A stretch of DNA of 64,000 nt. Origin: Chitinophagaceae bacterium (lineage in GTDB: Bacteria; Bacteroidota; Bacteroidia; Chitinophagales; Chitinophagaceae). The notes under the pieces were generated by a model. The model searched no databases. It was not told where the DNA came from and worked only from the letters and a program-made list of their open reading frames with translations. This document shows positions 1 through 64,000 of the stretch, piece after piece. The DNA lies in the NCBI GenBank assembly GCA_017853575.1, contig JAFMJI010000006.1, positions 62,001 to 126,000 of the forward strand. The letters are read 5' to 3'. Position 1 is the stretch's first letter; the number at the start of each line of letters is the position of its first letter. The translations under genes were made by a program, and so were the position numbers.

Positions 1-337
1 TGATCTGCAATAATTGTAGAGTGGTACCTGTACTGCTAGCAAAATCCGGTTGCACATAAAAATAAATTCTGTCAGTCAGGTTTCCGCTGAAAACCAATCT
101 TCCTCTTCTGATGGAGAATCCTCCACCTTCACCCCATGATTTATCACATTGCTCGCATTTCAGGTTTGGATTGGTTTCCAACAACCTGTTGTATCGAAAT
201 TGAAAATATCCACGCATTGAAATTGTTTCATACCAATGCTTGACATCTTTTTTTTCAATTGACTGACTAAATGAACTCGTGGAAATGTTCATACATGCTA
301 TAAATAAGCATATAGTGATATAGGATGGTTTTCTCAA
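1..337 (-). CDS. Phosphate-selective porin O/P-like outer membrane protein (N-terminal part)
   Basis: Only the first 112 codons lie in the window; the gene runs off the left edge. The translation starts at a TTG (337-335), because an in-frame TAA lies upstream and the next in-frame ATG falls inside the signal peptide. The first ~25 residues form a signal peptide ending SSFSQ. They are followed by HWYETISMRGYFQFRYNR, a Cys-x-x-Cys pair (CEQC), FSIRRGRLVFSG and YFYVQPDFASS. This series is typical of the Bacteroidetes OprO/OprP-type porins (PF07396-like), which form trimeric beta-barrels for anion uptake. I infer an outer membrane channel; the substrate (phosphate or another anion) cannot be judged from the N-terminus. 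Confidence 0.72.
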   Translation of the reverse strand, partial: MRKPSYITICLFIACMNISTSSFSQSIEKKDVKHWYETISMRGYFQFRYNRLLETNPNLKCEQCDKSWGEGGGFSIRRGRLVFSGNLTDRIYFYVQPDFASSTGTTLQLLQI

Positions 338-429
338 AACAGGTTTTCTTTTAATTGCAGCACAAAAGTGAGAAAACAGAAGGGAGAATTGGTGGATTCT
401 GTATTATCAAATTGTTACCAAATAAAATT

Positions 430-451
430 GCCCCGCTAAGAATAGCGGGGC
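430..451 (-). terminator. GC-rich hairpin, terminator candidate upstream of the porin gene
   Basis: The perfect 8-bp inverted repeat GCCCCGCT/AGCGGGGC has a 6-base loop. Read on the minus strand it is followed by AATTTTATTT, a weak U-rich tail. It lies between the stop of the membrane protein at 570 and the start of the porin at 337. A terminator for the former is the simplest reading; a leader structure of the porin transcript is the alternative. Confidence 0.5.
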
Positions 452-460
452 GTTGCAATT

Positions 461-486
461 AAAAGATAAAAATGCGTTTGCATTTT
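461..486 (-). terminator. AT-rich hairpin with U-rich tail after the YwaF-like gene
   Basis: AAAATGC and GCATTTT pair across a 4-base loop. On the minus strand the stem is followed by TATCTTTT. It lies 84 bases after the stop codon at 570 and in front of the GC-rich hairpin at 430-451. The stem has only two G:C pairs, so it is weak on its own. Confidence 0.35.
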
Positions 487-569
487 ATACCTGAGCCTTT
501 CGGCATCGGCAAAATTGCTTTTTCAACATAAACTTATAGTTAACAGAAAATGAACCAATTATGAAATTC

Positions 570-1259
570 TTATTTAAAGACATTCAAGCTGTTTAACGAC
601 GTCTTGATATGAAAAATATGGTATAAAATCAGAAAATGAATAATTGCCAGTCCCTCAAAAACCAGGATATACCAGGGCCATTTCCCAACTATCAATGGGT
701 TATCTACAATGGGTGGTGCCAACAGGTACATGTAATTTGACCCGGTTACCCAATTGAAACTTCCAATCACCAATACGGCAAATTGAATAAATACAAAGGC
801 CTTCATCCATGAACCTTTATCTGGTCTGAAATCTCTGTGCTTGATTAGAAAAATACTCGCCAAGAGCAAACCACCATGACTGATAAAATATCCATAATAC
901 AGGTATCCATCCCTTCCTAAGTCAAACTCTGGAGTGAGCAGGGAGTGAAATCCACCAGTGATGCCCCAATAAAATAATAAGTTGGCAAGAATGGCATTGT
1001 ATCTAAACAGGGAAACAATCGCAATCAATCCACTGATCCCGCACAAGTGCAATGGCAGGTTTTCTCTGACACTCCATGTTCCTATTGTCCAACTGTACCA
1101 ATTTTCAATCAACAGATTCAAAAGCAAGATCGCCCCCAGAAGTTTTCCATAGTTTGGATGCCTGGCCCAAGTAATATACCTGGGAAGATTGGTCAAGACC
1201 AGGATCAATCCCAGAACAATGGATATACAAATCCACCATTCCTGTGTAAATGGATCCAT
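570..1259 (-). CDS. TIGR02206/YwaF-family integral membrane protein
   Basis: About 229 residues, almost entirely hydrophobic, with six to seven predicted membrane helices. The sequence WSVRENLPLHLCGISGL and the later GGFHSLLTPEF match the TIGR02206 (B. subtilis YwaF-like) membrane family, whose function is unknown. The open frame reaches back to 1310, but MDPFTQEWW at 1259 looks like the natural N-terminus because the first helix follows at once; 1274 and 1310 are alternative starts. The gene is divergent from the TonB receptor. I infer an inner membrane protein with no assigned substrate. Confidence 0.75.
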   Translation of the reverse strand: MDPFTQEWWICISIVLGLILVLTNLPRYITWARHPNYGKLLGAILLLNLLIENWYSWTIGTWSVRENLPLHLCGISGLIAIVSLFRYNAILANLLFYWGITGGFHSLLTPEFDLGRDGYLYYGYFISHGGLLLASIFLIKHRDFRPDKGSWMKAFVFIQFAVLVIGSFNWVTGSNYMYLLAPPIVDNPLIVGKWPWYILVFEGLAIIHFLILYHIFHIKTSLNSLNVFK

Positions 1260-1357
1260 GGTTACGTGTCTCATGCAATTGATTTTGATGAATATCCGAA
1301 AAAATATCATAAATCAATAATACAAAACAAGAAAGGAGCCATATATTGCCAACCACC

Positions 1358-3706
1358 ATGAGAAGAATTTCTTTTCTTGTGATTTGCCTCCTCAGCTGTA
1401 TCCTTGACGGATACTGCCAAGCTATTCCAGCTCAATCGATTAAAGGAAGGATTGTTGAAAAATCCATTAAAACCTCTATTGCTGCAGCAACAATTGTATT
1501 GCTGGAAAATGAACAAAGGACATTCCTTTCAGATTCAAATGGCTATTTCAACATTCCAAATATTCCAGTTGGTAGAAAATCAATCCTTATTACGCACATC
1601 GGATTCAAGCCCGTCAACCTCAACAACCTCATGCTTGAATCGGGCAAGGAACTGGTGCTAAATGTTGAGATGGAAGAAGATCTTTCGGTGAACAAAGAAA
1701 TCATCATCAAATTAAATCGCAATAAATCCAAGCCCATCAACGATTTGGCAATGGTGAGCGCCAGGATGTTCAGTGTGGAAGAAACCAGGAGATTTGCTGC
1801 TGGACTCAATGACCCTGCAAGAATTGCCTCCACTTTTGCTGGTGTGGCCAGCGCAGGAGATGGGAATGGCCTGATCATCCGTGGAAATGCACCCAATGGG
1901 TTGCTTTGGAGATTGGAAGGGGTTGATATCCCAAATCCTAACCACTTCGCAAGAGTTGGAACGTCTGGAGGTGCCATTTCAATATTAAGTGCTCAGCTGC
2001 TTGCAAATTCTGATTTTATCACAGGTGCGTTTCCAGCAGAATACGGAAATGCACTTTCAGGTGTTTTTGATATTCGACTGCGGAAGGGAAATAAAGACAA
2101 ACGTGAACATACGTTTTCATTGAGCACCATCGGACTCGATTTTGCAACTGAAGGATATTTCAAAAAAGGTTATGGAGGATCCTATTTGATCAATTATAGA
2201 TATGGATTTCTGACCCTGATGCAAAAACTGGGATTTGACATCACCGATCATCCAACTTCATTTCAAGACTTATCATTTAATATTCATCTTCCTACAAAAA
2301 AATTGGGAACGTTTTCCATTTTTGGCTTTGGAGGATTGAGTAAACAATATGATGAACTTGCTAAAGACAGCATTACCTGGGCAACAAATCCTGGAACCCG
2401 AAGCAGTTCGTTGGATGCTGCAAATGCAGGTGCAGTGGGAGTTTCACACCAATTGAATATTGGTAAAAAACTATTATGGAGATCAGTATTCAGTAGAAAC
2501 GGATATCTATATCGGGAAGAAGACAGTAGGTTGGATAAGTTCAGCGGACCGGTAATTTTTACCAGGATGAATAAATTCGCCGAATGGAATGCTCAATTAT
2601 CCTCCGTATTAACATATAAAATCAGTAAACATCATTTACTCAAAGCTGGAGCGTATTCAAAAGACATTTCATTTGATTTGCAACAACGAGAAGCTGTCAG
2701 CAATGTGCTGAAAGACAAAATAAAAAACAACGGATCTACCATCCTGACCAATTATTTTTTGCAATGGAAATGGGATGCATCGAATAGGTTTTCCTTTCAA
2801 CTCGGAACCCATGGTCAATACCTTGCTTTGAATAAAACAAAAGCATTGCAGCCACGCTTTGGACTTAAATACCAAATTGGGAACGGGGAGTATTTAAGTG
2901 TTGGATTTGGAAGCCATGCACAAATCCAACCTCTAGGAAATTATTTTGCAAGAGTGAAAGTTGGAGTGGATACTGTGATGCCCAACAAGAATTTGGACTT
3001 CAGCAAATCCAATCATTATGTTATTGGATATTCTATTCAAATTTCTAAAGATTGGAATTTGAAAGCTGAATTATATTATCAGTGGCTGTACAATATTCCA
3101 ATCCATGCATTGAAAGCCAGCAATTACAGCGTGATCAACCTAGACGATGATTTTTCTATTGAAACCCTTTCCAATAAGGGTTTTGGAAGGAATTACGGGT
3201 TAGAGTTGACACTAGACAGGTATTGGAATGACCGTTTTTATTTGTTGGGTACACTAAGTTTGTATCAATCTGAATACAAGCCATCCGATCTTTTATGGAG
3301 AAGCACAAGATATAATTCAAACAGTTCTTTCACGTTGTTAACAGGAAAGGAATGGCTCTTGAAAACAAAAAAACCATCTTATTTTGGATTGGATTTAAAA
3401 TTGATTGCAATGGGTGGCGTGAGGGTTACGCCCATTGATATTGGTCAATCAGTATATCGTAAAACAACCATCTATATCAATTCAAGATACAATGATGAAA
3501 AACTCAAGAGTATTTTTCGGATTGATGCCCAGTTTGAATGGAAGGTTCAGTATAAAAAAACAACAGGAAGTTTGATTTTGGGAGTGCAAAATGCAACCAA
3601 TAGAAAAAATCCCATCAGTCATCGTTACGATGCCACTCTTGGAAAGATTACCTACAATTATTTATTGGGAAGAATTCCGGTATTTGGTTACAAGGTTGAT
3701 TTCTGA
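1358..3706 (+). CDS. TonB-dependent receptor with carboxypeptidase-regulatory-like domain
   Basis: About 782 residues. A signal peptide (MRRISFLVICLLSCILDGYCQ) is followed by a CarboxypepD_reg-like beta domain (GRIVEKSIKTSIAAATIVLL to roughly residue 110), a plug domain (NGLIIRGNAPNGLLWRLEGVDIPNPNH and the GAFPAEYGNALSGVFD segment) and a large beta-barrel ending in phenylalanine. It acts in the outer membrane, energised by TonB-ExbBD; the ligand is unknown and no SusD partner is adjacent. An in-frame TTG at 1346 lies 8 bases after a good Shine-Dalgarno (GGAG, 1335-1338), so translation may begin there and add four residues. The last 19 bases overlap the convergent ATPase gene. Confidence 0.9.
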   Translation: MRRISFLVICLLSCILDGYCQAIPAQSIKGRIVEKSIKTSIAAATIVLLENEQRTFLSDSNGYFNIPNIPVGRKSILITHIGFKPVNLNNLMLESGKELVLNVEMEEDLSVNKEIIIKLNRNKSKPINDLAMVSARMFSVEETRRFAAGLNDPARIASTFAGVASAGDGNGLIIRGNAPNGLLWRLEGVDIPNPNHFARVGTSGGAISILSAQLLANSDFITGAFPAEYGNALSGVFDIRLRKGNKDKREHTFSLSTIGLDFATEGYFKKGYGGSYLINYRYGFLTLMQKLGFDITDHPTSFQDLSFNIHLPTKKLGTFSIFGFGGLSKQYDELAKDSITWATNPGTRSSSLDAANAGAVGVSHQLNIGKKLLWRSVFSRNGYLYREEDSRLDKFSGPVIFTRMNKFAEWNAQLSSVLTYKISKHHLLKAGAYSKDISFDLQQREAVSNVLKDKIKNNGSTILTNYFLQWKWDASNRFSFQLGTHGQYLALNKTKALQPRFGLKYQIGNGEYLSVGFGSHAQIQPLGNYFARVKVGVDTVMPNKNLDFSKSNHYVIGYSIQISKDWNLKAELYYQWLYNIPIHALKASNYSVINLDDDFSIETLSNKGFGRNYGLELTLDRYWNDRFYLLGTLSLYQSEYKPSDLLWRSTRYNSNSSFTLLTGKEWLLKTKKPSYFGLDLKLIAMGGVRVTPIDIGQSVYRKTTIYINSRYNDEKLKSIFRIDAQFEWKVQYKKTTGSLILGVQNATNRKNPISHRYDATLGKITYNYLLGRIPVFGYKVDF

Positions 3707-5133
3707 TGATCGATCATGCCATTTTCAAGATGAAGTTGCTTTGACACGCATGAAGGAATATCTTCATTAAAGTGACTGATGTATATCAAAGTCATATCTG
3801 TTTCATCAGCAATGACATCAATCAATTGCTTAAAGAAATTGACTTGTTCATTGTCTAGCCCCTGACAGGGTTCATCCAAAATCAGCAGGGGAGGGCACTT
3901 GACCAATGCCCTGGCCAACATGACAATTCGTTGTTGCCCCAGTGAAAGTTGATGCAAGTAACGGTCTTTGATGTGCACTATATCCAGTCCTTTCATCCAT
4001 GTTGTTATGAGATCCACCTGTTCGCTGTTCAATTTTCTGAAAAGTCCAATCGTATCAAAGAGTCCGGATGCAATGGTTTCAAAAGCGGTAAAACTTTTAT
4101 CAAAATACAAGTGCATTTCAGGTGACACAAAACCGATATTTCTCTTGATATCCCATATGCTTTCTCCACTTCCTTTCTTTTTATCAAAGATGAAGATCTC
4201 ATTGGCAAATGCCTGAGGATTGTCCGCTGTGATTAAGCTTACCAATGTTGATTTTCCAGCACCATTGTGTCCGCTGATACTCCATCTCTCTCCCTTTCTT
4301 ACTTTCCAGTCTATCTTGTCTAAAATCTGTTTTCCATTGTATGAAATGGAAACATTGTTCATGCGTACAGCAAACTCAACATCAGGGAAAATGTAGTTCT
4401 TAATAAGATTTATAATCTTACTCTTTTGGACCAGTATCTTAGATTCGACAACTTTTAGCGGGTTATTTTCATTACACTTTTTGATAATAATATTTCCAGA
4501 TTCAATGATTCCAACATGAGTAATACAGGATGGGAGTGTGTTGGGTGCTGTGATTAGGATAATTTTTTTACCCATCTGTACAATCTCATTTAACATTTCC
4601 TCCAGTAAAGCTCTGCCGTTTGCATCGAGTCCGATGAAAGGATTGTCCAGTATGATGAGATCTGGGTTTTGTGCAATGGCTTTTATGATTTGGAGTCTTT
4701 TGTTTTCTCCGTTGGAAAGCTGAATGATCGGTTTTTTGAGGATCTGATGGATGTTAAACTTTAGAAACCACTCATTGTGTTTATTGATCAAATGATTTTG
4801 AAGATCTTCTTCAACTGTGATCGTTTCTTCGGCATCACATGAATTAAAGCGTTGTTGGTAATAGAATTCCGCAACATTGCTTTTGTTTTTAAATTGATGT
4901 TGCTGTTCTATTAATTGTATTGTTGGGGTATATGCTTGATTGGTTTCATTTAGAAATTGAATACTCCCGTTGAAAAATACTTTTTTTGCAATTGCTTTGG
5001 CTAGTAACGATTTTCCTGAACCAGATTTCCCAACAAATGCCCATTGTTCAGCTTGGCCTATGTTGAAATCGATGGGATTGATAATTGTTTTCCCTCCAAT
5101 CTGAACTTGAAATTGTTTGAATTCAATTTTCAT
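3688..5133 (-). CDS. ModF-like ATPase with two ABC nucleotide-binding domains
   Basis: 481 residues with two ABC cassettes and no membrane segment. Cassette 1 has Walker A GKSGSGKS (35-42), signature LSNGE (139-143) and Walker B LIILDNP (159-165), in which the usual catalytic Glu is Asn. Cassette 2 has Walker A GHNGAGKS (288-295), signature LSLGQ (396-400) and an intact LLILDEP (416-422). The FVSPEMHLYF stretch before the second signature resembles E. coli ModF/PhrA. In that family the role is poorly known, with a link to molybdate transport and photorepair. It starts 19 bases after dapA and is probably the last gene of the accA-dapA operon. Cassette 1 may bind but not hydrolyse ATP (inference). 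Confidence 0.82.
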   Translation of the reverse strand: MKIEFKQFQVQIGGKTIINPIDFNIGQAEQWAFVGKSGSGKSLLAKAIAKKVFFNGSIQFLNETNQAYTPTIQLIEQQHQFKNKSNVAEFYYQQRFNSCDAEETITVEEDLQNHLINKHNEWFLKFNIHQILKKPIIQLSNGENKRLQIIKAIAQNPDLIILDNPFIGLDANGRALLEEMLNEIVQMGKKIILITAPNTLPSCITHVGIIESGNIIIKKCNENNPLKVVESKILVQKSKIINLIKNYIFPDVEFAVRMNNVSISYNGKQILDKIDWKVRKGERWSISGHNGAGKSTLVSLITADNPQAFANEIFIFDKKKGSGESIWDIKRNIGFVSPEMHLYFDKSFTAFETIASGLFDTIGLFRKLNSEQVDLITTWMKGLDIVHIKDRYLHQLSLGQQRIVMLARALVKCPPLLILDEPCQGLDNEQVNFFKQLIDVIADETDMTLIYISHFNEDIPSCVSKQLHLENGMIDHQKSTL

Positions 5134-5152
5134 GGAGTGAACACCAATGGTG

Positions 5153-6043
5153 TTAAACTGTTTTCATCAATGATTTGATGGATTGCATCAGTAAGTCGCT
5201 AATGCCTACAACAGGTAAGCGGAAAGTGTTTTTGGTGATTCCCATTTCAGATAGATATGCTTTTACACCACTTGGATTTCCTTCGGCAAACATGGATGAA
5301 ATAAGGGGAAGCATTTTTTCGTGGTTAGGTCTCGCTTCTATGAACTTTCCATCCAGGCAAAGATTAACCATATCAGAGACCAACTTGGGATATGCATTTC
5401 CAACTACTGAAATCACTCCAATAGCACCGCATGCCATGATGGGTAGGGTGATGCCATCATCCCCACTGATCACTTCGAATCCTTGAGGCTTGTCTTTGAT
5501 GATTTGCATGATCTGTTCAATATTGCCTGATGCCTCTTTTGTTGCGATGATATTTTTACATTCTCTAGCAATTCTGAGGGTAGTAGCAACATTTACGTTC
5601 ATTCCGGTTCTTCCTGGAACATTGTACATGATCACTGGAAGGGGAGCGTTGTCGTTGATTGCTTTATAGTGTTGAAATAGCCCCTCGTTATTGGGTTTGT
5701 TATAATATGGACTAACCGATAAAATTACATTGTACCCGGTTAAATCAAATTCATTCATGTTTTTCACAACGGATCTTGTATCGTTTCCGCCAATACCCGC
5801 AACCAATTTGATTCTTCCTTTATTAAATTGATTTACAAGAGAATATACTTGTTGTCTCTCTTCTTTATTGAGGGTTGGATTTTCACCAGTTGTACCAAGC
5901 GCGACGATATAATCCACGCCTCCTTTCACCATATGTTCTACCAATTTCTCAAGGGATGAAACATCTATATCTCCATTTTCCAAAAAGGGAGTAACGATTG
6001 CAACTCCAGTACCAGCAAAAGGATTCCTGTTTTTCATGTTCAT
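5153..6043 (-). CDS. dapA: 4-hydroxy-tetrahydrodipicolinate synthase
   Basis: Condenses pyruvate and aspartate semialdehyde in lysine and diaminopimelate synthesis. With the start at 6043 it has 296 residues, normal for DapA. The GTTGE motif (50-54), the tyrosine of VIMYNVPGRTG (Tyr140) and the Schiff-base lysine in IIATKEASGN (Lys169) are all present. The chosen ATG overlaps the accA stop by one base (TAATG), which argues for translational coupling and against the longer frame starting at 6073. Pairing with accA links cell-wall precursor and fatty acid synthesis in one transcript. Confidence 0.96.
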   Translation of the reverse strand: MNMKNRNPFAGTGVAIVTPFLENGDIDVSSLEKLVEHMVKGGVDYIVALGTTGENPTLNKEERQQVYSLVNQFNKGRIKLVAGIGGNDTRSVVKNMNEFDLTGYNVILSVSPYYNKPNNEGLFQHYKAINDNAPLPVIMYNVPGRTGMNVNVATTLRIARECKNIIATKEASGNIEQIMQIIKDKPQGFEVISGDDGITLPIMACGAIGVISVVGNAYPKLVSDMVNLCLDGKFIEARPNHEKMLPLISSMFAEGNPSGVKAYLSEMGITKNTFRLPVVGISDLLMQSIKSLMKTV

Positions 6044-7029
6044 TATGATTGGGAGGCAGAAGCTTCTTCCCATCTGCCCATTCTTGCAAATTTTTCTATT
6101 CTCTCATCGATTCTTTGTTCAGGGTCGATGTTCTTGAGCTCTTCAATGGATTTGACTACTTGGTCTTTAAGCATGGACGCTGCAAGATCATGGTCCCAAT
6201 GTGCACCACCCAATGGTTCGGGAATGACTCCATCTACCAATCCAAATTTGAGCATATGCTCTGAAGTAAGTTTAAGTTCTTCGGCAGCTTTTTCTTTTTG
6301 ATCCCAGCTTCTCCATAAAATAGAGCTGCAGCTTTCAGGAGAGATTACGGTATACCAAGTATTCTCCATCATGAAAACTTTATCACCTACGCCAATTCCC
6401 ATTGCACCGCCGCTTGCACCTTCTCCGATGATCACGCAAATAACCGGAACCTTCAAGCGAAGCATTTCATAAATATTTCTGGCAATGGCTTCTCCCTGTC
6501 CGCGCTCTTCTGCTTCAATTCCCGGAAATGCACCTGGTGTATCAACCAATGTTACAATTGGTTTATTGAATTTTTCAGCAAGCTTCATTAATCGAAGTGC
6601 TTTTCTGTATCCCTCCGGATTTGCCATGCCGAAGTTTCTAAGTTGTCTGGTTTTTGTATTGGTTCCTTTTTGTTGTCCAAGGATCATGACGGTTTGACCA
6701 TCGATCTTTCCAAATCCTCCAACAATGGCTTTATCATCTTTAAAATTTCTGTCGCCATGCATTTCAACAAAATCAGTGCAGATTCTTTCAATGTATGATA
6801 GGGTATATGGACGATCAGGGTGTCTGCTCAATTGAACTTTTTGCCAGCTGGTTAGTCCTTTGTTGATCTCTTGTTTTTTCTCTAAAATTTTTTCTTCCAA
6901 TTGTTGGATGGATGAACTGAGATCTACTTTATTTTTTTCTGCCGTTGCCTTGAGTTGGTCAATTTGATCGTAGAGATCCTTGATTGGTTTTTCGAAATCC
7001 AAATATTGTCTAGCGCTGCTTTCTGCCAT
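6043..7029 (-). CDS. accA: Acetyl-CoA carboxylase carboxyltransferase subunit alpha
   Basis: 328 residues, close to the E. coli length. The N-terminal coiled region ([19 protein letters not shown], then a Lys/Glu-rich helix) is followed by the carboxyltransferase core: [71 protein letters not shown] and [15 protein letters not shown]. It transfers the carboxyl group from biotin to acetyl-CoA, the first step of fatty acid synthesis, together with AccD, which is not in the window. It is the first gene of the accA-dapA-ABC unit; a TACCTTTA sequence (7061-7054 on the minus strand) is a candidate -7 element. Confidence 0.97.
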
Positions 7030-7158
7030 AGTTTTGGTTTGGTTTCAGGGCTGTAAAGGTAAAGAATTATACAGAATTGTATTGACGCATTAAGAAGCTG
7101 AAATTCAATCAAATACGACTTGTTACCTGGTCTCGTAAACTTTCAATAGTTTAGTTGG

Positions 7159-7863
7159 ATGATTGGGATACTTATGCAGCTTTTGATTTCTTATGTCATT
7201 CTCTATTTTGTAGATGACAGAAGGTTGGAGGCATTGGGGGTTCTTTCCAGTAAGAAACGGTTGATTGATTTTTCCATTTTATTCTCTGCTTCTGTGGTTG
7301 CGTGTTCATCTGGGTTTATTCTCAGAATGCTACTTGCTAAAGAAAATTGGGGATTGAATCCTTTGTTCAACTTAAAATTATTGGCAGATGGCATTTGGTG
7401 GAATATAAAATCAGTATTGTTTGAGGAGTTGATTTTCAGGGCTGCACTCTTGTTTTTGTTGATGAAATGGTTTGGTAAAAACATTGCTTTATTGGTCTCT
7501 GCAACTTCCTTTGGGATTTATCATTGGTTCAGTTTGGAAGTATTTGGAAATCCATGGATGATGTTGCAGATTTTTCTTTCATCTGCATTGGTTGGAATTG
7601 TTTGGGCTTGGGCATTTGTAAAATCTCAATCCATTTATTCTGCAATTGCCATGCATTTGGGTTGGAATTTTACGCAGAATTTTATTTTTTCAAATGGACC
7701 AATTGGAAAGGGGATATGGATGCTCTTGGAACCGAGTCCGCAAATAACAGTTGGATATTTCACCTATTTTTTGGTCTTTTATTTTCCGATGATTCTGTTC
7801 ATCGGGTTGAGTATATTTTTATTGATGATACGCAACAAAAAAGGCTCAGCGATTTCTCAGTGA
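7159..7863 (+). CDS. CPBP family intramembrane metalloprotease (Abi)
   Basis: 234 residues with several membrane helices. It carries the CPBP (PF02517) motifs: EE at 89-90 with Arg94 (FEELIFRAAL), His122 in FGIYHWF, and His166/Asn170 in HLGWNFTQNF. Family members are intramembrane proteases related to Rce1, some tied to bacteriocin self-immunity; no bacteriocin gene is seen nearby, so the substrate is unknown. The stop codon and the last codons lie inside a palindromic terminator shared with the convergent tRNA-Asp gene. Confidence 0.88.
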   Translation: MIGILMQLLISYVILYFVDDRRLEALGVLSSKKRLIDFSILFSASVVACSSGFILRMLLAKENWGLNPLFNLKLLADGIWWNIKSVLFEELIFRAALLFLLMKWFGKNIALLVSATSFGIYHWFSLEVFGNPWMMLQIFLSSALVGIVWAWAFVKSQSIYSAIAMHLGWNFTQNFIFSNGPIGKGIWMLLEPSPQITVGYFTYFLVFYFPMILFIGLSIFLLMIRNKKGSAISQ

Positions 7864-7870
7864 GCCTTTT
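7837..7870. terminator. Bidirectional terminator overlapping the CPBP 3' end
   Basis: AAAAGGCTCA (7839-7848) and TGAGCCTTTT (7861-7870) form a perfect 10-bp stem with a 12-base loop. On the minus strand it is followed by a run of six T, making a strong terminator directly after tRNA-Asp. On the plus strand it can serve the CPBP gene, although its left arm and loop are codons of that gene and its right arm holds the stop codon. Confidence 0.85.
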
Positions 7871-7871
7871 G

Positions 7872-7945
7872 CGGACCGGACGGGACTCGAACCCGCGACC
7901 TCCGCCGTGACAGGGCGGCATTCTAACCAACTGAACTACCGATCC
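7872..7945 (-). tRNA. tRNA-Asp (GTC)
   Basis: A 74-base cloverleaf: acceptor stem GGATCGG/CCGGTCC with discriminator G, D-arm GTTC..GAAT, anticodon stem CCGCC/GGCGG around loop CTGTCAC (anticodon GTC), and T-arm GCGGG-TTCGAGT-CCCGT. The CCA end is not encoded. A strong terminator follows within a few bases. Confidence 0.97.
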
Positions 7946-7959
7946 TTTCAATTGGGATG

Positions 7960-7967
7960 CAAATGTA
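7960..7967 (-). promoter_or_regulatory. -7 element of the tRNA-Asp promoter
   Basis: TACATTTG on the minus strand fits the Bacteroidetes -7 consensus TAnnTTTG and lies 14 bases before the tRNA 5' end. A well spaced -33 TTTG is not evident. Confidence 0.6.
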
Positions 7968-8000
7968 TAAATTTCCTTTCAATTCAGAAAATCATGTCTT

Positions 8001-8375
8001 TTATATATCCAACCCCAACTCACGCTCAATTTCTTCCATTTGAACTATATCCCAGGCCTCAGATTCTGTGGGCGTAACATGAAACCGGTCAAACTCATTG
8101 TCAATGTTCAATTGCTCCTTCAAATTCGACGATAACTCACAAGCCACAAATGATTTTTGTTGTTCATATTGTGCATGACGAATTCTCTCAAGTAGATCTG
8201 CGAAGCTTGGATCAATGGTCTGGACATTCTTAAAATTCAAAACAAGATTTTTCAATTCTTTGCTTTGCTTTTCATCAATGATCTGCATCAGCATTGCTGC
8301 CATATTAGCAGATAATTCTTTTTCTTCAATGGTTATGACATGAAATACTTCCTTGGTATCAATTTTGACCCTCAT
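8001..8375 (-). CDS. STAS-domain protein
   Basis: 124 residues from the ATG at 8375 (MRVKIDTKEVFHVITIEEKE); the frame extends to 8417, but a good -7 element at 8413-8406 makes the longer start unlikely. The fold pattern beta-beta-alpha, with LKNLVLNFKNVQTIDPSFADLLERI, fits a STAS domain as in anti-sigma factor antagonists; the Ser of DPSFADLL is near the position of the phosphorylated Ser in SpoIIAA-like proteins. No anti-sigma factor or phosphatase gene is adjacent, so its partner is unknown. It is divergent from clpC. Confidence 0.7.
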   Translation of the reverse strand: MRVKIDTKEVFHVITIEEKELSANMAAMLMQIIDEKQSKELKNLVLNFKNVQTIDPSFADLLERIRHAQYEQQKSFVACELSSNLKEQLNIDNEFDRFHVTPTESEAWDIVQMEEIERELGLDI

Positions 8376-8405
8376 TGCTGTATGGTTTTCATCTTTGAAA
8401 CTGTG

Positions 8406-8413
8406 CAAAGATA
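8406..8413 (-). promoter_or_regulatory. -7 element upstream of the STAS gene
   Basis: TATCTTTG on the minus strand matches TAnnTTTG and predicts a short leader of about 25 bases before the ATG at 8375. No clear -33 element is seen at the usual distance. Confidence 0.5.
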
Positions 8414-8525
8414 CCAATTTGTTTAAGTTGGGTTAATGTTGACAAATAAGCGATTCCACACGATCCGGGATCGATTTCATTTGAGAATTATTCGGTATTA
8501 TTGTAAAGAGCTAACAAATAAAAAT

Positions 8526-11060
8526 ATGGACAATAATTTTTCGGCACAGGTAAAGGAAATCATTTCCTACAGCAGAGAAGAGGCGTTGAGGCTGGGGAAC
8601 GACTTTATTGGCACAGAGCATCTTTTGTTAGGAGTTATTCGTGAGGGAGAAAATACTGCATTGAAAGTGTTGCAAAACCTCAATGTAGATTTATACGAAC
8701 TCAGGAAAGAAGTGGAAATGGCAGTGAAAGATAAATCAGGAAAAAATATTCAAAATATCAACAGTTTGCCTCTAACCCGTCAGGCGGAGAAAGTAATTCG
8801 TGTTACTGTTCTTGAAGCCAAAGCGCTGAAGAGTCCAATGGTTGAAACTGAACACCTACTGCTCTCCATCCTCAAAAACAAAGAAAACATTGCAACCCAA
8901 ATCCTCAATCAATTTGATGTGGACTATGATATGTTCAGAAATGAGCTGGGTGTGGTTAGAAGCAATGATGTGAAAAGTGAGTTTTCTGACGAACCCGAGG
9001 AGGAATTTGAAGATGAGAAAAAAGGCGCTCAAGCAAAAGCGCGTCCTGCTTCTACAGGTTCAAAAAGCAAAACGCCTGTATTGGATAATTTCGGAAGAGA
9101 TATTACCAAGCTTGCAGAATCCGGATCATTGGATCCGATCGTTGGCAGAGAAAATGAAATTGAAAGAGTTTCACAAATTCTCTCAAGAAGAAAGAAAAAC
9201 AATCCCATATTAATTGGTGAACCCGGAGTAGGTAAAACTGCAATCGTAGAAGGACTCGCTTTACGAATTGTGCAAAGAAAAGTTTCCCGTGTGCTGTTTG
9301 ATAAACGAGTTGTTTCACTTGATCTTGCTGCATTGGTGGCCGGTACCAAATACCGCGGACAATTTGAAGAACGCATGAAAGCCATCATGACGGAATTGGA
9401 GAAAAACCGGGATGTGATTTTATTCATTGATGAAATCCATACCATTGTAGGTGCTGGTGGCGCCAGTGGCTCTCTGGATGCTTCCAATATTTTCAAGCCT
9501 GCACTTTCAAGAGGTGAGTTGCAATGTATTGGTGCATCAACACTCGATGAATACCGCATGCACATTGAAAAAGATGGTGCATTGGATAGGAGATTTCAAA
9601 AAGTAATGGTTGAACCTCCTTCAGTTGATGAGACCATTCAAATACTCAACAATATCAAATCTAGATACGAAGATTATCATAGTGTAGATTATTCCAACGA
9701 TGCAATTGAAGCATGCGTGAAATTGAGTGATCGATACATGACAGATCGTTTATTGCCAGACAAAGCAATTGATGTGTTGGATGAAGTAGGTGCCCGTGTT
9801 CATTTAAAGAACATCAATGTTCCTGAAGATATCATTGACCTCGAGAAAAAAATCGAAGACATCAAACTTGAAAAAAATAAAGTTGTAAAGAGTCAGCGTT
9901 TTGAAGAAGCTGCAAGTTTGAGAGACCGAGAGAAAAAACTTCAAGAAGAATTGGAGGCCGCAAAAAATTCTTGGGAAGAGGAATCCAAACACAAACATTA
10001 TCCTATTTCAGAAGAAGATATTGCTGAAGTAGTGAGCATGATGACAGGCATTCCTGTTAAACGTATGGTGCAGGCAGAGACAGAGAAATTGAGGAATATG
10101 TCTGTCGAAATGAAAGGCATGGTTGTGGGTCAGGATGAAGCCATCTCAAAGGTTGTGAAAGCCATTCAGCGTAACCGAGTTGGTTTAAAAGACCCCAAGA
10201 AACCAATTGGTACATTTATTTTCCTTGGTCCAACCGGTGTTGGTAAAACAGAGTTGGCGAGAGCACTTTCCAGAAATATGTTTGACTCTGAAGATGCATT
10301 GATTCGCATTGACATGAGTGAATACATGGAAAAATTCACTGTAAGCAGATTGATTGGTGCTCCTCCCGGTTATGTTGGTTATGAAGAAGGTGGACAGTTA
10401 ACTGAACGTGTTAGAAGAAAGCCATATTCTGTCATCTTGTTGGATGAAATAGAAAAGGCGCATCCTGACATCTATAATATTCTCTTACAGGTATTAGATG
10501 ATGGACAATTGACCGATGGACTTGGACGAAAAGTTGATTTCAAGAATACGCTGATCATCATGACATCTAATATTGGCGTTCGTCAATTGAAAGATTTTGG
10601 TGATGGTGTTGGATTTGCAACTTCAGCTCGCCAAGCCAACGCAGAAGAGGCGAATAAGGCTGTCATTGAAAAAGCACTCAAGCGTACGTTCTCTCCTGAA
10701 TTTCTGAACAGGGTGGATGATGTGATCATTTTCAATTCTCTTGAAAAGGAGCATATTTTCCAAATCATAGATATTCTCATGAAAGGCGTGTTGAAAAGAC
10801 TCAGCACACTTGGCTTTACGTTGGAATTGACCAATGAAGCAAAGGAGTTTATTGCTGAAAAAGGATATGACCAACAATTTGGTGCAAGACCACTTCACAG
10901 GGCGATTCAAAAATATCTCGAAGATCCTTTGGCAGAAGAGATTTTGAACATGAGTATCAAGGAAGGGGATGTGATGATTGCTGATTTGGATAAAGAAAAC
11001 CAAAAGATTACGTTTACTATCAAACAGCATCCAGAAAAGAAGGAGAAATCTAAAGTTTGA
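8526..11060 (+). CDS. clpC: ATP-dependent Clp protease ATP-binding subunit ClpC
   Basis: 844 residues from ATG 8526 (MDNNFSAQVKEIISYSREEA); the frame extends upstream, but this is the usual ClpC N-terminus. Two Clp-N repeats (EHLLLGVIREGEN and TEHLLLSILKNKEN) precede NBD1 with GEPGVGKT (about 231-238) and a sensor-rich D1 core. A short UVR-type middle domain (LRDREKKLQEELE) follows, then NBD2 with GPTGVGKT and the VGF tripeptide that in ClpC/ClpX-type unfoldases docks onto ClpP. It unfolds substrates for ClpP; clpP is not in the window, but the ClpS adaptor is at 46319. A terminator hairpin follows at 11084. Confidence 0.96.
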   Translation: MDNNFSAQVKEIISYSREEALRLGNDFIGTEHLLLGVIREGENTALKVLQNLNVDLYELRKEVEMAVKDKSGKNIQNINSLPLTRQAEKVIRVTVLEAKALKSPMVETEHLLLSILKNKENIATQILNQFDVDYDMFRNELGVVRSNDVKSEFSDEPEEEFEDEKKGAQAKARPASTGSKSKTPVLDNFGRDITKLAESGSLDPIVGRENEIERVSQILSRRKKNNPILIGEPGVGKTAIVEGLALRIVQRKVSRVLFDKRVVSLDLAALVAGTKYRGQFEERMKAIMTELEKNRDVILFIDEIHTIVGAGGASGSLDASNIFKPALSRGELQCIGASTLDEYRMHIEKDGALDRRFQKVMVEPPSVDETIQILNNIKSRYEDYHSVDYSNDAIEACVKLSDRYMTDRLLPDKAIDVLDEVGARVHLKNINVPEDIIDLEKKIEDIKLEKNKVVKSQRFEEAASLRDREKKLQEELEAAKNSWEEESKHKHYPISEEDIAEVVSMMTGIPVKRMVQAETEKLRNMSVEMKGMVVGQDEAISKVVKAIQRNRVGLKDPKKPIGTFIFLGPTGVGKTELARALSRNMFDSEDALIRIDMSEYMEKFTVSRLIGAPPGYVGYEEGGQLTERVRRKPYSVILLDEIEKAHPDIYNILLQVLDDGQLTDGLGRKVDFKNTLIIMTSNIGVRQLKDFGDGVGFATSARQANAEEANKAVIEKALKRTFSPEFLNRVDDVIIFNSLEKEHIFQIIDILMKGVLKRLSTLGFTLELTNEAKEFIAEKGYDQQFGARPLHRAIQKYLEDPLAEEILNMSIKEGDVMIADLDKENQKITFTIKQHPEKKEKSKV

Positions 11061-11085
11061 TAACGCTCACAATCAAATAACTTTG
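11056..11085 (+). promoter_or_regulatory. Promoter of the sua5-type gene (-33 and -7)
   Basis: TTTG at 11056-11059, overlapping the clpC stop codon, and TAACTTTG at 11078-11085, separated by 18 bases, match the Bacteroidetes consensus. The predicted start of transcription, around 11090-11093, lies inside the clpC terminator stem, so transcripts from here would lack the left arm of that hairpin. Confidence 0.7.
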
Positions 11086-11112
11086 CCGTGACAATTGTCG
11101 CGGCATTTTTTT
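11084..11112 (+). terminator. clpC terminator abutting the sua5 start codon
   Basis: TGCCGTGACAA (11084-11094) and TTGTCGCGGCA (11095-11105) are complementary with one G:T pair, and seven T follow, ending right before the ATG at 11113. This is a strong Rho-independent terminator for clpC transcripts. Its first two bases overlap the -7 element of the next gene. Confidence 0.85.
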
Positions 11113-12066
11113 ATGTACCAAACTGAAATTGGAATTGATGTTTTAAAAGCAAAGCAACTTCTTGAAAAAGGGGAACTCGTTGCTATTCCAACTGAAACGG
11201 TATATGGTTTGGCTGGTAACGCATTGGATTCACATGCAGTTGCAAAAATATATGAAGCCAAAAATCGTCCACAGTTTAATCCATTGATTCTGCACGTTGC
11301 GAATCAAGAACAGCTAAATAGATATGTGGAGAATGTTCCGGATGACTGCAGGAAATTGATGGAAGCATTTTCACCAGGCCCCATCACATATTTGTTGGAT
11401 AAAAATTTACATGTTCCTGATGTAGTCACTGCTGGGAGTAAAAAGGTCGCTATCAGAATTCCCAATCATCCACTTACACTTCAGCTATTGAATTCACTCA
11501 GATTTCCACTTGCTGCACCAAGTGCTAATCCCTCTGGATATGTGAGTCCTGTTTCTGCTGAGCATGTATTACAAGGGCTTCAAGGAAGGATACCTTATAT
11601 ATTGAATGGTGGAAAAGCAAACATAGGTTTGGAATCCACCATTGTTGGTTTTAACAATGGAGAAGTCATTGTTCATCGATTAGGTGGTATAAGCATAGAG
11701 CAAATAGAAAAGGTTATAGGTAAGCCTGTGAAGATTTTAATTACGCATGATGCACCTGAAACTCCGGGACAGATGAAAAGTCATTACGCAACAAAGAAGA
11801 ATTTTATTGTTGGAGACCTTGAAAGTTTGAAGGCAGCATTCGCAGAAAAGAAAGTTGGTATTATTTCATTTAGCACAATTCAATCAGAGGATACTCCCCA
11901 TGTTGTATTGTCTTCAAAAGGTGATCTTGCAGAAGCTGCGTCAAAATTATTTGCTGCAATGCGGGAGATGGACAGCCAGAACGTGGATCTTATTTTGGCA
12001 GAATGGGTTCCAGATCAGGGCATCGGTAGAGCCATCAATGATCGGTTGAGAAGAGCAATTCATTAA
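11113..12066 (+). CDS. Threonylcarbamoyl-AMP synthase, Sua5 type
   Basis: Makes L-threonylcarbamoyl-AMP from threonine, bicarbonate and ATP for the t6A37 modification of ANN-decoding tRNAs. 317 residues from ATG 11113. The YrdC domain has LLEKGELVAIPTETVYGLAGNA, FNPLILHV, FSPGPITYLL, VAIRIPNHP and LAAPSANPSGYVSPVSA. A C-terminal Sua5 domain follows (MKSHYATKK linker to the GRAINDRLRRAI end), so this is the long Sua5/YwlC type rather than short TsaC. The product feeds MtaB (53068-54333), which modifies t6A further. The stop codon overlaps that of the convergent ABC-F gene. Confidence 0.93.
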   Translation: MYQTEIGIDVLKAKQLLEKGELVAIPTETVYGLAGNALDSHAVAKIYEAKNRPQFNPLILHVANQEQLNRYVENVPDDCRKLMEAFSPGPITYLLDKNLHVPDVVTAGSKKVAIRIPNHPLTLQLLNSLRFPLAAPSANPSGYVSPVSAEHVLQGLQGRIPYILNGGKANIGLESTIVGFNNGEVIVHRLGGISIEQIEKVIGKPVKILITHDAPETPGQMKSHYATKKNFIVGDLESLKAAFAEKKVGIISFSTIQSEDTPHVVLSSKGDLAEAASKLFAAMREMDSQNVDLILAEWVPDQGIGRAINDRLRRAIH

Positions 12067-13934
12067 ACAAGTTCACTTAGCTCAAGCCATCTCATTTCTT
12101 TTTCATCAATTTCGTTGGTAACCACTTTAAATCTTGCGGAAATCTCTTGTAATTCTTGATAGGCGAGGTTTCCAGCAGAAAGTTTTTCTGCAAGTTCTTC
12201 TTTTTCTTTATTCAGTTTTTCCAATGCTTTTGTCAATTGTTCAAACTCTCTTTTCTCATTGAATCCAGCTTTCTTCTTTGGCGGGGCATCCTCAATATTT
12301 TTTGGTTTAATTTCTTGATGGATGACAGGGGGCTTATTGTCGTTAGATTCTTTTTCTTCACGATAGGATGCGTAATTGCCGGGAAAATCGATGATTTTTC
12401 CTTCACCTTCAAATACAAAGAGATGATCAACGATCCTGTCCATGAAATATCTGTCGTGGCTGATGATCATCAAGCATCCAGGAAATTCAAAAAGGAAATT
12501 TTCCAAAACGCTTAAGGTTGGTAGATCTAAATCATTTGTTGGCTCATCGAGAACAAGAAAGTTTGGATTTTTGAAGAGAATGGTAAGCAGCTGTAATCTT
12601 CTTTTTTCACCTCCACTCAAATGACTGATATAGCTATATTGTTGATCAGGCGTGAAAAGAAACAACTCTAAAAATTGTGAGGCACTGAGTGAACCTCCTT
12701 TTGCTAAAGGAAAACTCTCTGCAATTGATTTCACATATTCTATCACACGCATATCCTGTTTAAGAATAAGTCCTTGTTGAGAGTAGTATCCGAATACAAT
12801 CGTTTCGCCAATATTGATCTTTCCGCTGTCTGCTTCTTCCAACCCTTGAAGAATGTTTACAAAAGTTGATTTACCCGCCCCATTTTTTCCTATAATGCCA
12901 ACTCTTTCTCCTTTTTTGAAAGTATAATCAAAGCCTGTCAGAATTTTTTTCTCACCAAAACTCTTGTAGACCTTTTTCATTTCTATTACTTTACCTCCCA
13001 GCCGGTTCATTTTTACTTGGAGGGCAAGTTGTTTGTCTTCTATTTTTTGTTTGGCGACTTTTTCTATTTCGTAGAAAGCATCTTGTCTGCTTTTGGATTT
13101 GGTCGTTCTTGCTTTTGGCTGCTTTCTCATCCACTCCAGTTCTTTTCTGTATGTATTTCTGGCTTTATCTATGGATGCAGACTCACTTTCAATTCTTGCA
13201 GCTTTTTTTTCTATATAATTTTCGTAATTGCCTTTGTAGTTATAAATTTTTTCATTTTCCAGTTCCCAGATTTCATTGCACACATTGTCTAAGAAATATC
13301 TATCATGGGTTACCAACAGTAAAGTGGTACTTTCTTTATCTAAATAATTTTCCAGCCATTCAACCATTTCCACATCCAAATGGTTGGTGGGCTCGTCCAT
13401 GATCAAAAGACAATGCTGGTGCTCAAAACCAATATCAATTAATGTTTTGGCTAATGCGACTCGTTTCTTTTGACCACCACTGAGGTTTTTAATCAAGTGA
13501 TCAAGGTGATGGATATTCAATTTTCCTAGAATTTGTTTCACCTTGGCGTCAAAGTCCCATGCATTTTTCTCATCCATCTCAATAATCGCCTTGGTGATCA
13601 AGTCGGCATCAGCTGCATCTTCAGCAGCTTCATATTTTTTGATCGCATTGAGCACAGGATGATCATGAGAAAAAATATTATCCAGAATGCTTGAATTTTC
13701 ATGAAAAAGTGGATCCTGTTCAAACATCACCACTTTTACATCTTTATTGATCCACAGCTTCCCTTCATCAGGGGTTTCTTTTCCAGCCAAAATATTGAGG
13801 ATGGTAGACTTACCAGACCCATTTCTGGCAACCAATGCAATCTTATCTCCCTCGTTGATGTGAAAGCTAAGGCCCTTAAACAGAGGTTTGATCCCGTAAG
13901 ATTTTCCAATCTTCTCGACACTTACAAAATGCAT
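12063..13934 (-). CDS. ABC-F family ATPase (Uup-like)
   Basis: 623 residues with two ABC domains and no membrane segment. Walker A motifs are ARNGSGKS (36-43) and GKNGAGKS (about 348-355); signatures are NLSGGQKKRVALAK and HLSGGEKRRLQLL; both Walker B motifs end in DEPTN. A long charged ABC-F linker joins them (KAARIESESASIDKARNTYR). The C-terminal ~90 residues are a Lys/Glu-rich coiled coil (FEQLTKALEKLNKEKEELAE) as in Uup. ABC-F proteins act on ribosomes or, for Uup, on DNA/ribosome assembly; this domain layout favours Uup. The last 4 bases overlap sua5 tail to tail. Confidence 0.9.
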   Translation of the reverse strand: MHFVSVEKIGKSYGIKPLFKGLSFHINEGDKIALVARNGSGKSTILNILAGKETPDEGKLWINKDVKVVMFEQDPLFHENSSILDNIFSHDHPVLNAIKKYEAAEDAADADLITKAIIEMDEKNAWDFDAKVKQILGKLNIHHLDHLIKNLSGGQKKRVALAKTLIDIGFEHQHCLLIMDEPTNHLDVEMVEWLENYLDKESTTLLLVTHDRYFLDNVCNEIWELENEKIYNYKGNYENYIEKKAARIESESASIDKARNTYRKELEWMRKQPKARTTKSKSRQDAFYEIEKVAKQKIEDKQLALQVKMNRLGGKVIEMKKVYKSFGEKKILTGFDYTFKKGERVGIIGKNGAGKSTFVNILQGLEEADSGKINIGETIVFGYYSQQGLILKQDMRVIEYVKSIAESFPLAKGGSLSASQFLELFLFTPDQQYSYISHLSGGEKRRLQLLTILFKNPNFLVLDEPTNDLDLPTLSVLENFLFEFPGCLMIISHDRYFMDRIVDHLFVFEGEGKIIDFPGNYASYREEKESNDNKPPVIHQEIKPKNIEDAPPKKKAGFNEKREFEQLTKALEKLNKEKEELAEKLSAGNLAYQELQEISARFKVVTNEIDEKEMRWLELSELV

Positions 13935-13979
13935 CTTGCGAAGATACTACTTGTGATAGGCAACTCAGCAAAGAATCAA

Positions 13980-13987
13980 TAACTTTG
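13980..13987 (+). promoter_or_regulatory. -7 element upstream of the NIPSNAP gene
   Basis: TAACTTTG fits the Bacteroidetes -7 consensus and lies 16 bases before the ATG at 14004. The nearest TTG upstream (13951-13953) is 26 bases away, wider than usual. Confidence 0.5.
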
Positions 13988-14003
13988 CTGCAAACCAGAC
14001 TTT

Positions 14004-14777
14004 ATGAAATCATACATTTTTGCATTGCTTGCACTGAGTTTTACACTTGCATTTGGACAGAATAAGAAAGGTAAAAATTTTTATGAGCTAAAGGTATATG
14101 AATACAAGACATTACAGCAAGAGGCTGTAATCGACCAATTTCTTTCTGATGCATTCATTCCTTATCTGCATCGAAAGGGAATCAAACATGTTGGTGCTTT
14201 CACGGGAAGAGCGAATGATACATCAGCCATCAAAAAACTATATGTACTTATCCCATATAAAAGCATGGATGAGATTCCAAAAATAAATACTGCTTTGTTC
14301 AGTGATCAAGAGGTTGCAACCAAGGGAGCAGCTTATCTTGATGCATCTCCTGACGCTGCTCCATTTTCTCGAATTGTGACATACATCATTGAAGGTTTCA
14401 GATTTTCTCCAACATTGACTTTGCCCAAACTCAGCAGTTCGTTCGAAGATAAAGTGTATGAATTGAGAAGCTATGAGGGTCCAACAGAAAAACGTTACAG
14501 GAAAAAAGTAGAGATGTTCAATGAAGGAGGAGAGATTGATTTATTTGCACGATTAAATTTTAATGCAATCTTCTATGGTGAAGTAGTCAGTGGACCAACC
14601 ATGCCCAATTTGATGTACATGACAAGTTTTGAAAACAAGGATGATCGCGATGCCCATTGGAAATCATTCTCCAATGACCCACAGTGGAAAGAACTTTCAT
14701 CCAGAAAAGAATATGAAAAAACAGTAAGCAAGAACGTCACACTGTTTTTGAAGGCACGTCCATATTCAGATTATTAA
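14004..14777 (+). CDS. Exported NIPSNAP-family protein
   Basis: 257 residues. A signal peptide (MKSYIFALLALSFTLAFGQ) precedes two ferredoxin-like NIPSNAP repeats, each opening with a YELRxYE-like strand: FYELKVYEYKT (about 26) and KVYELRSYEGPTEKRY (about 150). The DDRDAHWKSFSNDPQWKEL segment is typical of the family. The function of bacterial members is not established. The signal peptide places it in the periplasm. It precedes the purine nucleoside phosphorylase gene by 14 bases, so the two are probably co-transcribed. Confidence 0.85.
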   Translation: MKSYIFALLALSFTLAFGQNKKGKNFYELKVYEYKTLQQEAVIDQFLSDAFIPYLHRKGIKHVGAFTGRANDTSAIKKLYVLIPYKSMDEIPKINTALFSDQEVATKGAAYLDASPDAAPFSRIVTYIIEGFRFSPTLTLPKLSSSFEDKVYELRSYEGPTEKRYRKKVEMFNEGGEIDLFARLNFNAIFYGEVVSGPTMPNLMYMTSFENKDDRDAHWKSFSNDPQWKELSSRKEYEKTVSKNVTLFLKARPYSDY

Positions 14778-14791
14778 TTCAGCAATCACCA

Positions 14792-15622
14792 ATGGATTTA
14801 TTACAAAAAATTAATGCAGCCACATCATTCATACAATCAAGTTGTTCTGAACAACCACTGATAGGGGTTGTTTTAGGAAGTGGTTTAGGTGGATTTACGG
14901 AGGAAATGATTGTTGAGCATTCAATTAATTACTCCGATATTCCGCATTTTCCTGTTTCCACTGTTGAAGGACATAGCGGTAAAATGTTGATTGGAAGGAT
15001 GGCGGGAAAATTGATCGTCGTTTTATCAGGCCGTTTCCATTATTACGAAGGGTATACTACCTCAGAAGTTGTTTTTCCCATTCGTGTCATGCAAAAAATG
15101 GGAATCAAACATTTATTGATTTCCAATGCTGCTGGTGGAACGAATACTGGGTTTAAAGTAGGTGATTTGATGGTGATCAAGGATCATATCAGTTTTGCCA
15201 TTGTAAATCCGCTGATTGGTAAAAACATAGACGAACTTGGAATTCGTTTTCCGGATATGAGTGAGCCTTACTCTAAAAAATTAATTGAGAAAGCACATCA
15301 GATTGCGAAAAATGAAGGATTTGAATTGAAGGAGGGTGTATATTTTGGTGTAACGGGTCCATCTTTCGAAACAAGGGCAGAATACAAGTTGATTCACCAG
15401 TTCGGTGCAGACGCAGTTGGGATGAGTACCGTGCAAGAGGTCATCATTGCAGTACATGCAGGCATGCAAATCTTTGCGATTAGTGTCATCACAGATATTG
15501 GCATCAGAGAGGAAGAAAATACCATTTCTCATAAAGATGTGCTGGATGCTGCAAATGCTTCAGCGCCTAAATTAACTTCACTTTTAAAGACTATGATTGC
15601 AACAATGGAGCTTGCTTCATAA
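14792..15622 (+). CDS. punA: Purine-nucleoside phosphorylase (inosine/guanosine type)
   Basis: 276 residues, the length of the trimeric PNP class. Motifs seen are VLGSGLGGF (phosphate loop), FPVSTVEGHSGKM, VLSGRFHYYEGY, LISNAAGGTN, GPSFETRAEYKL and GADAVGMSTVQEVI. It cleaves inosine, guanosine and their deoxy forms with phosphate for purine salvage in the cytoplasm. It follows the NIPSNAP gene, and the next gene starts 19 bases after its stop. The symbol is taken from the Bacillus homologue. Confidence 0.93.
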   Translation: MDLLQKINAATSFIQSSCSEQPLIGVVLGSGLGGFTEEMIVEHSINYSDIPHFPVSTVEGHSGKMLIGRMAGKLIVVLSGRFHYYEGYTTSEVVFPIRVMQKMGIKHLLISNAAGGTNTGFKVGDLMVIKDHISFAIVNPLIGKNIDELGIRFPDMSEPYSKKLIEKAHQIAKNEGFELKEGVYFGVTGPSFETRAEYKLIHQFGADAVGMSTVQEVIIAVHAGMQIFAISVITDIGIREEENTISHKDVLDAANASAPKLTSLLKTMIATMELAS

Positions 15623-15641
15623 ATTTGATGCAACAAGGCTC

Positions 15642-17675
15642 ATGAAGCAGATCAAACCAACACTGATATTTTATTTACTATTCATCTTTTTGTTATTTCA
15701 TCTTGATTCAGTTGCACAAATGCCCGGAATGATGAGAAGGATGCAAAATTTGGGTGGAATGTCTGGTGGAATGAGGCAAGGTGGAGGAGGAGATTCGCTC
15801 AGTTTTGAAAAGAGAAATTTTGCAACAGATTCTGTGAATGTTCAGTTCAAATATTTAGATACGGCAAAGTATTTGACCTTCGACTCAAGCATAGCTGATT
15901 ATTACAAACGTGTTCCATTAAAACCATGGTTGGTCAATATTGGGTACAATGGAAATCCAACCAGATCTATTTTATTTAATCCTATGAGAGGAATTGGATG
16001 GGATGGAGGCTTTCATGCATTGGATCCTTTTGCCTTTACCATTGCAGAAACCCGTTTCATGAATACCACCAAGCCATACACTGAACTTGGATATTTGGTT
16101 GGGAGCAAGGCGGAGCAACAAATCAGTGTACTGCATACACAAAATATTTCGCCGGATTGGAATGTGGTTGCGCATTATAGAATGGTAACAGCACCAGGTA
16201 CCTTCAACGCACAAAATTCTAGCCACAATAATATTAGGATTAATAGTGATTATACTTCCAAGAACAGACGATATCATGCCTATCTCATTATACTTTCGAA
16301 TGCTTTGCAATCCTCTGAAAATGGCGGTATCAAAGATGAATCTTATTTGATTAATGAAAATCCAGCGTATAACGACAGGTTTAACATCCCTACAAATCTT
16401 GCTCCTTCCATATACAGTTCCAGGAATTTCTTCAAAGTGAATCTTCTGACTGGAAACAGGTATGTAAATAAATCTATCCTGTATCGACATCAGTATGATT
16501 TTGGAAAAAAAGATTCATTGGTTACTGATTCAAGTGTTGTAAGATTTTTTCTTCCAAGGCTGAGGTTGGAACATACAATTGAATCTTTTAATCATTCATA
16601 TAAATTTTTGGATGTTCAGTCTTTTGGTGCATCAAATTTTTACAGCAATAATTACGGTATCAATTCACTACCGGATACTGTCCATTTTCAAATGGATACG
16701 AAAGGATTAAAAAATGATTTTTCGGTCATCCAGTTTCCTGATGCCCGAAATCTGTTGCAATTTTTTAAAGCAGGGGTGAGTTTGATAAATTATCGAAATC
16801 TCTCTGGCTCTAACAATGATCTGTTCTCAAATATATTGTTGCATGGGGAATATAGAAATCTCACTAGAAATAAAAAGTGGGATATGTTGCTATATGGAGA
16901 ATTGATTACGGCTGGAAGAGACGCAGGCAACTATGCTGTCAAAGCAAATCTTCAACGCTCTTTGGGATCCGGCATGGGTTCTTTGCAGTTGGGATTTGAA
17001 AATTCCAATAGGTCTCCTTCCTATATCTATAAATATCCGACAGCGTTTCCAATAAAATACAAGTCAAATTTATCAGATGAAAACATTTCCAATCTGTATG
17101 GAGTCTTGTATTTAAAAAGTATCAGTGCTTATTTGCAGTTCAATTATTTTCTGTTTTCAAACTATACATATTTGAATAGTTACGTGAATGTGGATCAATA
17201 TAAAACTGTTTTTCAGGTGATGCGGGCGAGTATATCCAAGGAAATAAAACTCTATAGAAATATTAAGTGGACCACCGATGTTTATATTCAGTCAATTCCT
17301 GCCAATGCACCAATTCATCTTCCCGTATTTTTTACCAGAAACCGGATAGGGTATGAGGGAAAGCCATTTAGAAATCTAATACTTGCTACAGGAGTAGAAT
17401 TAAGGTACCACAATGCTTATTATGCAGACGGGTATTCCCCGCTATTGGGTCAATTCTTTTTGCAATCGGCTCAGAAAATAGCAAATCGTCCAGACATACA
17501 TTTATACAACAACTTCAGAATCAGGAGCTTTTCAGGTTTTGTACGATTAGAGAATATCAATACTGTCACCAGCAAATATGGTTTCGGGTTTAAACAAAAC
17601 AATTTCGCTGCACCTCTGTATCCAACCCCTGGACTCGTTTTCCGCCTCGGTATTTTCTGGAATTTCGTGAATTAA
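15642..17675 (+). CDS. Putative beta-barrel porin (PF14121-like)
   Basis: 677 residues from ATG 15642 (MKQIKPTLIFYLLFIFLLFH, signal peptide to SVAQ). A Gly/Met-rich low-complexity segment follows (PGMMRRMQNLGGMSGGMRQ), then a long region of alternating aromatic and polar residues typical of outer membrane barrels, ending LGIFWNFVN. The NPTRSILFNPMRGIGWDGGFHALDPFAF block matches the Bacteroidetes putative porin family. Substrate unknown. An earlier in-frame start at 15597 would overlap punA and lack a signal peptide at its N-terminus, so it was not chosen. Confidence 0.78.
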   Translation: MKQIKPTLIFYLLFIFLLFHLDSVAQMPGMMRRMQNLGGMSGGMRQGGGGDSLSFEKRNFATDSVNVQFKYLDTAKYLTFDSSIADYYKRVPLKPWLVNIGYNGNPTRSILFNPMRGIGWDGGFHALDPFAFTIAETRFMNTTKPYTELGYLVGSKAEQQISVLHTQNISPDWNVVAHYRMVTAPGTFNAQNSSHNNIRINSDYTSKNRRYHAYLIILSNALQSSENGGIKDESYLINENPAYNDRFNIPTNLAPSIYSSRNFFKVNLLTGNRYVNKSILYRHQYDFGKKDSLVTDSSVVRFFLPRLRLEHTIESFNHSYKFLDVQSFGASNFYSNNYGINSLPDTVHFQMDTKGLKNDFSVIQFPDARNLLQFFKAGVSLINYRNLSGSNNDLFSNILLHGEYRNLTRNKKWDMLLYGELITAGRDAGNYAVKANLQRSLGSGMGSLQLGFENSNRSPSYIYKYPTAFPIKYKSNLSDENISNLYGVLYLKSISAYLQFNYFLFSNYTYLNSYVNVDQYKTVFQVMRASISKEIKLYRNIKWTTDVYIQSIPANAPIHLPVFFTRNRIGYEGKPFRNLILATGVELRYHNAYYADGYSPLLGQFFLQSAQKIANRPDIHLYNNFRIRSFSGFVRLENINTVTSKYGFGFKQNNFAAPLYPTPGLVFRLGIFWNFVN

Positions 17676-17725
17676 TCAAAATGTTAAATTGGGTAATTTA
17701 GGCATCAGATTTCTACCCTTCAACC

Positions 17726-17733
17726 TACATTTG
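17726..17733 (+). promoter_or_regulatory. -7 element upstream of the HMA protein gene
   Basis: TACATTTG fits TAnnTTTG and lies 19 bases before the ATG at 17753. No strong -33 element is visible. Confidence 0.5.
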
Positions 17734-17752
17734 TATAACAAAATTATTCACT

Positions 17753-18097
17753 ATGAAAATGAAGTATATCAGCATGTTTACTGCACTGACAATGTTTTTT
17801 AGTGCAAGTGTTTTCGCCCAAAAATCAGAGGAAATTAAAGTTTGGGGAAACTGCGGAATGTGTAAGAAAACCATTGAAGCAGCCGCTCTCAAAGGAGGTG
17901 CCAAGGTTGCTACTTGGAACAAAGACACAAAAATGCTCGCGGTGGAATTCAAAGAAAAAAAGACTGATTTGCAAAAGATCCAGGCTTCCATTGCGAATGC
18001 AGGGTATGATACCCAGGATATAGCAGCTTCTTCCGATGCATATGGAAAGTTGCCAGAGTGCTGCCAATATGCCCGAAAAGAATCAGATAAAAAATAA
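17753..18097 (+). CDS. Periplasmic heavy-metal-associated (HMA) domain protein
   Basis: 114 residues. A signal peptide (to VFAQ, about 23) precedes an HMA fold with GNCGMCKKTIE, giving the CxxC metal pair, and a beta-alpha-beta pattern through the IANAGYDTQDIAA segment. A second cysteine pair sits at the C-terminus (KLPECCQYARK), as in other Bacteroidetes proteins of this kind found with CusA-type pumps. I infer a periplasmic soft-metal chaperone that supplies the RND pump encoded next. It is followed by a strong terminator, so it is a separate transcript and can be expressed at another level than the pump. Confidence 0.85.
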   Translation: MKMKYISMFTALTMFFSASVFAQKSEEIKVWGNCGMCKKTIEAAALKGGAKVATWNKDTKMLAVEFKEKKTDLQKIQASIANAGYDTQDIAASSDAYGKLPECCQYARKESDKK

Positions 18098-18106
18098 TAA
18101 TTTTAC

Positions 18107-18132
18107 AGTCCGGCTCCCGCCGGACTTTTTTT
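18107..18132 (+). terminator. Terminator after the HMA gene
   Basis: AGTCCGGC and GCCGGACT pair perfectly across a 4-base loop and are followed by a T run. It starts 9 bases after the stop codon at 18097. Confidence 0.92.
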
Positions 18133-18330
18133 ATGCCCAAAATGATAAGAGCATTTTTTGTATTTATCGGCAACTTATTCAGAAAGAAGGATTGCTGTAA
18201 TTAAGTCATCTAATTTCTAGTCTTAAAGTTGTATTTTTAAGGCAGTTTAATCAATTGTTTAGGATGCTTAAAATTTCTTCAACAAATTGATTGAACTTTT
18301 TTATTATTCCTAAACCACACCAATAGGAAC

Positions 18331-21300
18331 ATGCTCAATGCAATCATTCGCTTTTCCGTCAGGAACAAGCTTATAGTAGGGTTATTTACACTTGCATGGA
18401 TCATATGGGGTATCATTGAGTTGATAAAACTTCCAGTTGATGCACTTCCAGATATCACTTCCAATCAGGTACAGGTCATTACCGTTTCTCCCACATTAGG
18501 ATCTCTTGAGGTAGAGCGGTTGATTACTTTTCCAATTGAACAGGCATCATCCAATATTCCTGGTATCAAGGAAATCAGATCAATTTCAAGGTTTGGACTC
18601 TCCGTGGTAACCATTGTATTTGACGATGACCGTGATATATATTGGTGCAGGCAACAGGTTACAGAGAGAATGTCGATCGTTAAAGATGATATTCCAAAAG
18701 AAGCAGGTACTCCAGAGTTGGCTCCTGTTACAACTGGATTGGGGGAGATTTATCAATATGTAGTTAGACCGAAAAAAGGATATGAACATAAGTTTGATTT
18801 AACTGAATTAAGGACCATTCAGGATTGGATCATTCGACGTCAGTTGCTTGGTACACCTGGAGTTGCAGATGTGAGCAGTTTTGGAGGAAAATTGAAACAA
18901 TATGAGGTGGCTCTTGATCCGGTTAAACTCAAAAGTATCGGAGTGACATTGCAGGATGTATTCAATGCGCTGGAGTCGAACAATCAAAACTCAGGTGCGG
19001 CTTATATCGAGAAGGGCCCCGCGCTTTTATTTATTCGAACAGAGGGTCTGGCTAAGAGCATTGACGAGATTTCAAATATTTATATTTCAAAATCAGCAAG
19101 TGGTACACCTGTATATGTAAGGGATGTTGCCAATGTACGTATTGGAAGTCCTATTCGTTATGGTGCATTGACTTTCCGTGATCAGGGGGAAGTTTCAGGA
19201 GCAGTTGTGTTGATGTTGAAAGGTGAAAATGCTTCGAAGGTTATCAAAGGCATCGAGGACAGAATGGAACAGATAAAAAAGACGTTGCCTGAAGGGGTCG
19301 AGGTTGAAACATTCTTAGATAGAAAGAAAATGGTTGGCAGAACACTGCATACAGTTCAAACAAATTTGTTAGAAGGCGCTTTGATTGTTCTTTTGATACT
19401 GGTATTGTTCTTAGGCAATTTGAGGGCTGGCTTGATCGTTGCTTCAGTGATTCCGTTGGCGATGTTGTTTGCTGTGGCGATGATGAATTTATTTGGGGTA
19501 TCTGGAAATTTAATGAGTTTAGGTGCCCTTGATTTTGGATTGATTGTTGATGGAGCTGTTATCATTGTTGAAGCAGTACTTCACCGATTACATGGTAATA
19601 AACATGAGGGACTACTGTTGCGACAACATCAAATGGACGAAACAGTAGAGCAATCTGCAGGAAGAATGATGGGAGCAGCTGTGTTTGGACAGATCATCAT
19701 TCTTATAGTATACATTCCTATTTTGAGTTTAACTGGTATAGAAGGTAAAATGTTCAAACCTATGGCACAGACGGTTGCCTTTGCTCTTGTAGGTGCATTT
19801 ATACTTTCGCTGACGTATGTGCCAATGATGACCAGTTTTGTGTTGAGCAAGAAATTATCTGGACATGATTCTTTTGCCGATAAATGGATGAATGCACTTC
19901 AAGTATCATTTAAAAATGCATTATCAAGGCTCATTTATCATCCAAAGAAAATTGTGTTAAGTGCCATTGTGTTATTTGCTGTGGCCATCATGATTGCATC
20001 GAGATTAGGAGGAGAATTTATTCCAGAATTAGAAGAAGGTGATTTCGCTATTGATGCAAGATTGATGACAGGGGCTTCACTAAATGAAACCATTGAATCG
20101 ACTCAGAAAGCAGTTGCTGAACTTCAAAAGTTTCCTGAAGTGTTGAATGTAGTAACAAGAATTGGTGCGAGTGAAATTCCTACAGATCCTATGCCCATTG
20201 AAATGACAGATATCATCGTAAATCTGAAAGATAAAAAGGAGTGGACGAGTGCTGAATCTTATGACGAGCTTGCCAATAAAATGAGTGCGGCCATTGGTAA
20301 AGTTCCTGGATTGACAGGTGGCTTTCAGTACCCTGTTCAAATGCGTTTCAATGAATTGATTGCAGGTGCCAAGCAAGATGTTGTGTGTAAAATTTTTGGA
20401 GAGAATTTAGATACACTTGCAAACTATGCAGAAAAATTTTCTAACATTATTAAACAAGTGCCTGGAGCCAAAGATGTTTTTGCAGAGCGAGTTACAGGCC
20501 TACCGCAAATCGTCATCCGATACAAGAAAAATGCAATAGCTGCATATGGATTAAATATAAAAGATGTGAACCGTATACTCCGTGCATCCTTTGCTGGTGA
20601 GAGTGCCGGGAAAATTTATGAAAATGAACGAAAGTTTGATTTGGTGGTAAGGTTGTCAGGCGATAGGAGAAATGATTTGGAGGACCTCAGAGCATTGATG
20701 TTGACCAATACTGATGGTGTGAGTGTTCCGTTAGAACAACTGGCAGACATTTCTATTGAAGACGGCCCCAATCAAGTACAAAGGGAAGATGCAAAACGCA
20801 GGATTACCATCGCATTTAATGTACGTGACAGAGATGTTCAATCTGTAGTAGAAGATGTTCGCAAGAAAGCAGAAAAAATTCAACTCCCTGCGGGGTACTA
20901 TGTGAAGTATGGTGGACAATTTGAGAATCTGGTTGAAGCAAAAGACAGACTATCTATCGCGGTTCCGATTGCGTTATTTTTGATTTTACTCATTTTATAT
21001 TTTTCATTCGGGTCACTCCGATATGGGTTGCTGATTTATACTGCCATTCCGCTTTCAGCTATTGGTGGAATAATTTTACTTTGGGCACGAGATATGCCTT
21101 TTAGCATTTCTGCAGGCATTGGATTTATTGCATTGTTTGGTGTAGCGGTACTTAATGGAATTGTTTTGATCAATGAATTCAATCGACTTAAGAAAGAAAG
21201 TGATATGGATATTCATGATTTGGTGATAAAAGGTACTGTAACAAGGCTTAGACCTGTTTTAATGACTGCAGCTGTTGCCTCACTTGGGTTTCTGCCCATG

Positions 21301-22680
21301 GCACTCAGTACAAGTTCTGGTGCTGAAGTACAAAGACCGTTGGCCACTGTTGTCATCGGGGGACTGATTTCTGCCACATTCCTTACGCTTTTTGTGTTAC
21401 CGGTTTTATTTGCATGGGTTGAAAAGAGAAAGTTGATTGTTCCCAAAGCAGCTACCATGTTGATCATTGGCTTGTTCTTTTCACAACTTGGGTTCACACA
21501 ACAGACAAAGAGCTTATCAGTTGATTCAATCATCTCTCTGGTTGACAGTAAATCTCTGTTGTTGAATATTTCAGAGAAAAATACTGAAGCCTATCGTTCC
21601 CTGAGATCGAGGCCAGTTGAAATTCCTAAGACCAATGTTGGGATAGAATACGGAAATATCAACAGTGCATTTAATGACACCAGGTTGTTTTTTAACCAAG
21701 GCTTTCAATTGCCATTCGTATATAAAAATCAACAAAGGCTTTATGATCAAAATATCAACGTAAGCATTTCACAATCAAATTTAACCAAAGCGGAATTGAA
21801 TTTGCGCGTCAGACAGATCTGCTATAATATTTTGGATCTCGACAGGAGAGATAAGATATTAACAGAAGTAGAGATGAATTTTGCAGAATGGTCTAGGGTT
21901 GCCACTATTCAGAAGGATCAGGGAGAAATCAATGCATCTGTACTGAATGCCATAAAAGTACAATCTGCTCAACAATCCATGCAAAAGCAATTATTGTCTG
22001 CAGAGAGAGATGGGTTGATAACAGAATTGAATGCTTATTTGAGAAATACTGAGAGCAGCATCGTGCCCTCCCCAGATTCCATTATTTTGACATCAATGAA
22101 CAGCAAATTCACAGAATTGTTGTCTCATCCTTTTTTAGAGTTATCTGATGCGTTGATTGCTCAAAGAAAAGCGTATATCAAAACTGAAAAAAATAAACTC
22201 TCACCTGATTTTAATTTGGGGTACAGCAATTTGTCTATTATCGGTTGGCAGACGCCAGATGGGTTGACACAGAAATATTATGGTGCAGGCACAAGGTTTG
22301 GGATTTATCAATTTGGTTTGGGACTTCCTATATTCAGTGGTGCAAACAAGGCAAGAATCAATGCTGCTAAAATTGTTTTGGAAATTGCAGAGCTGGATAG
22401 AAATGTACGAATCGACCAGCTTAATACTCAATACACCAAGCTATTGAATACGTATAAACAGCAAAAGGAAATTTATAATTATTATGAGAAGGTGGGTTTA
22501 AAGATGGCTGATGAAATGATCAGTCAGGCTGGAGTAAGATTCAAAAACGGTGATATCGCTTTTGCTGAATGGGCATTGTTGGTTAATCAATCTCTTCAAA
22601 TCAAAATTGCACATGCTGATATAATAAAGTCATTGCAATACTCTTTGGCTGAACTTAAATATTTAACAGAGAAAAAATAG
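18331..22680 (+). CDS. CusA/CzcA heavy-metal RND pump fused to a CzcC-like outer membrane factor
   Basis: 1449 residues in one frame. Residues 1 to about 1030 are a full HME-type RND transporter (MLNAIIRFSVRNKLIVGLFTL, GLPQIVIRYKK, two sets of helices). The helix-4 motif is DFG (401-403), DGAV (407-410), Glu414, the pattern linked with divalent-cation pumps rather than the CusA copper/silver pattern. From about 1042 a hydrophobic segment leads into a TolC/CzcC-like coiled region (LNLRVRQICYNILDLDRRD). Such fusions are known in Bacteroidetes. The outer membrane part would have to be exported behind an internal signal. Efflux of Co/Zn/Cd/Ni is the likely role (inference). The adaptor gene follows after 3 bases. 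Confidence 0.93.
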   Translation: MLNAIIRFSVRNKLIVGLFTLAWIIWGIIELIKLPVDALPDITSNQVQVITVSPTLGSLEVERLITFPIEQASSNIPGIKEIRSISRFGLSVVTIVFDDDRDIYWCRQQVTERMSIVKDDIPKEAGTPELAPVTTGLGEIYQYVVRPKKGYEHKFDLTELRTIQDWIIRRQLLGTPGVADVSSFGGKLKQYEVALDPVKLKSIGVTLQDVFNALESNNQNSGAAYIEKGPALLFIRTEGLAKSIDEISNIYISKSASGTPVYVRDVANVRIGSPIRYGALTFRDQGEVSGAVVLMLKGENASKVIKGIEDRMEQIKKTLPEGVEVETFLDRKKMVGRTLHTVQTNLLEGALIVLLILVLFLGNLRAGLIVASVIPLAMLFAVAMMNLFGVSGNLMSLGALDFGLIVDGAVIIVEAVLHRLHGNKHEGLLLRQHQMDETVEQSAGRMMGAAVFGQIIILIVYIPILSLTGIEGKMFKPMAQTVAFALVGAFILSLTYVPMMTSFVLSKKLSGHDSFADKWMNALQVSFKNALSRLIYHPKKIVLSAIVLFAVAIMIASRLGGEFIPELEEGDFAIDARLMTGASLNETIESTQKAVAELQKFPEVLNVVTRIGASEIPTDPMPIEMTDIIVNLKDKKEWTSAESYDELANKMSAAIGKVPGLTGGFQYPVQMRFNELIAGAKQDVVCKIFGENLDTLANYAEKFSNIIKQVPGAKDVFAERVTGLPQIVIRYKKNAIAAYGLNIKDVNRILRASFAGESAGKIYENERKFDLVVRLSGDRRNDLEDLRALMLTNTDGVSVPLEQLADISIEDGPNQVQREDAKRRITIAFNVRDRDVQSVVEDVRKKAEKIQLPAGYYVKYGGQFENLVEAKDRLSIAVPIALFLILLILYFSFGSLRYGLLIYTAIPLSAIGGIILLWARDMPFSISAGIGFIALFGVAVLNGIVLINEFNRLKKESDMDIHDLVIKGTVTRLRPVLMTAAVASLGFLPMALSTSSGAEVQRPLATVVIGGLISATFLTLFVLPVLFAWVEKRKLIVPKAATMLIIGLFFSQLGFTQQTKSLSVDSIISLVDSKSLLLNISEKNTEAYRSLRSRPVEIPKTNVGIEYGNINSAFNDTRLFFNQGFQLPFVYKNQQRLYDQNINVSISQSNLTKAELNLRVRQICYNILDLDRRDKILTEVEMNFAEWSRVATIQKDQGEINASVLNAIKVQSAQQSMQKQLLSAERDGLITELNAYLRNTESSIVPSPDSIILTSMNSKFTELLSHPFLELSDALIAQRKAYIKTEKNKLSPDFNLGYSNLSIIGWQTPDGLTQKYYGAGTRFGIYQFGLGLPIFSGANKARINAAKIVLEIAELDRNVRIDQLNTQYTKLLNTYKQQKEIYNYYEKVGLKMADEMISQAGVRFKNGDIAFAEWALLVNQSLQIKIAHADIIKSLQYSLAELKYLTEKK

Positions 22681-22683
22681 CGT

Positions 22684-23814
22684 ATGCGTAGCTTGTTGAT
22701 CACTTTATCTGGAATTATTATTCTGGGCAGCTGCAGTGGCTCTAAACAGGAAGCAGTTGAACAAAAGAAGCCTTCAGTGGCCAATGAAATAACCATCAAT
22801 CCAGAGCAGTTAAAAGTGTTGTCTTTGAAATATGGTGGCCTTGAAAAAACAAAAATGAGTTCAGTGTTGGATATACAAGGCAGGATTGATTTGCCTCCAC
22901 AAAATATTATTTCTGTCAATTTTCCATTGGGAGGGTATTTGAAAAGTACAAAATTGATTCCTGGCATGCATGTCCAGAAAGGCGAAGTGATCGCAGTTGT
23001 AGAAGATCAATCAATTGTTCAGTTGCAACAAGATTATCTGCATGCTAAAGCTAAATCTTCACTCGCATTGCTTGAGTTTGAACGTCAGAAAACTTTATAC
23101 AATGCCAATGCTGGAACATCAAAGAATTATCAGCAGGCAGAAGCTGAACTGAAGATGCAGCAGGTGTTGGTCAAGGGTCTCTCAGAGAAATTAAAATTGA
23201 TTGGAATTGATCCTGCATCCCTGAATGAAACAAATATTTCAGGCCAAGTACAATTGAAGTCAACCATTAATGGGTATGTTTCTAAAGTCAACGTTAATAC
23301 CGGAAAATATGTTCAACCTACAGAAACACTTTTTGAATTAATAGATCCAGATGACATTCATGTTGCCTTAACTATTTTTGAAAAAGATTTGAACAATATC
23401 CACAAGGGCGATGAGGTCAAGATTCACTTTCTGGATGATCCAACTAAAAATTATTTAGCCGAGGTCATTTTAGTGAACAGGGGAGTGGATGAAAATCGAA
23501 CAGCTTTAGCTCATTGTCACTTTAAAACACAGCCGAAAGAGATGTTGCCTGGCATGTTTGTTGAAGGTCAGGTTGCAGTTTCAAATAAAGAAGTACTGGC
23601 ACTTCCAGATGAAGCTCTTGTGAGGTCAGGCGATAACCAATATGTTTTTGTAAAGAAGGATGATCATACCTTCGAAATGAAGACGGTAACTGCGGGGGTA
23701 TCCAAAAACAGGAAGACCGAGATTGTATCTGGGCTGGATGGTGTCGCTGATGGCTCCATCGTACTGAATAATGCCTTCAAATTATTGGGAATTCTCAAGA
23801 ACAGCATGCAGTAA
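22684..23814 (+). CDS. RND efflux periplasmic adaptor lipoprotein (CusB/CzcB-like)
   Basis: 376 residues. The lipobox LGSC near residue 17 predicts a lipoprotein anchored in the inner membrane. The membrane-fusion layout is visible: barrel-sandwich half (GGYLKSTKLIPGMHVQKGEVIAVVE), helical hairpin (QLQQDYLHAKAKSSLALLEF), second half (LKSTINGYVSKVNVNTGKYV), and a beta-barrel domain with LPGMFVEGQVAV and LPDEALVRSGDNQYVFV. It bridges the RND pump and the outer membrane factor, here fused to the pump. It shares a transcript with the fused pump, given the 3-base gap. No His-rich metal-binding N- or C-terminal tail is seen. Confidence 0.93.
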   Translation: MRSLLITLSGIIILGSCSGSKQEAVEQKKPSVANEITINPEQLKVLSLKYGGLEKTKMSSVLDIQGRIDLPPQNIISVNFPLGGYLKSTKLIPGMHVQKGEVIAVVEDQSIVQLQQDYLHAKAKSSLALLEFERQKTLYNANAGTSKNYQQAEAELKMQQVLVKGLSEKLKLIGIDPASLNETNISGQVQLKSTINGYVSKVNVNTGKYVQPTETLFELIDPDDIHVALTIFEKDLNNIHKGDEVKIHFLDDPTKNYLAEVILVNRGVDENRTALAHCHFKTQPKEMLPGMFVEGQVAVSNKEVLALPDEALVRSGDNQYVFVKKDDHTFEMKTVTAGVSKNRKTEIVSGLDGVADGSIVLNNAFKLLGILKNSMQ

Positions 23815-23818
23815 TCAC

Positions 23819-24136
23819 TCAACTCCTGTAATCTTCTCTTACTGGATTAAATACATCAATAAGTGTACAATCCTCGTGGGCAAGAGCGCTGTGTGGTACA
23901 TTTGAGGGAATTACTTGAATCATTCCTTCTTGCAGCAATACAGTTTCATGCCCAATTTTCATCTCCATTTTGCCCTTTAGCATGATGGTTATTTGCTCAT
24001 GGGGGTGTTGATGTAAGCCAAGTGTACTGCCTTTCTCTATCGTTACCCAACCGGTTGTTAGATTTTCACCATGAACATATTGCCCTGTGATACCTGGGGA
24101 TAATTCCTTTTTTTTAATGTCTTTGATTTGTGGCAT
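23819..24136 (-). CDS. Small single-domain cupin
   Basis: 105 residues from ATG 24136 (MPQIKDIKKKELSPG). It is a minimal cupin: GLHQHPHEQITIMLKG supplies the metal-binding histidines (42, 44) with Glu/Gln 47-48, and VPSNVPHSALA-like residues around His82 supply the last ligand. Such proteins bind Fe, Mn or Ni and may be isomerases, dioxygenases or sugar-binding proteins; sequence alone does not tell. It is the last gene of the five-gene cluster, 4 bases after the ATP-grasp-like gene, so a role in the same pathway is likely. Its stop is 4 bases from the stop of the convergent RND adaptor gene. Confidence 0.85.
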   Translation of the reverse strand: MPQIKDIKKKELSPGITGQYVHGENLTTGWVTIEKGSTLGLHQHPHEQITIMLKGKMEMKIGHETVLLQEGMIQVIPSNVPHSALAHEDCTLIDVFNPVREDYRS

Positions 24137-24140
24137 AAAA

Positions 24141-25334
24141 TTATTTTTCAAAATAAGCAACACTTCCACCTACCCACTCTTTGTCTTTGTTGTATCGTGT
24201 TCCGATCATTTTTCCTTTGCTCAATCTTGCAAGGTTTGTTATCAATAGTGGATTTTCTTCTCCTTCATTCCAAATATACATCATCCTTATTTCCGCTTTC
24301 GCCTGTCCATCTGGAGTTTCAATGCAGGGGGCGTAGTTGACTTTTTTTTGTAGGATCCAGTTTTCTTTATCTGTTATTTTTTTGATGTCTTCTGCAGTAA
24401 GGTCTATAATTACCCCTTGTCCTGCGAATGAAAACAAAGGCTTAAGCACGTAGTTTTCTAAATCATTTGGAATATTTTTTAATTCACTGAGAAAAAATGT
24501 TTCCGGTATATAACTATGTTTTAAATAAGGCAGTAAGTATTTTGAAATTTGATAAAACCAGTTTGGATGTGGAACCCACTCTACATCATAATCCTGTTGG
24601 ATGTTGATAATATTTCCCAGGCTTTCTTTTTCCTGTTTTAACTCATCAATGATTACACGATTATAAATACGTTTGATATATTTTCTTTCTCCATTGAGTT
24701 CATAGTAGAGTTTTCTTCCTTCCGCTTTTAGTGCTGAGATGCAAACAGGTTTAATGCCTATCAGTTTCTCAGTCATGTAAAAATCAATCCTGGTTTTTTG
24801 TTGATGGGGTCTTATTTCGAGAAGAATCACTTCATCTGGATTCAAATTCCCAACCAGCAATTTTTGTAAATCTTTTAGATAACTTTCTTTATCCAAGCCG
24901 TTAAAAAAACAGGAATAATTGTCTGGGATTTGAAAATGTTTTTCAAGAATTGAAGGGTAGATTCCCTGAAATGCATATAGCGAAGGGAATCCCTGTAATT
25001 CAATCAATGCAGGATAAAATTCATGGTTTTCATTGGTGCATATTCCAAAATCAAATACAAGACAATGAGGAAAGCTATTTTGATTTGGAAAGGATTCTCC
25101 TGCAGGAATCGCTTTGGATGTTTTTGACGTAAAATCAATTGATTTTATCTCTCCAATGATGTAATCGCAAGCAGAGATGATCTTTTCTTTCATCGTTTTG
25201 TCGATAAAGATGGGAGTCTCTGCAATTCTGAAATCAATTGCTCCCGGATGAAGATTGTTCAGTTCCTCTAAAAATGCAGTGTATTTTTCTTTGGTAAACG
25301 ATTGGTTATATGCTTTCCTGATGGCAGGGATCAT
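24141..25334 (-). CDS. ATP-grasp-like enzyme of unknown substrate
   Basis: 397 residues; I do not recognise a named family. The C-terminal third carries ATP-grasp landmarks: Lys298 in NYVLKPLFSFAGQGV with the glycine loop (303-308), the hinge WILQKKV (326-331), Glu348-Arg350 in AKAEIRMMYIW, and Asn367 in ITNLARLSKGKMIGTRYN, in the order expected for the lysine, nucleotide-binding and metal-binding residues. The N-terminal part (FDFGICTNENHEFYPALIELQGFPSL) would form the substrate domain. The start overlaps the upstream gene by 4 bases (ATGA), implying coupled translation. I infer a ligase that forms an amide or peptide bond in the pathway of this cluster. Confidence 0.62.
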   Translation of the reverse strand: MIPAIRKAYNQSFTKEKYTAFLEELNNLHPGAIDFRIAETPIFIDKTMKEKIISACDYIIGEIKSIDFTSKTSKAIPAGESFPNQNSFPHCLVFDFGICTNENHEFYPALIELQGFPSLYAFQGIYPSILEKHFQIPDNYSCFFNGLDKESYLKDLQKLLVGNLNPDEVILLEIRPHQQKTRIDFYMTEKLIGIKPVCISALKAEGRKLYYELNGERKYIKRIYNRVIIDELKQEKESLGNIINIQQDYDVEWVPHPNWFYQISKYLLPYLKHSYIPETFFLSELKNIPNDLENYVLKPLFSFAGQGVIIDLTAEDIKKITDKENWILQKKVNYAPCIETPDGQAKAEIRMMYIWNEGEENPLLITNLARLSKGKMIGTRYNKDKEWVGGSVAYFEK

Positions 25335-26170
25335 GAGAGCGAGTATGGATTGAGAATGCTTGAAATAGATTGCAAAATAAAATTCGGTAAAATCTGACTA
25401 TTGGTAAGACTGATTTTGTCTGGATCGTTCAAATGTGCAATCATGGATTCCCATTTTTCTAATCCATGGTGCTCAATAACATGTTGCTTCTTTTCTTCCT
25501 TCAATAGGTACATACTCATGCCTTCTGCATCTGCCTCTGGATGAAATTGTGTGCCAACCATGTAAGGATTGAATCGAATGGCCATGACTGCTCTTTCTAA
25601 GGGTACATGTGGACGTTCTTTTTCTATGCATAAGATCTCGCCACCCATTTGATGAACTCTTAGTTTATTGGGTTGAACAACTTGATAATCCCTGCTGTCA
25701 ACACCATAAAATGGATCTTGCAGTCCATCGAATATGGGATCAACTGTGTCATCGTGTTTAAGCATGTGAATAGGGAATACCCCAAATGAAGTAGATTTTC
25801 GTTTAATCACTTCAGCGATTTCAAAATACCTGCATGCCAATTGAAAAGAATGGCAAATCAAAAACACATATTTCTTTTTGATGTTATTAGGATTGCTGTT
25901 CCAATCCATCACAGACCCAATCCAATTGAAATATGCTTTTTCCCAGGAAGTTTCTTTGCTTTCTAGTGGGCTACCAGGACCACCGGATGATATGTATATA
26001 TCAAAATCGAGTGAAGGTATTTGAATTGATTTCCTGACTTCAAACTCAGTCCATTCCAAATGGGTATATTGATTGGTTTTGATGCGTTGCAGGATTTCTC
26101 TGATGCATCTCATTCCTTCATTTTTCACGCCCTCATTAAGGTCTAACACTGCAATTTTCAGGGTGCTCAT
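25331..26170 (-). CDS. Class I glutamine amidotransferase-like protein
   Basis: 279 residues. The class I GATase fold is seen from IAVLDLNEG at the N-terminus, through SSGGPGSP (61-68), to the nucleophile Cys106 in FLICHSFQLACRYF and His210-x-Glu212 in GTQFHPEAD, which complete a Cys-His-Glu triad. The elbow reads C-H-S-F-Q rather than C-x-G-x-Q, a difference that could alter ammonia release or point to hydrolase activity. About 50 residues follow the domain. The gene is not next to any known amidotransferase acceptor subunit other than the ligases of this cluster, so it may amidate or trim their product (inference). Confidence 0.85.
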   Translation of the reverse strand: MSTLKIAVLDLNEGVKNEGMRCIREILQRIKTNQYTHLEWTEFEVRKSIQIPSLDFDIYISSGGPGSPLESKETSWEKAYFNWIGSVMDWNSNPNNIKKKYVFLICHSFQLACRYFEIAEVIKRKSTSFGVFPIHMLKHDDTVDPIFDGLQDPFYGVDSRDYQVVQPNKLRVHQMGGEILCIEKERPHVPLERAVMAIRFNPYMVGTQFHPEADAEGMSMYLLKEEKKQHVIEHHGLEKWESMIAHLNDPDKISLTNSQILPNFILQSISSILNPYSLS

Positions 26171-26191
26171 CTTGCCTGCAAAGGTATTGTT

Positions 26192-27298
26192 TTAGAGGTT
26201 TGCGAGAAAATTCGATTCAATAAAAGCGGCGACTGCTTCATGTTGTTGGGTATCTTTAAATGCTTTTAATTGTCTGTCTGCCCCTGTACCTTTCTCAAGA
26301 ATCCGTTCAATATTTTTTAGCTCTTCTCTGCATCCAAGTTCATCAACCACATCATCAACAAAATCCAATAATTCCATGATGAGTTCTTTGGTTGGGACTT
26401 CCTTTTCAACTCCAAAGTCAATCAGTTTATCATCAATCCCATACCGAGATGCCCTCCATTTGTTTTCATTTACGAGTGCACGTGGGTATATCATGAAAGT
26501 TAAATTAGAGAGTCTGAGTTTAAATAATTTTGCACAAATGCATTGAAATAAAGCAGCAAATGCAACGCTTTCATCTACTGTAAGTGGCACATCGCATACC
26601 CTGAACTCAACTGTTCCATAAAATGGATGAACGCGTAAATCCCACCAAATCTTTTTTGCGTTATCAATGCAATTGGTTTTGATCAGAAGATTCACATAGT
26701 TCTCGTATGCACTGTAACTGTCGAAATAATCTGGTATCCCGGTTCTGGGGAATTTATCAAAAACCTTGGTCCGGTAGGATTTAAATCCGGTATTTCTTCT
26801 TTCCCAAAAAGGAGAGTTGGTGCTCAGTGCATATACATGTGGAAGAAAATATCTTGCAGCATTTGCAATGTGAATAGCCATTTCTTTTGAAGGCATCCCA
26901 ACATGCACATGCAATCCAAAGATCAAATTCGATCTTGCTGCATCTTGCATTTCATTGACAATCTCCTGATATCGCACATGATCCGTGATCAATTGTTTCC
27001 TCCAGGTACTGAATGGATGGGTGCCAGCAGCACCAACACTGAAGCCTTTTGAGCCTGCAATCTCTTTGATGGTTTTTCTTAAGTGTGTAATGTCTTTGCG
27101 TGCATTTTCAATGTTGCTGCATACATCTGTTCCAACCTCTACAACAGCCTGATGCATCTCGGCCTTCACTTTGTCTTTGAAGATTTTTTGTCCTTCGTTT
27201 ACAATTTGTTGTTCATGGCTAACCAACTCTTTTGAAGCTGGGTCAATCACCATGTATTCTTCTTCAATACCAATTGTGAAGATTTTATAATCAATCAT
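26192..27298 (-). CDS. Carboxylate-amine ligase, GCS2 family (YbdK-like)
   Basis: 368 residues from ATG 27298 (MIDYKIFTIGIEEEYMVIDP); the frame runs back to 27460 inside the neighbour, but the usual N-terminus and the one-base gap to the upstream stop decide the start. GIEEE (10-14), EMHQAVVEVGTDVC (47-60), GTHPF (92-96), the GLHVHVG box (128-134) and VEFRVCDVP are the glutamine-synthetase-like catalytic motifs of the TIGR02050/YbdK group. Relatives show weak glutamate-cysteine ligase activity. Here it likely joins an amino acid carboxylate to an amine as one step of the cluster's product. Confidence 0.92.
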   Translation of the reverse strand: MIDYKIFTIGIEEEYMVIDPASKELVSHEQQIVNEGQKIFKDKVKAEMHQAVVEVGTDVCSNIENARKDITHLRKTIKEIAGSKGFSVGAAGTHPFSTWRKQLITDHVRYQEIVNEMQDAARSNLIFGLHVHVGMPSKEMAIHIANAARYFLPHVYALSTNSPFWERRNTGFKSYRTKVFDKFPRTGIPDYFDSYSAYENYVNLLIKTNCIDNAKKIWWDLRVHPFYGTVEFRVCDVPLTVDESVAFAALFQCICAKLFKLRLSNLTFMIYPRALVNENKWRASRYGIDDKLIDFGVEKEVPTKELIMELLDFVDDVVDELGCREELKNIERILEKGTGADRQLKAFKDTQQHEAVAAFIESNFLANL

Positions 27299-27299
27299 A

Positions 27300-28271
27300 T
27301 TATTTATTTGAAGGATTAAGCAACGGTTGTTGATGGGAGCTGCGCTTGACAAATTCTCCCCATACAAGATTATCCCTTTTGTCTGAATGTTGTTGAGCCA
27401 ATTCAATAGCGTAGTTGGCTGCTGTTTCGACAACCCATTCAAAATTTTCTTTTCCAACACTTTTCAAGTCTGCATCTGGTGCCGGATTGCAAAAGTCGAT
27501 CGCATAGGGTATGCCATCTCTTACTGCCAATTCAACGGTGTTGAAATCATATCCCAGATATTGATTGATCTTCAATACAATCGATTCCATTTCTTTCAGC
27601 AGTTTTGAAGATGGTTTGTGCTCAGCTACATACCTCAGATGATGAGGGTTCCTTGGTTCATAGGGCATGATTCTGACATGCTTCCTTCCAATGCAATAGC
27701 AGCGGTAGTATTCTTCAAATACAATTTCTTCCTGCAGGAGCATTACCAGCTGACCTGTTTCTGCATGGCGCTCAAAAAATTCTTCCATGCTGTTCAACTT
27801 ATATACATTTTTCCATCCACCACCTGAAAAAGGTTTCATATAGGCAGGAAAACCAACATATTCAAATATTCCTTTCCAATCCAAAGGATAGGTGAGGTTG
27901 CTGAATGATTCACCAGAGGTGTCATCCGGCAGCTCCCTGGAAGGAAGAATAACTGTTTTTGGAACTGGCACACCAATTTTTGTTGCCAGTGCATTGTTGA
28001 AAAATTTTTCATCAGCACTGAACCAAAATGGATTGTTAATAACCGCTGTACCGCAAATAGCTGCATTCTTTAAAAATGCTCTGTAGAATGGAACATCCTG
28101 TGAAATTCTGTCAACGATCACGACATAATCATTGGAAGCTCCTTGAATTACTTTATCAATTTTAACAGGTTCAGCGATGATGCCTTTGACTTTTTTCTGG
28201 TTGATACGATCAACGAATGCTTCAGGGAAGGAGCGCTCCTTTCCATGGAGAATGCCAATTTTTTTAATCAT
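27300..28271 (-). CDS. ATP-grasp ligase (RimK/D-Ala-D-Ala-ligase-like)
   Basis: 323 residues. The central domain opens with IGVPVPKTVILP, and the ATP-grasp core shows Lys146 in FPAYMKPFSGGGWKNVYKL with the glycine loop (150-152), the QEE hinge (180-182), Glu247 in NTVELAVRDG and Asp259/Asn262 in AIDFCNPAPDAD for metal. It is the first gene of the five-gene minus-strand cluster and ends one base before the GCS2 gene. It should form a carboxylate-amine bond through an acyl-phosphate; the substrate is unknown. Of the two ATP-grasp proteins here this one is the more canonical. Confidence 0.85.
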   Translation of the reverse strand: MIKKIGILHGKERSFPEAFVDRINQKKVKGIIAEPVKIDKVIQGASNDYVVIVDRISQDVPFYRAFLKNAAICGTAVINNPFWFSADEKFFNNALATKIGVPVPKTVILPSRELPDDTSGESFSNLTYPLDWKGIFEYVGFPAYMKPFSGGGWKNVYKLNSMEEFFERHAETGQLVMLLQEEIVFEEYYRCYCIGRKHVRIMPYEPRNPHHLRYVAEHKPSSKLLKEMESIVLKINQYLGYDFNTVELAVRDGIPYAIDFCNPAPDADLKSVGKENFEWVVETAANYAIELAQQHSDKRDNLVWGEFVKRSSHQQPLLNPSNK

Positions 28272-28280
28272 TGTGAATAC

Positions 28281-28314
28281 TTGTCTTTCTAAGTTAATGC
28301 ATTTCTTACTTTTG
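28281..28314 (+). promoter_or_regulatory. Promoter candidate of the alpha/beta hydrolase gene
   Basis: TTG at 28281-28283 and TACTTTTG at 28307-28314, 23 bases apart, fit the -33/-7 pattern. The ATG is 13 bases after the -7 box, within a 56-base divergent intergenic region. Confidence 0.5.
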
Positions 28315-28327
28315 TCACTTTCTACGA

Positions 28328-29116
28328 ATGAATACGTTCCAAGATTTTACTATTCACCAGATTGCATCAGCTTCTCTCAACAGAATTGTACGGGCAGATT
28401 TCTATTTGCCTGAGCAACTACATATGGCAAATGGAATTGATGTTTTGTTTGTAAATGACGGCCAGGATTTGCTAAAAATGGATATACCTAAAATGATCAA
28501 TAGCGTGGAGCTAGGAGGAAATAGATTGATCATGGTAGCCATCCATGCAGGAACTGAACGTAAACAAGAGTACGGCGTGGCCGGGATTCCTGATTTTATG
28601 AATAGGGGGTCAAAGGCAGGGGAGTATTCAACATTTATTATGAATGAGTTGATTCCTTACTTGTATACCAACATTGGAACATCAATTATTCGAAATAAGT
28701 ATATCGCAGGATTTTCTTTGGGAGGCTTGATGGCCTTTGATCTTGCAATGGAATTTCCAATGGAATTTCAGGCGGCAGGTGTATTCAGTGGTTCATTCTG
28801 GTGGCGATCTAAAGATTTGAAGGATGGATATGTTGAGGAACGTGATCGAATTATGCATGCAAAAATCAGAACTAAAAGATCAAATAACCTTCAAAGGTTT
28901 TATCTCCAAACAGGTGCATTGGATGAAAAGGCGGATAGAAATAAAAATGGAATCATTGACTCTATCGATGATACATTGGATATCATAAAAGAATTAGAAC
29001 AAATAGGTTTTAACAAAGTACAACTCAGGTACGTTGAATTGCCTGATGGCAAACATGATGTGTCAACATGGAACAGGGCAATGCCTGAATTCTTGAACTG
29101 GTTGAGCTTGAAATAA
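28328..29116 (+). CDS. Alpha/beta hydrolase (Fes-like esterase) with EF-hand-like loop
   Basis: 262 residues, no signal peptide. The nucleophile elbow is GFSLGG (Ser130) and the likely histidine is His243 in LPDGKHDVSTW; the acid is probably Asp199 in QTGALDE. Directly after this Asp comes DRNKNGIIDSIDD (203-215), which fits the 12-residue calcium-binding pattern of EF-hand and dockerin loops. The overall form matches the enterochelin-esterase-like group (PF00756). It is divergent from the ATP-grasp/GCS2 cluster across 56 bases, so it may hydrolyse that cluster's product or precursor (inference). A strong terminator follows. Confidence 0.82.
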   Translation: MNTFQDFTIHQIASASLNRIVRADFYLPEQLHMANGIDVLFVNDGQDLLKMDIPKMINSVELGGNRLIMVAIHAGTERKQEYGVAGIPDFMNRGSKAGEYSTFIMNELIPYLYTNIGTSIIRNKYIAGFSLGGLMAFDLAMEFPMEFQAAGVFSGSFWWRSKDLKDGYVEERDRIMHAKIRTKRSNNLQRFYLQTGALDEKADRNKNGIIDSIDDTLDIIKELEQIGFNKVQLRYVELPDGKHDVSTWNRAMPEFLNWLSLK

Positions 29117-29144
29117 AAAAGGCATCCAATTGGATGCCTTTTTT
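29115..29144. terminator. Symmetric bidirectional terminator
   Basis: Six A, the stem GGCATCC/GGATGCC with loop AATT, and six T form a symmetric palindrome between the convergent hydrolase and DUF2911 genes. It can end transcription from both sides. Confidence 0.93.
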
Positions 29145-29161
29145 AAAATTTAGCAGTGAAG

Positions 29162-29665
29162 TTATTTTACGCCAAATGAAACAATCATTTTTTCCCATTT
29201 CATTGTTACAGCATTTTTACCAACCTCAAATTTCAACGCTTCCACCAAATCAGCTCCTGTACTTGGTTTTGCTTTTACCCTGAGCACATCGTCATCTTGC
29301 TTGTAATTAAAAGCGCCCCATTGATCAGAAGTTTTATTGAATACGATGGTCCATTCTTTTTGATCTGGAATGGTAAACAAGCCATATTTACCTTTTTTCA
29401 ATGTTTGTCCTTCGACAGTGATATCTGCATCCGTTTCAAAAGTAGTGGCTTTGTTTGCTCCTGTTCTCCATACTTTTCCATAAGGAACCAATTCACCCCA
29501 GATCGTTCTGCCTTTAACAGAAGGAGAGCCATAATTGATGGTTATTGTTGCGTTTCCAATTTTACCAGTTGCACTGGAAGCTGGACTTGCAGGAGGATTC
29601 TGAGCAAAAATATTTGTTGTACTAAACGTCAACAAAGTGATTAAACTAAAAAGGATTCTTTTCAT
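29162..29665 (-). CDS. Exported DUF2911 protein
   Basis: 167 residues from ATG 29665 (MKRILFSLITLLTFSTTNIFAQ, signal peptide). The frame continues upstream to 29752 inside pdxJ, without a plausible N-terminus. The body has GNATITINYGSPSVKGRTIWGELV, YGKVWRTGANKATTFETDADI and KKGKYGLFTIPDQKEWTIVFNK, the marks of DUF2911, a beta-rich periplasmic family of unknown role common in Bacteroidetes. It lies 7 bases after pdxJ and is likely the last gene of the ahcY-pdxJ unit. Confidence 0.9.
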   Translation of the reverse strand: MKRILFSLITLLTFSTTNIFAQNPPASPASSATGKIGNATITINYGSPSVKGRTIWGELVPYGKVWRTGANKATTFETDADITVEGQTLKKGKYGLFTIPDQKEWTIVFNKTSDQWGAFNYKQDDDVLRVKAKPSTGADLVEALKFEVGKNAVTMKWEKMIVSFGVK

Positions 29666-29672
29666 ATAATGC

Positions 29673-30407
29673 TTATTTAATAGTTGATGAATACTGCAGT
29701 TTTCTTTTATAAAGTTGAACTGTATTTTCCAGGCCATAGTAAAGTGCATCACATATCAATGCATGCCCTATACTTACTTCGTCAAGGTAGGGAATATTCT
29801 GTATCAGAAAGTTAAGATTATGCAAATCCAGATCATGTCCAGCATTGATTCCCAACCCCAATTCTTTTGCTTTTTTTGCTGCATCAACATAAGGTGCAAC
29901 GGCCTTTTGTGGGTTAGACAAAAAATGCTTCGCGTACCCCTCCGTATAAAGCTCAATACGGTCTGTTCCGGTTTCCTTTGCTCCTTCAATCATTCGAATA
30001 GAAGGATCACAGAAAATGCTGGTTCTGATGCCTGCATTTTTGAAAACACTGATCATTTCCTTTAGATAGGATTGATGAAGTATGGTATCCCATCCATGAT
30101 CTGAAGTCAATTGATTTTCGGCATCTGGCACAAGTGTTACTTGTGCAGGTTTTACTTCTAGTACAAGATCAATAAATTTTTGCTCACGGCAGTTACCCTC
30201 GATATTGAATTCAGTTTTGATCACTTTTTTAAGTGATCTAACATCATCATATTTAATGTGGCGTTCATCCGGACGAGGATGTACAGTGATACCCTCTGCT
30301 CCAAACATCTCTATGTCCAAAGCAGTCTTGATCAGATCTGGATTGTTAGCACCTCTGCTATTTCTCAGTGTTGCAATCTTATTGATATTTACTGAGAGAC
30401 GGGTCAT
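29673..30407 (-). CDS. pdxJ: Pyridoxine 5'-phosphate synthase
   Basis: 244 residues, normal for PdxJ. It joins 1-deoxy-D-xylulose 5-phosphate and 3-amino-2-oxopropyl phosphate to make pyridoxine 5'-phosphate. Motifs seen: LSVNINKIATLRNSRG at the N-terminus, GAEGITVHPRPDERHI (active-site His and Arg), FNIEGN, QVTLVPDAENQLTSDHGWD, IRTSIFCDP, RIELYTEGYAK and LGINAGHDLDLHNL. The start codon is 6 bases after the ahcY stop, so both share a transcript. Confidence 0.97.
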   Translation of the reverse strand: MTRLSVNINKIATLRNSRGANNPDLIKTALDIEMFGAEGITVHPRPDERHIKYDDVRSLKKVIKTEFNIEGNCREQKFIDLVLEVKPAQVTLVPDAENQLTSDHGWDTILHQSYLKEMISVFKNAGIRTSIFCDPSIRMIEGAKETGTDRIELYTEGYAKHFLSNPQKAVAPYVDAAKKAKELGLGINAGHDLDLHNLNFLIQNIPYLDEVSIGHALICDALYYGLENTVQLYKRKLQYSSTIK

Positions 30408-30413
30408 GTGCGA

Positions 30414-31742
30414 TTAATAACGGTAGTGTTCAGACTTGAATGGTCCACTTTGTTGAATACCCAGGTAATCAGCTTGGTCTTTGGTAAGTACATCCAACTC
30501 AACACCGATTTTTGACAGGTGCAATCTTGCAACTTTTTCATCAAGGTGTTTAGGAAGAACGTAAACCTTGTTTTCGTAATTCTTGTTGTTGGTCCACAAT
30601 TCAATCTGGGCAAGTGTTTGATTTGTGAATGAGTTACTCATCACGAATGATGGGTGACCAGTTGCACAACCGAGGTTCACCAATCTTCCTTCTGCAAGAA
30701 GAATGATGTCGTTGCCATTTACGTTGTATATATCTACCTGTGGTTTGATGGTATCTTTTGTATGTCCAAAGTTTGTATTCAACCAAGCAACATCAATTTC
30801 AATATCGAAGTGACCGATGTTACAAACGATGGTCTTGTCTTTCATCAATTTAAAATGCTCACCAGTGATCAAGTCGCGGCAACCTGAAGCAGTTACAACG
30901 ATATCGGCCTCTTTCACTGCATCAGCCATTTTCTTAACTTCAAATCCATCCATTGCAGCTTGCAAAGCACAGATAGGATCAATTTCTGTAACGATCACAC
31001 GGCAACCTGCGCCTGCAAGAGAAGCAGCAGAACCTTTTCCAACATCACCATATCCACCAACAACAGCAACTTTACCTGCAAGCATTACATCCGTTGCTCT
31101 TCTGATGGCATCAACCAATGATTCTTTACAGCCGTATTTGTTATCGAACTTAGATTTTGTTACTGAGTCGTTTACATTGATTGCTGGCATCGGCAAAGTT
31201 CCTTTGGCAACGCGCTCATATAATCTGTGAACACCAGTTGTTGTTTCTTCAGAAATTCCTTTCACGTGTTGAACCAATTCAGGGTATTTATCCAATACCA
31301 TATTTGTCAAATCACCACCATCGTCCAAAATCATATTCAATGGACGATCAGCACCACCAAAGAACAAAGTTTGCTCAATACACCAATCAGCTTCTTCAAT
31401 GGTTTGGCCCTTCCACGCAAATACACCAATACCTGCGGCAGCGATGGCAGCAGCAGCTTGATCTTGTGTAGAGAAAATATTGCAAGAGCTCCACTTTACT
31501 TCTGCTCCTAATGCAATCAAAGTTTCTATGAGAACAGCAGTTTGAATAGTCATGTGCAGACATCCTGCGATTCTAGCTCCCTTCAAGGGTTGAGATGGAC
31601 CGAACTCTTTTCTGATGGCCATCAAACCAGGCATTTCTGCTTCTGCTAAACGTATTTCTTTTCTTCCCCATTCAGCGAGGGTAATATCTTTTACTTTGTG
31701 CTTTAAGTTGAAGTCGATGTGGTGTTGTGCGGTAGTTGACAT
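30414..31742 (-). CDS. ahcY: Adenosylhomocysteinase
   Basis: 442 residues. Cleaves S-adenosylhomocysteine to homocysteine and adenosine in the methyl cycle. The substrate domain has [34 protein letters not shown] and DDGGDLT; the NAD domain has [20 protein letters not shown] and [15 protein letters not shown]; the C-terminus ends with the conserved Lys/Tyr tail ([10 protein letters not shown]) that reaches the neighbouring subunit. It is the first gene of the ahcY-pdxJ-DUF2911 unit and has a good promoter upstream. Confidence 0.98.
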
Positions 31743-31762
31743 ATTCGTTTAAAAATTTTTGG

Positions 31763-31794
31763 CAAAGCTATCATTAATTGGATAAAATGCCCAA
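31763..31794 (-). promoter_or_regulatory. Promoter of the ahcY operon
   Basis: On the minus strand TTG (31794-31792) and TAGCTTTG (31770-31763) are 21 bases apart, matching the Bacteroidetes -33/-7 pattern. The predicted leader is about 15 bases to the ATG at 31742. Confidence 0.68.
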
Positions 31795-32319
31795 TTATAA
31801 TGGATATTTTAAGGGATTAAGCCTCATGACATAATCATCCATCACATAACCATTTCCAATATCTAAAATTTCCTCGCTAATTACACTGAATCCAAGCTTT
31901 TTATAAAAGTGAAGGGTTGGATTGTACTTGTTTACGTTTAACTCTATTGAATTCCCCCCTGCCTGTTGAATTTCATGGATGATATGATTCATCATTTGTT
32001 TCCCCAGGCCCTTGCCATGATGTTCAGGTTGGAGGTAAAATTTATGGAGCCTGTATTCACTATTATCTGTACCGACTTTCAACGAATATGATGCATATCC
32101 AATAGGTGTATTGTTGTCAATGACCAGGATGAACTGATGGCCCTGCACATTGATTTGTTTTTTGAGCGCTTCTTCATTGTAAATAAGCTCCAGCATGTAT
32201 TCAATTTGTTCCATTGAAATTATGCTTGGATATACTTTCTTCCATATCTCATCGCTGAGCCTTCTGACAATTTCAATTTCGTCAATTTTCAAGGGTCTTA
32301 TTTCTATTGCTTTGCTCAT
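31795..32319 (-). CDS. GNAT-family N-acetyltransferase
   Basis: 174 residues. The acetyl-CoA motif is FYLQPEHHGKGLGKQMMNHII (about 93-113), followed by the SIELNVNKYNPTLHFYKKLGF motif B, both typical of GNAT enzymes. The substrate cannot be predicted; relatives acetylate amines, amino acids or antibiotics. It is a single gene, divergent from the PQQ dehydrogenase gene and ending just before the ahcY promoter. Confidence 0.9.
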   Translation of the reverse strand: MSKAIEIRPLKIDEIEIVRRLSDEIWKKVYPSIISMEQIEYMLELIYNEEALKKQINVQGHQFILVIDNNTPIGYASYSLKVGTDNSEYRLHKFYLQPEHHGKGLGKQMMNHIIHEIQQAGGNSIELNVNKYNPTLHFYKKLGFSVISEEILDIGNGYVMDDYVMRLNPLKYPL

Positions 32320-32389
32320 GAGAACAAATTACATCAAAACGGATTTCAAATATGGTTTAGTGTTTAAATTTAGATCCAATAACATCAAT

Positions 32390-34480
32390 ATGAAAAAGCT
32401 TCCCTTGCTATTTTCCATTTATCTGTTTATCGTTTCGTGTAAACATGATGTCGAATGGCCCGAATATTTGGGAGGTCCGGATCGCAATCATTATTCTCCG
32501 CTGGATCAAATCAATGTGAAAAATGTAAATCAACTTGAAATTGCATGGCAATACCATACAAACGACACTTCAGCTCAAAACCAGTGTAATCCGATCATAG
32601 TGGATGGAAGACTCTATGCTACAACTGCTTCTGTTGAAGTATTTGCATTAGATGCAGCAACAGGTCAAGAAATATGGAGGTATCGAAGCGCAAGAGATAC
32701 CCAGTGGTTCAGCAAAAGCAGGGGAGTGGTTTATTGGGAGGATGGTAATGATAAACGTATTCTTTTCAGCGCTGGAAGCAATCTCTATGCGTTGGATGCA
32801 GAAAAGGGTACCCTGATCAAGGATTTTGGAGACAGTGGCAATGTTGATTTGAAAAAAGGACTCGGTGAACTTGCCCAAAATAAGTTTGTAGCGGCGCCAA
32901 CGCCTGGAACCGTATTTAAGCATTTTATCATTATGCCATTGCATTTGTCGGAGTCTGCAGGTGCTGCACCAGGATTTATCCAGTGTTTCGACATAAAAAC
33001 TGGTAAACTTCAATGGATTTTCAAAACCATACCTGGCCCAGGAGAATTTGGCTATGACACCTGGGAGAAGGATAATTACAAGAATAATCAAGTTGGAGGT
33101 GCCAATGCATGGGCTGGAATGAGCATCGACCGGGATAGGGAAATTGTATATGTGCCCACAGGCTCTGCTGCATTTGATTTTTACGGGGGTAACAGAAAGG
33201 GGAATAACTTATTTGCGAACTGCCTGCTTGCCTTGGATGCCAACTCGGGGAAGAGGATTTGGCATTATCAGTTTACTCATCACGACGTGTGGGACCGAGA
33301 TTTACCTGCGCCACCTAATCTTATCAAAATCAATCGAAAAGGGAGGATAATCGATGCAGTAGCTCAGATTACCAAGCAAGGATATGTATTCGTATTTGAT
33401 CGTGAAACCGGTGAGCCAATCTTTCCGATTGACGAGGTGCCCGTACCCACAGATGGGGTGCAGGGCGAGGTGTTGTCTCCGACCCAGCCCATTTCTAGGT
33501 TACCTAAACCATTTGCCAGAAATACCCTCTCAGAAAATGATATAAATCCGAATGCCGAAAACTATAGTGAACTGATGGGCGCTTTCAAAGGATTCAGGAA
33601 GAACATGTATGACCCGCCTTCGACAGAAGGAACCCTGATATTTCCTGGATTTGATGGGGGTGGTGAATGGGGAGGGGCTGCTTTCGATCCGGAAACAGGT
33701 TATTTGTATGTAAATGCAAATGAGATGCCTTGGATTTTAAAATTAAATAAAAATAAAATCTCAAGTAATTCATTATCAAATAATAATATAGTTTATACAA
33801 AGTATTGCTCAAGCTGTCATAAAGAAGATTTATCCGGTAATGTGAAGAGCGGATACCCATCTTTAAAAGATATAAAGAGCAGGCGCTCTCAATCCTATAT
33901 AGAAAAGATATTGGTTGGCGGCAAGGGAATGATGCCGGGTTTTCCTCAATTGACAAAAGCAGAACGGGAGTCAGTCATTGGGTTTTTGATGGGGACAGAA
34001 AAGCAAGAAGTTGTTTCTGTTAGCTCAAAAGATTCAGAATTCCTCCCTTATAGTTTTGATGGGTACAATAAGTTTCTTGATAAGAATGGCTACCCCGCCA
34101 TTACTCCCCCTTGGGGGACACTCACTGCCATCGATCTAAATAACGGTGAGCATGTTTGGCAAAGAAGATTGGGGGAATTCGCTGAGCTTTCTGCTAAGGG
34201 CATTCCAGTTACTGGCACTGAAAATTATGGCGGTGGGGTTGTAACAAAAGGCGGATTATTTATGATTGCCGCTACGCGTGACAGCAAGTTCAGGGCCTTT
34301 GACAAAATGAGTGGAAAGCAGATTTGGGAAACCGAGTTACCAACATCTAGTTTCGCTTCATTAAGTACTTATAAAATTAATGATATTCAATATGTTGTAT
34401 TAAATGTTGGTGGAACAAAATTGGGTACCAAGAAAGGCGATAGCTTTATTGCCTACCGATTGAAAAAATCGAAGCATTGA
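32390..34480 (+). CDS. PQQ-dependent dehydrogenase lipoprotein with c-type heme domain
   Basis: 696 residues from ATG 32390; the frame extends upstream without a plausible N-terminus. A lipobox (LFIVSC) ends the signal peptide. The body is an eight-bladed PQQ propeller (WPEYLGGPDRNHYSPLDQI, VFALDAATGQEIWRY, WHYQFTHHDVWDRDLPAPP, FPGFDGGGEWGGAAFDPETG, ENYGGGVVTKGGLF). A cytochrome c segment is inserted late, with heme motif CSSCH (473-477) and a Met ligand in MMPGFP. It resembles membrane-anchored quinoprotein glucose/alcohol dehydrogenases; the substrate is unknown and no pqq biosynthesis genes are in the window. It overlaps the next gene by 4 bases. Confidence 0.87.
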   Translation: MKKLPLLFSIYLFIVSCKHDVEWPEYLGGPDRNHYSPLDQINVKNVNQLEIAWQYHTNDTSAQNQCNPIIVDGRLYATTASVEVFALDAATGQEIWRYRSARDTQWFSKSRGVVYWEDGNDKRILFSAGSNLYALDAEKGTLIKDFGDSGNVDLKKGLGELAQNKFVAAPTPGTVFKHFIIMPLHLSESAGAAPGFIQCFDIKTGKLQWIFKTIPGPGEFGYDTWEKDNYKNNQVGGANAWAGMSIDRDREIVYVPTGSAAFDFYGGNRKGNNLFANCLLALDANSGKRIWHYQFTHHDVWDRDLPAPPNLIKINRKGRIIDAVAQITKQGYVFVFDRETGEPIFPIDEVPVPTDGVQGEVLSPTQPISRLPKPFARNTLSENDINPNAENYSELMGAFKGFRKNMYDPPSTEGTLIFPGFDGGGEWGGAAFDPETGYLYVNANEMPWILKLNKNKISSNSLSNNNIVYTKYCSSCHKEDLSGNVKSGYPSLKDIKSRRSQSYIEKILVGGKGMMPGFPQLTKAERESVIGFLMGTEKQEVVSVSSKDSEFLPYSFDGYNKFLDKNGYPAITPPWGTLTAIDLNNGEHVWQRRLGEFAELSAKGIPVTGTENYGGGVVTKGGLFMIAATRDSKFRAFDKMSGKQIWETELPTSSFASLSTYKINDIQYVVLNVGGTKLGTKKGDSFIAYRLKKSKH

Positions 34481-37281
34481 TTAAGCCCTCAACTATATTA
34501 ATTACCGTTTTGCTACTCTTTTTGGGAGTACTTTCTCATGCTCAACGCTTTGGAGGCAATCCTTCCAGTTTAAAGTGGAAGCAACTGGAAAGCGACAAAT
34601 TAAAAATCATTTTTCCCTCATACCGTGAGTCAGATGCAAAAAGAATTGCCAGCGTCATATTTGACATAAGTCAGGATTCTATTGGAAAATTGGGACCAAC
34701 GAATAATAAAATTCCGATTGTTCTTCAAACTCTACCACTGGTTTCAAACGGATATGTGGGATTAGGACCTTGGAGAAGCGAATTTTACATGAACCCGCTG
34801 CAAAATTCCTTGGATCTGGGCTCTACTTCCTGGGTTGATAACTTGTCGACACACGAGTTTCGACATGTTCATCAATACAGCAATTTTCGTACTGGCATCT
34901 CCAAATGGCTCTATCTTTTTGCTGGTCAAGAAGGACAGGCGCTGGCGAATGCGGCATCCATTCCTGATTGGTTTTTTGAGGGTGATGCAGTTTACGCAGA
35001 GACTAAATATCTTTCACAGGGCCGTGGCAGACTTCCTTATTTTTTTGATACATACAATTCACTATGGAATGCAGGCAAGAAATATAGTTATCAAAAATTG
35101 AGAAATGGATCATTGAAGGATGTAGTTCCTGATCATTATCAGTTGGGATATATGTTGGTTGGTCATGGTATAAATAATTATGGAAATGGTTTTTGGGGCA
35201 AGGTTACGCATGATGCTGCAAGATTCCGTGGGCTCGTATATCCATTTCAAAAAGCAGTAAAGCGACATGCGGGTGTAAACTATCGTCAATTTGTAAAGCA
35301 GACTTTCAATGAATTCAAGTCGCAATTCCCTTTGAATGAAAATATCAACAATGAACTTGCTTACACAAAAAGCAATATCCGTCGTGTCGTTGACTATTTA
35401 TTTCCAACCTGGTACAGCAAAGATACCGTGTTGGCTTTGCGAAAGCCGTATAATCAGCTTCCACATTGGGTTCTGTTGAATAAAAATTCCTCCAAACGAA
35501 TAGGATTAAAGTTTATTGGCATTGATGATTACTTTAATTACAAAAAGGAAAAAATAATTTACACAGGTTATTCAACAGATGCCAGATGGGATTGGCGTGA
35601 GTTCAATGATGTCTATGTGTTTAATCTACGAAATGGTTCTACTGATCGGATTACAAAAAACCAACGTTTGTTTTCACCTGATTTTTCAAATGATGAGCAA
35701 GAGATGGTTGCAATTGAAATGCCAAAGAAAGGTGGGTCCATTCTGCAGTTTTGGGATCTTCAAACAAAAAAGAATGTATCAACTGCTGTTCATCCTCAGA
35801 GCTTGACCCTGAGTTTTCCTGTTTTTGGCAGAACGGATGAAGAAGTATTTGTAATCGCAAGAAAGTCAGACGGCGCAAGCGCTGTCTTGATCTACTCCAA
35901 GCTAGATCATTCATTCAAAGAACTTTTTCCATTTGTAAATGCGCCCATAGCTTTTCTGAAATATCGAGACCAGCAATTAATTTTTACCATCACCCAATCA
36001 GGGAAAAATGAAATATGGTTATATGATTTGGTGCAAAATCAATTAAACAAACTTTCGAGTTCAAATACAGGCAGCTATGGAGGTGATTTGGTTGATCAGA
36101 AATTGATTTACAGCAGACCAACTGCCGAGGGTGATCAGTTGTTTATTGGTGATATTAGTAACCTGAAATATTCCTCAGATCCTTTTTCCCCTGTACAAAC
36201 TGTATATCAGGTTAAATTTTCTGGAGAGGAAATTTCAAATAAATTATTTGATAGTGCATATACGATTTCTAATTATAAAGGAACTGAATCGTTGATCAAT
36301 ATTCACAGTTGGAGGCCTTATTACGAACAGCCTAATTGGAGCTTTACGATGTATAGTCAAAATATATTGAACACGCTCGAAACGAATGTTCAATATGTTT
36401 TTAATGAAAATGAAAGTTCTCATCAGTTTGGCGCTTATGCTACCTATGGAGCTTGGTTTCCATGGATAGTAGGGGGTACAAACTATACCTTCAACAGAAA
36501 TTTCACCGACAGCATCAGTCATTTGAAATGGAATGAATGGAATGGTAATTTGGGTTTACGCGTTCCTTTGAGCAGAAATACTGGCAGATTCTTTAGGACG
36601 CTGGATGTTTCAAGCACCTTCAATAATGTATTCTATCAGTACAATGTAAAATCCATTCCAAGTAAAAAAGATAAATATGTTCCTTACTTACACATGCAAT
36701 TGTTTGCCTCCATCTTATCTCAACAAGCAAAGCAGCAGATCAATCCTCGGTTTGGATGGACCTTCAATATCCAGCATAGAACTTCCATTGGCAATATAGA
36801 TGCCCATCAAACATTTCTCGGTTCAAGAGTTTACCTACCTGGCTTTATGCGAACACATTCTTTGTCCATAAGTGCAGCTTATCAACAACGGGATACGTTG
36901 AGGCAATATGTTTATACCAATAATCTTGCTATGGCGAGAGGGTATGAGTCATTTAATTATCCTAAAATGTGGAGGGTATCATTTAACTACCATTTCCCGA
37001 TTGTATATCCTGATTTCGGTGTTGCGAATATTGTATATTTCAGGAGAATCAGAGGAAATATTTTTTATGATGACTTACACTTGAAAAGCCTAAGAACTGG
37101 AAAAATAATTCAATTGAGAAGTACCGGTGTTGAAATACATTTTGACACCAAGTGGTGGAATCAACAGCCAGTATCATTTGGAGTTCGTTACAGTCGTTTG
37201 CTGGATACAAAAAAATTCAACAATCCACCCAATGCAAATCATTGGGAATTTATCATGCCTGTGAATCTGATTCAAAATTAG
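34477..37281 (+). CDS. Outer membrane protein with HEXXH metallopeptidase, propeller and barrel regions
   Basis: 934 residues, starting at TTG 34477, which overlaps the preceding TGA. A signal peptide (to SHAQ, 23) is followed by a gluzincin-like zinc site: HEFRH (126-130) and the third ligand Glu169 in WFFEGDAVYAET. A middle region of about 350-600 has repeated beta blades with TolB/DPP-like features (GSTDRITKNQRLFSPDFSND, EIWLYDLVQNQLNKLSS). The last ~330 residues are rich in aromatic-polar alternation and look like a beta-barrel. I infer an outer membrane or surface-bound peptidase; the barrel assignment is less certain. Confidence 0.7.
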   Translation: MIKPSTILITVLLLFLGVLSHAQRFGGNPSSLKWKQLESDKLKIIFPSYRESDAKRIASVIFDISQDSIGKLGPTNNKIPIVLQTLPLVSNGYVGLGPWRSEFYMNPLQNSLDLGSTSWVDNLSTHEFRHVHQYSNFRTGISKWLYLFAGQEGQALANAASIPDWFFEGDAVYAETKYLSQGRGRLPYFFDTYNSLWNAGKKYSYQKLRNGSLKDVVPDHYQLGYMLVGHGINNYGNGFWGKVTHDAARFRGLVYPFQKAVKRHAGVNYRQFVKQTFNEFKSQFPLNENINNELAYTKSNIRRVVDYLFPTWYSKDTVLALRKPYNQLPHWVLLNKNSSKRIGLKFIGIDDYFNYKKEKIIYTGYSTDARWDWREFNDVYVFNLRNGSTDRITKNQRLFSPDFSNDEQEMVAIEMPKKGGSILQFWDLQTKKNVSTAVHPQSLTLSFPVFGRTDEEVFVIARKSDGASAVLIYSKLDHSFKELFPFVNAPIAFLKYRDQQLIFTITQSGKNEIWLYDLVQNQLNKLSSSNTGSYGGDLVDQKLIYSRPTAEGDQLFIGDISNLKYSSDPFSPVQTVYQVKFSGEEISNKLFDSAYTISNYKGTESLINIHSWRPYYEQPNWSFTMYSQNILNTLETNVQYVFNENESSHQFGAYATYGAWFPWIVGGTNYTFNRNFTDSISHLKWNEWNGNLGLRVPLSRNTGRFFRTLDVSSTFNNVFYQYNVKSIPSKKDKYVPYLHMQLFASILSQQAKQQINPRFGWTFNIQHRTSIGNIDAHQTFLGSRVYLPGFMRTHSLSISAAYQQRDTLRQYVYTNNLAMARGYESFNYPKMWRVSFNYHFPIVYPDFGVANIVYFRRIRGNIFYDDLHLKSLRTGKIIQLRSTGVEIHFDTKWWNQQPVSFGVRYSRLLDTKKFNNPPNANHWEFIMPVNLIQN

Positions 37282-39719
37282 AATTCAACAATGAAACCAA
37301 TACTGGGAGTAGTAATGGATGATATGTTTGGCAGAATGACTGGGATACCATTGGATCCATCCAATTTGATCGGCTTACCATCTGTCGTTGCAAATCCAGT
37401 TCCATCCTTGGTTCTTTCAAACGTATATTCAGGGACACCTGAAATTTTTGATGCATACCAGTTGGATATATCCATGAATAAGTCTAAGGTAAACTTATTG
37501 AAGTTCCATTTCTTATCTATTCTTACATCGCTTGAATTAAATGGATTCAATCGGAGCGTATTGTATTTGCTATTATCAAATATTCCAACTCCTTGTGTAA
37601 GATAATTAATTCGAGAAGTCAGTAGATCAAATGGAGTGTAAGGTGCTGCCCCTTGGTATCTGAACTTCAATCCCAATTCCCAGCTTTTTCTGAATTTATA
37701 TCCACATGTAATACTCAGCAAATGCCTGTTGTCCCAGCTTGCAGGGATATATTTCCCAGTTTTGTCTGTGAATTTTGAATGATAAAAAGTATAGCTGAGT
37801 ATTCCGAAAAATCTTTTGGATAATTTTTTCTGTGCCAATAGTTCAATGCCATAAGCTTTGCCTTTACCAACTTGAATCACTGGTTCGTTTCCGATGCTGC
37901 CAGTCTCAGTTCCTTTGTTTGCAAGGCTTACGCCATCAATGATGCTGATTGGGTATTTATTATAATACTTATAAAATCCTTCAACGGTTAATCTGAAAGA
38001 ATTGTTTGGCAAGTATTCGATACCTGTTACATAATGATTACTTGAGATATATTCTCCAGGATTTTTAATGATAGAGGATGCCAGTAAATTACTGTATCCA
38101 AGTTGTGTGTAGGAAGGAAGCTTAAAATACCTGCCAATACTTGCATTTACATTTAATTTATTTGAAGCGGCGTAGCTTAGTGAGAGGCGTGGTGAGAATT
38201 GCTTAAATGGGTTGCTCTCACTTGTATTCAGAGAATTTCCATCAACACGTGTTCCGAAACTCAAAGACATTCTCTCATCGAAGATTTTTTTACTCGCTTG
38301 AACAAATGCGCCATATTTAAAGAAATCAATTATGTTCATGCTATTGATGGTAAGTGCATTCTGAATGATGCTTCCATTTGCATCCTTGATTTGTTTTCTT
38401 ACAAGTGCAAAAAAATCATTCTTAAAATCGACATATTGGGTAGATGCACCATAATTTATTTTCCATCCATTTTTGATTGAACTTGCGTCAAACCTCAATT
38501 TGTTTTCGGCTTCGCGACTGTCGGTTAGCAGTGTTCTTGTTGCGTCAGATGGTTTTTCATTGTCTTCATATTTATCAATCTGATTGTCCAGCATGTTTCT
38601 GCTCAATGCCAGGTTCCAGTAACCATTTTTGGTCAATCTCTTAAGGCTCGTTCCAAAAGTATAGTTCCATTGATTGATCAGCGGGTTTGAATTCAGGATA
38701 TATAATTTTTCCAGACTGGCTTCCTTGGGTGCTGCAAATCTAAATTCATCAATTGCTCCGAGTCCGATGAAACTCAATGTAGTCTTTTCATCAATCCTGG
38801 TATTTGTTTTGAATTGAAAATCCCAGTAATTAGGTCTGATGGGCAGGTCCAATGCTTGAAATAAAAATTGAAGATAACTTCTCCTTACAGATGCGAGGTA
38901 AGTGGTTTTTTTACTGAGCGGGCCATCAAGGGTCAGCGCTAAGTCTGTTGCACTTAAAATTGCATTTCCTTGGGTTGTATTGTTATTTCCTGATTTCTGT
39001 TTGAATTGAAGCACACTGCTTAACGCATTATCATATTTTGCATCAAAAGCACTTGTACTGATTTTTACTTCTTCGATGAAGTTGGCATTCAAGATGCCTT
39101 GTGGTCCACCACCACTTCCTTGTGTGCCAAAGTGATTTAAAATAGGTATTTCAATTCCATCTAAGTAGTAAACATTTTCGCTGGGGGCGCCACCACGAAT
39201 AACGATATCATTCCTATATCCTCCACCACCAACTCCACCACCAACACCAGGAAGTGATTGAATGACCTTGCTGATATCGAAATTACCGCCAGGATTTCTT
39301 TTAATTTCTTCTGTTGTCATTCTTTGGATACTCAATGGCGATTCAAGGCTTGTTGCTTTCGCTGAACTCCTTTTGTTGACAATTACAATTTCATCCAGTT
39401 TCTTCGCGTTTTGATCGAGCTCAATATTAATAGTCGATTCATTGCCGGAGGTAAGGACGAGGTTGTTGATTGTTTTGCTTGAATAGTTGATAAGTGATAC
39501 GGTGATGTTATAAGTACCTGGGGGAGTGCTGATTCTAAAAAAACCTGCACTGTCAGTAGTTGTTCCCTTTCCAACTTGTAACTGAACACTCGCGCCGGCG
39601 ATGGGCTTTTGGGTGTTTTTGTCAACCACATAACCACTGAGTTTTGCTGTTGGACCAACTTGTGCATGTAAGTTGAATGTAAAAAGCAGGAGAAACGAGA
39701 TAAGGGCAGTACTTTTCAT
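37278..39719 (-). CDS. TonB-dependent receptor with carboxypeptidase-regulatory-like domain
   Basis: 813 residues. Signal peptide MKSTALISFLLLFTFNLHAQ, CarboxypepD_reg-like domain (GYVVDKNTQKPIAGASVQLQ to about 110), plug domain (DISKVIQSLPGVGGG, DIVIRGGAPSENVYYLDGIEI) and a 22-strand barrel ending TPSIGFIVEF. The plug has an unusually Gly-rich loop (GGGVGGGGYRND). The ligand is unknown. It is convergent with the metallopeptidase/barrel gene, with overlapping stop codons. It resembles the receptor at 1358 in layout, but the sequences differ clearly. Confidence 0.93.
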   Translation of the reverse strand: MKSTALISFLLLFTFNLHAQVGPTAKLSGYVVDKNTQKPIAGASVQLQVGKGTTTDSAGFFRISTPPGTYNITVSLINYSSKTINNLVLTSGNESTINIELDQNAKKLDEIVIVNKRSSAKATSLESPLSIQRMTTEEIKRNPGGNFDISKVIQSLPGVGGGVGGGGYRNDIVIRGGAPSENVYYLDGIEIPILNHFGTQGSGGGPQGILNANFIEEVKISTSAFDAKYDNALSSVLQFKQKSGNNNTTQGNAILSATDLALTLDGPLSKKTTYLASVRRSYLQFLFQALDLPIRPNYWDFQFKTNTRIDEKTTLSFIGLGAIDEFRFAAPKEASLEKLYILNSNPLINQWNYTFGTSLKRLTKNGYWNLALSRNMLDNQIDKYEDNEKPSDATRTLLTDSREAENKLRFDASSIKNGWKINYGASTQYVDFKNDFFALVRKQIKDANGSIIQNALTINSMNIIDFFKYGAFVQASKKIFDERMSLSFGTRVDGNSLNTSESNPFKQFSPRLSLSYAASNKLNVNASIGRYFKLPSYTQLGYSNLLASSIIKNPGEYISSNHYVTGIEYLPNNSFRLTVEGFYKYYNKYPISIIDGVSLANKGTETGSIGNEPVIQVGKGKAYGIELLAQKKLSKRFFGILSYTFYHSKFTDKTGKYIPASWDNRHLLSITCGYKFRKSWELGLKFRYQGAAPYTPFDLLTSRINYLTQGVGIFDNSKYNTLRLNPFNSSDVRIDKKWNFNKFTLDLFMDISNWYASKISGVPEYTFERTKDGTGFATTDGKPIKLDGSNGIPVILPNISSITTPSIGFIVEF

Positions 39720-39803
39720 AATAAATGTATCATTACTTAATTACAAAACCATCTTACAGGAAGATGGTTCAGTAACTATTTATTTTTTTATTAAAAACTT
39801 TGC

Positions 39804-40442
39804 TTAGGCTTCAATGAAAAGAGCTTCTTTTTTTCTTCTTACTTTAATAGCGTTGGCAAGAAAATCCTTTTCTGTATCTCTGTAACCAAGTGCAAGGATA
39901 CATGCGGCATGCAAACCTTTTTCATGAAATCCCAACACTTCATTTACTCCATCGGGATTAAATCCTTCCATGGGTGTTGAATCAATTTTTTCTACTGCTG
40001 CTGCAGCAAGTCCAAATCCCAAAGCGATATAAGCTTGTTTGCTGGCCCATGTATGAAGATCTTCGTTGCTGCTATGATTAATTTTTCCCTTGATTGCATT
40101 TGCGAAGTCGCCCAATGCCTCCACTGGTGCATTGCGGGTCTCAGCAATTTCTTTCATATATGAATCAACCTGATCTTCATTGATGTTTTTCCAAGGGGCA
40201 AAAACCAGTAGGGCAGATGCGTCTACGATCTGTGATTGATTGAAGCAATGCGGGAGTAGTTTTGCCTGCAATTCCTTGTCTTGTACAAGTACCACAGAAT
40301 ATGGGGTGAGTCCAAATGAACTGGGTGCTAAACGAACCGCTTCCAAAATTTGATCCAATTTTTCCTGAGGGATTTGTTTTCCGCTCATTTTCTTAGTTGC
40401 GTATCTCCACTTCAAAGCATCTAAAAAATGTTGTTCCATCAT
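39804..40442 (-). CDS. Nitroreductase-family NAD(P)H oxidoreductase (NfsB-like)
   Basis: 212 residues, FMN-dependent nitroreductase fold. Landmarks: FLDALKWRYATKKMSGKQIP, VRLAPSSFGLTPYSVVLV, ASALLVFAPW, ALGFGLAAAAVEKIDSTPMEGFNPDGVNEVLGF and CILALGYRDTEKDF. Such enzymes reduce quinones, nitroaromatics or flavin-linked substrates; the physiological substrate is unknown. It is a single gene with a good promoter. The second Met (40439) is an equally good start. Confidence 0.93.
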   Translation of the reverse strand: MMEQHFLDALKWRYATKKMSGKQIPQEKLDQILEAVRLAPSSFGLTPYSVVLVQDKELQAKLLPHCFNQSQIVDASALLVFAPWKNINEDQVDSYMKEIAETRNAPVEALGDFANAIKGKINHSSNEDLHTWASKQAYIALGFGLAAAAVEKIDSTPMEGFNPDGVNEVLGFHEKGLHAACILALGYRDTEKDFLANAIKVRRKKEALFIEA

Positions 40443-40459
40443 AATTAATGTTTAAACAT

Positions 40460-40490
40460 CAAAATTAAGTACTATTTTGATACAAACAAA
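40460..40490 (-). promoter_or_regulatory. Promoter of the nitroreductase gene
   Basis: TTTG (40490-40487) and TAATTTTG (40467-40460) on the minus strand are 19 bases apart, an excellent fit to -33/-7. The ATG lies 17 bases downstream of the -7 box. Confidence 0.7.
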
Positions 40491-40525
40491 GTTTAGTAGG
40501 GAAGGTTTAAAAGAAACATATAAGG

Positions 40526-40545
40526 AAATTCAATTAATTGAATTT
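40526..40545. repeat. Perfect 20-bp palindrome between divergent genes
   Basis: AAATTCAATT and AATTGAATTT are exact inverted repeats without a spacer. It lies between the nitroreductase promoter and the surface protein gene and overlaps a TTTTG that could be a -33 element for the latter. An operator for a dimeric regulator is one reading; AT-rich chance symmetry is the other. Confidence 0.6.
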
Positions 40546-40596
40546 TGGGGTAACTTAATCTCTTGAATGTCGACGATTTTCCAATGTCCCATGCTC

Positions 40597-43500
40597 ATGA
40601 GGTTTAGATTGAGATATATTTTCTTTTTTATTTCTTTTTTCTATTTTTCACAATCAATTGCACAATCAGATATAGATTTTTGGTTTGCCGCACCAGATTT
40701 GCAACAGGCGCATGGAGATAGGCCTATATATTTAAGAATTGCCACATCAAAACAACCTGCTGAGGTTACGATCAGTCTTCCCGCTAATCCCAATTTTACT
40801 CCTATTGTTATTAGCATCCCTGCCGATACCTCTGTTTCGGTTAACCTAACTACCTATATTGATTTAATAGAAAATACAGCAAATGCAAGCATTCAAAAAA
40901 AGGGTTTGCGTGTTCAGTCAACCTCTCGAATTACCTGCTATTATGATATTGCCAATACTTGGAACGGAGATTTGTTTGCTTTAAAGGGTAGAAATGCACT
41001 TGGAACAAAATTCACTGTTCCTTTTCAAATGGCATTTGTCAACAGGCCATCCTCCGGAACAAATACATATACAACAGACTTCATTGTCCTAGCAACAGAA
41101 GATAGTACGGTAATTGATGTTGTTTCACCCGTTATTTTAAATGGAAGTGGTTCAAGAAATTCATCTGTTAAACTTAACAAAGGTGAAACGTATGTCTTTT
41201 CCATATTGGCAGCAGCTGCTGTAAACAGACCAGGGGGTGCATTGGTTACTTCTAATAAACCCATCGCTATTACAACAAAAGATGATACACTCGGATATCC
41301 GGGACAAGGTTGTGGTGACTCAGCAGGAGATCAACTGATACCTGATCGATTGGCTGGGCAGGAATTTGCTCTGATTGCTGGGTATTTTACAGGAACAAAC
41401 CCTGACTATTATTATGTATTTGCTACAGAAGATAATACAAAGGTGAATGTTAATGGTGCTAATGTAGATGTATTGGCAAAAGCAGGTGATTATTATCTAG
41501 GGAAATTGGGTGCATCAGGAACCTTGACAGACTTTATTCAAACGGATAAGCCTGTTCAACTTTTTCAGATATCAGGTTTTGGTTGTGAAATCGGCGGTGC
41601 TATTATTCCGTCAATAAAATGTACGGGTTCCAAGCAAGTTAGTGTTACACGTGCGTCTTCTGCTGAAAGTTTTTTTATCAATATTCTTTCGCCAAAGGCA
41701 ATCATCAATAATTTCTTCTTTAATGGTTTGAATCAATATGTTGATTCCAGCAAATTTCAAGTGGTTACTGGATCTGGTGGCGCATGGTATTACGCAAGAT
41801 TGCAAGTTCCTTCAACACTTGTTGCAGGAGGTGATCGCGTATTGATAGAGAATTCATTGGGTAAATTTCACGTGGGAGTAATTCAAGGTAGTCCTGCAAC
41901 AACTGCACGTTTTGGATATTTTTCAGATTTCAGTTCCAACAGTGTTTTGTTTACAGATGAAACCAAGCCAGGAGTTTATTTATTAGAGAGAGATACACTT
42001 TGTTATAAGTTGAAAACGAAAATCAAAGCGCAGGTGGAGGAATCCAAGGAATGGATATGGACCGGTCCTGGTAACTTTTCTGGGTCTGATTCAACAATAA
42101 CATTCAACTCATTTCTGCCTAAAGACACAGGAGTATATATCATCACAGCAACAACTGCAACTTGTGGAACTGCAAAAGATAGTATTCGATTGGTGATTGA
42201 TAAACCCTTTGCAAATTTCAATTTTATCACCAATGGATGTAGTGGCGACAGTGTTTTGTTTAAAGCTGATTCATCATCTGCTGTTCGATGGGTTTGGGAT
42301 TTCGCCAATGGTAGCAAAGTCGACACTGTAAAAATGATTCAGCCCAAAGTAAAATTTTCAAAGGCACTGGATTACAATGTTTCATTTAAGGTTGCATCAG
42401 TTAGAGGTTGTTTTTCTGATGACATGGTGAAGGTTGTTAGATTGAGTTCAAAGCCTAAGCCTTTGTACAAAGTGCCTGCTGTTAGGTGTGTAGATAAATC
42501 TATAACATTTGAAAACTTGTCCAGTATTGATACAGGTGCAATTGCAAAATGGAGATGGAATTTCGATACCAGTATTGTTTTTATCGAGGATACCTCAAAT
42601 ATTTCACATCAATTGTCTTATAAAAAATTTGGTGTTCGAAAGGTGAAATTGATTGCAGAGTCTACGACTGGTTGTGTAAGTGATACTTTTAGTATTTCAT
42701 CTTTAATGGTGAATTCAAATCCTTCACCTGGTTTTATCGTTCCTGAAGTGTGTTTGAATGATGCCTCAGCTCAATTCAAGGATACTAGTTTTTCAGCAGA
42801 TGGCAGTAATAGTTTTACTTATCAATGGTATTTCAATGATGGAGATATTCCGATTAAAAAAGGCCCCACTTATAAACTGGAGAATACAATTGAAAAAGAT
42901 CCAATCATCAAATACAACGATACAGGTTATTATAAAGTGAAATTAATCGTTGCTTCGAATGGATGCATTGATTCACTATCTCAAACATTTACAGTCAACG
43001 GAGCCAATCCTATTCCAAAATTTGATGTACTTAAAACTGATCAATTGTGCAGCAATGATTCTGTCAAGATTATCAATCAATCAATTGTTGATTTTGGTGA
43101 TGTTACAAGGCTAGAGATTTTTTGGGATAGCAATGATTTGACTAAAAAAACAGTTGATGAAACTCCCTTTGTTGGTAAACAATATGCATATAGATATACT
43201 GATTTTCAGAGTCCAGCAGACAAACCTTACACGATAACACTAAGGGCATATTCTGGCAGTGCATTTTCATGCAGTAAAATTTACTCTTCAAATGTGAAAG
43301 TCCTGGCAAGTCCCAAGGTTTTCTTTGATTCACTCCCTGGAATTTGTTTGGATGCATCACCTCGTCAAATCACACAAGCAAGTTCTGATGAACGAGTAGG
43401 GGGAGTTTTTTCATATTTTGGTAAAGGAGTTTCTATCACAGGGTTATTTGATCCTCAGATCACAGGCGTAGATACAGTAGCCATTAAATATCTTTTGGTA

Positions 43501-44838
43501 GCATCAACAGGTTGTAGAGATTCCTTAACAAGATACCAGACAGTCTGGCCCCGTCCTGTTGCAAATTTTACATTCAGTAACATTACCTGTGAAAAGAATG
43601 ATGTTCAATTTACTTCCGTTTCAACAGCGCTTGTGGGCAAATTGACAAAATGGGAGTGGAATTTTGATGATAGCAAAGAACTTGTTAACAAACTGGATGA
43701 ATCATCTTTCAAATACCGATTTGATACAAGCATTGTCTATAATGTTGGATTAAAAGTTCAGACCAACAATGGTTGCAACAGTTTGGTAAAGGTATTGCCA
43801 GTGAATATCCATCCACTTCCTATAGTGAATTTCGATTTGCCTGTTGTTTGTTTACCGGAAGGGAAGGCTTTCTTTGCAAATAAAACATCCATTCCAGATG
43901 GATATGTGAGCTCAATTCAATATCGATGGAATTTTGGTGATGCTAGGGATATGGTTTCCAGTAATTTAAAAGATCCTTTACATTATTATAAACAGTTAGG
44001 TAAGTACAATGTAAAGTTGATAGCAGTTAGCAAGGATCAATGCAGAGATTCGCTTTCACAAATTTTATTGGATGTATTTCCTCAACCTATTGCATCATTT
44101 CAAAGTCTCGATTCAGTATGTATTGGCGCACCGATTCAATTTTTTGACAGAACAGATGGGATTGTAAAGCCTGTTGATGCTTGGTTTTGGAATTTCGGCG
44201 ACAGTATTTCAAGTAATTCACAAAATCCAACACATCTATTCAAAGTAGCCGATACATTCAACATTAAATTTTTTGCAAGAACAACTGTTGGTTGTTATTC
44301 AGATACAATTTATAAATCAATTGTTGTTCATACATATCCAAAAATATCTGCTGGTCCAGAGATATTTGCCTTGGATGATGCTGATACAAGAATCAATGCA
44401 ACTGCAATTGGTAATCGATTGAGGTATCAATGGACGCCGGTAATGTATTTGGGTGATGCTGATTCTCTTCAGCCATTGATTAGAAGTCCACAGTCAGATA
44501 TATTATATCAATTGAGTGTTACAGGAAGTGGAAATTGTACAAGCACTGATCAGGTGAAGATGCATGTACTTCGAAAGCCCATCATCCCGAATACATTTAC
44601 TCCCAATGGAGATGGTATCAATGAAACCTGGAAGATTACCAATTTGGAAATCTATCCGAATTGTTTGGTGGAAGTATATTCAGCGAGCGGTAGACTTGTT
44701 TTTAAGAGTGAGGGATATAAACATGAGTGGGATGGGAAAAAAGATGGAGTAGCACTTCCAACAGGAACTTATTATTATGTTGTTTATCCAAAATCAGGTC
44801 GGAAGCAGATTGCAGGGTATGTGACGTTGATTAGGTAG
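40597..44838 (+). CDS. Large PKD-repeat surface protein with type IX secretion C-terminal domain
   Basis: 1413 residues from ATG 40597 (signal peptide MRFRLRYIFFFISFFYFSQS to IAQ); an ATG at 40567 would add ten residues. The N-terminal ~400 residues resemble the IgGFc-binding domain (DIDFWFAAPDLQQAHGDRPIY, CYYDIANTWNGDLFALKGRNALG). Six PKD-like cores follow, each with a W-x-F/W-x-F-x-D/G pattern (WVWDFANG, WRWNFD, YQWYFNDGD, WEWNFDDS, YRWNFGDA, WFWNFGDS). The last ~85 residues (NTFTPNGDGINETWKI to the GTYYYVVYP segment and the basic end) are a gliding-type, T9SS type B sorting domain. It should be secreted and surface attached, as an adhesin or gliding-related protein. Confidence 0.88.
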   Translation: MRFRLRYIFFFISFFYFSQSIAQSDIDFWFAAPDLQQAHGDRPIYLRIATSKQPAEVTISLPANPNFTPIVISIPADTSVSVNLTTYIDLIENTANASIQKKGLRVQSTSRITCYYDIANTWNGDLFALKGRNALGTKFTVPFQMAFVNRPSSGTNTYTTDFIVLATEDSTVIDVVSPVILNGSGSRNSSVKLNKGETYVFSILAAAAVNRPGGALVTSNKPIAITTKDDTLGYPGQGCGDSAGDQLIPDRLAGQEFALIAGYFTGTNPDYYYVFATEDNTKVNVNGANVDVLAKAGDYYLGKLGASGTLTDFIQTDKPVQLFQISGFGCEIGGAIIPSIKCTGSKQVSVTRASSAESFFINILSPKAIINNFFFNGLNQYVDSSKFQVVTGSGGAWYYARLQVPSTLVAGGDRVLIENSLGKFHVGVIQGSPATTARFGYFSDFSSNSVLFTDETKPGVYLLERDTLCYKLKTKIKAQVEESKEWIWTGPGNFSGSDSTITFNSFLPKDTGVYIITATTATCGTAKDSIRLVIDKPFANFNFITNGCSGDSVLFKADSSSAVRWVWDFANGSKVDTVKMIQPKVKFSKALDYNVSFKVASVRGCFSDDMVKVVRLSSKPKPLYKVPAVRCVDKSITFENLSSIDTGAIAKWRWNFDTSIVFIEDTSNISHQLSYKKFGVRKVKLIAESTTGCVSDTFSISSLMVNSNPSPGFIVPEVCLNDASAQFKDTSFSADGSNSFTYQWYFNDGDIPIKKGPTYKLENTIEKDPIIKYNDTGYYKVKLIVASNGCIDSLSQTFTVNGANPIPKFDVLKTDQLCSNDSVKIINQSIVDFGDVTRLEIFWDSNDLTKKTVDETPFVGKQYAYRYTDFQSPADKPYTITLRAYSGSAFSCSKIYSSNVKVLASPKVFFDSLPGICLDASPRQITQASSDERVGGVFSYFGKGVSITGLFDPQITGVDTVAIKYLLVASTGCRDSLTRYQTVWPRPVANFTFSNITCEKNDVQFTSVSTALVGKLTKWEWNFDDSKELVNKLDESSFKYRFDTSIVYNVGLKVQTNNGCNSLVKVLPVNIHPLPIVNFDLPVVCLPEGKAFFANKTSIPDGYVSSIQYRWNFGDARDMVSSNLKDPLHYYKQLGKYNVKLIAVSKDQCRDSLSQILLDVFPQPIASFQSLDSVCIGAPIQFFDRTDGIVKPVDAWFWNFGDSISSNSQNPTHLFKVADTFNIKFFARTTVGCYSDTIYKSIVVHTYPKISAGPEIFALDDADTRINATAIGNRLRYQWTPVMYLGDADSLQPLIRSPQSDILYQLSVTGSGNCTSTDQVKMHVLRKPIIPNTFTPNGDGINETWKITNLEIYPNCLVEVYSASGRLVFKSEGYKHEWDGKKDGVALPTGTYYYVVYPKSGRKQIAGYVTLIR

Positions 44839-44846
44839 TAAATAAA

Positions 44847-44868
44847 AAAGCCACACTTAAGTGGCTTT
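44847..44868. terminator. Terminator between the surface protein gene and tRNA-Val(TAC)
   Basis: AAAGCCAC and GTGGCTTT pair across a 6-base loop. On the minus strand TTTTTATTT follows, making a strong terminator for the tRNA; on the plus strand it can also serve the surface protein gene. Confidence 0.85.
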
Positions 44869-44870
44869 GG

Positions 44871-44945
44871 TGGGAGTTGACGGGATCGAACCGCCGACCC
44901 TCTGCTTGTAAGGCAGATGCTCTAAACCAGCTGAGCTAAACTCCC
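44871..44945 (-). tRNA. tRNA-Val (TAC)
   Basis: 75 bases: acceptor GGGAGTT/AACTCCC with discriminator A, D-arm GCTC..GAGC, anticodon stem TCTGC/GCAGA around CTTACAA (anticodon TAC), T-arm GGCGG-TTCGATC-CCGTC with one G:T pair. The CCA end is encoded (44870-44868). Confidence 0.97.
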
Positions 44946-44955
44946 TTTGGGGGTG

Positions 44956-44985
44956 CAAATATAAGTTTTTTCGAATTATTTCCAA
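44956..44985 (-). promoter_or_regulatory. Promoter of tRNA-Val(TAC)
   Basis: TTG (44985-44983) and TATATTTG (44963-44956) on the minus strand are 19 bases apart, matching the Bacteroidetes pattern. The tRNA begins 10 bases after the -7 box. Confidence 0.7.
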
Positions 44986-45026
44986 GCCATAAAAACAGTT
45001 TTGTAAATTGTCTTTAAATCTGAAAA

Positions 45027-46196
45027 ATGGACAATTCCATTAGCCGAAAAGACTTCATAAGATATTCCGCAGCTACCAGCGCTGCAATGCTTTTAAATGC
45101 CCTCCATTCCTATGCTGGAGAATATCAAATAAATAAAATCCGGGTCGCAATCATTGGGTGTGGAAGTGTAAGCAACCGGTATATCCCTCATTTGCAAACA
45201 TCCCCCAAAGTTGAGATTGTTGCACTGTGCGATATCAAATATGAGAGAACGCTGGAGCAGAAGAAACAATATAATCTCAATGCTTCAACATATAAAAATA
45301 TTGATGAATTACTAGCTGGTGTTCCGTTTGATATGATGGTAACCATCACCGATATGCAGGCGCATGGAGATCTGAATAAAAAAGCACTCCTTGCAGGTAA
45401 ACATGTATGGAGCGAAAAACCAATGGCCAATACATACGCCGAAGGAAATGCTTTGTTGGAGTTGGCAAAGTCGAAAAATTTAAAATTATGGGGTGCTCCT
45501 GCAGTTGTAAACTCACCTCAGTTTGCATTCATGAATAAAATGATTCAGGAAGGTAAACTTGGAAGAATTGCCAGCGCACATGGTCAGTACGGACATACTG
45601 GTCCAACCTGGTCTGCATTCTTTTATGAAAAAGGTGGGGGCAGTATGCCCGATTTAGGAGTATATAATATAGCTACACTTACAGCATTACTTGGGCCAGC
45701 AAAATCAATCATGGCCATGACCAGCATTGTGAATCCTATACGTGTGGTTGATGACAAAGGAACTGTTAAGGTGGAAGCCGAAGACAATGCACATTTACTT
45801 TTAGATCATGGCAAAGGAATCATCAGCCATGTGATGTGTGGCTTTAATTACTTTGATCCACACGGACATGAAGCGAAGGGTCAACAACTTCATTCCATTC
45901 AAATTTTTGGAGACAAAGCAAATATGCGATTGATTGGGTATGACTGGGAAACATATGGAGTTTATGTGGATGATTCATGGGAAAAACCTGCTGCATTATA
46001 TGAATCTGAAACCGGAGGTTATCAATGGCAAGAAGGTGCAACAAAAGTCGCAGAGTCTATTGTAGGTAATACAACTCCAAAAATAAATGTTGAACATGCT
46101 TTGCATGTTTTGGAAATCATTGAGTCTGCTAGAAAATCCTCTGCTGAGGGTAAGAAAATTTATTTAACATCATCTTTCAAATGGCCATTGTTTTGA
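45027..46196 (+). CDS. Gfo/Idh/MocA-family oxidoreductase with Tat-like signal
   Basis: 389 residues. The N-terminus (SRKDFIRYSAATSAAMLLNALHS) resembles a Tat signal with Arg-Lys in place of Arg-Arg. The Rossmann motif is VAIIGCGSVSNRYI (40-53), and the catalytic Lys lies in HVWSEKPMAN. The substrate domain has GGGSMPDLGVYNI and FFYEKGG, typical of sugar or inositol dehydrogenases and glycosidases of this family. I infer an exported NAD(P)-dependent enzyme acting on a sugar; the substrate is open. It is flanked on both sides by valine tRNA genes. Confidence 0.9.
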   Translation: MDNSISRKDFIRYSAATSAAMLLNALHSYAGEYQINKIRVAIIGCGSVSNRYIPHLQTSPKVEIVALCDIKYERTLEQKKQYNLNASTYKNIDELLAGVPFDMMVTITDMQAHGDLNKKALLAGKHVWSEKPMANTYAEGNALLELAKSKNLKLWGAPAVVNSPQFAFMNKMIQEGKLGRIASAHGQYGHTGPTWSAFFYEKGGGSMPDLGVYNIATLTALLGPAKSIMAMTSIVNPIRVVDDKGTVKVEAEDNAHLLLDHGKGIISHVMCGFNYFDPHGHEAKGQQLHSIQIFGDKANMRLIGYDWETYGVYVDDSWEKPAALYESETGGYQWQEGATKVAESIVGNTTPKINVEHALHVLEIIESARKSSAEGKKIYLTSSFKWPLF

Positions 46197-46221
46197 TGCA
46201 TGAGCTGAATGATTACCTTTG
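46192..46221 (+). promoter_or_regulatory. Promoter of tRNA-Val(GAC) and clpS
   Basis: TTTG (46192-46195), overlapping the stop codon of the oxidoreductase gene, and TACCTTTG (46214-46221) are 18 bases apart. The tRNA begins 9 bases after the -7 box, as with tRNA-Val(TAC). Confidence 0.75.
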
Positions 46222-46230
46222 CTACACAAA

Positions 46231-46305
46231 GGAACATTAGCTCAGTTGGTTTAGAGCATTACTTTGACAGAGTAGGGGTCACTGGTTCGAGTCCAGTATG
46301 TTCCA
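46231..46305 (+). tRNA. tRNA-Val (GAC)
   Basis: 75 bases: acceptor GGAACAT/ATGTTCC with discriminator A, D-arm GCTC..GAGC, anticodon stem TTACT/AGTAG around TTGACAG (anticodon GAC), T-arm ACTGG-TTCGAGT-CCAGT. CCA is not encoded. No terminator separates it from clpS 13 bases downstream. Confidence 0.97.
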
Positions 46306-46318
46306 CATCCATTAGAAA

Positions 46319-46615
46319 ATGCCCTTGAACAATCCACAATATCAAGAAGAGGTAGAAGTCGAAGTACTCGACAGTTCCCGCTATGCATTAATAGTATGGA
46401 ACGATGATGTCAATACATTCGACTGGGTCATCAAGACATTGATTGAAGTTTGCAAGCACGAACCGGAACAGGCTGAACAATGTGCTATCCTCATTCATTA
46501 CAAAGGGAAGACCGATGTCAAAAGAGGTTCTTACGAAGAACTTAAAACAATGTGCGAAGCCATTGTTGACAGAGGAATAGGTGCTACTGTTGAAGAAATT
46601 AATGGTATTAAATAA
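46319..46615 (+). CDS. clpS: ATP-dependent Clp protease adaptor ClpS
   Basis: 98 residues. The core YALIVWNDDVNTFDWVIKTLIEVC carries the NDD..(T/F) signature of the N-degron pocket, and AEQCAILIHYKGKTDVKRGSYEELKTMCEAI continues the ClpS fold. It delivers N-end rule substrates to a Clp unfoldase, ClpA in Proteobacteria; in this genome the visible partner is ClpC (8526). It begins 13 bases after tRNA-Val(GAC) and has no promoter of its own in the gap, so the two are probably one transcript. Confidence 0.94.
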   Translation: MPLNNPQYQEEVEVEVLDSSRYALIVWNDDVNTFDWVIKTLIEVCKHEPEQAEQCAILIHYKGKTDVKRGSYEELKTMCEAIVDRGIGATVEEINGIK

Positions 46616-46639
46616 AAATGATATATTTTTTAATCTCGA

Positions 46640-46649
46640 GGGGGGGGGG
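46640..46649. repeat. Run of ten G in an AT-rich intergenic region
   Basis: A G10 tract in the 282-base gap between clpS and the convergent exonuclease gene. It is out of keeping with the local composition. The rest of this gap holds the inverted repeat GTAAAAA/TTTTTAC (46676-46691) and the terminator at 46800. Confidence 0.8.
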
Positions 46650-46799
46650 TAGAGTTATATTCCTTAAACAAATACGTAAAAAAGTTTTTACTAATTAACA
46701 CTCAAATCACGTTAGAGAAATTCAAATACATAAAGTTGTTGAAAAATTTATTTCTGTTAAACTTCTAGTTTAAATTTATACTATTGCTAACCAGAGAAA

Positions 46800-46840
46800 G
46801 ACCCCGATTCAATTTTTATTGAGATGGGGTCGTTTCTTTA
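46800..46840. terminator. Imperfect hairpin terminator between clpS and the exonuclease gene
   Basis: GACCCC (46800-46805) pairs with GGGGTC (46826-46831), and TCAAT with ATTGA inside it; the two stems are separated by a small internal loop. The tails are T-rich on both strands (GTTTCTTTA on plus, TTTCTCT on minus), so it may serve both convergent genes. Confidence 0.6.
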
Positions 46841-46897
46841 TATACCAATTCGATTCTGTTTTCGATAGCACTTCAATAAAAAGAAAGCCGAAATTTT

Positions 46898-48268
46898 TCA
46901 ATCAAATTCCACTGTCATATCTGGGTCAGACGCTGCTGCTGAGAATACCAACGAGCGAATGAATTCATTGGATGCTGCAGGTTCAAGATTGCGTATTAGC
47001 TTTTCTTTTTTCCATTTCATGGCAATTAAAGGAACAAAACCAACTGCTAGAAAATCATTCTTACCTATAAGTACGCATGAAAACTCTTTTTCATTTCTGC
47101 CTGGTCCAAAATGTGCAAGTGTTGGATGCTCGGTCGATAATTGCTGGATTGCTTGCTCGACTTTTTTATTATAAGCATTGATATCTTCTGAATTTTTACA
47201 AATTCCTTCGCAAAATTTTTCTTCTATGCCAACACAATCAATTTTGTCATCCTGGAGGAAACACATCTTTGGACAAAGTCCATGATCTCTCACAACTTTA
47301 TTCAACAATCGCATTCCATCAATTTGCATAGGGAAGGTACTGTGCGTAATAATATTCTTTTTCTTTTTTACAATACCTAGTCTTAATATGCCATTTTGAT
47401 CAATATAACTGCAAACACCAAATCGGTTTTCAAATTTTTTCTGTGATCGGTTAAACAATGGCCATATTCGCTTGATTTCAATGCTTTCCATCACACTCAT
47501 CATGATTTCATTTCCACATTCTTTATAACTAATTTTATGTATCAATCGAATCAGATCTTGTTTTCTCTTACTTGTTGAATTATTGGAAAAATGACTGATC
47601 ACTCTTTTTTGTAATCGCTTTGCCTTTCCAACATAAATAACTTTCCCTTTTGCGTCTTGAAAATAATAGATACCAGGTGTATTGGGCATTTTCTCTAAGT
47701 CATCATTATTGAGATGTATGGGCAAATAAGCATCTTTACTGCCTTTCTTAAGCATCTGCAGGATATGTTTATGCTTGTCGTTTTCCAATAGTTGATGAAA
47801 CAACAATGCTGTTGCATACGCATCACCCATGGCACGATGTCGCTGCTTGATGCTAATATTGAGTGAGCGGCATAGATTACCAAGACTATAACTAGGTAAA
47901 TCTTGAAATATCTTTCTACTCAGTCGAACAGTGCAAAGTTTTCTGCTTTGCAGATTCATTCCATGTTGTGAAAGTTGATGTGCAATAAATGAGTAATCGA
48001 AATTTACATTGTGTGCAACAAATGTTTTGTGTTGCAGCAATTCAAAAACCTCTCTTGCGATTTGTCCAAATATGGGAGCGTCTTTCACCATGTTGTCTGA
48101 AATCCCAGTAAGTTTCTCTATGAACAGGGGGATTGGTTGAAGGGGATTGACCAAACTGCTGTATGTATGCATGATTTCCTTTCCATCGGTTATCACGATA
48201 GCAATTTCTGTTATACTGCCAGTGCTGGCATTTCCACCTGTGGTCTCAATATCTACAATCGCGTACAT
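46898..48268 (-). CDS. DnaQ-like exonuclease fused to a GIY-YIG nuclease
   Basis: 456 residues. The N-terminal ~165 residues are a DEDDh 3'-5' exonuclease: Asp6/Glu8 (VDIETTGG), Asp91 (HNVNFDYSF), His144 and Asp149 (RHRAMGDA). A GIY-YIG domain follows (GIYYF 199-203, YVG 212-214, Arg223, and a Glu in MMSVMESIEIKR). The C-terminal part has spaced cysteines (CPKMCF, CVGIEEKFCEGIC) as in UvrC/Cho relatives. It likely takes part in DNA repair; fusions of this type (DnaQ plus Cho-like) are known. A -7-like TAGTTTTG lies at 48295-48288. Confidence 0.88.
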   Translation of the reverse strand: MYAIVDIETTGGNASTGSITEIAIVITDGKEIMHTYSSLVNPLQPIPLFIEKLTGISDNMVKDAPIFGQIAREVFELLQHKTFVAHNVNFDYSFIAHQLSQHGMNLQSRKLCTVRLSRKIFQDLPSYSLGNLCRSLNISIKQRHRAMGDAYATALLFHQLLENDKHKHILQMLKKGSKDAYLPIHLNNDDLEKMPNTPGIYYFQDAKGKVIYVGKAKRLQKRVISHFSNNSTSKRKQDLIRLIHKISYKECGNEIMMSVMESIEIKRIWPLFNRSQKKFENRFGVCSYIDQNGILRLGIVKKKKNIITHSTFPMQIDGMRLLNKVVRDHGLCPKMCFLQDDKIDCVGIEEKFCEGICKNSEDINAYNKKVEQAIQQLSTEHPTLAHFGPGRNEKEFSCVLIGKNDFLAVGFVPLIAMKWKKEKLIRNLEPAASNEFIRSLVFSAAASDPDMTVEFD

Positions 48269-48331
48269 CCTCTGAGAAATAGAAATTCAAAACTAACAAC
48301 TAATATTTCTCGAAGTACGATATGGTAGGAA

Positions 48332-48766
48332 TTATTTAAGATGCAAATTGAAATGTTTCTCCATTTCAGTTTCAATGGCACGGATAGAGATTTTTGGACT
48401 GGCTTTGTTTTCTATCCAAGCACCATTCATGGTTTTGCTTTTTTGAATTGCATTCAGTAACTCAAAACGGGTATCGCCAGACCCTAAAATCAGTATAGCA
48501 TTTGCATCATCTAAATTTGAGAGTACTTCTTTGATATAGTGCCCCATCGAATTATTCTCTCGTGCTTGTAAATTCTTTTGTCTGGATAAGGTGGTTCCAA
48601 ACAATCCAGTTTTTGAGGTTGATTCCCCATTGAACCTTTCGTGAAATGGGCCATGCGATTTTACCTTGACATACTCTTTATTTCCATCTGGTGAGACTTT
48701 GATGATGGTAGCTTGTTTTTTATCTATCCATACTCCATACCTCATTTGATTATGCGACTTCTTCAT
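48332..48766 (-). CDS. Hypothetical protein, faint resemblance to bacterial eRF1-like proteins
   Basis: 144 residues, soluble, no signal peptide. The N-terminal strand RYGVWIDKKQATIIKV and the later ANAILILGSGDTRFELLNAIQ recall short bacterial proteins related to the eRF1 middle domain, where a GPGEAK-like turn is found. This is a weak visual likeness only; the GGQ motif is absent. The gene is on the same strand as the exonuclease gene, with a 63-base gap between them. It is a real coding region by length, composition and clear start, but its function is unknown. Confidence 0.6.
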   Translation of the reverse strand: MKKSHNQMRYGVWIDKKQATIIKVSPDGNKEYVKVKSHGPFHERFNGESTSKTGLFGTTLSRQKNLQARENNSMGHYIKEVLSNLDDANAILILGSGDTRFELLNAIQKSKTMNGAWIENKASPKISIRAIETEMEKHFNLHLK

Positions 48767-48917
48767 ATAAGAATCTGATTTTCATGATTTTAAAGAATGT
48801 AGCAAATTATTGACGGAGGATAGACCAACAAATGATTGATGTCATCTAACTGAATGATAATCAACTGAGAGCCAAGATTTTATTGTTACCTTTACACCCC
48901 AAAATGGATGACTGAGC

Positions 48918-51575
48918 ATGGAGATGTCTAAAAATTTTGACTTCAAGACTTCCGAAGAAAAGTGGTACAAACACTGGCTGGATAAAAAGTATTTCGAAAG
49001 TACACCAGACGAGCGTGAACCCTATACTGTGGTCATTCCTCCACCCAATGTAACCGGTATTTTACACATGGGACATTGCTTGAACAATACTATTCAGGAT
49101 ATTCTGGTTCGACGTGCACGCATGATGGGTAAAAATGCTTGCTGGGTGCCTGGAACCGATCATGCATCTATTGCAACAGAGGCAAAGGTGGTGCAGATGC
49201 TTCGGGAAAGAGGTATTCAAAAAGCTAGTCTTAGCAGAGAAGAATTTTTAAAATATGCATGGGAGTGGAAGGAGAAATACGGGGGCATCATCCTTCAGCA
49301 ATTAAAAAAATTGGGATGCTCTTTGGATTGGAACAGAACAAGTTTCACCATGGATCCTGATTATTACCGATCAGTGATTCAAGTTTTCAATACTCTTTAT
49401 GATAAGGGATATATCTATCGCGGAAAAAGAATGATCAACTGGGATCCCCGTGCCAAAACTGCATTGAGTGATGAAGAAGTAATTTTCAAAGAAGTACAAG
49501 GTAAAATCTATCACCTCAAATATCAATTGGTTGATGAGAATGGGAATGCGCTTCCATTAGATCATCATTCAATCACGATAGCAACGGTAAGACCAGAAAC
49601 TATTTTGGGAGATGCTGCTATTGCAGTGCACCCAGATGATGAAAGGTATAAACACTTGATTGGCAAACACGCATTTGTGCCATTGATAAAAAGAAAAATT
49701 CCAATCATCGCTGACGACTATGTTGCGATGGATTTTGGAACAGGTGCGTTAAAAATTACACCTGCACATGACATGAATGATTACCAAATTGGTAAGAAAC
49801 ATGAATTGGAAGTGTATGATATATTGAATGAAGACGGAACATTGAGTCAAGATGCACAATTACTGGTTGGTAAAGATCGTTTTGATGCAAGAAAAGAAAT
49901 CGTAGTGTTGTTGCAAAAAGAAGGTCATGTAGATAAGATTGAGGATTATACGCATCAAGTCGGTTTCTCTGAAAGAACGGATGTTGTGGTGGAGCCAAGA
50001 CTTTCACTTCAATGGTGGGTGGATATGAAAAAGATTTCTGCACCTGCTTTAAGTGCTGTTAACGATGGTGAAATTGATTTTCATCCAGCGAAGTTTAAAA
50101 ATTTATACAGGCATTGGATGGAAAACATCAAAGACTGGTGTATTTCACGTCAGCTTTGGTGGGGACATCAGATTCCTGCATGGTATGATGATCAGGGAAG
50201 ATTCGTCGTGGCTATGGATGAAGCAGATGCCAAGAAAAAATTTACTGCTGTATTCAAGGTTGAAAATCCTGTTCTAAAACAGGATGAAGACTGTCTTGAT
50301 ACATGGTTCTCTTCCTGGCTATGGCCTTTTGAGGTTTTCAAAGGATTATCAAATCCTGGTAACAAAGATGTCAAGTATTATTACCCAACACAAACTTTAG
50401 TAACTGCACCTGAAATCATCTTTTTCTGGGTTGCAAGGATGATCATGGCAGGATTTGAATTCATCGGTGAGAAGCCTTTCAAGGATGTATACTTTACCGG
50501 TATTGTAAGAGACAATCTTGGCAGAAAAATGTCCAAGCAATTAGGCAATTCGCCTGATTTGCTTGAAATGATCGACGACATCGGAGCTGATGCAGTTCGT
50601 TTCGGAATATTAATCGCATCACCTGCAGGAAATGATTTATTGTGGGATAAGGCCTCAAATGAACAGGGAAGAAATTTCATCAATAAAATTTGGAATGCAC
50701 TCAAGCTCATTCAACTATGGAAAGGCAAGGCAAAAGCCAATCTTTCTGCAGATGAAACTACTTTGTCGAATGAATGGCCTCATCAATGGTTTAAAGCCAG
50801 GCTTCAGCAGGCTTTAATTGAGGTTGATCAGCAGATGGATCAATTTAAGCTGAGTGAGGCACTGAAAACTTTGTATTCGCTGATTTGGGATGATTACTGC
50901 AGTTGGTATTTGGAATGGATCAAGCCCGGTTTTGAAAAACCGATGGATCAACATCATGTTGACAAAGCAGTTGAATATTTTGAAATATTACTCGAAAGGT
51001 TGCATCCATTCATGCCATTTGTTACAGAAGAAATGTATCACTTGCTTAAAAATCAGCAAACAGACATTTGTGTCAAGCAAATTGATAGGTCATACGTATC
51101 AAAAGATGTTGATGCTGCAATCCTTCAACATGGTGAAACGTTGAAAGAAGCCATTACTTCAATTCGAGATGCAAGAATCAAGTCGCAGATCAAAAATAAA
51201 GATGCAATAAAAATTTATTGCAATACCAAAAGCGAGCAGCAATGGAATTCTATCAAAGAATTGCTTTGTAAACAAGTGAACGCAGAAGAGTTCAATTTTA
51301 CATCGGATATAATTACTGATTCAATTCAATTGGTAATTGGAGGAGATAAGTTATTCATCACATCCAATCAGGCAATTGATACTTCTTCCCAGAGAAAGCA
51401 ATTAGAAGAAGAGTTAAATTATTTTAAAGGGTTTTTGGCTTCAGTGGAAAAGAAACTCTCAAACGAAAAATTTGTCCAAAATGCAAAGCCCGAGGTAGTT
51501 GAGATGGAAAAGAAAAAGCAATCAGACGCGTTAGAGAAAATCAAACTGCTAGAAGAAAGTATTTCTAATCTTTGA
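48918..51575 (+). CDS. valS: Valine--tRNA ligase
   Basis: 885 residues, class Ia synthetase. The HIGH-type motif is HMGH in PNVTGILHMGHCLNN, and the KMSKS motif reads KMSKQ in DNLGRKMSKQLGNSPD. The editing domain is present (TIATVRPETILGDAAIAVHPDD, FGTGALKITPAHDMNDY), and the C-terminus has the ValS coiled-coil arm (EELNYFKGFLASVEKKL). An ATG at 48924 is an equally good start. A TACCTTTA (48887-48894) may be its -7 element. Its substrates tRNA-Val(TAC) and tRNA-Val(GAC) are encoded 4 and 2.6 kb upstream. Confidence 0.98.
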   Translation: MEMSKNFDFKTSEEKWYKHWLDKKYFESTPDEREPYTVVIPPPNVTGILHMGHCLNNTIQDILVRRARMMGKNACWVPGTDHASIATEAKVVQMLRERGIQKASLSREEFLKYAWEWKEKYGGIILQQLKKLGCSLDWNRTSFTMDPDYYRSVIQVFNTLYDKGYIYRGKRMINWDPRAKTALSDEEVIFKEVQGKIYHLKYQLVDENGNALPLDHHSITIATVRPETILGDAAIAVHPDDERYKHLIGKHAFVPLIKRKIPIIADDYVAMDFGTGALKITPAHDMNDYQIGKKHELEVYDILNEDGTLSQDAQLLVGKDRFDARKEIVVLLQKEGHVDKIEDYTHQVGFSERTDVVVEPRLSLQWWVDMKKISAPALSAVNDGEIDFHPAKFKNLYRHWMENIKDWCISRQLWWGHQIPAWYDDQGRFVVAMDEADAKKKFTAVFKVENPVLKQDEDCLDTWFSSWLWPFEVFKGLSNPGNKDVKYYYPTQTLVTAPEIIFFWVARMIMAGFEFIGEKPFKDVYFTGIVRDNLGRKMSKQLGNSPDLLEMIDDIGADAVRFGILIASPAGNDLLWDKASNEQGRNFINKIWNALKLIQLWKGKAKANLSADETTLSNEWPHQWFKARLQQALIEVDQQMDQFKLSEALKTLYSLIWDDYCSWYLEWIKPGFEKPMDQHHVDKAVEYFEILLERLHPFMPFVTEEMYHLLKNQQTDICVKQIDRSYVSKDVDAAILQHGETLKEAITSIRDARIKSQIKNKDAIKIYCNTKSEQQWNSIKELLCKQVNAEEFNFTSDIITDSIQLVIGGDKLFITSNQAIDTSSQRKQLEEELNYFKGFLASVEKKLSNEKFVQNAKPEVVEMEKKKQSDALEKIKLLEESISNL

Positions 51576-51609
51576 ACCTTGTTCAATACTCATTAAAATC
51601 TTTTAAATT

Positions 51610-51642
51610 AGGTCTCAAATTCAAGCAATGAGACCTTTTTTT
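51610..51642 (+). terminator. valS terminator overlapping the start codon of the next gene
   Basis: AGGTCTCA (51610-51617) and TGAGACCT (51629-51636) form an 8-bp stem with an 11-base loop, followed by a run of T. The right arm contains two bases of the ATG at 51628 and the next codons of the amidohydrolase gene. It can stop transcription from valS and would also mask the start codon in any longer transcript. Confidence 0.75.
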
Positions 51643-53067
51643 ATTTCAATCTTTTTCATTTTTACGATATCTTTTTGCACTGCACAGGATGCTTCAAAAA
51701 ATATTCTAAAATATCTGGAAGAGAGCAATTCAAAATACAGTGAAATGGCTTCAACCATCTGGAAGTGGGCAGAGCCAGGGTATTTAGAAGAAAAGACTAC
51801 TGCATTGATGCAGCAAGAATTGGCCTCAGCGGGATTTACCATTAAAAAAGGTATTGCTGATATTCCAACTGCATTTGTTGCTTCATTTGGTGCTGGTAAA
51901 CCAGTTATTGGAATTCTGGCTGAAATGGATGCATTGCCTGGGCTCTCACAAAAAGCTGTTCCAGATAGGAACCCTTTGGAAAATGGCGGGTATGGACATG
52001 CATGTGGGCATAATTTATTTGGTACTGGTTCCATTGCAGCTGCCGTTGCTTTGAAGAATTGGATGGTGTCCAATAATATAAAAGGAACCATCAGATTATA
52101 TGGAACTCCTGCTGAGGAAGGCGCAGGTGGTGGTAAAACTTATTTGGTTCGCGCTGGTGTATTTAATGATGTAGATGCAGTTCTGCATTGGCATCCAGGT
52201 GATAATAACAGTGCTAGTCCTTCTTCAACACTTGCTTACAAAGTTGCATTGTTTAGATTCAGCGGTTTGGCGGCACATGCTGCAGCTGCACCAGATAAAG
52301 GTCGTTCTGCACTCGATGGAGTAGAAGCGATGGATTATATGGTAAACATGATGCGTGAACATGTTCCTCAAGAAACTCGAATTCACTATGTAATCAAGAA
52401 GGGAGGGGTTACTTCCAATATCGTACCTGATTTTGCTGAAGTTGAATATACCATTCGTACTGCAACACTGACTGGATTAAAGGAATTGTGGTCGAGGTTA
52501 ATAAAAGTTGCAGACGCAGCCGCATTGGGAACTGGCACTACGGTATCACATGAAGTTATGACAGGTTTGTACAATACTCTCCCCAATGAAACCCTTGCTA
52601 AACTGATGCAAAAAAATCTTGAAAAAGTAGGAGGTATTAATTACAATGCAAATGAACTGGCTTTTGCAGAAAAAATAAGAACAACAGTTGCATCAACTGA
52701 TCTTCCATCAATCGAAAGTGCTGCAACGATCCATCCATATGCGCTTAATGGATTAACATCTGCTTCAACGGATGTTGGTGATGTAAGTTGGGTTGTTCCC
52801 ACAGCTGGGTTGTCAATTGCAACATGGGTGCCGGGTGTTCCTGCACACAGTTGGCAAGCGGTTGCTTGTGACGGCATGTCAATTGGGTTCAAAGGGATGA
52901 TGGTAGCAGCAAAAACAATTGCATTAACGGCCTCAGATATTTTCACAAAACCCGAAGTCATTGGAATCGCTAATGATGAGCTGAAAAAAGCCAGGGGAGG
53001 AGATGCTTTTAAATATGAATCGCTTGCCGGTGATCGAAAAGCTCCATTGGATTATAGAAAGCAATAA
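51628..53067 (+). CDS. Exported M20-family amidohydrolase (AbgB/hippurate hydrolase-like)
   Basis: 479 residues. Signal peptide MRPFFISIFFIFTISFCTAQ. The M20D metal site is visible: Asp101 region (ILAEMDALPG), Cys126 and His128 in GHACGHNLFG, Glu163-Glu164 in GTPAEEGAGGGK, His in VLHWHPGD; a lid domain (FSGLAAHAAAAPDKGRSALDGVEAM) and the final GVPAHSWQAVACD complete it. It probably hydrolyses an N-acyl or aminobenzoyl-glutamyl-like amide in the periplasm. No other start fits the signal peptide, so the hairpin truly overlaps the start. Its stop abuts that of the convergent mtaB with no gap. Confidence 0.9.
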   Translation: MRPFFISIFFIFTISFCTAQDASKNILKYLEESNSKYSEMASTIWKWAEPGYLEEKTTALMQQELASAGFTIKKGIADIPTAFVASFGAGKPVIGILAEMDALPGLSQKAVPDRNPLENGGYGHACGHNLFGTGSIAAAVALKNWMVSNNIKGTIRLYGTPAEEGAGGGKTYLVRAGVFNDVDAVLHWHPGDNNSASPSSTLAYKVALFRFSGLAAHAAAAPDKGRSALDGVEAMDYMVNMMREHVPQETRIHYVIKKGGVTSNIVPDFAEVEYTIRTATLTGLKELWSRLIKVADAAALGTGTTVSHEVMTGLYNTLPNETLAKLMQKNLEKVGGINYNANELAFAEKIRTTVASTDLPSIESAATIHPYALNGLTSASTDVGDVSWVVPTAGLSIATWVPGVPAHSWQAVACDGMSIGFKGMMVAAKTIALTASDIFTKPEVIGIANDELKKARGGDAFKYESLAGDRKAPLDYRKQ

Positions 53068-54333
53068 TCAAAGTTGCCATTCAATTTCATGATTGACCCA
53101 TTCCTTTCTGAATGGTGTTGAGATGCGAATGTAATTGTCGGTATAACCCTCCATCATTCCATTTTTATTTTCCTGTTCGAACAATACTTTTCTCTTTTTT
53201 CCTTCTTGCGATGCTGTGAAATACTGCATTTTTTGGAAAGACAAATTTCGAAGAATTTTGTTTCGTTGATTTCTGATGCTTATAGGAACAACCTCATTAA
53301 TCTCCAGCGCCTTTGTATTGTCCCTCTCTGAGTAAGTAAAGACATGTAAATAAGAAACGTCTATTGAATGTAAAAAGTCGAATGTCTCTTTAAACTCTTC
53401 CTCTCCCTCTGAAGGGAAGCCTACAATAACATCAACGCCAATCGCACAATCAGGCATTAGCTTTTTGATGAGTGAAACTTTTTCTTGGTACAATTCTCTT
53501 TTGTATCTCCTTCTCATCTTTCCCAACAAGACATTGCTTCCACTTTGTAGTGGAATGTGAAAATGGGGCATAAACTTATCGCTGGATGCAACCCATTCTA
53601 TGAGTTCATCGGTAAGCAGATTCGGTTCTATAGATGAAATTCTATAGCGATGAATATCATCAATCTTATCCAGTTCTTTACAGAGCGAATGAAAATCTGT
53701 AATCCGCTTTCCGTTGACGATTCCAAAGTCGCCAAGATTTACTCCTGTTAGTACAATTTCCTTCACCCCTTGTGCTGCAAGTTTCTTTGCATCTTGAATG
53801 ACATTTTCAATGCTGTTGCTTCTGCTTTTTCCTCTTGCCAAGGGAATAGTGCAAAAGGAGCAACTGTAATCACATCCATCTTGCACTTTTAAAAATGTCC
53901 TTGTCCTGTCTGAAAGTGAAAACGAAGTATTGAAACTGTTTACTTCCTCAATATCACAACTGCAGATTTTGGTATCATCACCTTTGGTGAAATCTTTGAT
54001 ATGTTTTGGCAGATTGAATTTTTCTGAAGCACCTAAAACCAAATCGACCCCAGGAATTTCTGCAATTTCTGATGGTTTTAATTGGGCATAACATCCAGTG
54101 ACGACAACAACTGCTTTGTCATTCTTTCTTTGAATTCTTCTGACCAATTGTCGGCATTCTTTGTCTGCATTTTCTGTAACTGAACATGTATTGATTACAT
54201 ATACATCAGCAATGTCTTCAAAGTCTTTTTTAATGAAACCTTCTTTCTCCATTAACCTTCCCAGGGTGGAGGTTTCAGAGAAATTTAGTTTACATCCTAG
54301 CGTATGCAGTGCTATGGTCTTGGCAGTTTCCAC
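53068..54333 (-). CDS. mtaB: tRNA t6A37 methylthiotransferase MtaB
   Basis: Turns t6A37 into ms2t6A37 by radical SAM chemistry. About 421 residues from GTG 54333 (VETAKTIALHTLGCKLNFSET); ATG 54351 lies upstream of the -7 box and is less likely. Cysteines in GCKLN, NTCSVT and TGCYAQ bind one 4Fe-4S cluster, and CDYSCSFC (in DGCDYSCSFCTIPLARG) the radical SAM cluster; positions 20, 56, 87 and 160/164/167 in the longer frame. A TRAM-like C-terminus follows. It uses the t6A made with the Sua5 product encoded at 11113. Confidence 0.94.
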   Translation of the reverse strand: METAKTIALHTLGCKLNFSETSTLGRLMEKEGFIKKDFEDIADVYVINTCSVTENADKECRQLVRRIQRKNDKAVVVVTGCYAQLKPSEIAEIPGVDLVLGASEKFNLPKHIKDFTKGDDTKICSCDIEEVNSFNTSFSLSDRTRTFLKVQDGCDYSCSFCTIPLARGKSRSNSIENVIQDAKKLAAQGVKEIVLTGVNLGDFGIVNGKRITDFHSLCKELDKIDDIHRYRISSIEPNLLTDELIEWVASSDKFMPHFHIPLQSGSNVLLGKMRRRYKRELYQEKVSLIKKLMPDCAIGVDVIVGFPSEGEEEFKETFDFLHSIDVSYLHVFTYSERDNTKALEINEVVPISIRNQRNKILRNLSFQKMQYFTASQEGKKRKVLFEQENKNGMMEGYTDNYIRISTPFRKEWVNHEIEWQL

Positions 54334-54340
54334 AAGGCTG

Positions 54341-54348
54341 CAAAGATA
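54341..54348 (-). promoter_or_regulatory. -7 element of mtaB
   Basis: TATCTTTG on the minus strand matches TAnnTTTG and lies 7 bases before the GTG at 54333. If it is used, transcription starts downstream of the ATG at 54351, which favours the GTG start and a nearly leaderless mRNA. No good -33 box is seen. Confidence 0.45.
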
Positions 54349-54362
54349 CAAAGCCTAAAGTG

Positions 54363-54370
54363 TATATTTG
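54363..54370 (+). promoter_or_regulatory. -7 element of the plsC gene
   Basis: TATATTTG matches TAnnTTTG and contains the TTG that opens the longest frame (54368), so that TTG would not be transcribed. The GTG at 54389 is then the start. No good -33 box is seen. Confidence 0.45.
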
Positions 54371-54388
54371 AATATAATCTATCGACTG

Positions 54389-55168
54389 GTGAAGTACCTA
54401 ATAACTCCTTTCCAAATTGTATACTGCCTCTATGCTTACGCATTGTTTATTGTTATCATTTTGGTCTTATTTCCATGTGTGATATTATGTTTCCCATTTG
54501 GTAGAATCAAAGGTGGAAATATCATGTATAGGTTGTTCAGAATTTTTGGAGGATGGTGGTTTAAACTGATTGGTATCCGTCAAGAATTTATTTACGAATC
54601 AACTCCTTCAACAGATCAGCAATATATTTTTATTGCCAACCACATTGCATATGTTGATGCAGTTATTGTTATACTTTCTGTCCGACATTTTTTCAGACCA
54701 ATTGGTAAAGCCGAATTGTTGAAAGTACCCATTTTTGGATTTATTTATAAGTTTTGTGTAGTTACTGTAAATCGTTCAAATGCAGAAGATCGTGCTAGAA
54801 GTTTGGATGATCTAAGAAAAGTATTGGCAAAGGGAATCTCTGTTGTGGTTTTTCCTGAAGGCACATTTAATATGGGGGATGCTCCATTGAAGGAATTGTA
54901 TGATGGGGCGTTTAAACTAGCTGTAGAAACAGGGAAACCAATTCAGCCTATTTTATTCCTGGATGCTTTTGATCGCATGCATTACCGTCATTTTTTTACA
55001 TTGACACCAGGGAAATCCAGGTCAGTATATCTTGATCCCATTCAACCTTCTGATTATCCTCATGCGGATTTCAAAGAATTAAAAAGAATTGTTGGAGAGA
55101 AAATGTCACAAAAATTATTGGAATACAACGCTTCTTGGATCAGTACCAAGTATTTTAAAACAATCTAA
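54389..55168 (+). CDS. 1-acyl-sn-glycerol-3-phosphate acyltransferase family protein
   Basis: 259 residues from GTG 54389 (VKYLITPFQIVYCLYAYALF). Two membrane segments lead into the PlsC domain: NHIAYVD has the catalytic H(x4)D motif, and VVVFPEGTFN is the substrate-binding FPEG motif. It transfers an acyl chain to lysophosphatidic acid, or to a related lysolipid, at the inner membrane. The frame extends to TTG 54368, but the promoter position argues for the shorter form. priA follows after 9 bases in the same frame, so they are co-transcribed. Confidence 0.88.
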   Translation: MKYLITPFQIVYCLYAYALFIVIILVLFPCVILCFPFGRIKGGNIMYRLFRIFGGWWFKLIGIRQEFIYESTPSTDQQYIFIANHIAYVDAVIVILSVRHFFRPIGKAELLKVPIFGFIYKFCVVTVNRSNAEDRARSLDDLRKVLAKGISVVVFPEGTFNMGDAPLKELYDGAFKLAVETGKPIQPILFLDAFDRMHYRHFFTLTPGKSRSVYLDPIQPSDYPHADFKELKRIVGEKMSQKLLEYNASWISTKYFKTI

Positions 55169-55177
55169 TTTTCAACC

Positions 55178-57622
55178 TTGTTTGCTGAAGTCATTATACC
55201 TATTCCCATTCCTAAAACCTATACTTATCATATTCCGATCAGTATGGAGGCCATGGCTTTGCCTGGAGTAAGGGTTGAGGTGAGTTTTGGTAAAAAGAAA
55301 AGATATGCCGGTGTAATAAAATCAATTTCTGAAATTCCACCAAAAGGTTTTGAGCCTAAATCAATTATCCAAGTATTAGATCCTGAACCAATCTTGTATA
55401 CCGAGCAATTAAAGCTATGGTCATGGATTGCAAATTATTACATGTGTTCTGAAGGGGAGGTCATGGCAGCAGCACTTCCAACACATCTAAAGTTGAGCAG
55501 TGAAACGATTTTGATATGGAATGATGCATATGGAGAAGATTTCAGTGATTTAGATGATAAGGAGTATTTGGTAGCAGAGGGGCTGCTCCTAAAGAAGGAA
55601 CTTAAATTAGATGAAGTGCAGGAGATTCTTGATGCAACCCATGTTTATCCTGTTGTAAAAAGTTTGCTTGACAAAAAAGTTTGTTTCGCATGGGAATCGC
55701 TTAAAGACAAATATTCGGTTAAAAAAGAAAATTTTATCAAACTTCATCCTTCATTTCACGATGAGAAAGCATTGTCTGATTTGTTAAATCAGTGGACAAA
55801 CAAAGCACCCAAGCAGCTTGAACTTTTGCTGGCCTATTTGCATTTGCAAAAGACAGAAGGTAGTGTGAAGCAATCAGAACTTTTGAAAAAATCTGGTGCA
55901 AGCAGTTCACAGCTGAAGGGGTTAATAGATAAAGGAATCTTACTGGTGTCGAAAGAAGATGTTGATCGAATTCATCTGAAAGAGAAAGATGTTCAGATAG
56001 ATTTTAACCTAACAGCCGTTCAAGAGAAGGCATTCAATGATGTTAAGCATGGTCTGGCTGAAAAGGGAATTTGCTTGCTGCATGGAGTAACGTCTAGTGG
56101 TAAGACCTTGATCTATATAAAATTAATTGAGGAGCAGATCAAGCTAGGAAAGCAAGTATTGTACCTCTTGCCCGAAATTGCATTGACTGCACAAATCATT
56201 AGAAGACTGGAGAAACATTTTGGAGGATATATTGCCATTTATCATTCTAAATTTAATCCGAATGAAAGGGTTGAATTATGGAATAAAGTCAAAAAAGGAG
56301 AAATCAGGGTTGTATTAGGTGCACGATCATCTTTGTTTCTGCCTTTTTCATCTCTTTCGCTCATTATTGTAGATGAAGAGCAAGATGCTTCTTTCAAACA
56401 ACACGAGCCTGCTCCACGATACAACGCTCGGGATGCTGCTTTATACTATGCAGCGCAGTCTAAGGCAAAAGTTGTTTTAGGAAGTGCAACGCCAAGTATT
56501 GAATCCTACTCGCAGGCAGTAAGCGGCAAGTATGGTTTAGTTGAATTGTTTGAAAGATATGGCGGTGTAGAACTTCCATCCATAGAGTTGGCTGATTTAC
56601 GGGCAGTAGAAGGAAATAAAATGGTGAGAAAAATTATTTCTGATCATTTAAAAAATGCAATTCAAGAGACCTTGAAAAAAGATAAGCAAGTGATTCTTTT
56701 TCAAAACCGACGCGGATATGCGCCATATAAAATTTGTGGAACTTGTGGAAATATCCCTCACTGTGATCATTGTGATGTAACACTAACTTATTATAAACTT
56801 CAACACAAACTTCAATGTCATTACTGTGGAACCAGTTATCCTGTTTCGCAAACTTGTGTGGCATGTGGTTCCAATAATTGGGTGGAAAAGAATTTTGGAA
56901 CTGAAAAGGTAGAGGAACTGTTGGAGGAACTTTTCCCTGACTATACTATTGCGCGGATGGATGTTGACACCGTCAAAGGGAAAGCAGCGCATGAGGATTT
57001 GATCAGAAATTTTGAACAAAAAAGAATGGACATTCTGGTCGGTACACAAATGGTGGTGAAAGGATTGGATTTTGACAATGTTACTTTGGTTGGAATACTG
57101 GATGCAGATGGGTTGTTGTCATTTACTGATTTCAGGGTTAATGAACGAGCATTTCAATTGATGGAACAGGTCAGTGGCCGTGCAGGCAGAAGAGGAGAGC
57201 AAGGTAGGGTAGTCATTCAAGGCACCCAACTTCAGCACCCGGTTATTGAATGGGTTGTGGCCCATGATTATAAATCATTGTTTGAAAAAGAAATTGCTTC
57301 ACGAAAATTATTTCACTATCCTCCCTATACAAGACTTGTACAAATATTTTTTAAACATACAGATAAATCTAAAGCATTGAATGCAGCTAGCTTTATTGCT
57401 AATCGATTGTCTGCAGCATTTGGCGATTACCTGATTGGACCTGCTGAGCCTGTGATCAATAGAGTTAGAAATAAATACATTTACGAGATACTTCTGAAAT
57501 TGCCCAGAAATAGCGAAAAGAATACACAGGCACGCGTTTTGATACAACAGGGCTTATTAATGTTGCAGAGTGAGGCATCCCTGAAATCTGTCCATGTTCA
57601 GATCAATGTTGATCCAATCTAA
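55178..57622 (+). CDS. priA: Primosomal protein N' (replication restart helicase)
   Basis: 814 residues from TTG 55178, the first start codon after the in-frame plsC stop; it gives the usual PriA N-terminus (MFAEVIIPIPIPKTYTYHIP). The 3'-DNA-binding domain is followed by a helicase core with Walker A GVTSSGKT (about 303-310), DEEQ in VDEEQDASFKQ, and GSATPSIESY. Zinc-binding cysteines (about 520-575) are seen in CGTCGNIPHCDHC and CHYCGTSYPVSQTCVACG. It reloads the replisome at stalled forks. One base separates its stop from that of convergent dnaG. Confidence 0.97.
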   Translation: MFAEVIIPIPIPKTYTYHIPISMEAMALPGVRVEVSFGKKKRYAGVIKSISEIPPKGFEPKSIIQVLDPEPILYTEQLKLWSWIANYYMCSEGEVMAAALPTHLKLSSETILIWNDAYGEDFSDLDDKEYLVAEGLLLKKELKLDEVQEILDATHVYPVVKSLLDKKVCFAWESLKDKYSVKKENFIKLHPSFHDEKALSDLLNQWTNKAPKQLELLLAYLHLQKTEGSVKQSELLKKSGASSSQLKGLIDKGILLVSKEDVDRIHLKEKDVQIDFNLTAVQEKAFNDVKHGLAEKGICLLHGVTSSGKTLIYIKLIEEQIKLGKQVLYLLPEIALTAQIIRRLEKHFGGYIAIYHSKFNPNERVELWNKVKKGEIRVVLGARSSLFLPFSSLSLIIVDEEQDASFKQHEPAPRYNARDAALYYAAQSKAKVVLGSATPSIESYSQAVSGKYGLVELFERYGGVELPSIELADLRAVEGNKMVRKIISDHLKNAIQETLKKDKQVILFQNRRGYAPYKICGTCGNIPHCDHCDVTLTYYKLQHKLQCHYCGTSYPVSQTCVACGSNNWVEKNFGTEKVEELLEELFPDYTIARMDVDTVKGKAAHEDLIRNFEQKRMDILVGTQMVVKGLDFDNVTLVGILDADGLLSFTDFRVNERAFQLMEQVSGRAGRRGEQGRVVIQGTQLQHPVIEWVVAHDYKSLFEKEIASRKLFHYPPYTRLVQIFFKHTDKSKALNAASFIANRLSAAFGDYLIGPAEPVINRVRNKYIYEILLKLPRNSEKNTQARVLIQQGLLMLQSEASLKSVHVQINVDPI

Positions 57623-57623
57623 T

Positions 57624-59558
57624 TTATTTGAAAATAACAGTTCCGATATTTTTCATAAGATCCATCTCAAGTTCTTTCAAGTGCCGATGGGTTTGCAGTA
57701 ATATCATCATATCATCCTCTGATGGATTGTTCTCCAAGTCTCGCTGGTTTTCGAGGATCAACCTTTTTATCTTTTTTAATTTTAGGTAAGTCATGCTGGA
57801 GACCACTTCTTCTCTATACATATCCTCTCTTCCCAATATTTCACCTTTGTAATATTTTTCCCAATTGGGACTTATGCTGTGTTTTTCTGTTAATAAGGAA
57901 ACAGCCATTTGATTGATGGATGGATCAGTGTGGTAGAGAAAATTTTTTTCACTTGGTGTCATGCCATCAGATAACATTGACTTGTACTGTTGTAAGAGAT
58001 GAATTAAATTTTTATTGTCAAATAATTCTTCCAGTCCATCTTTTTCAATTTCCTCAAATATGTATGATGCTACAGTCTTTTGTTCGTCCCATGATTTTGA
58101 TCCAAATTCAATAAGAGAACGCAAAACAGCCTGCTCATTCATTTCGTCTTTGAATAGCAGGTCAATAACCGCCTCCTGCTGTTCCTGTGCAGCTATCTGT
58201 TCACTGGAAGCCTCCTCACGTTGTAATTTTTTCTCTTCCTTTCCGATTTTTTCTCTCGTATATTTTTGAACCAACGCAGTGAGTCCTTGCTCATCTATTT
58301 TTAAAAGATGCGCACATCTCTTGATGTAATCCTGTTGCCTTGTAAAATCTTCGGCACGATTTAGTTTGGATATGGACTCTGCAATTTGGTTAACCACAGC
58401 AGCTTTTTGTGTGCTGTCATTTCCTGCATCTTTTAATGCTATATCGAGTTGGAAAAGAATGAAATCTCTTTTATGTTCTTTTACAAATTCTCTAAATGCG
58501 TCAGCACCCACTTTTTTTACATAACTGTCTGGGTCCTCTTTGTCAGGTATCAATACCAGCTGTACATTTAAGCCTTCTTCAATGGCCAGATCCAGTCCTC
58601 TCAATGCGGCTTTCACACCTGCACTGTCCCCATCGTAAATGATCGTAAGGTTATTGGTGTATTTTCTGATCAATCTTAATTGATCAGGAGTAAGCGACGT
58701 ACCTCCTGATGCAACAACATTTTCTATACCCGCCTGATGCATGGCAGTTACATCTGTATATCCTTCAACGAGAAAGCATTCGTCCAGTTTGTCAATTGGA
58801 TGCCTTGCAAAATAAGAACCGTATAATATTTTACTTTTTATGTACAGTTCATTCTCAGGTGTGTTGATATACTTAGGGCCTCGATCACTGTTGCCTATGA
58901 CCCTTGCACCAAATCCTATGATCTTTCCGCTTTGATTGTGAATGGGGAAGATGATCCTTCCACGATAATTATCAACCAATTGCCCGTTTCTCTCAGTTGA
59001 TAAACCACTCTTCTTTAAAATGTCTTCACTGAATTGTGATTTGAGGGCTTCAGCGGTAAATGCATCTCCTTTCTCAGGGCAATATCCAATTTGAAATTTT
59101 TCTATCGTAGCATCATTAAAGCCTCGTTCCTTCAGGTATTCCAAGGCATTCAATTGACCTTCCTCTGAATTTTTTAATTGAGTGTTGAAATATTTTGCTG
59201 CAAATTGATTGAGAATATGAAGACTGTCTGCTAGTTGTTGTTGTTCTTTGTACTCAGGACTCGTTTCGGTTTCTTCTATTTCTATATTATATCGGTTGGC
59301 AAGCCATTTTAATGCTTCAGGATAAGTTAGTTTCTCATGCTCCATGACAAAGCCAATCGCATTGCCACTTTTACCACAACCAAAACATTTGTAAATTTCT
59401 TTTGCAGAAGAAACAGTAAAAGAAGGTGTTTTTTCGTTGTGAAAAGGACAAAGGCCAAGATAGTTGGTGCCGCGTCTTTTCAATTTTACGAAGTTGCCGA
59501 CTACGTCCAAGATATCAATTCTGCCTTGGATTTCCTGTATGGTTTGTTGGGAGATCAA
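57624..59558 (-). CDS. dnaG: DNA primase
   Basis: 644 residues, starting at TTG 59558; an in-frame TAG just upstream and the conserved N-terminus (MISQQTIQEIQGRIDILDVV) fix it. The zinc ribbon is Cys37, His40, Cys58, Cys61 (LCPFHNEKTPSF, CFGCGKSGN). The RNA polymerase core has VEGYTDVTAMHQAG and IIYDGDSAGVKAALRG (TOPRIM Glu and Asp residues). The C-terminal ~200 residues are the helicase-binding region and diverge, as usual. It makes primers for DnaB-led replication. It is 22 bases after the cytochrome c gene on the same strand. Confidence 0.97.
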   Translation of the reverse strand: MISQQTIQEIQGRIDILDVVGNFVKLKRRGTNYLGLCPFHNEKTPSFTVSSAKEIYKCFGCGKSGNAIGFVMEHEKLTYPEALKWLANRYNIEIEETETSPEYKEQQQLADSLHILNQFAAKYFNTQLKNSEEGQLNALEYLKERGFNDATIEKFQIGYCPEKGDAFTAEALKSQFSEDILKKSGLSTERNGQLVDNYRGRIIFPIHNQSGKIIGFGARVIGNSDRGPKYINTPENELYIKSKILYGSYFARHPIDKLDECFLVEGYTDVTAMHQAGIENVVASGGTSLTPDQLRLIRKYTNNLTIIYDGDSAGVKAALRGLDLAIEEGLNVQLVLIPDKEDPDSYVKKVGADAFREFVKEHKRDFILFQLDIALKDAGNDSTQKAAVVNQIAESISKLNRAEDFTRQQDYIKRCAHLLKIDEQGLTALVQKYTREKIGKEEKKLQREEASSEQIAAQEQQEAVIDLLFKDEMNEQAVLRSLIEFGSKSWDEQKTVASYIFEEIEKDGLEELFDNKNLIHLLQQYKSMLSDGMTPSEKNFLYHTDPSINQMAVSLLTEKHSISPNWEKYYKGEILGREDMYREEVVSSMTYLKLKKIKRLILENQRDLENNPSEDDMMILLQTHRHLKELEMDLMKNIGTVIFK

Positions 59559-59580
59559 AAGTTTCTATTAACCTGTGAAA

Positions 59581-61746
59581 TTAATAGAAAAAGACTTCAT
59601 CTACAAACACCCATCCCTTTTCCTTTTTACCAGGATGCCACTTGGGTAATTTTTGAACATTGATGGCTTCAATTTCCAGGTATTTATATGCCCCGGGCGT
59701 AAAATCAACAGTAACTGGTAGAATGCTTGAATTTCTCTGTGCTTTAGGTTGAACAGGAATGAGGCTCCCGAGGGTTTTAAGATGTTGTTTATCAATTCCA
59801 CCTTTAACTATTATTTTTTCAGGGGGAAAAACATAAGAACCGGTATTGTCTGCCAAACTCAAAATTACTTTTGAAATTATTTTTCCTTCACTGAGGTGAA
59901 ATCCAGCTTTCATCGTCTGTTCCCTGAAACCAATCCAATTAAGGTTGAGGTTATTTGGAGTTCCTTTATTCAAATCGATCAAAGCTTTCTCGCCATTCGC
60001 TCTGTATTTTTCAGCAGGTGGATTTATAATGGTTGCAGAATCAATTTTATGCCCTTTCAGAAAATAAGTAAATGATGAAACATTGCTTGTAAGCCAACCT
60101 ATTGATGTACCAACTGCATTAATTTGAGTAAGGCCACTGATTGAAAATGGTTTGGTATATAAAATTCCTGTTATAGAGTCAGGCTTACTACCATCAATTG
60201 TATATCTTATTTGTGCGCCTGGAAGTGGGTGTTTTAGGGTGATGTTTTCTCCAGGATCTAAAATCATTTTTTCAGTATTGGTAGGAGAAGGTGGAGTCAA
60301 TTTCAATAATTCATTTTTATCGGAGATGTATCCTATGTCCCATTTTATTTTAGGGAATTTAGATTGAAGGTTTTTTATTTCCTTGTCTGATACTTTGCTG
60401 TTCCACAAATAGACCGACTTTAATGATGCAATATTTGCAAGTAATAATGCTGCTTCATAATTTACTTGAGTATTTGCAAGTTGTATTTCTTCTAGCTTTT
60501 TATTTGCTTGCAATTGTTTAAACGCTGCTCCTGTTATTGCCGTTCCATTTAAATTCAATTTTTCAAGGTTTTCAAATCCTGAAAGCATCTCAAGTGTCTT
60601 ATCATCTGCAGGCATCGTTGATAGGTTGATCTCGACTACCTGTTTGGAAATAGATTTACATTCTTCAATTAGCTTAGGAGAAAATTTCTCTTTTAGATAA
60701 AATTTTATAATCAAGGCAGGTGAATGGATATCGAGTGGCATTACCCTTCTAAATGGAGAATTCAATGAAGCAATTTTATCTTCTGATGCTTTTTCAAAAG
60801 TGTAAGATTTAGATGGTTTTGACGATAGACTTGATTGAACAATTTTTTCAATGATAGATCTCAGCGTATCCTTCAAATCCAACTGATGAAATTTTGTTGT
60901 TGTATCTGCATTTCTTACTGCCCATTCTTTGAACAGAAAAATTTCATCACTGGTCAATTGCGATTTGCCTTTTGGTGGCATATGTTTTTTATCATCCAAA
61001 TCAAGCGATATCCTTTGTATGAACAAAGACTTTTCTAAATCTCCAGAAACAAATGCTGCTCCAGTCTTTCCTCCTTTCAGAAATGCCGCGTAGTTATTGA
61101 GATTCAAACCGCCTTTTGACTTTTTATCATTGTGGCATTCAAGGCATTTGTTGATCAAAACAGTTTGAACAACATCATTGTATATTTTGGTTGAATCTGT
61201 AAGCGGCTTAAATACAGTTGAAACTTTTTTTGTATTACTGAAGTTTAAGTAACCTTCTCCATGAGTAAGGCTTCCACCAAAGTGACTGCCAATCATCATG
61301 ATGAGGGATGTAATGACAACAGCAGATATCCATAATGACCTTCTGGATTTACTCCAATGAAACAAATAGATCAGAAGGTGGGATAAAAGAGCTGTTGCAA
61401 TGCTTAACCATTTATGGTTAAAGAGCAATTCCTGATCATATTCATTGGCAGCTGCAGCCAATAATCCCAGCAGGGCAGTTATTGTTGCAGCCAAGGCATT
61501 GTAATGAAGAAATAATATGAACAATTGATTTTCATCTGATTCATCATTTTTTAAAATCATCGAAGCGGGGAGCAGTAATAAAATAAATGCAATTGGCAAA
61601 TGAAGTAAAATTGGATGGAGGTGTCCTATTTGTTTAGTCCAGCCAGGAATTGATTCCAGTGAAACAATGGCCATCACCATCATCAATGCCTGAAGCAGCA
61701 TCAATAGGGAAGCGATGATCTGATTGTGTAATTTATATGTCCTCAT
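59581..61746 (-). CDS. Membrane-bound c-type cytochrome with LRR and CHB_HEX domains
   Basis: 721 residues. Four or five N-terminal helices include HLHPILLHLPIAFILLLLP, typical of DUF2231. A planctomycete-type cytochrome c domain follows, with heme motif CLECH (201-205) and the HMPPKGKSQL ligand region. Leucine-rich repeats (about 360-470: LEKLNLNGTAITGAAF), a CHB_HEX-like beta domain (about 490-560: PGAQIRYTIDGSKPDSITG) and a C-terminal beta region complete it. It is translationally coupled to DUF1501 (TAATG). The function of this gene set is not established; electron transfer linked to polymer or carbohydrate breakdown is a guess. Confidence 0.82.
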   Translation of the reverse strand: MRTYKLHNQIIASLLMLLQALMMVMAIVSLESIPGWTKQIGHLHPILLHLPIAFILLLLPASMILKNDESDENQLFILFLHYNALAATITALLGLLAAAANEYDQELLFNHKWLSIATALLSHLLIYLFHWSKSRRSLWISAVVITSLIMMIGSHFGGSLTHGEGYLNFSNTKKVSTVFKPLTDSTKIYNDVVQTVLINKCLECHNDKKSKGGLNLNNYAAFLKGGKTGAAFVSGDLEKSLFIQRISLDLDDKKHMPPKGKSQLTSDEIFLFKEWAVRNADTTTKFHQLDLKDTLRSIIEKIVQSSLSSKPSKSYTFEKASEDKIASLNSPFRRVMPLDIHSPALIIKFYLKEKFSPKLIEECKSISKQVVEINLSTMPADDKTLEMLSGFENLEKLNLNGTAITGAAFKQLQANKKLEEIQLANTQVNYEAALLLANIASLKSVYLWNSKVSDKEIKNLQSKFPKIKWDIGYISDKNELLKLTPPSPTNTEKMILDPGENITLKHPLPGAQIRYTIDGSKPDSITGILYTKPFSISGLTQINAVGTSIGWLTSNVSSFTYFLKGHKIDSATIINPPAEKYRANGEKALIDLNKGTPNNLNLNWIGFREQTMKAGFHLSEGKIISKVILSLADNTGSYVFPPEKIIVKGGIDKQHLKTLGSLIPVQPKAQRNSSILPVTVDFTPGAYKYLEIEAINVQKLPKWHPGKKEKGWVFVDEVFFY

Positions 61747-63203
61747 TATGCAATTACTCCTTGAACAACTTCTCCAGCTATGTCTGTAAGGCGATACCTT
61801 CTTCCAAGATGCTTGTACGTTAGTTGTTCATGATTGATGCCCATTAGATGTAAAACGGTAGCATGAAAATCATGCACGCTCACAGGATCTTTTATGATAT
61901 TATATCCAAATTCATCGGTTTCTCCATACACAATTCCGGGCTTGGTTCCACCACCTGCCATCCAAAGTGAAAAACATTTAGGATGGTGATCTCTTCCATA
62001 GCTTTCTTTGGTGAGTTTACCCTGGCAGTAATTGGTTCTTCCAAATTCTCCTCCCCAAATAACCAGCGTTTCATCAAGCAATCCTCTTTGCTTGAGGTCT
62101 TTGATCAATGCTGCACTTGCACGATCAACATCCTCCGCCTGCATCCTCATGTCACCTTCTAAATTGCCATGCGTATCCCAACCCTGGTGATATAGTTGAA
62201 CAAATCTTACACCAGACTCTGAAAGTTTTCTTGCAAGCAAACAATTGGCAGCATACGTGCCTGGCACCAGGCAATCCGGTCCATATAATTTAATCGTGCT
62301 GTTTGCTTCCTTACTAAAGTCTGTTAATTCAGGAACTGCACTTTGCATGCGATAAGACATTTCATATTGTTTGATCCTGGTTTGAATTTCTGGATCGCCA
62401 ATATTCTCAAAGGATTCCGCATTGAATTTCGCAAGCATATCCAACATCGCTCTTCTGCTTTGTTTATCATGTCCCTCTGGATTGTTCAAGTACAATACAG
62501 GATCTTCACCACTGCTGAATACAACTCCCTGGTGTACACTGTCTAAAAATCCATTCGTCCATAATTTAGAATAAACACCTTGGCCATTGCCTCTTCCTCT
62601 TGAAAGCAATACGGTGTATGAAGGGAGGTTAGCATTTTCACTTCCTAATCCATAACTCATCCATGCACCCATGCTTGGTCTATTTCCCTGTTGTGCGCCA
62701 GTTTGGAAGAAAGTCAATGCAGGATCATGATTGATGGCTTCTGTATGCATGGTTTTGATGAAACATAAATCATCTGCGATAGATGCCATATGAGGAAACA
62801 ACTCAGAAACCCATGCACCAGATTGACCATGTTGAGCGAAATTGAACGTAGATCCAACCAGTGGAAATTTTTCCTGATTAGAAGTCATACCTGTAAGTCG
62901 CTGTCCCATTCTTACAGACGCAGGCAATTCTTCCCCATGCATTTTATTTAGCAAAGGCTTGTAATCAAATGTCTCCAGTTGTGATGGTGCTCCATTTTGA
63001 AATAGGTAAATTATTCGTTTGGCTTTCGGAGCAAACTGTGCAACGCCAAGCTGCATGGCAGTTTCAGAGGCTGATCCAAATAATTGATCTTTGAAAAGCA
63101 ATCCTCCCAGAGCGGCACCTCCAAGTCCCAGGCCAGCCTTTGTCAAAAAGTGCTTGCGTGTAATATTTAGTCTAAATTCTTTTTCTTGTTGTTCCATTTT
63201 CAT
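61746..63203 (-). CDS. DUF1501 protein with Tat-like signal
   Basis: 485 residues. The N-terminus (ITRKHFLTKAGLGLGGAALGGLL) is Tat-like, with Arg-Lys for the twin Arg. DUF1501 marks: IIYLFQNGAPSQLETFDYKP, FVQLYHQGWDTHGNLEGDM, VIWGGEFGRTNYCQGK, GRDHHPKCFSLWMAGGG and HDFHATVLHLMGI. The fold is alkaline-phosphatase/sulfatase-like, with several conserved Asp/His, but activity is unproven. It overlaps the DUF1553 gene by 4 bases (ATGA) and the cytochrome gene by one base, so the three are co-translated. Confidence 0.95.
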   Translation of the reverse strand: MKMEQQEKEFRLNITRKHFLTKAGLGLGGAALGGLLFKDQLFGSASETAMQLGVAQFAPKAKRIIYLFQNGAPSQLETFDYKPLLNKMHGEELPASVRMGQRLTGMTSNQEKFPLVGSTFNFAQHGQSGAWVSELFPHMASIADDLCFIKTMHTEAINHDPALTFFQTGAQQGNRPSMGAWMSYGLGSENANLPSYTVLLSRGRGNGQGVYSKLWTNGFLDSVHQGVVFSSGEDPVLYLNNPEGHDKQSRRAMLDMLAKFNAESFENIGDPEIQTRIKQYEMSYRMQSAVPELTDFSKEANSTIKLYGPDCLVPGTYAANCLLARKLSESGVRFVQLYHQGWDTHGNLEGDMRMQAEDVDRASAALIKDLKQRGLLDETLVIWGGEFGRTNYCQGKLTKESYGRDHHPKCFSLWMAGGGTKPGIVYGETDEFGYNIIKDPVSVHDFHATVLHLMGINHEQLTYKHLGRRYRLTDIAGEVVQGVIA

Positions 63204-64000
63204 TTGACTGTTGTTTCATCAAGATTGAACAATAATTGATTTACTTGCATAAGTGCTGCTGTTTCTCCCAAATCTCTTGTTTTGATTTGCTTGTATTCTC
63301 CCGCATTGATATATTTTGATGCATTGATTTTATTTTGGTTGAATTTGTTTTTCTCCTGATTAAAATAATTTTTCAGCATTTCCATTTCTTTTGAACTTGG
63401 CTTTCTGCATAAGATAAGTTGAAACAGCCTGTTCAGTTTTTGGGCTTCTGTCAAATTCATGTTTGCAGTGTTTTGTGCAAGCACACGCGCTGCTTCCAAT
63501 ACTTGAGGATCATTCATCAATACCAGTGCTTGTAATGGGGTATTGGTTCTAGATCTTGTTACTTCACATTGATCCCTTGTACTTGCATCCATGATCAGCA
63601 ATGCAGGTGGAGGAGCAGTTCTTTTAATAAAGTTGTAGAGTCCTCTTCTGTATAATTTTTCTCCTTTGTCTTGTACATATCTCGCCAATTCACCCCTTCC
63701 AGAGGTGGTAGATTCCCAAACTCCTTTAGGTTGATATGGCTTTACACTGGGTCCACCAATTTCGGTATTGAGTATTCCTGAAGCTGATAGAATTAAATCT
63801 TTTTGCAGTTCTGCACTTAACCTCAGTCTAGGGAAGTAGCTCAGGTATTTGTTATCGGGATCTATTTGCAGTTTATCAGGAGTTCTTTTTGTACTTTGTC
63901 TGTATGTAGTGGATGTAACGATCATCTTTACCAGTCTTTTGATGTTCCATCCATTGTCTCTGAAATCAACTGCTAGCCAATCCAATAGTTCAGGATGGCT
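63200..64000 (-). CDS. DUF1553 (PSD1) protein, C-terminal part
   Basis: The gene enters from the right edge; 266 C-terminal codons are present. The first visible residues are SHPELLDWLAVDFRDNGW, then SAELQKDLILSASGIL, GGPSVKPYQPKGVWE, RRGLYNFIKRTAPPPALL, RDQCEVTRSRTNTPLQALVLMNDP and RLFQLILCRKPS, the standard PSD1/DUF1553 blocks. Full-length members carry N-terminal cytochrome c and DUF1549 domains and are common in planctomycetes and some Bacteroidetes. It is the upstream gene of the DUF1501-cytochrome operon. Confidence 0.93.
   Translation of the reverse strand, partial: SHPELLDWLAVDFRDNGWNIKRLVKMIVTSTTYRQSTKRTPDKLQIDPDNKYLSYFPRLRLSAELQKDLILSASGILNTEIGGPSVKPYQPKGVWESTTSGRGELARYVQDKGEKLYRRGLYNFIKRTAPPPALLIMDASTRDQCEVTRSRTNTPLQALVLMNDPQVLEAARVLAQNTANMNLTEAQKLNRLFQLILCRKPSSKEMEMLKNYFNQEKNKFNQNKINASKYINAGEYKQIKTRDLGETAALMQVNQLLFNLDETTVK

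Follow-up and report, generated by a model that had tools for sequence, protein, structure and literature searches.

Four enzymes encoded side by side in the analysed window (64,000 nucleotides of Chitinophagaceae bacterium contig JAFMJI010000006.1), termed AG1, GCS2, GAT and AG2 here, form one functional unit, as supported by their co-occurrence and repeated clustering in other Bacteroidota. We consider that they probably constitute a coherent Bacteroidota amidoligase pathway, the product of which would be small and intracellular, either a peptide of the gamma-glutamyl type or a peptide-amine conjugate. Together with a small cupin they lie on one strand in the order AG1-GCS2-GAT-AG2-cupin; the spacing of 1, 21, -4 and 4 bases given in the initial annotation was reproduced in full from the open reading frame (ORF) coordinates in the window. 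GCS2 has 368 residues when counted from an internal ATG (its longest ORF begins upstream at 27460), and the cupin start used is 24136, the longest ORF running from a GTG at 24169.

Table 1. Genes of the cluster and the adjoining esterase, with positions in the window.
Gene	Assignment	Position	Strand	Basis or remark
AG1	ATP-grasp ligase of RimK/LysX/ArgX/Ddl type	27300..28271	-	323 aa; predicted fold and invariant residues
GCS2	YbdK-family carboxylate-amine (gamma-glutamyl) ligase	26192..27298	-	PF04107, PRK13515, motif
GAT	Class I glutamine amidotransferase-fold enzyme	25331..26170	-	PF00117, intact Cys-His-Glu
AG2	Ligase with eukaryotic-type glutathione synthetase/glutathionylspermidine synthase (permuted ATP-grasp) fold	24141..25334	-	Predicted structure
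Cupin	Small cupin, lineage-specific accessory	23819..24136	-	PF07883
Esterase	Divergent esterase, PF00756	28328..29116	+	56 bases from AG1

Orthologues of AG1, GCS2, AG2 and GAT are present in 58, 51, 49 and 40, respectively, of 148 genomes of the phylum; G007 (35% identity) and G087 (33%) were excluded from 60 AG1 genomes, and G004 (33%) from 52 GCS2 genomes, before counting. AG1 and GCS2 are shared by 50 of the 148 genomes (eight have AG1 without GCS2 and one the reverse), AG1 and AG2 by 48 (ten and one) and AG1 and GAT by 40 (18 and none); the Fisher values for these pairs take no account of shared ancestry. All four genes are clustered in 17 genomes and at least two are adjacent in 45. The genes are also kept when apart: G126, G091 and G033 have all four, not all in one place, and family f22 retains scattered AG1, GCS2 and AG2 in seven of its eight genomes. 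This co-occurrence, even of unlinked genes, rules out a chance neighbourhood. Nine families are mixed for the presence of AG1, and in eight of these (f1, f3, f5, f10, f14, f17, f27 and f28) the genomes that lack AG1 also lack the other three genes; the ninth, f22, is the exception, as G144 has GCS2 and AG2 without AG1. Four f22 loci have an aromatic amino acid lyase gene next after AG1 instead (L223, L229, L244 and L245, four of 31 regions, had no AG1 ORF called and were left out of the gene order around AG1). The AG1 genomes that are without GAT (18 of the 58), GCS2 (eight) or AG2 (ten) thus indicate that some steps are dispensable or replaced. A search for AG1 and AG2 on plasmids gave no match.

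The 148 genomes therefore bear out the expectation of the initial annotation that the neighbours would be conserved together in relatives, but its five-gene unit holds for AG1, GCS2, GAT and AG2 and not for the cupin. The latter is a clear family member (PF07883, 50.2 bits against a cut-off of 27.2). Of 16 same-genus loci, 12 carry it close to AG2, as against none of 32 other relatives (within 1.5 kb on each side of AG2, with some contigs of these relatives ending early), and it is present in six of the 22 named loci that have an adjacent GAT-AG2 pair. Its narrow distribution rules it out as a core part; the cupin is a lineage-specific extra.

GCS2 matches PF04107 in Pfam with an E value of 2.8e-57 and NCBIfam PRK13515, the YbdK carboxylate-amine ligase family, with 521.9 bits (cut-off 371), and it aligns with PDB entry 1r8g (YbdK) at 5.3e-49; it may differ from other YbdK-family ligases in sitting in a multi-ligase operon. 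Invariant residues were read from alignments of 48 (AG2), 34 (AG1), 31 (GCS2) and 26 (GAT) sequences, subsets from which most near-duplicates had been removed by hand. In GCS2 the motif is G-I-E-E-E, with Gly10, Glu12, Glu13 and Glu14 invariant; a GhExE motif is described as the signature of GCS2/YbdK carboxylate-amine ligases (PMC2588565).

Neither ATP-grasp assignment of the initial annotation is backed by Pfam, but both were upheld by structure prediction. AG1 matches no Pfam family at E<=0.01, and its NCBIfam scores are under the cut-offs for rimK_fam (26.4 bits versus 143.4) and LysX (25.5 versus 275.6), so that its likeness to RimK and LysX is one of fold. The AlphaFold model (pLDDT 90) gave Ddl (1.0e-12), ArgX (3.6e-12) and RimK (4.1e-12) as the best Foldseek matches, and Lys146-Pro147, Gly150-Gly152, Glu247, Asp259 and Asn262 are invariant. 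This closeness to RimK, ArgX/LysX and Ddl would suit a modification system in which AG1 and GCS2 tail a protein C-terminus or a cofactor with amino acids in the manner of RimK or LysX. We regard this as quite unlikely: Ddl-type proteins match AG1 as well as RimK does, the fold class of AG2 is that of small-peptide ligases, and the window operon contains no carrier or precursor gene. Its genes are packed so closely, with 56 bases separating AG1 from the esterase, that no precursor peptide could be encoded between them, and the locus thus lacks the in-cluster precursor gene by which a RiPP or graspetide system is recognized, although a precursor might be encoded elsewhere.

Neither Pfam nor NCBIfam gives a match to AG2 at E<=0.01, which places it outside the sequence family of glutathione synthetase proper. 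Its AlphaFold model has a pLDDT of 94, and all 22 of its PDB matches at E<=0.001 belong to the glutathione synthetase/glutathionylspermidine synthase fold class, led by yeast glutathione synthetase (3.5e-13) and PDB entry 3n6x (6.6e-13) and including Escherichia coli YgiC (1.7e-11) and YjfC (1.3e-9). With TM-scores of 0.41-0.60 and sequence identities of 9-16% to the solved structures, the fold of AG2 does not reveal its substrate. In a profile search against PDB sequences AG2 reaches only YgiC (E 0.0077), so the resemblance to YgiC/YjfC and glutathionylspermidine synthase is one of fold and distant profile, and not of Pfam or NCBIfam family. Lys298-Pro299, Gly305, Gly307 and Glu112-x-Gln114 are invariant. 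AG2 and the CP_ATPgrasp_2-like gene of families f16 and f19 are probably distant relatives, judging from profile comparison: hhalign aligns them with an E value of 8.7e-4, at a probability of only 23%, and the profile of the latter gene matches 3n6x at 3.9e-7 over the whole sequence, with single stretches at 0.011 and 0.41, neither of which passes.

The AG2 model also matches the structure of Cp1B (PDB entry 9cjn; 1.8e-11), which is described as a glutathione-synthetase-fold ligase that makes a small amide in the fungal E-64 pathway (PMC12568646). That pathway belongs to another kingdom and has another ligase set, and the window cluster has no oxygenase gene of that kind.

A GCS2-family ligase encoded together with a glutathione-synthetase fold is the logic of glutathione biosynthesis, an analogy already drawn in the initial annotation and strengthened by the eukaryotic-type fold of AG2. 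Taken literally, the cluster would make glutathione or a second low-molecular-weight thiol, with GCS2 forming gamma-Glu-Cys, AG2 extending it and AG1 conjugating it. Indeed, the source genome has no match to the prokaryotic glutathione synthetase family (PF02955), and G109, the sole genome of the 148 without BshC, carries all four genes. Among genomes from the order and class of the source genome, two of 20 with AG1 have a strong PF02955 gene, versus eight of 17 others (p=0.023); the threshold of E<1e-50 for this comparison was set post hoc and retains ten genomes from 66 with any match. The contrast is gone over all 148 genomes (p=0.32), and the two loci inspected (L251 and L257) of the eight with PF02955 in AG1-less genomes are a different operon. 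Canonical glutathione synthesis was thus dropped as the thing replaced by the cluster, the PF02955 signal being weak and post hoc. BshC, of bacillithiol synthesis, is already present in 147 of the 148 genomes, including the source genome. In G076 this cluster exists in addition to a gene for prokaryotic glutathione synthetase, which has a GCS2-family gene one gene further along; as both gene sets are present, the cluster is no stand-in for glutathione synthesis in that genome. The cluster also differs from glutathione biosynthesis in adding a RimK/Ddl-type ligase, an amidotransferase-like enzyme and an esterase, and it shows no sign of cysteine use. The circumstantial evidence is mostly against glutathione, which is probably not the product, and we hold a thiol reading as a whole to be unlikely.

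GAT has the class I glutamine amidotransferase fold (PF00117, 33.6 bits against a cut-off of 22.8). Cys106, Gln110, His210 and Glu212 are invariant, the first, third and fourth forming the Cys-His-Glu triad. In G055 (family f17) and G093 (f28), where a search for GAT gave no match, an M29 peptidase gene fills the slot between GCS2 and AG2. This replacement favours a hydrolytic role for the slot, and on the strength of these two genomes hydrolysis by GAT is more likely than ammonia supply, for which the retained glutaminase-like Gln110 leaves room.

A ligase accompanied by a class I amidotransferase-fold enzyme also recalls amine utilization of the Puu type, in which PuuA gamma-glutamylates an amine and PuuD hydrolyses the gamma-glutamyl bond. 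GCS2 and GAT would then play these parts for an imported amine, and AG2 does have a sodium:solute symporter as its neighbour in L065 and as its fusion partner in L063. In L096 and L099 the genes next to AG2 include short-chain dehydrogenases, which are also consistent with this reading and are not explained by our best model. The symporter link is limited, however, to these two f26 loci (recurrent neighbours were annotated in part), the window cluster has neither an oxidoreductase nor a transporter, and two further ATP-consuming ligases would not be expected in catabolism, making this reading improbable. We likewise give little credence to a dipeptide osmolyte resembling N-acetylglutaminylglutamine, the system for which combines a ligase, an amidotransferase and a peptidase. 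Peptidase genes are found in or near the cluster, of the M17 aminopeptidase type in L077 (the member tested) and its relatives in L079 and L100 and of the M29 type in L058 and L083, and four loci have a further ATP-grasp gene. Peptidases are seen in just five of 61 regions, however, and the window cluster has no acetyltransferase and no class II amidotransferase.

For the amidoligase pathway that we prefer, we infer the ligase chemistry from family knowledge, and propose that all of the genes act together in the following order. GCS2 would activate a carboxylate, the likeliest being that at the gamma position of glutamate, and couple an amino acid or amine to it; AG1 would attach another residue via acyl-phosphate chemistry; and AG2 would couple the peptide carboxylate to the last amino acid or amine, much as glutathione synthetase adds glycine and glutathionylspermidine synthase adds spermidine. 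GAT would take off or swap an amide or gamma-glutamyl group, and the esterase may trim or turn over an ester or thioester form. More tentatively, the YbdK-type, RimK/Ddl-type and AG2 ligases could make a phylum-wide, undescribed Bacteroidota metabolite by glutathione-like chemistry, beside bacillithiol; AG2 may link an imported amine, given its fusion with a sodium:solute symporter in one of the genomes.

AG1 is found in about two-fifths of the sampled genomes, mostly with GCS2 (50 of 58) and AG2 (48 of 58); a product so widespread but of unestablished structure marks a genuine gap, and the few enzymes involved could be reconstituted in vitro. In bacteria, AG2 would represent a new family of the eukaryotic-type glutathione-synthetase fold. 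If the product were a thiol or an osmolyte, the picture of redox or stress physiology would change in a phylum nearly all of which has BshC. Among the matches listed in a literature search there was no paper describing this ligase set; a survey of amidoligase neighbourhoods by Iyer et al. (Mol Biosyst, 2009), reportedly dealing with the same kinds of domains to judge by its title, lay outside the coverage of the search.

An Amidohydro_3 gene lies between GCS2 and GAT in four of 22 named loci, and ten of 61 regions have one within the cluster or next to it; it was dropped as a pathway-specific enzyme, as homologues (E<=1e-20) occur in 111 of the 148 genomes. The esterase (PF00756, E 3.9e-24) was absent from the gene list of the initial annotation. 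It is a very constant neighbour upstream of AG1, present in 70 of the 71 named loci for which the upstream sequence extends to 2.6 kb or more, and G-x-S129-x-G-G and His242 are invariant in 15 sequences.

The initial annotation placed the five genes correctly: they are encoded on the minus strand and separated by 1, 21, −4 and 4 bases. Its assignments of the second, third and fifth genes also agree with our searches. Family searches place the second protein (GCS2) clearly among the YbdK-type ligases; the third (GAT) has the class I amidotransferase fold, and its Cys106, His210 and Glu212 do not vary among 26 sequences; the fifth is a Cupin_2 protein. The two proposed ATP-grasp enzymes, AG1 and AG2 (the first and fourth genes), needed testing because neither matched a Pfam family at E ≤ 0.01; AlphaFold models and structure matches nevertheless bore both out. 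For the AG1 model (34 sequences, pLDDT 90), E-values against Ddl, ArgX and RimK are near 1e-12. In the PDB, 22 entries match the AG2 model (48 sequences, pLDDT 94) at E ≤ 0.001, and every one is a eukaryotic-type glutathione synthetase or a relative, a glutathionylspermidine synthase, YgiC, YjfC or the E-64 ligase Cp1B. The source genome is 2.3 Mb in size and 99.6% complete.

One element had been overlooked: an esterase gene on the opposite strand, 56 bases upstream of AG1, encoding a Gly-x-Ser-x-Gly-Gly motif and a conserved His. Its family also carries an acidic pattern, D-R-N-x-N-x-x-I-D-x-x-D-D-T, invariant in 15 sequences, which we take to resemble a calcium-binding loop. We also examined the 80 named loci that matched AG1 best, out of at least 581 confirmed relatives. 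Of the 71 that extend 2.6 kb or more upstream, 70 encode the divergent esterase, and of the 68 that reach 3 kb or more downstream, 67 have GCS2 following AG1. Sequence was long enough in 55 loci to look for GAT and AG2, and 19 of these carry both inside about 9 kb; the two are adjacent in all 22 loci that contain both. The locus therefore consists of two sub-units, esterase–AG1–GCS2 and GAT–AG2, which are joined often, not always. Around AG2 we compared 61 neighbourhoods (48 from the phylum sample, three from the same order, nine of 16 same-genus matches and the window), and found AG1 in 40, GCS2 in 39 and GAT in 32. Immediately upstream of AG1 in those 40, an α/β-hydrolase is co-directional in 20 and divergent in 12. 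Two of 18 co-directional sequences (L062 and L064) may be non-catalytic, since the Gly-x-Ser serine is lost. A named Chitinophagaceae contig (L111) repeats the window order (PdxJ, DUF2911, esterase, AG1, GCS2, GAT, AG2, cupin and efflux gene), which suggests that the host belongs to that family or close to it. The RND efflux pump of the window has relatives of about 1450 residues in nearby genomes, and an outer-membrane factor looks to be fused at its C-terminal part.

Across 148 Bacteroidota genomes, orthologues of AG1, GCS2, AG2 and GAT occur in 58, 51, 49 and 40, respectively, with AG1 present in 40/40 GAT, 48/49 AG2 and 50/51 GCS2 genomes. All four are found in 28 genomes; 18 lack GAT only, four AG2 and two GCS2, while six have AG1 and GAT only and one GCS2 and AG2 only. 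Fisher values, which ignore ancestry, reach 2.6e-31; joint absence within families is more telling. Nine families are mixed for AG1, and in eight (f1, f3, f5, f10, f14, f17, f27 and f28) the AG1-less genomes also lack GCS2, AG2 and GAT. Only f22 departs from this: its genome G144 has GCS2 and AG2 without AG1. In f22, and in some f1 genomes (G126, for example), the genes are dispersed but mostly kept.

The set combines three ATP-dependent ligases of the acyl-phosphate type (one, AG2, with the glutathione synthetase/glutathionylspermidine synthase fold) with hydrolases and no precursor peptide gene, and so points to a small peptide-like compound that is built up step by step and turned over. By family knowledge (PMC2588565), GCS2 would use the γ-carboxylate of glutamate; the step order, the identity of the amines and the role of GAT we infer. 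The literature searched, which did not extend to the likeliest place, the amidoligase-neighbourhood survey of Iyer et al. (2009), gave no description of the gene set; within that scope the set is uncharacterised.

That the product is a second thiol is possible, though not favoured. These bacteria probably have bacillithiol, since BshC is encoded in 147 of the 148 genomes, that of the window included; a bacillithiol derivative is reported from a Bacteroidetes member in PMC6282198. The sole genome without BshC (G109, 160 contigs) has AG1, GCS2, AG2 and GAT, and G076 has the cluster together with a prokaryotic glutathione synthetase gene and, one gene further on, a GCS2-family gene. In a post hoc comparison within the same order and class, a strong PF02955 gene (E < 1e-50) was found in 2/20 AG1 genomes versus 8/17 others (p = 0.023), a contrast that is gone across all 148 genomes (p = 0.32). 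The strong PF02955 gene sits in another operon in both AG1-less genomes examined (two of eight; drawn from ten fetched regions). This operon encodes a prokaryotic-glutathione-synthetase-like ATP-grasp protein (two copies in L251, one in L257) and proteins of the N-formylglutamate amidohydrolase and MATCAP families.

An M29 peptidase gene occupies the GAT slot between GCS2 and AG2 in two genomes without a GAT match (G055 and G093), a hint that GAT is a hydrolase. In seven AG1 loci (three in f16, four in f19), AG1 stands in a row with a permuted-ATP-grasp-like gene, GAT and a PF00756-type esterase gene; an ATP-grasp_4-type gene comes next in all three f16 loci (Pfam assignments of the esterase and ATP-grasp_4 genes made in L240 only). 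Both families lack AG2; f16 also lacks GCS2, which in f19 is present but unlinked. Of the five permuted genes scanned among the seven, the two from f16 exceed the PF14403 cut-off and the three from f19 fall short of it. Their profile matches 3n6x, the second-best structural match of AG2, at 3.9e-7, and their invariant E-L-N motif aligns with E-D-N in 3n6x; on our reading, the invariant E112-x-Q114 of AG2 may correspond to that E-L-N motif. Subsets of the loci also contain an M17 aminopeptidase, an amidohydrolase, a sodium:solute symporter or short-chain dehydrogenases. The fusion or adjacency of AG2 and symporter could hint that the substrate is imported. The genes directly after AG1 in four f22 loci (L224, L226, L227 and L228) belong to a single aromatic amino acid lyase cluster; those of L226 and L228 fall in PF00221, and that of L228 exceeds the cut-off for histidine ammonia-lyase.

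Coordinates of features in the window and in the fetched loci
Region	Coordinates	Strand	Feature
Window	18331-22680		RND efflux pump ORF, 1449 aa
Window	28328-29116	+	Esterase
L062	12173-12895		Co-directional hydrolase
L064	11758-12471		Co-directional hydrolase
L063 (G125)	6637-9240		AG2 and complete sodium:solute symporter domain in one frame, 867 aa, no stop
L065 (G133)	8790-11369		Symporter gene and, 18 bases after it, AG2
L096	1426-2217		Short-chain dehydrogenase gene directly adjoining AG2
L099	8020-8721		Short-chain dehydrogenase gene directly adjoining AG2
L251	6478-11378		Other amidoligase operon, AG1-less genome
L257	4106-7126		Other amidoligase operon, AG1-less genome
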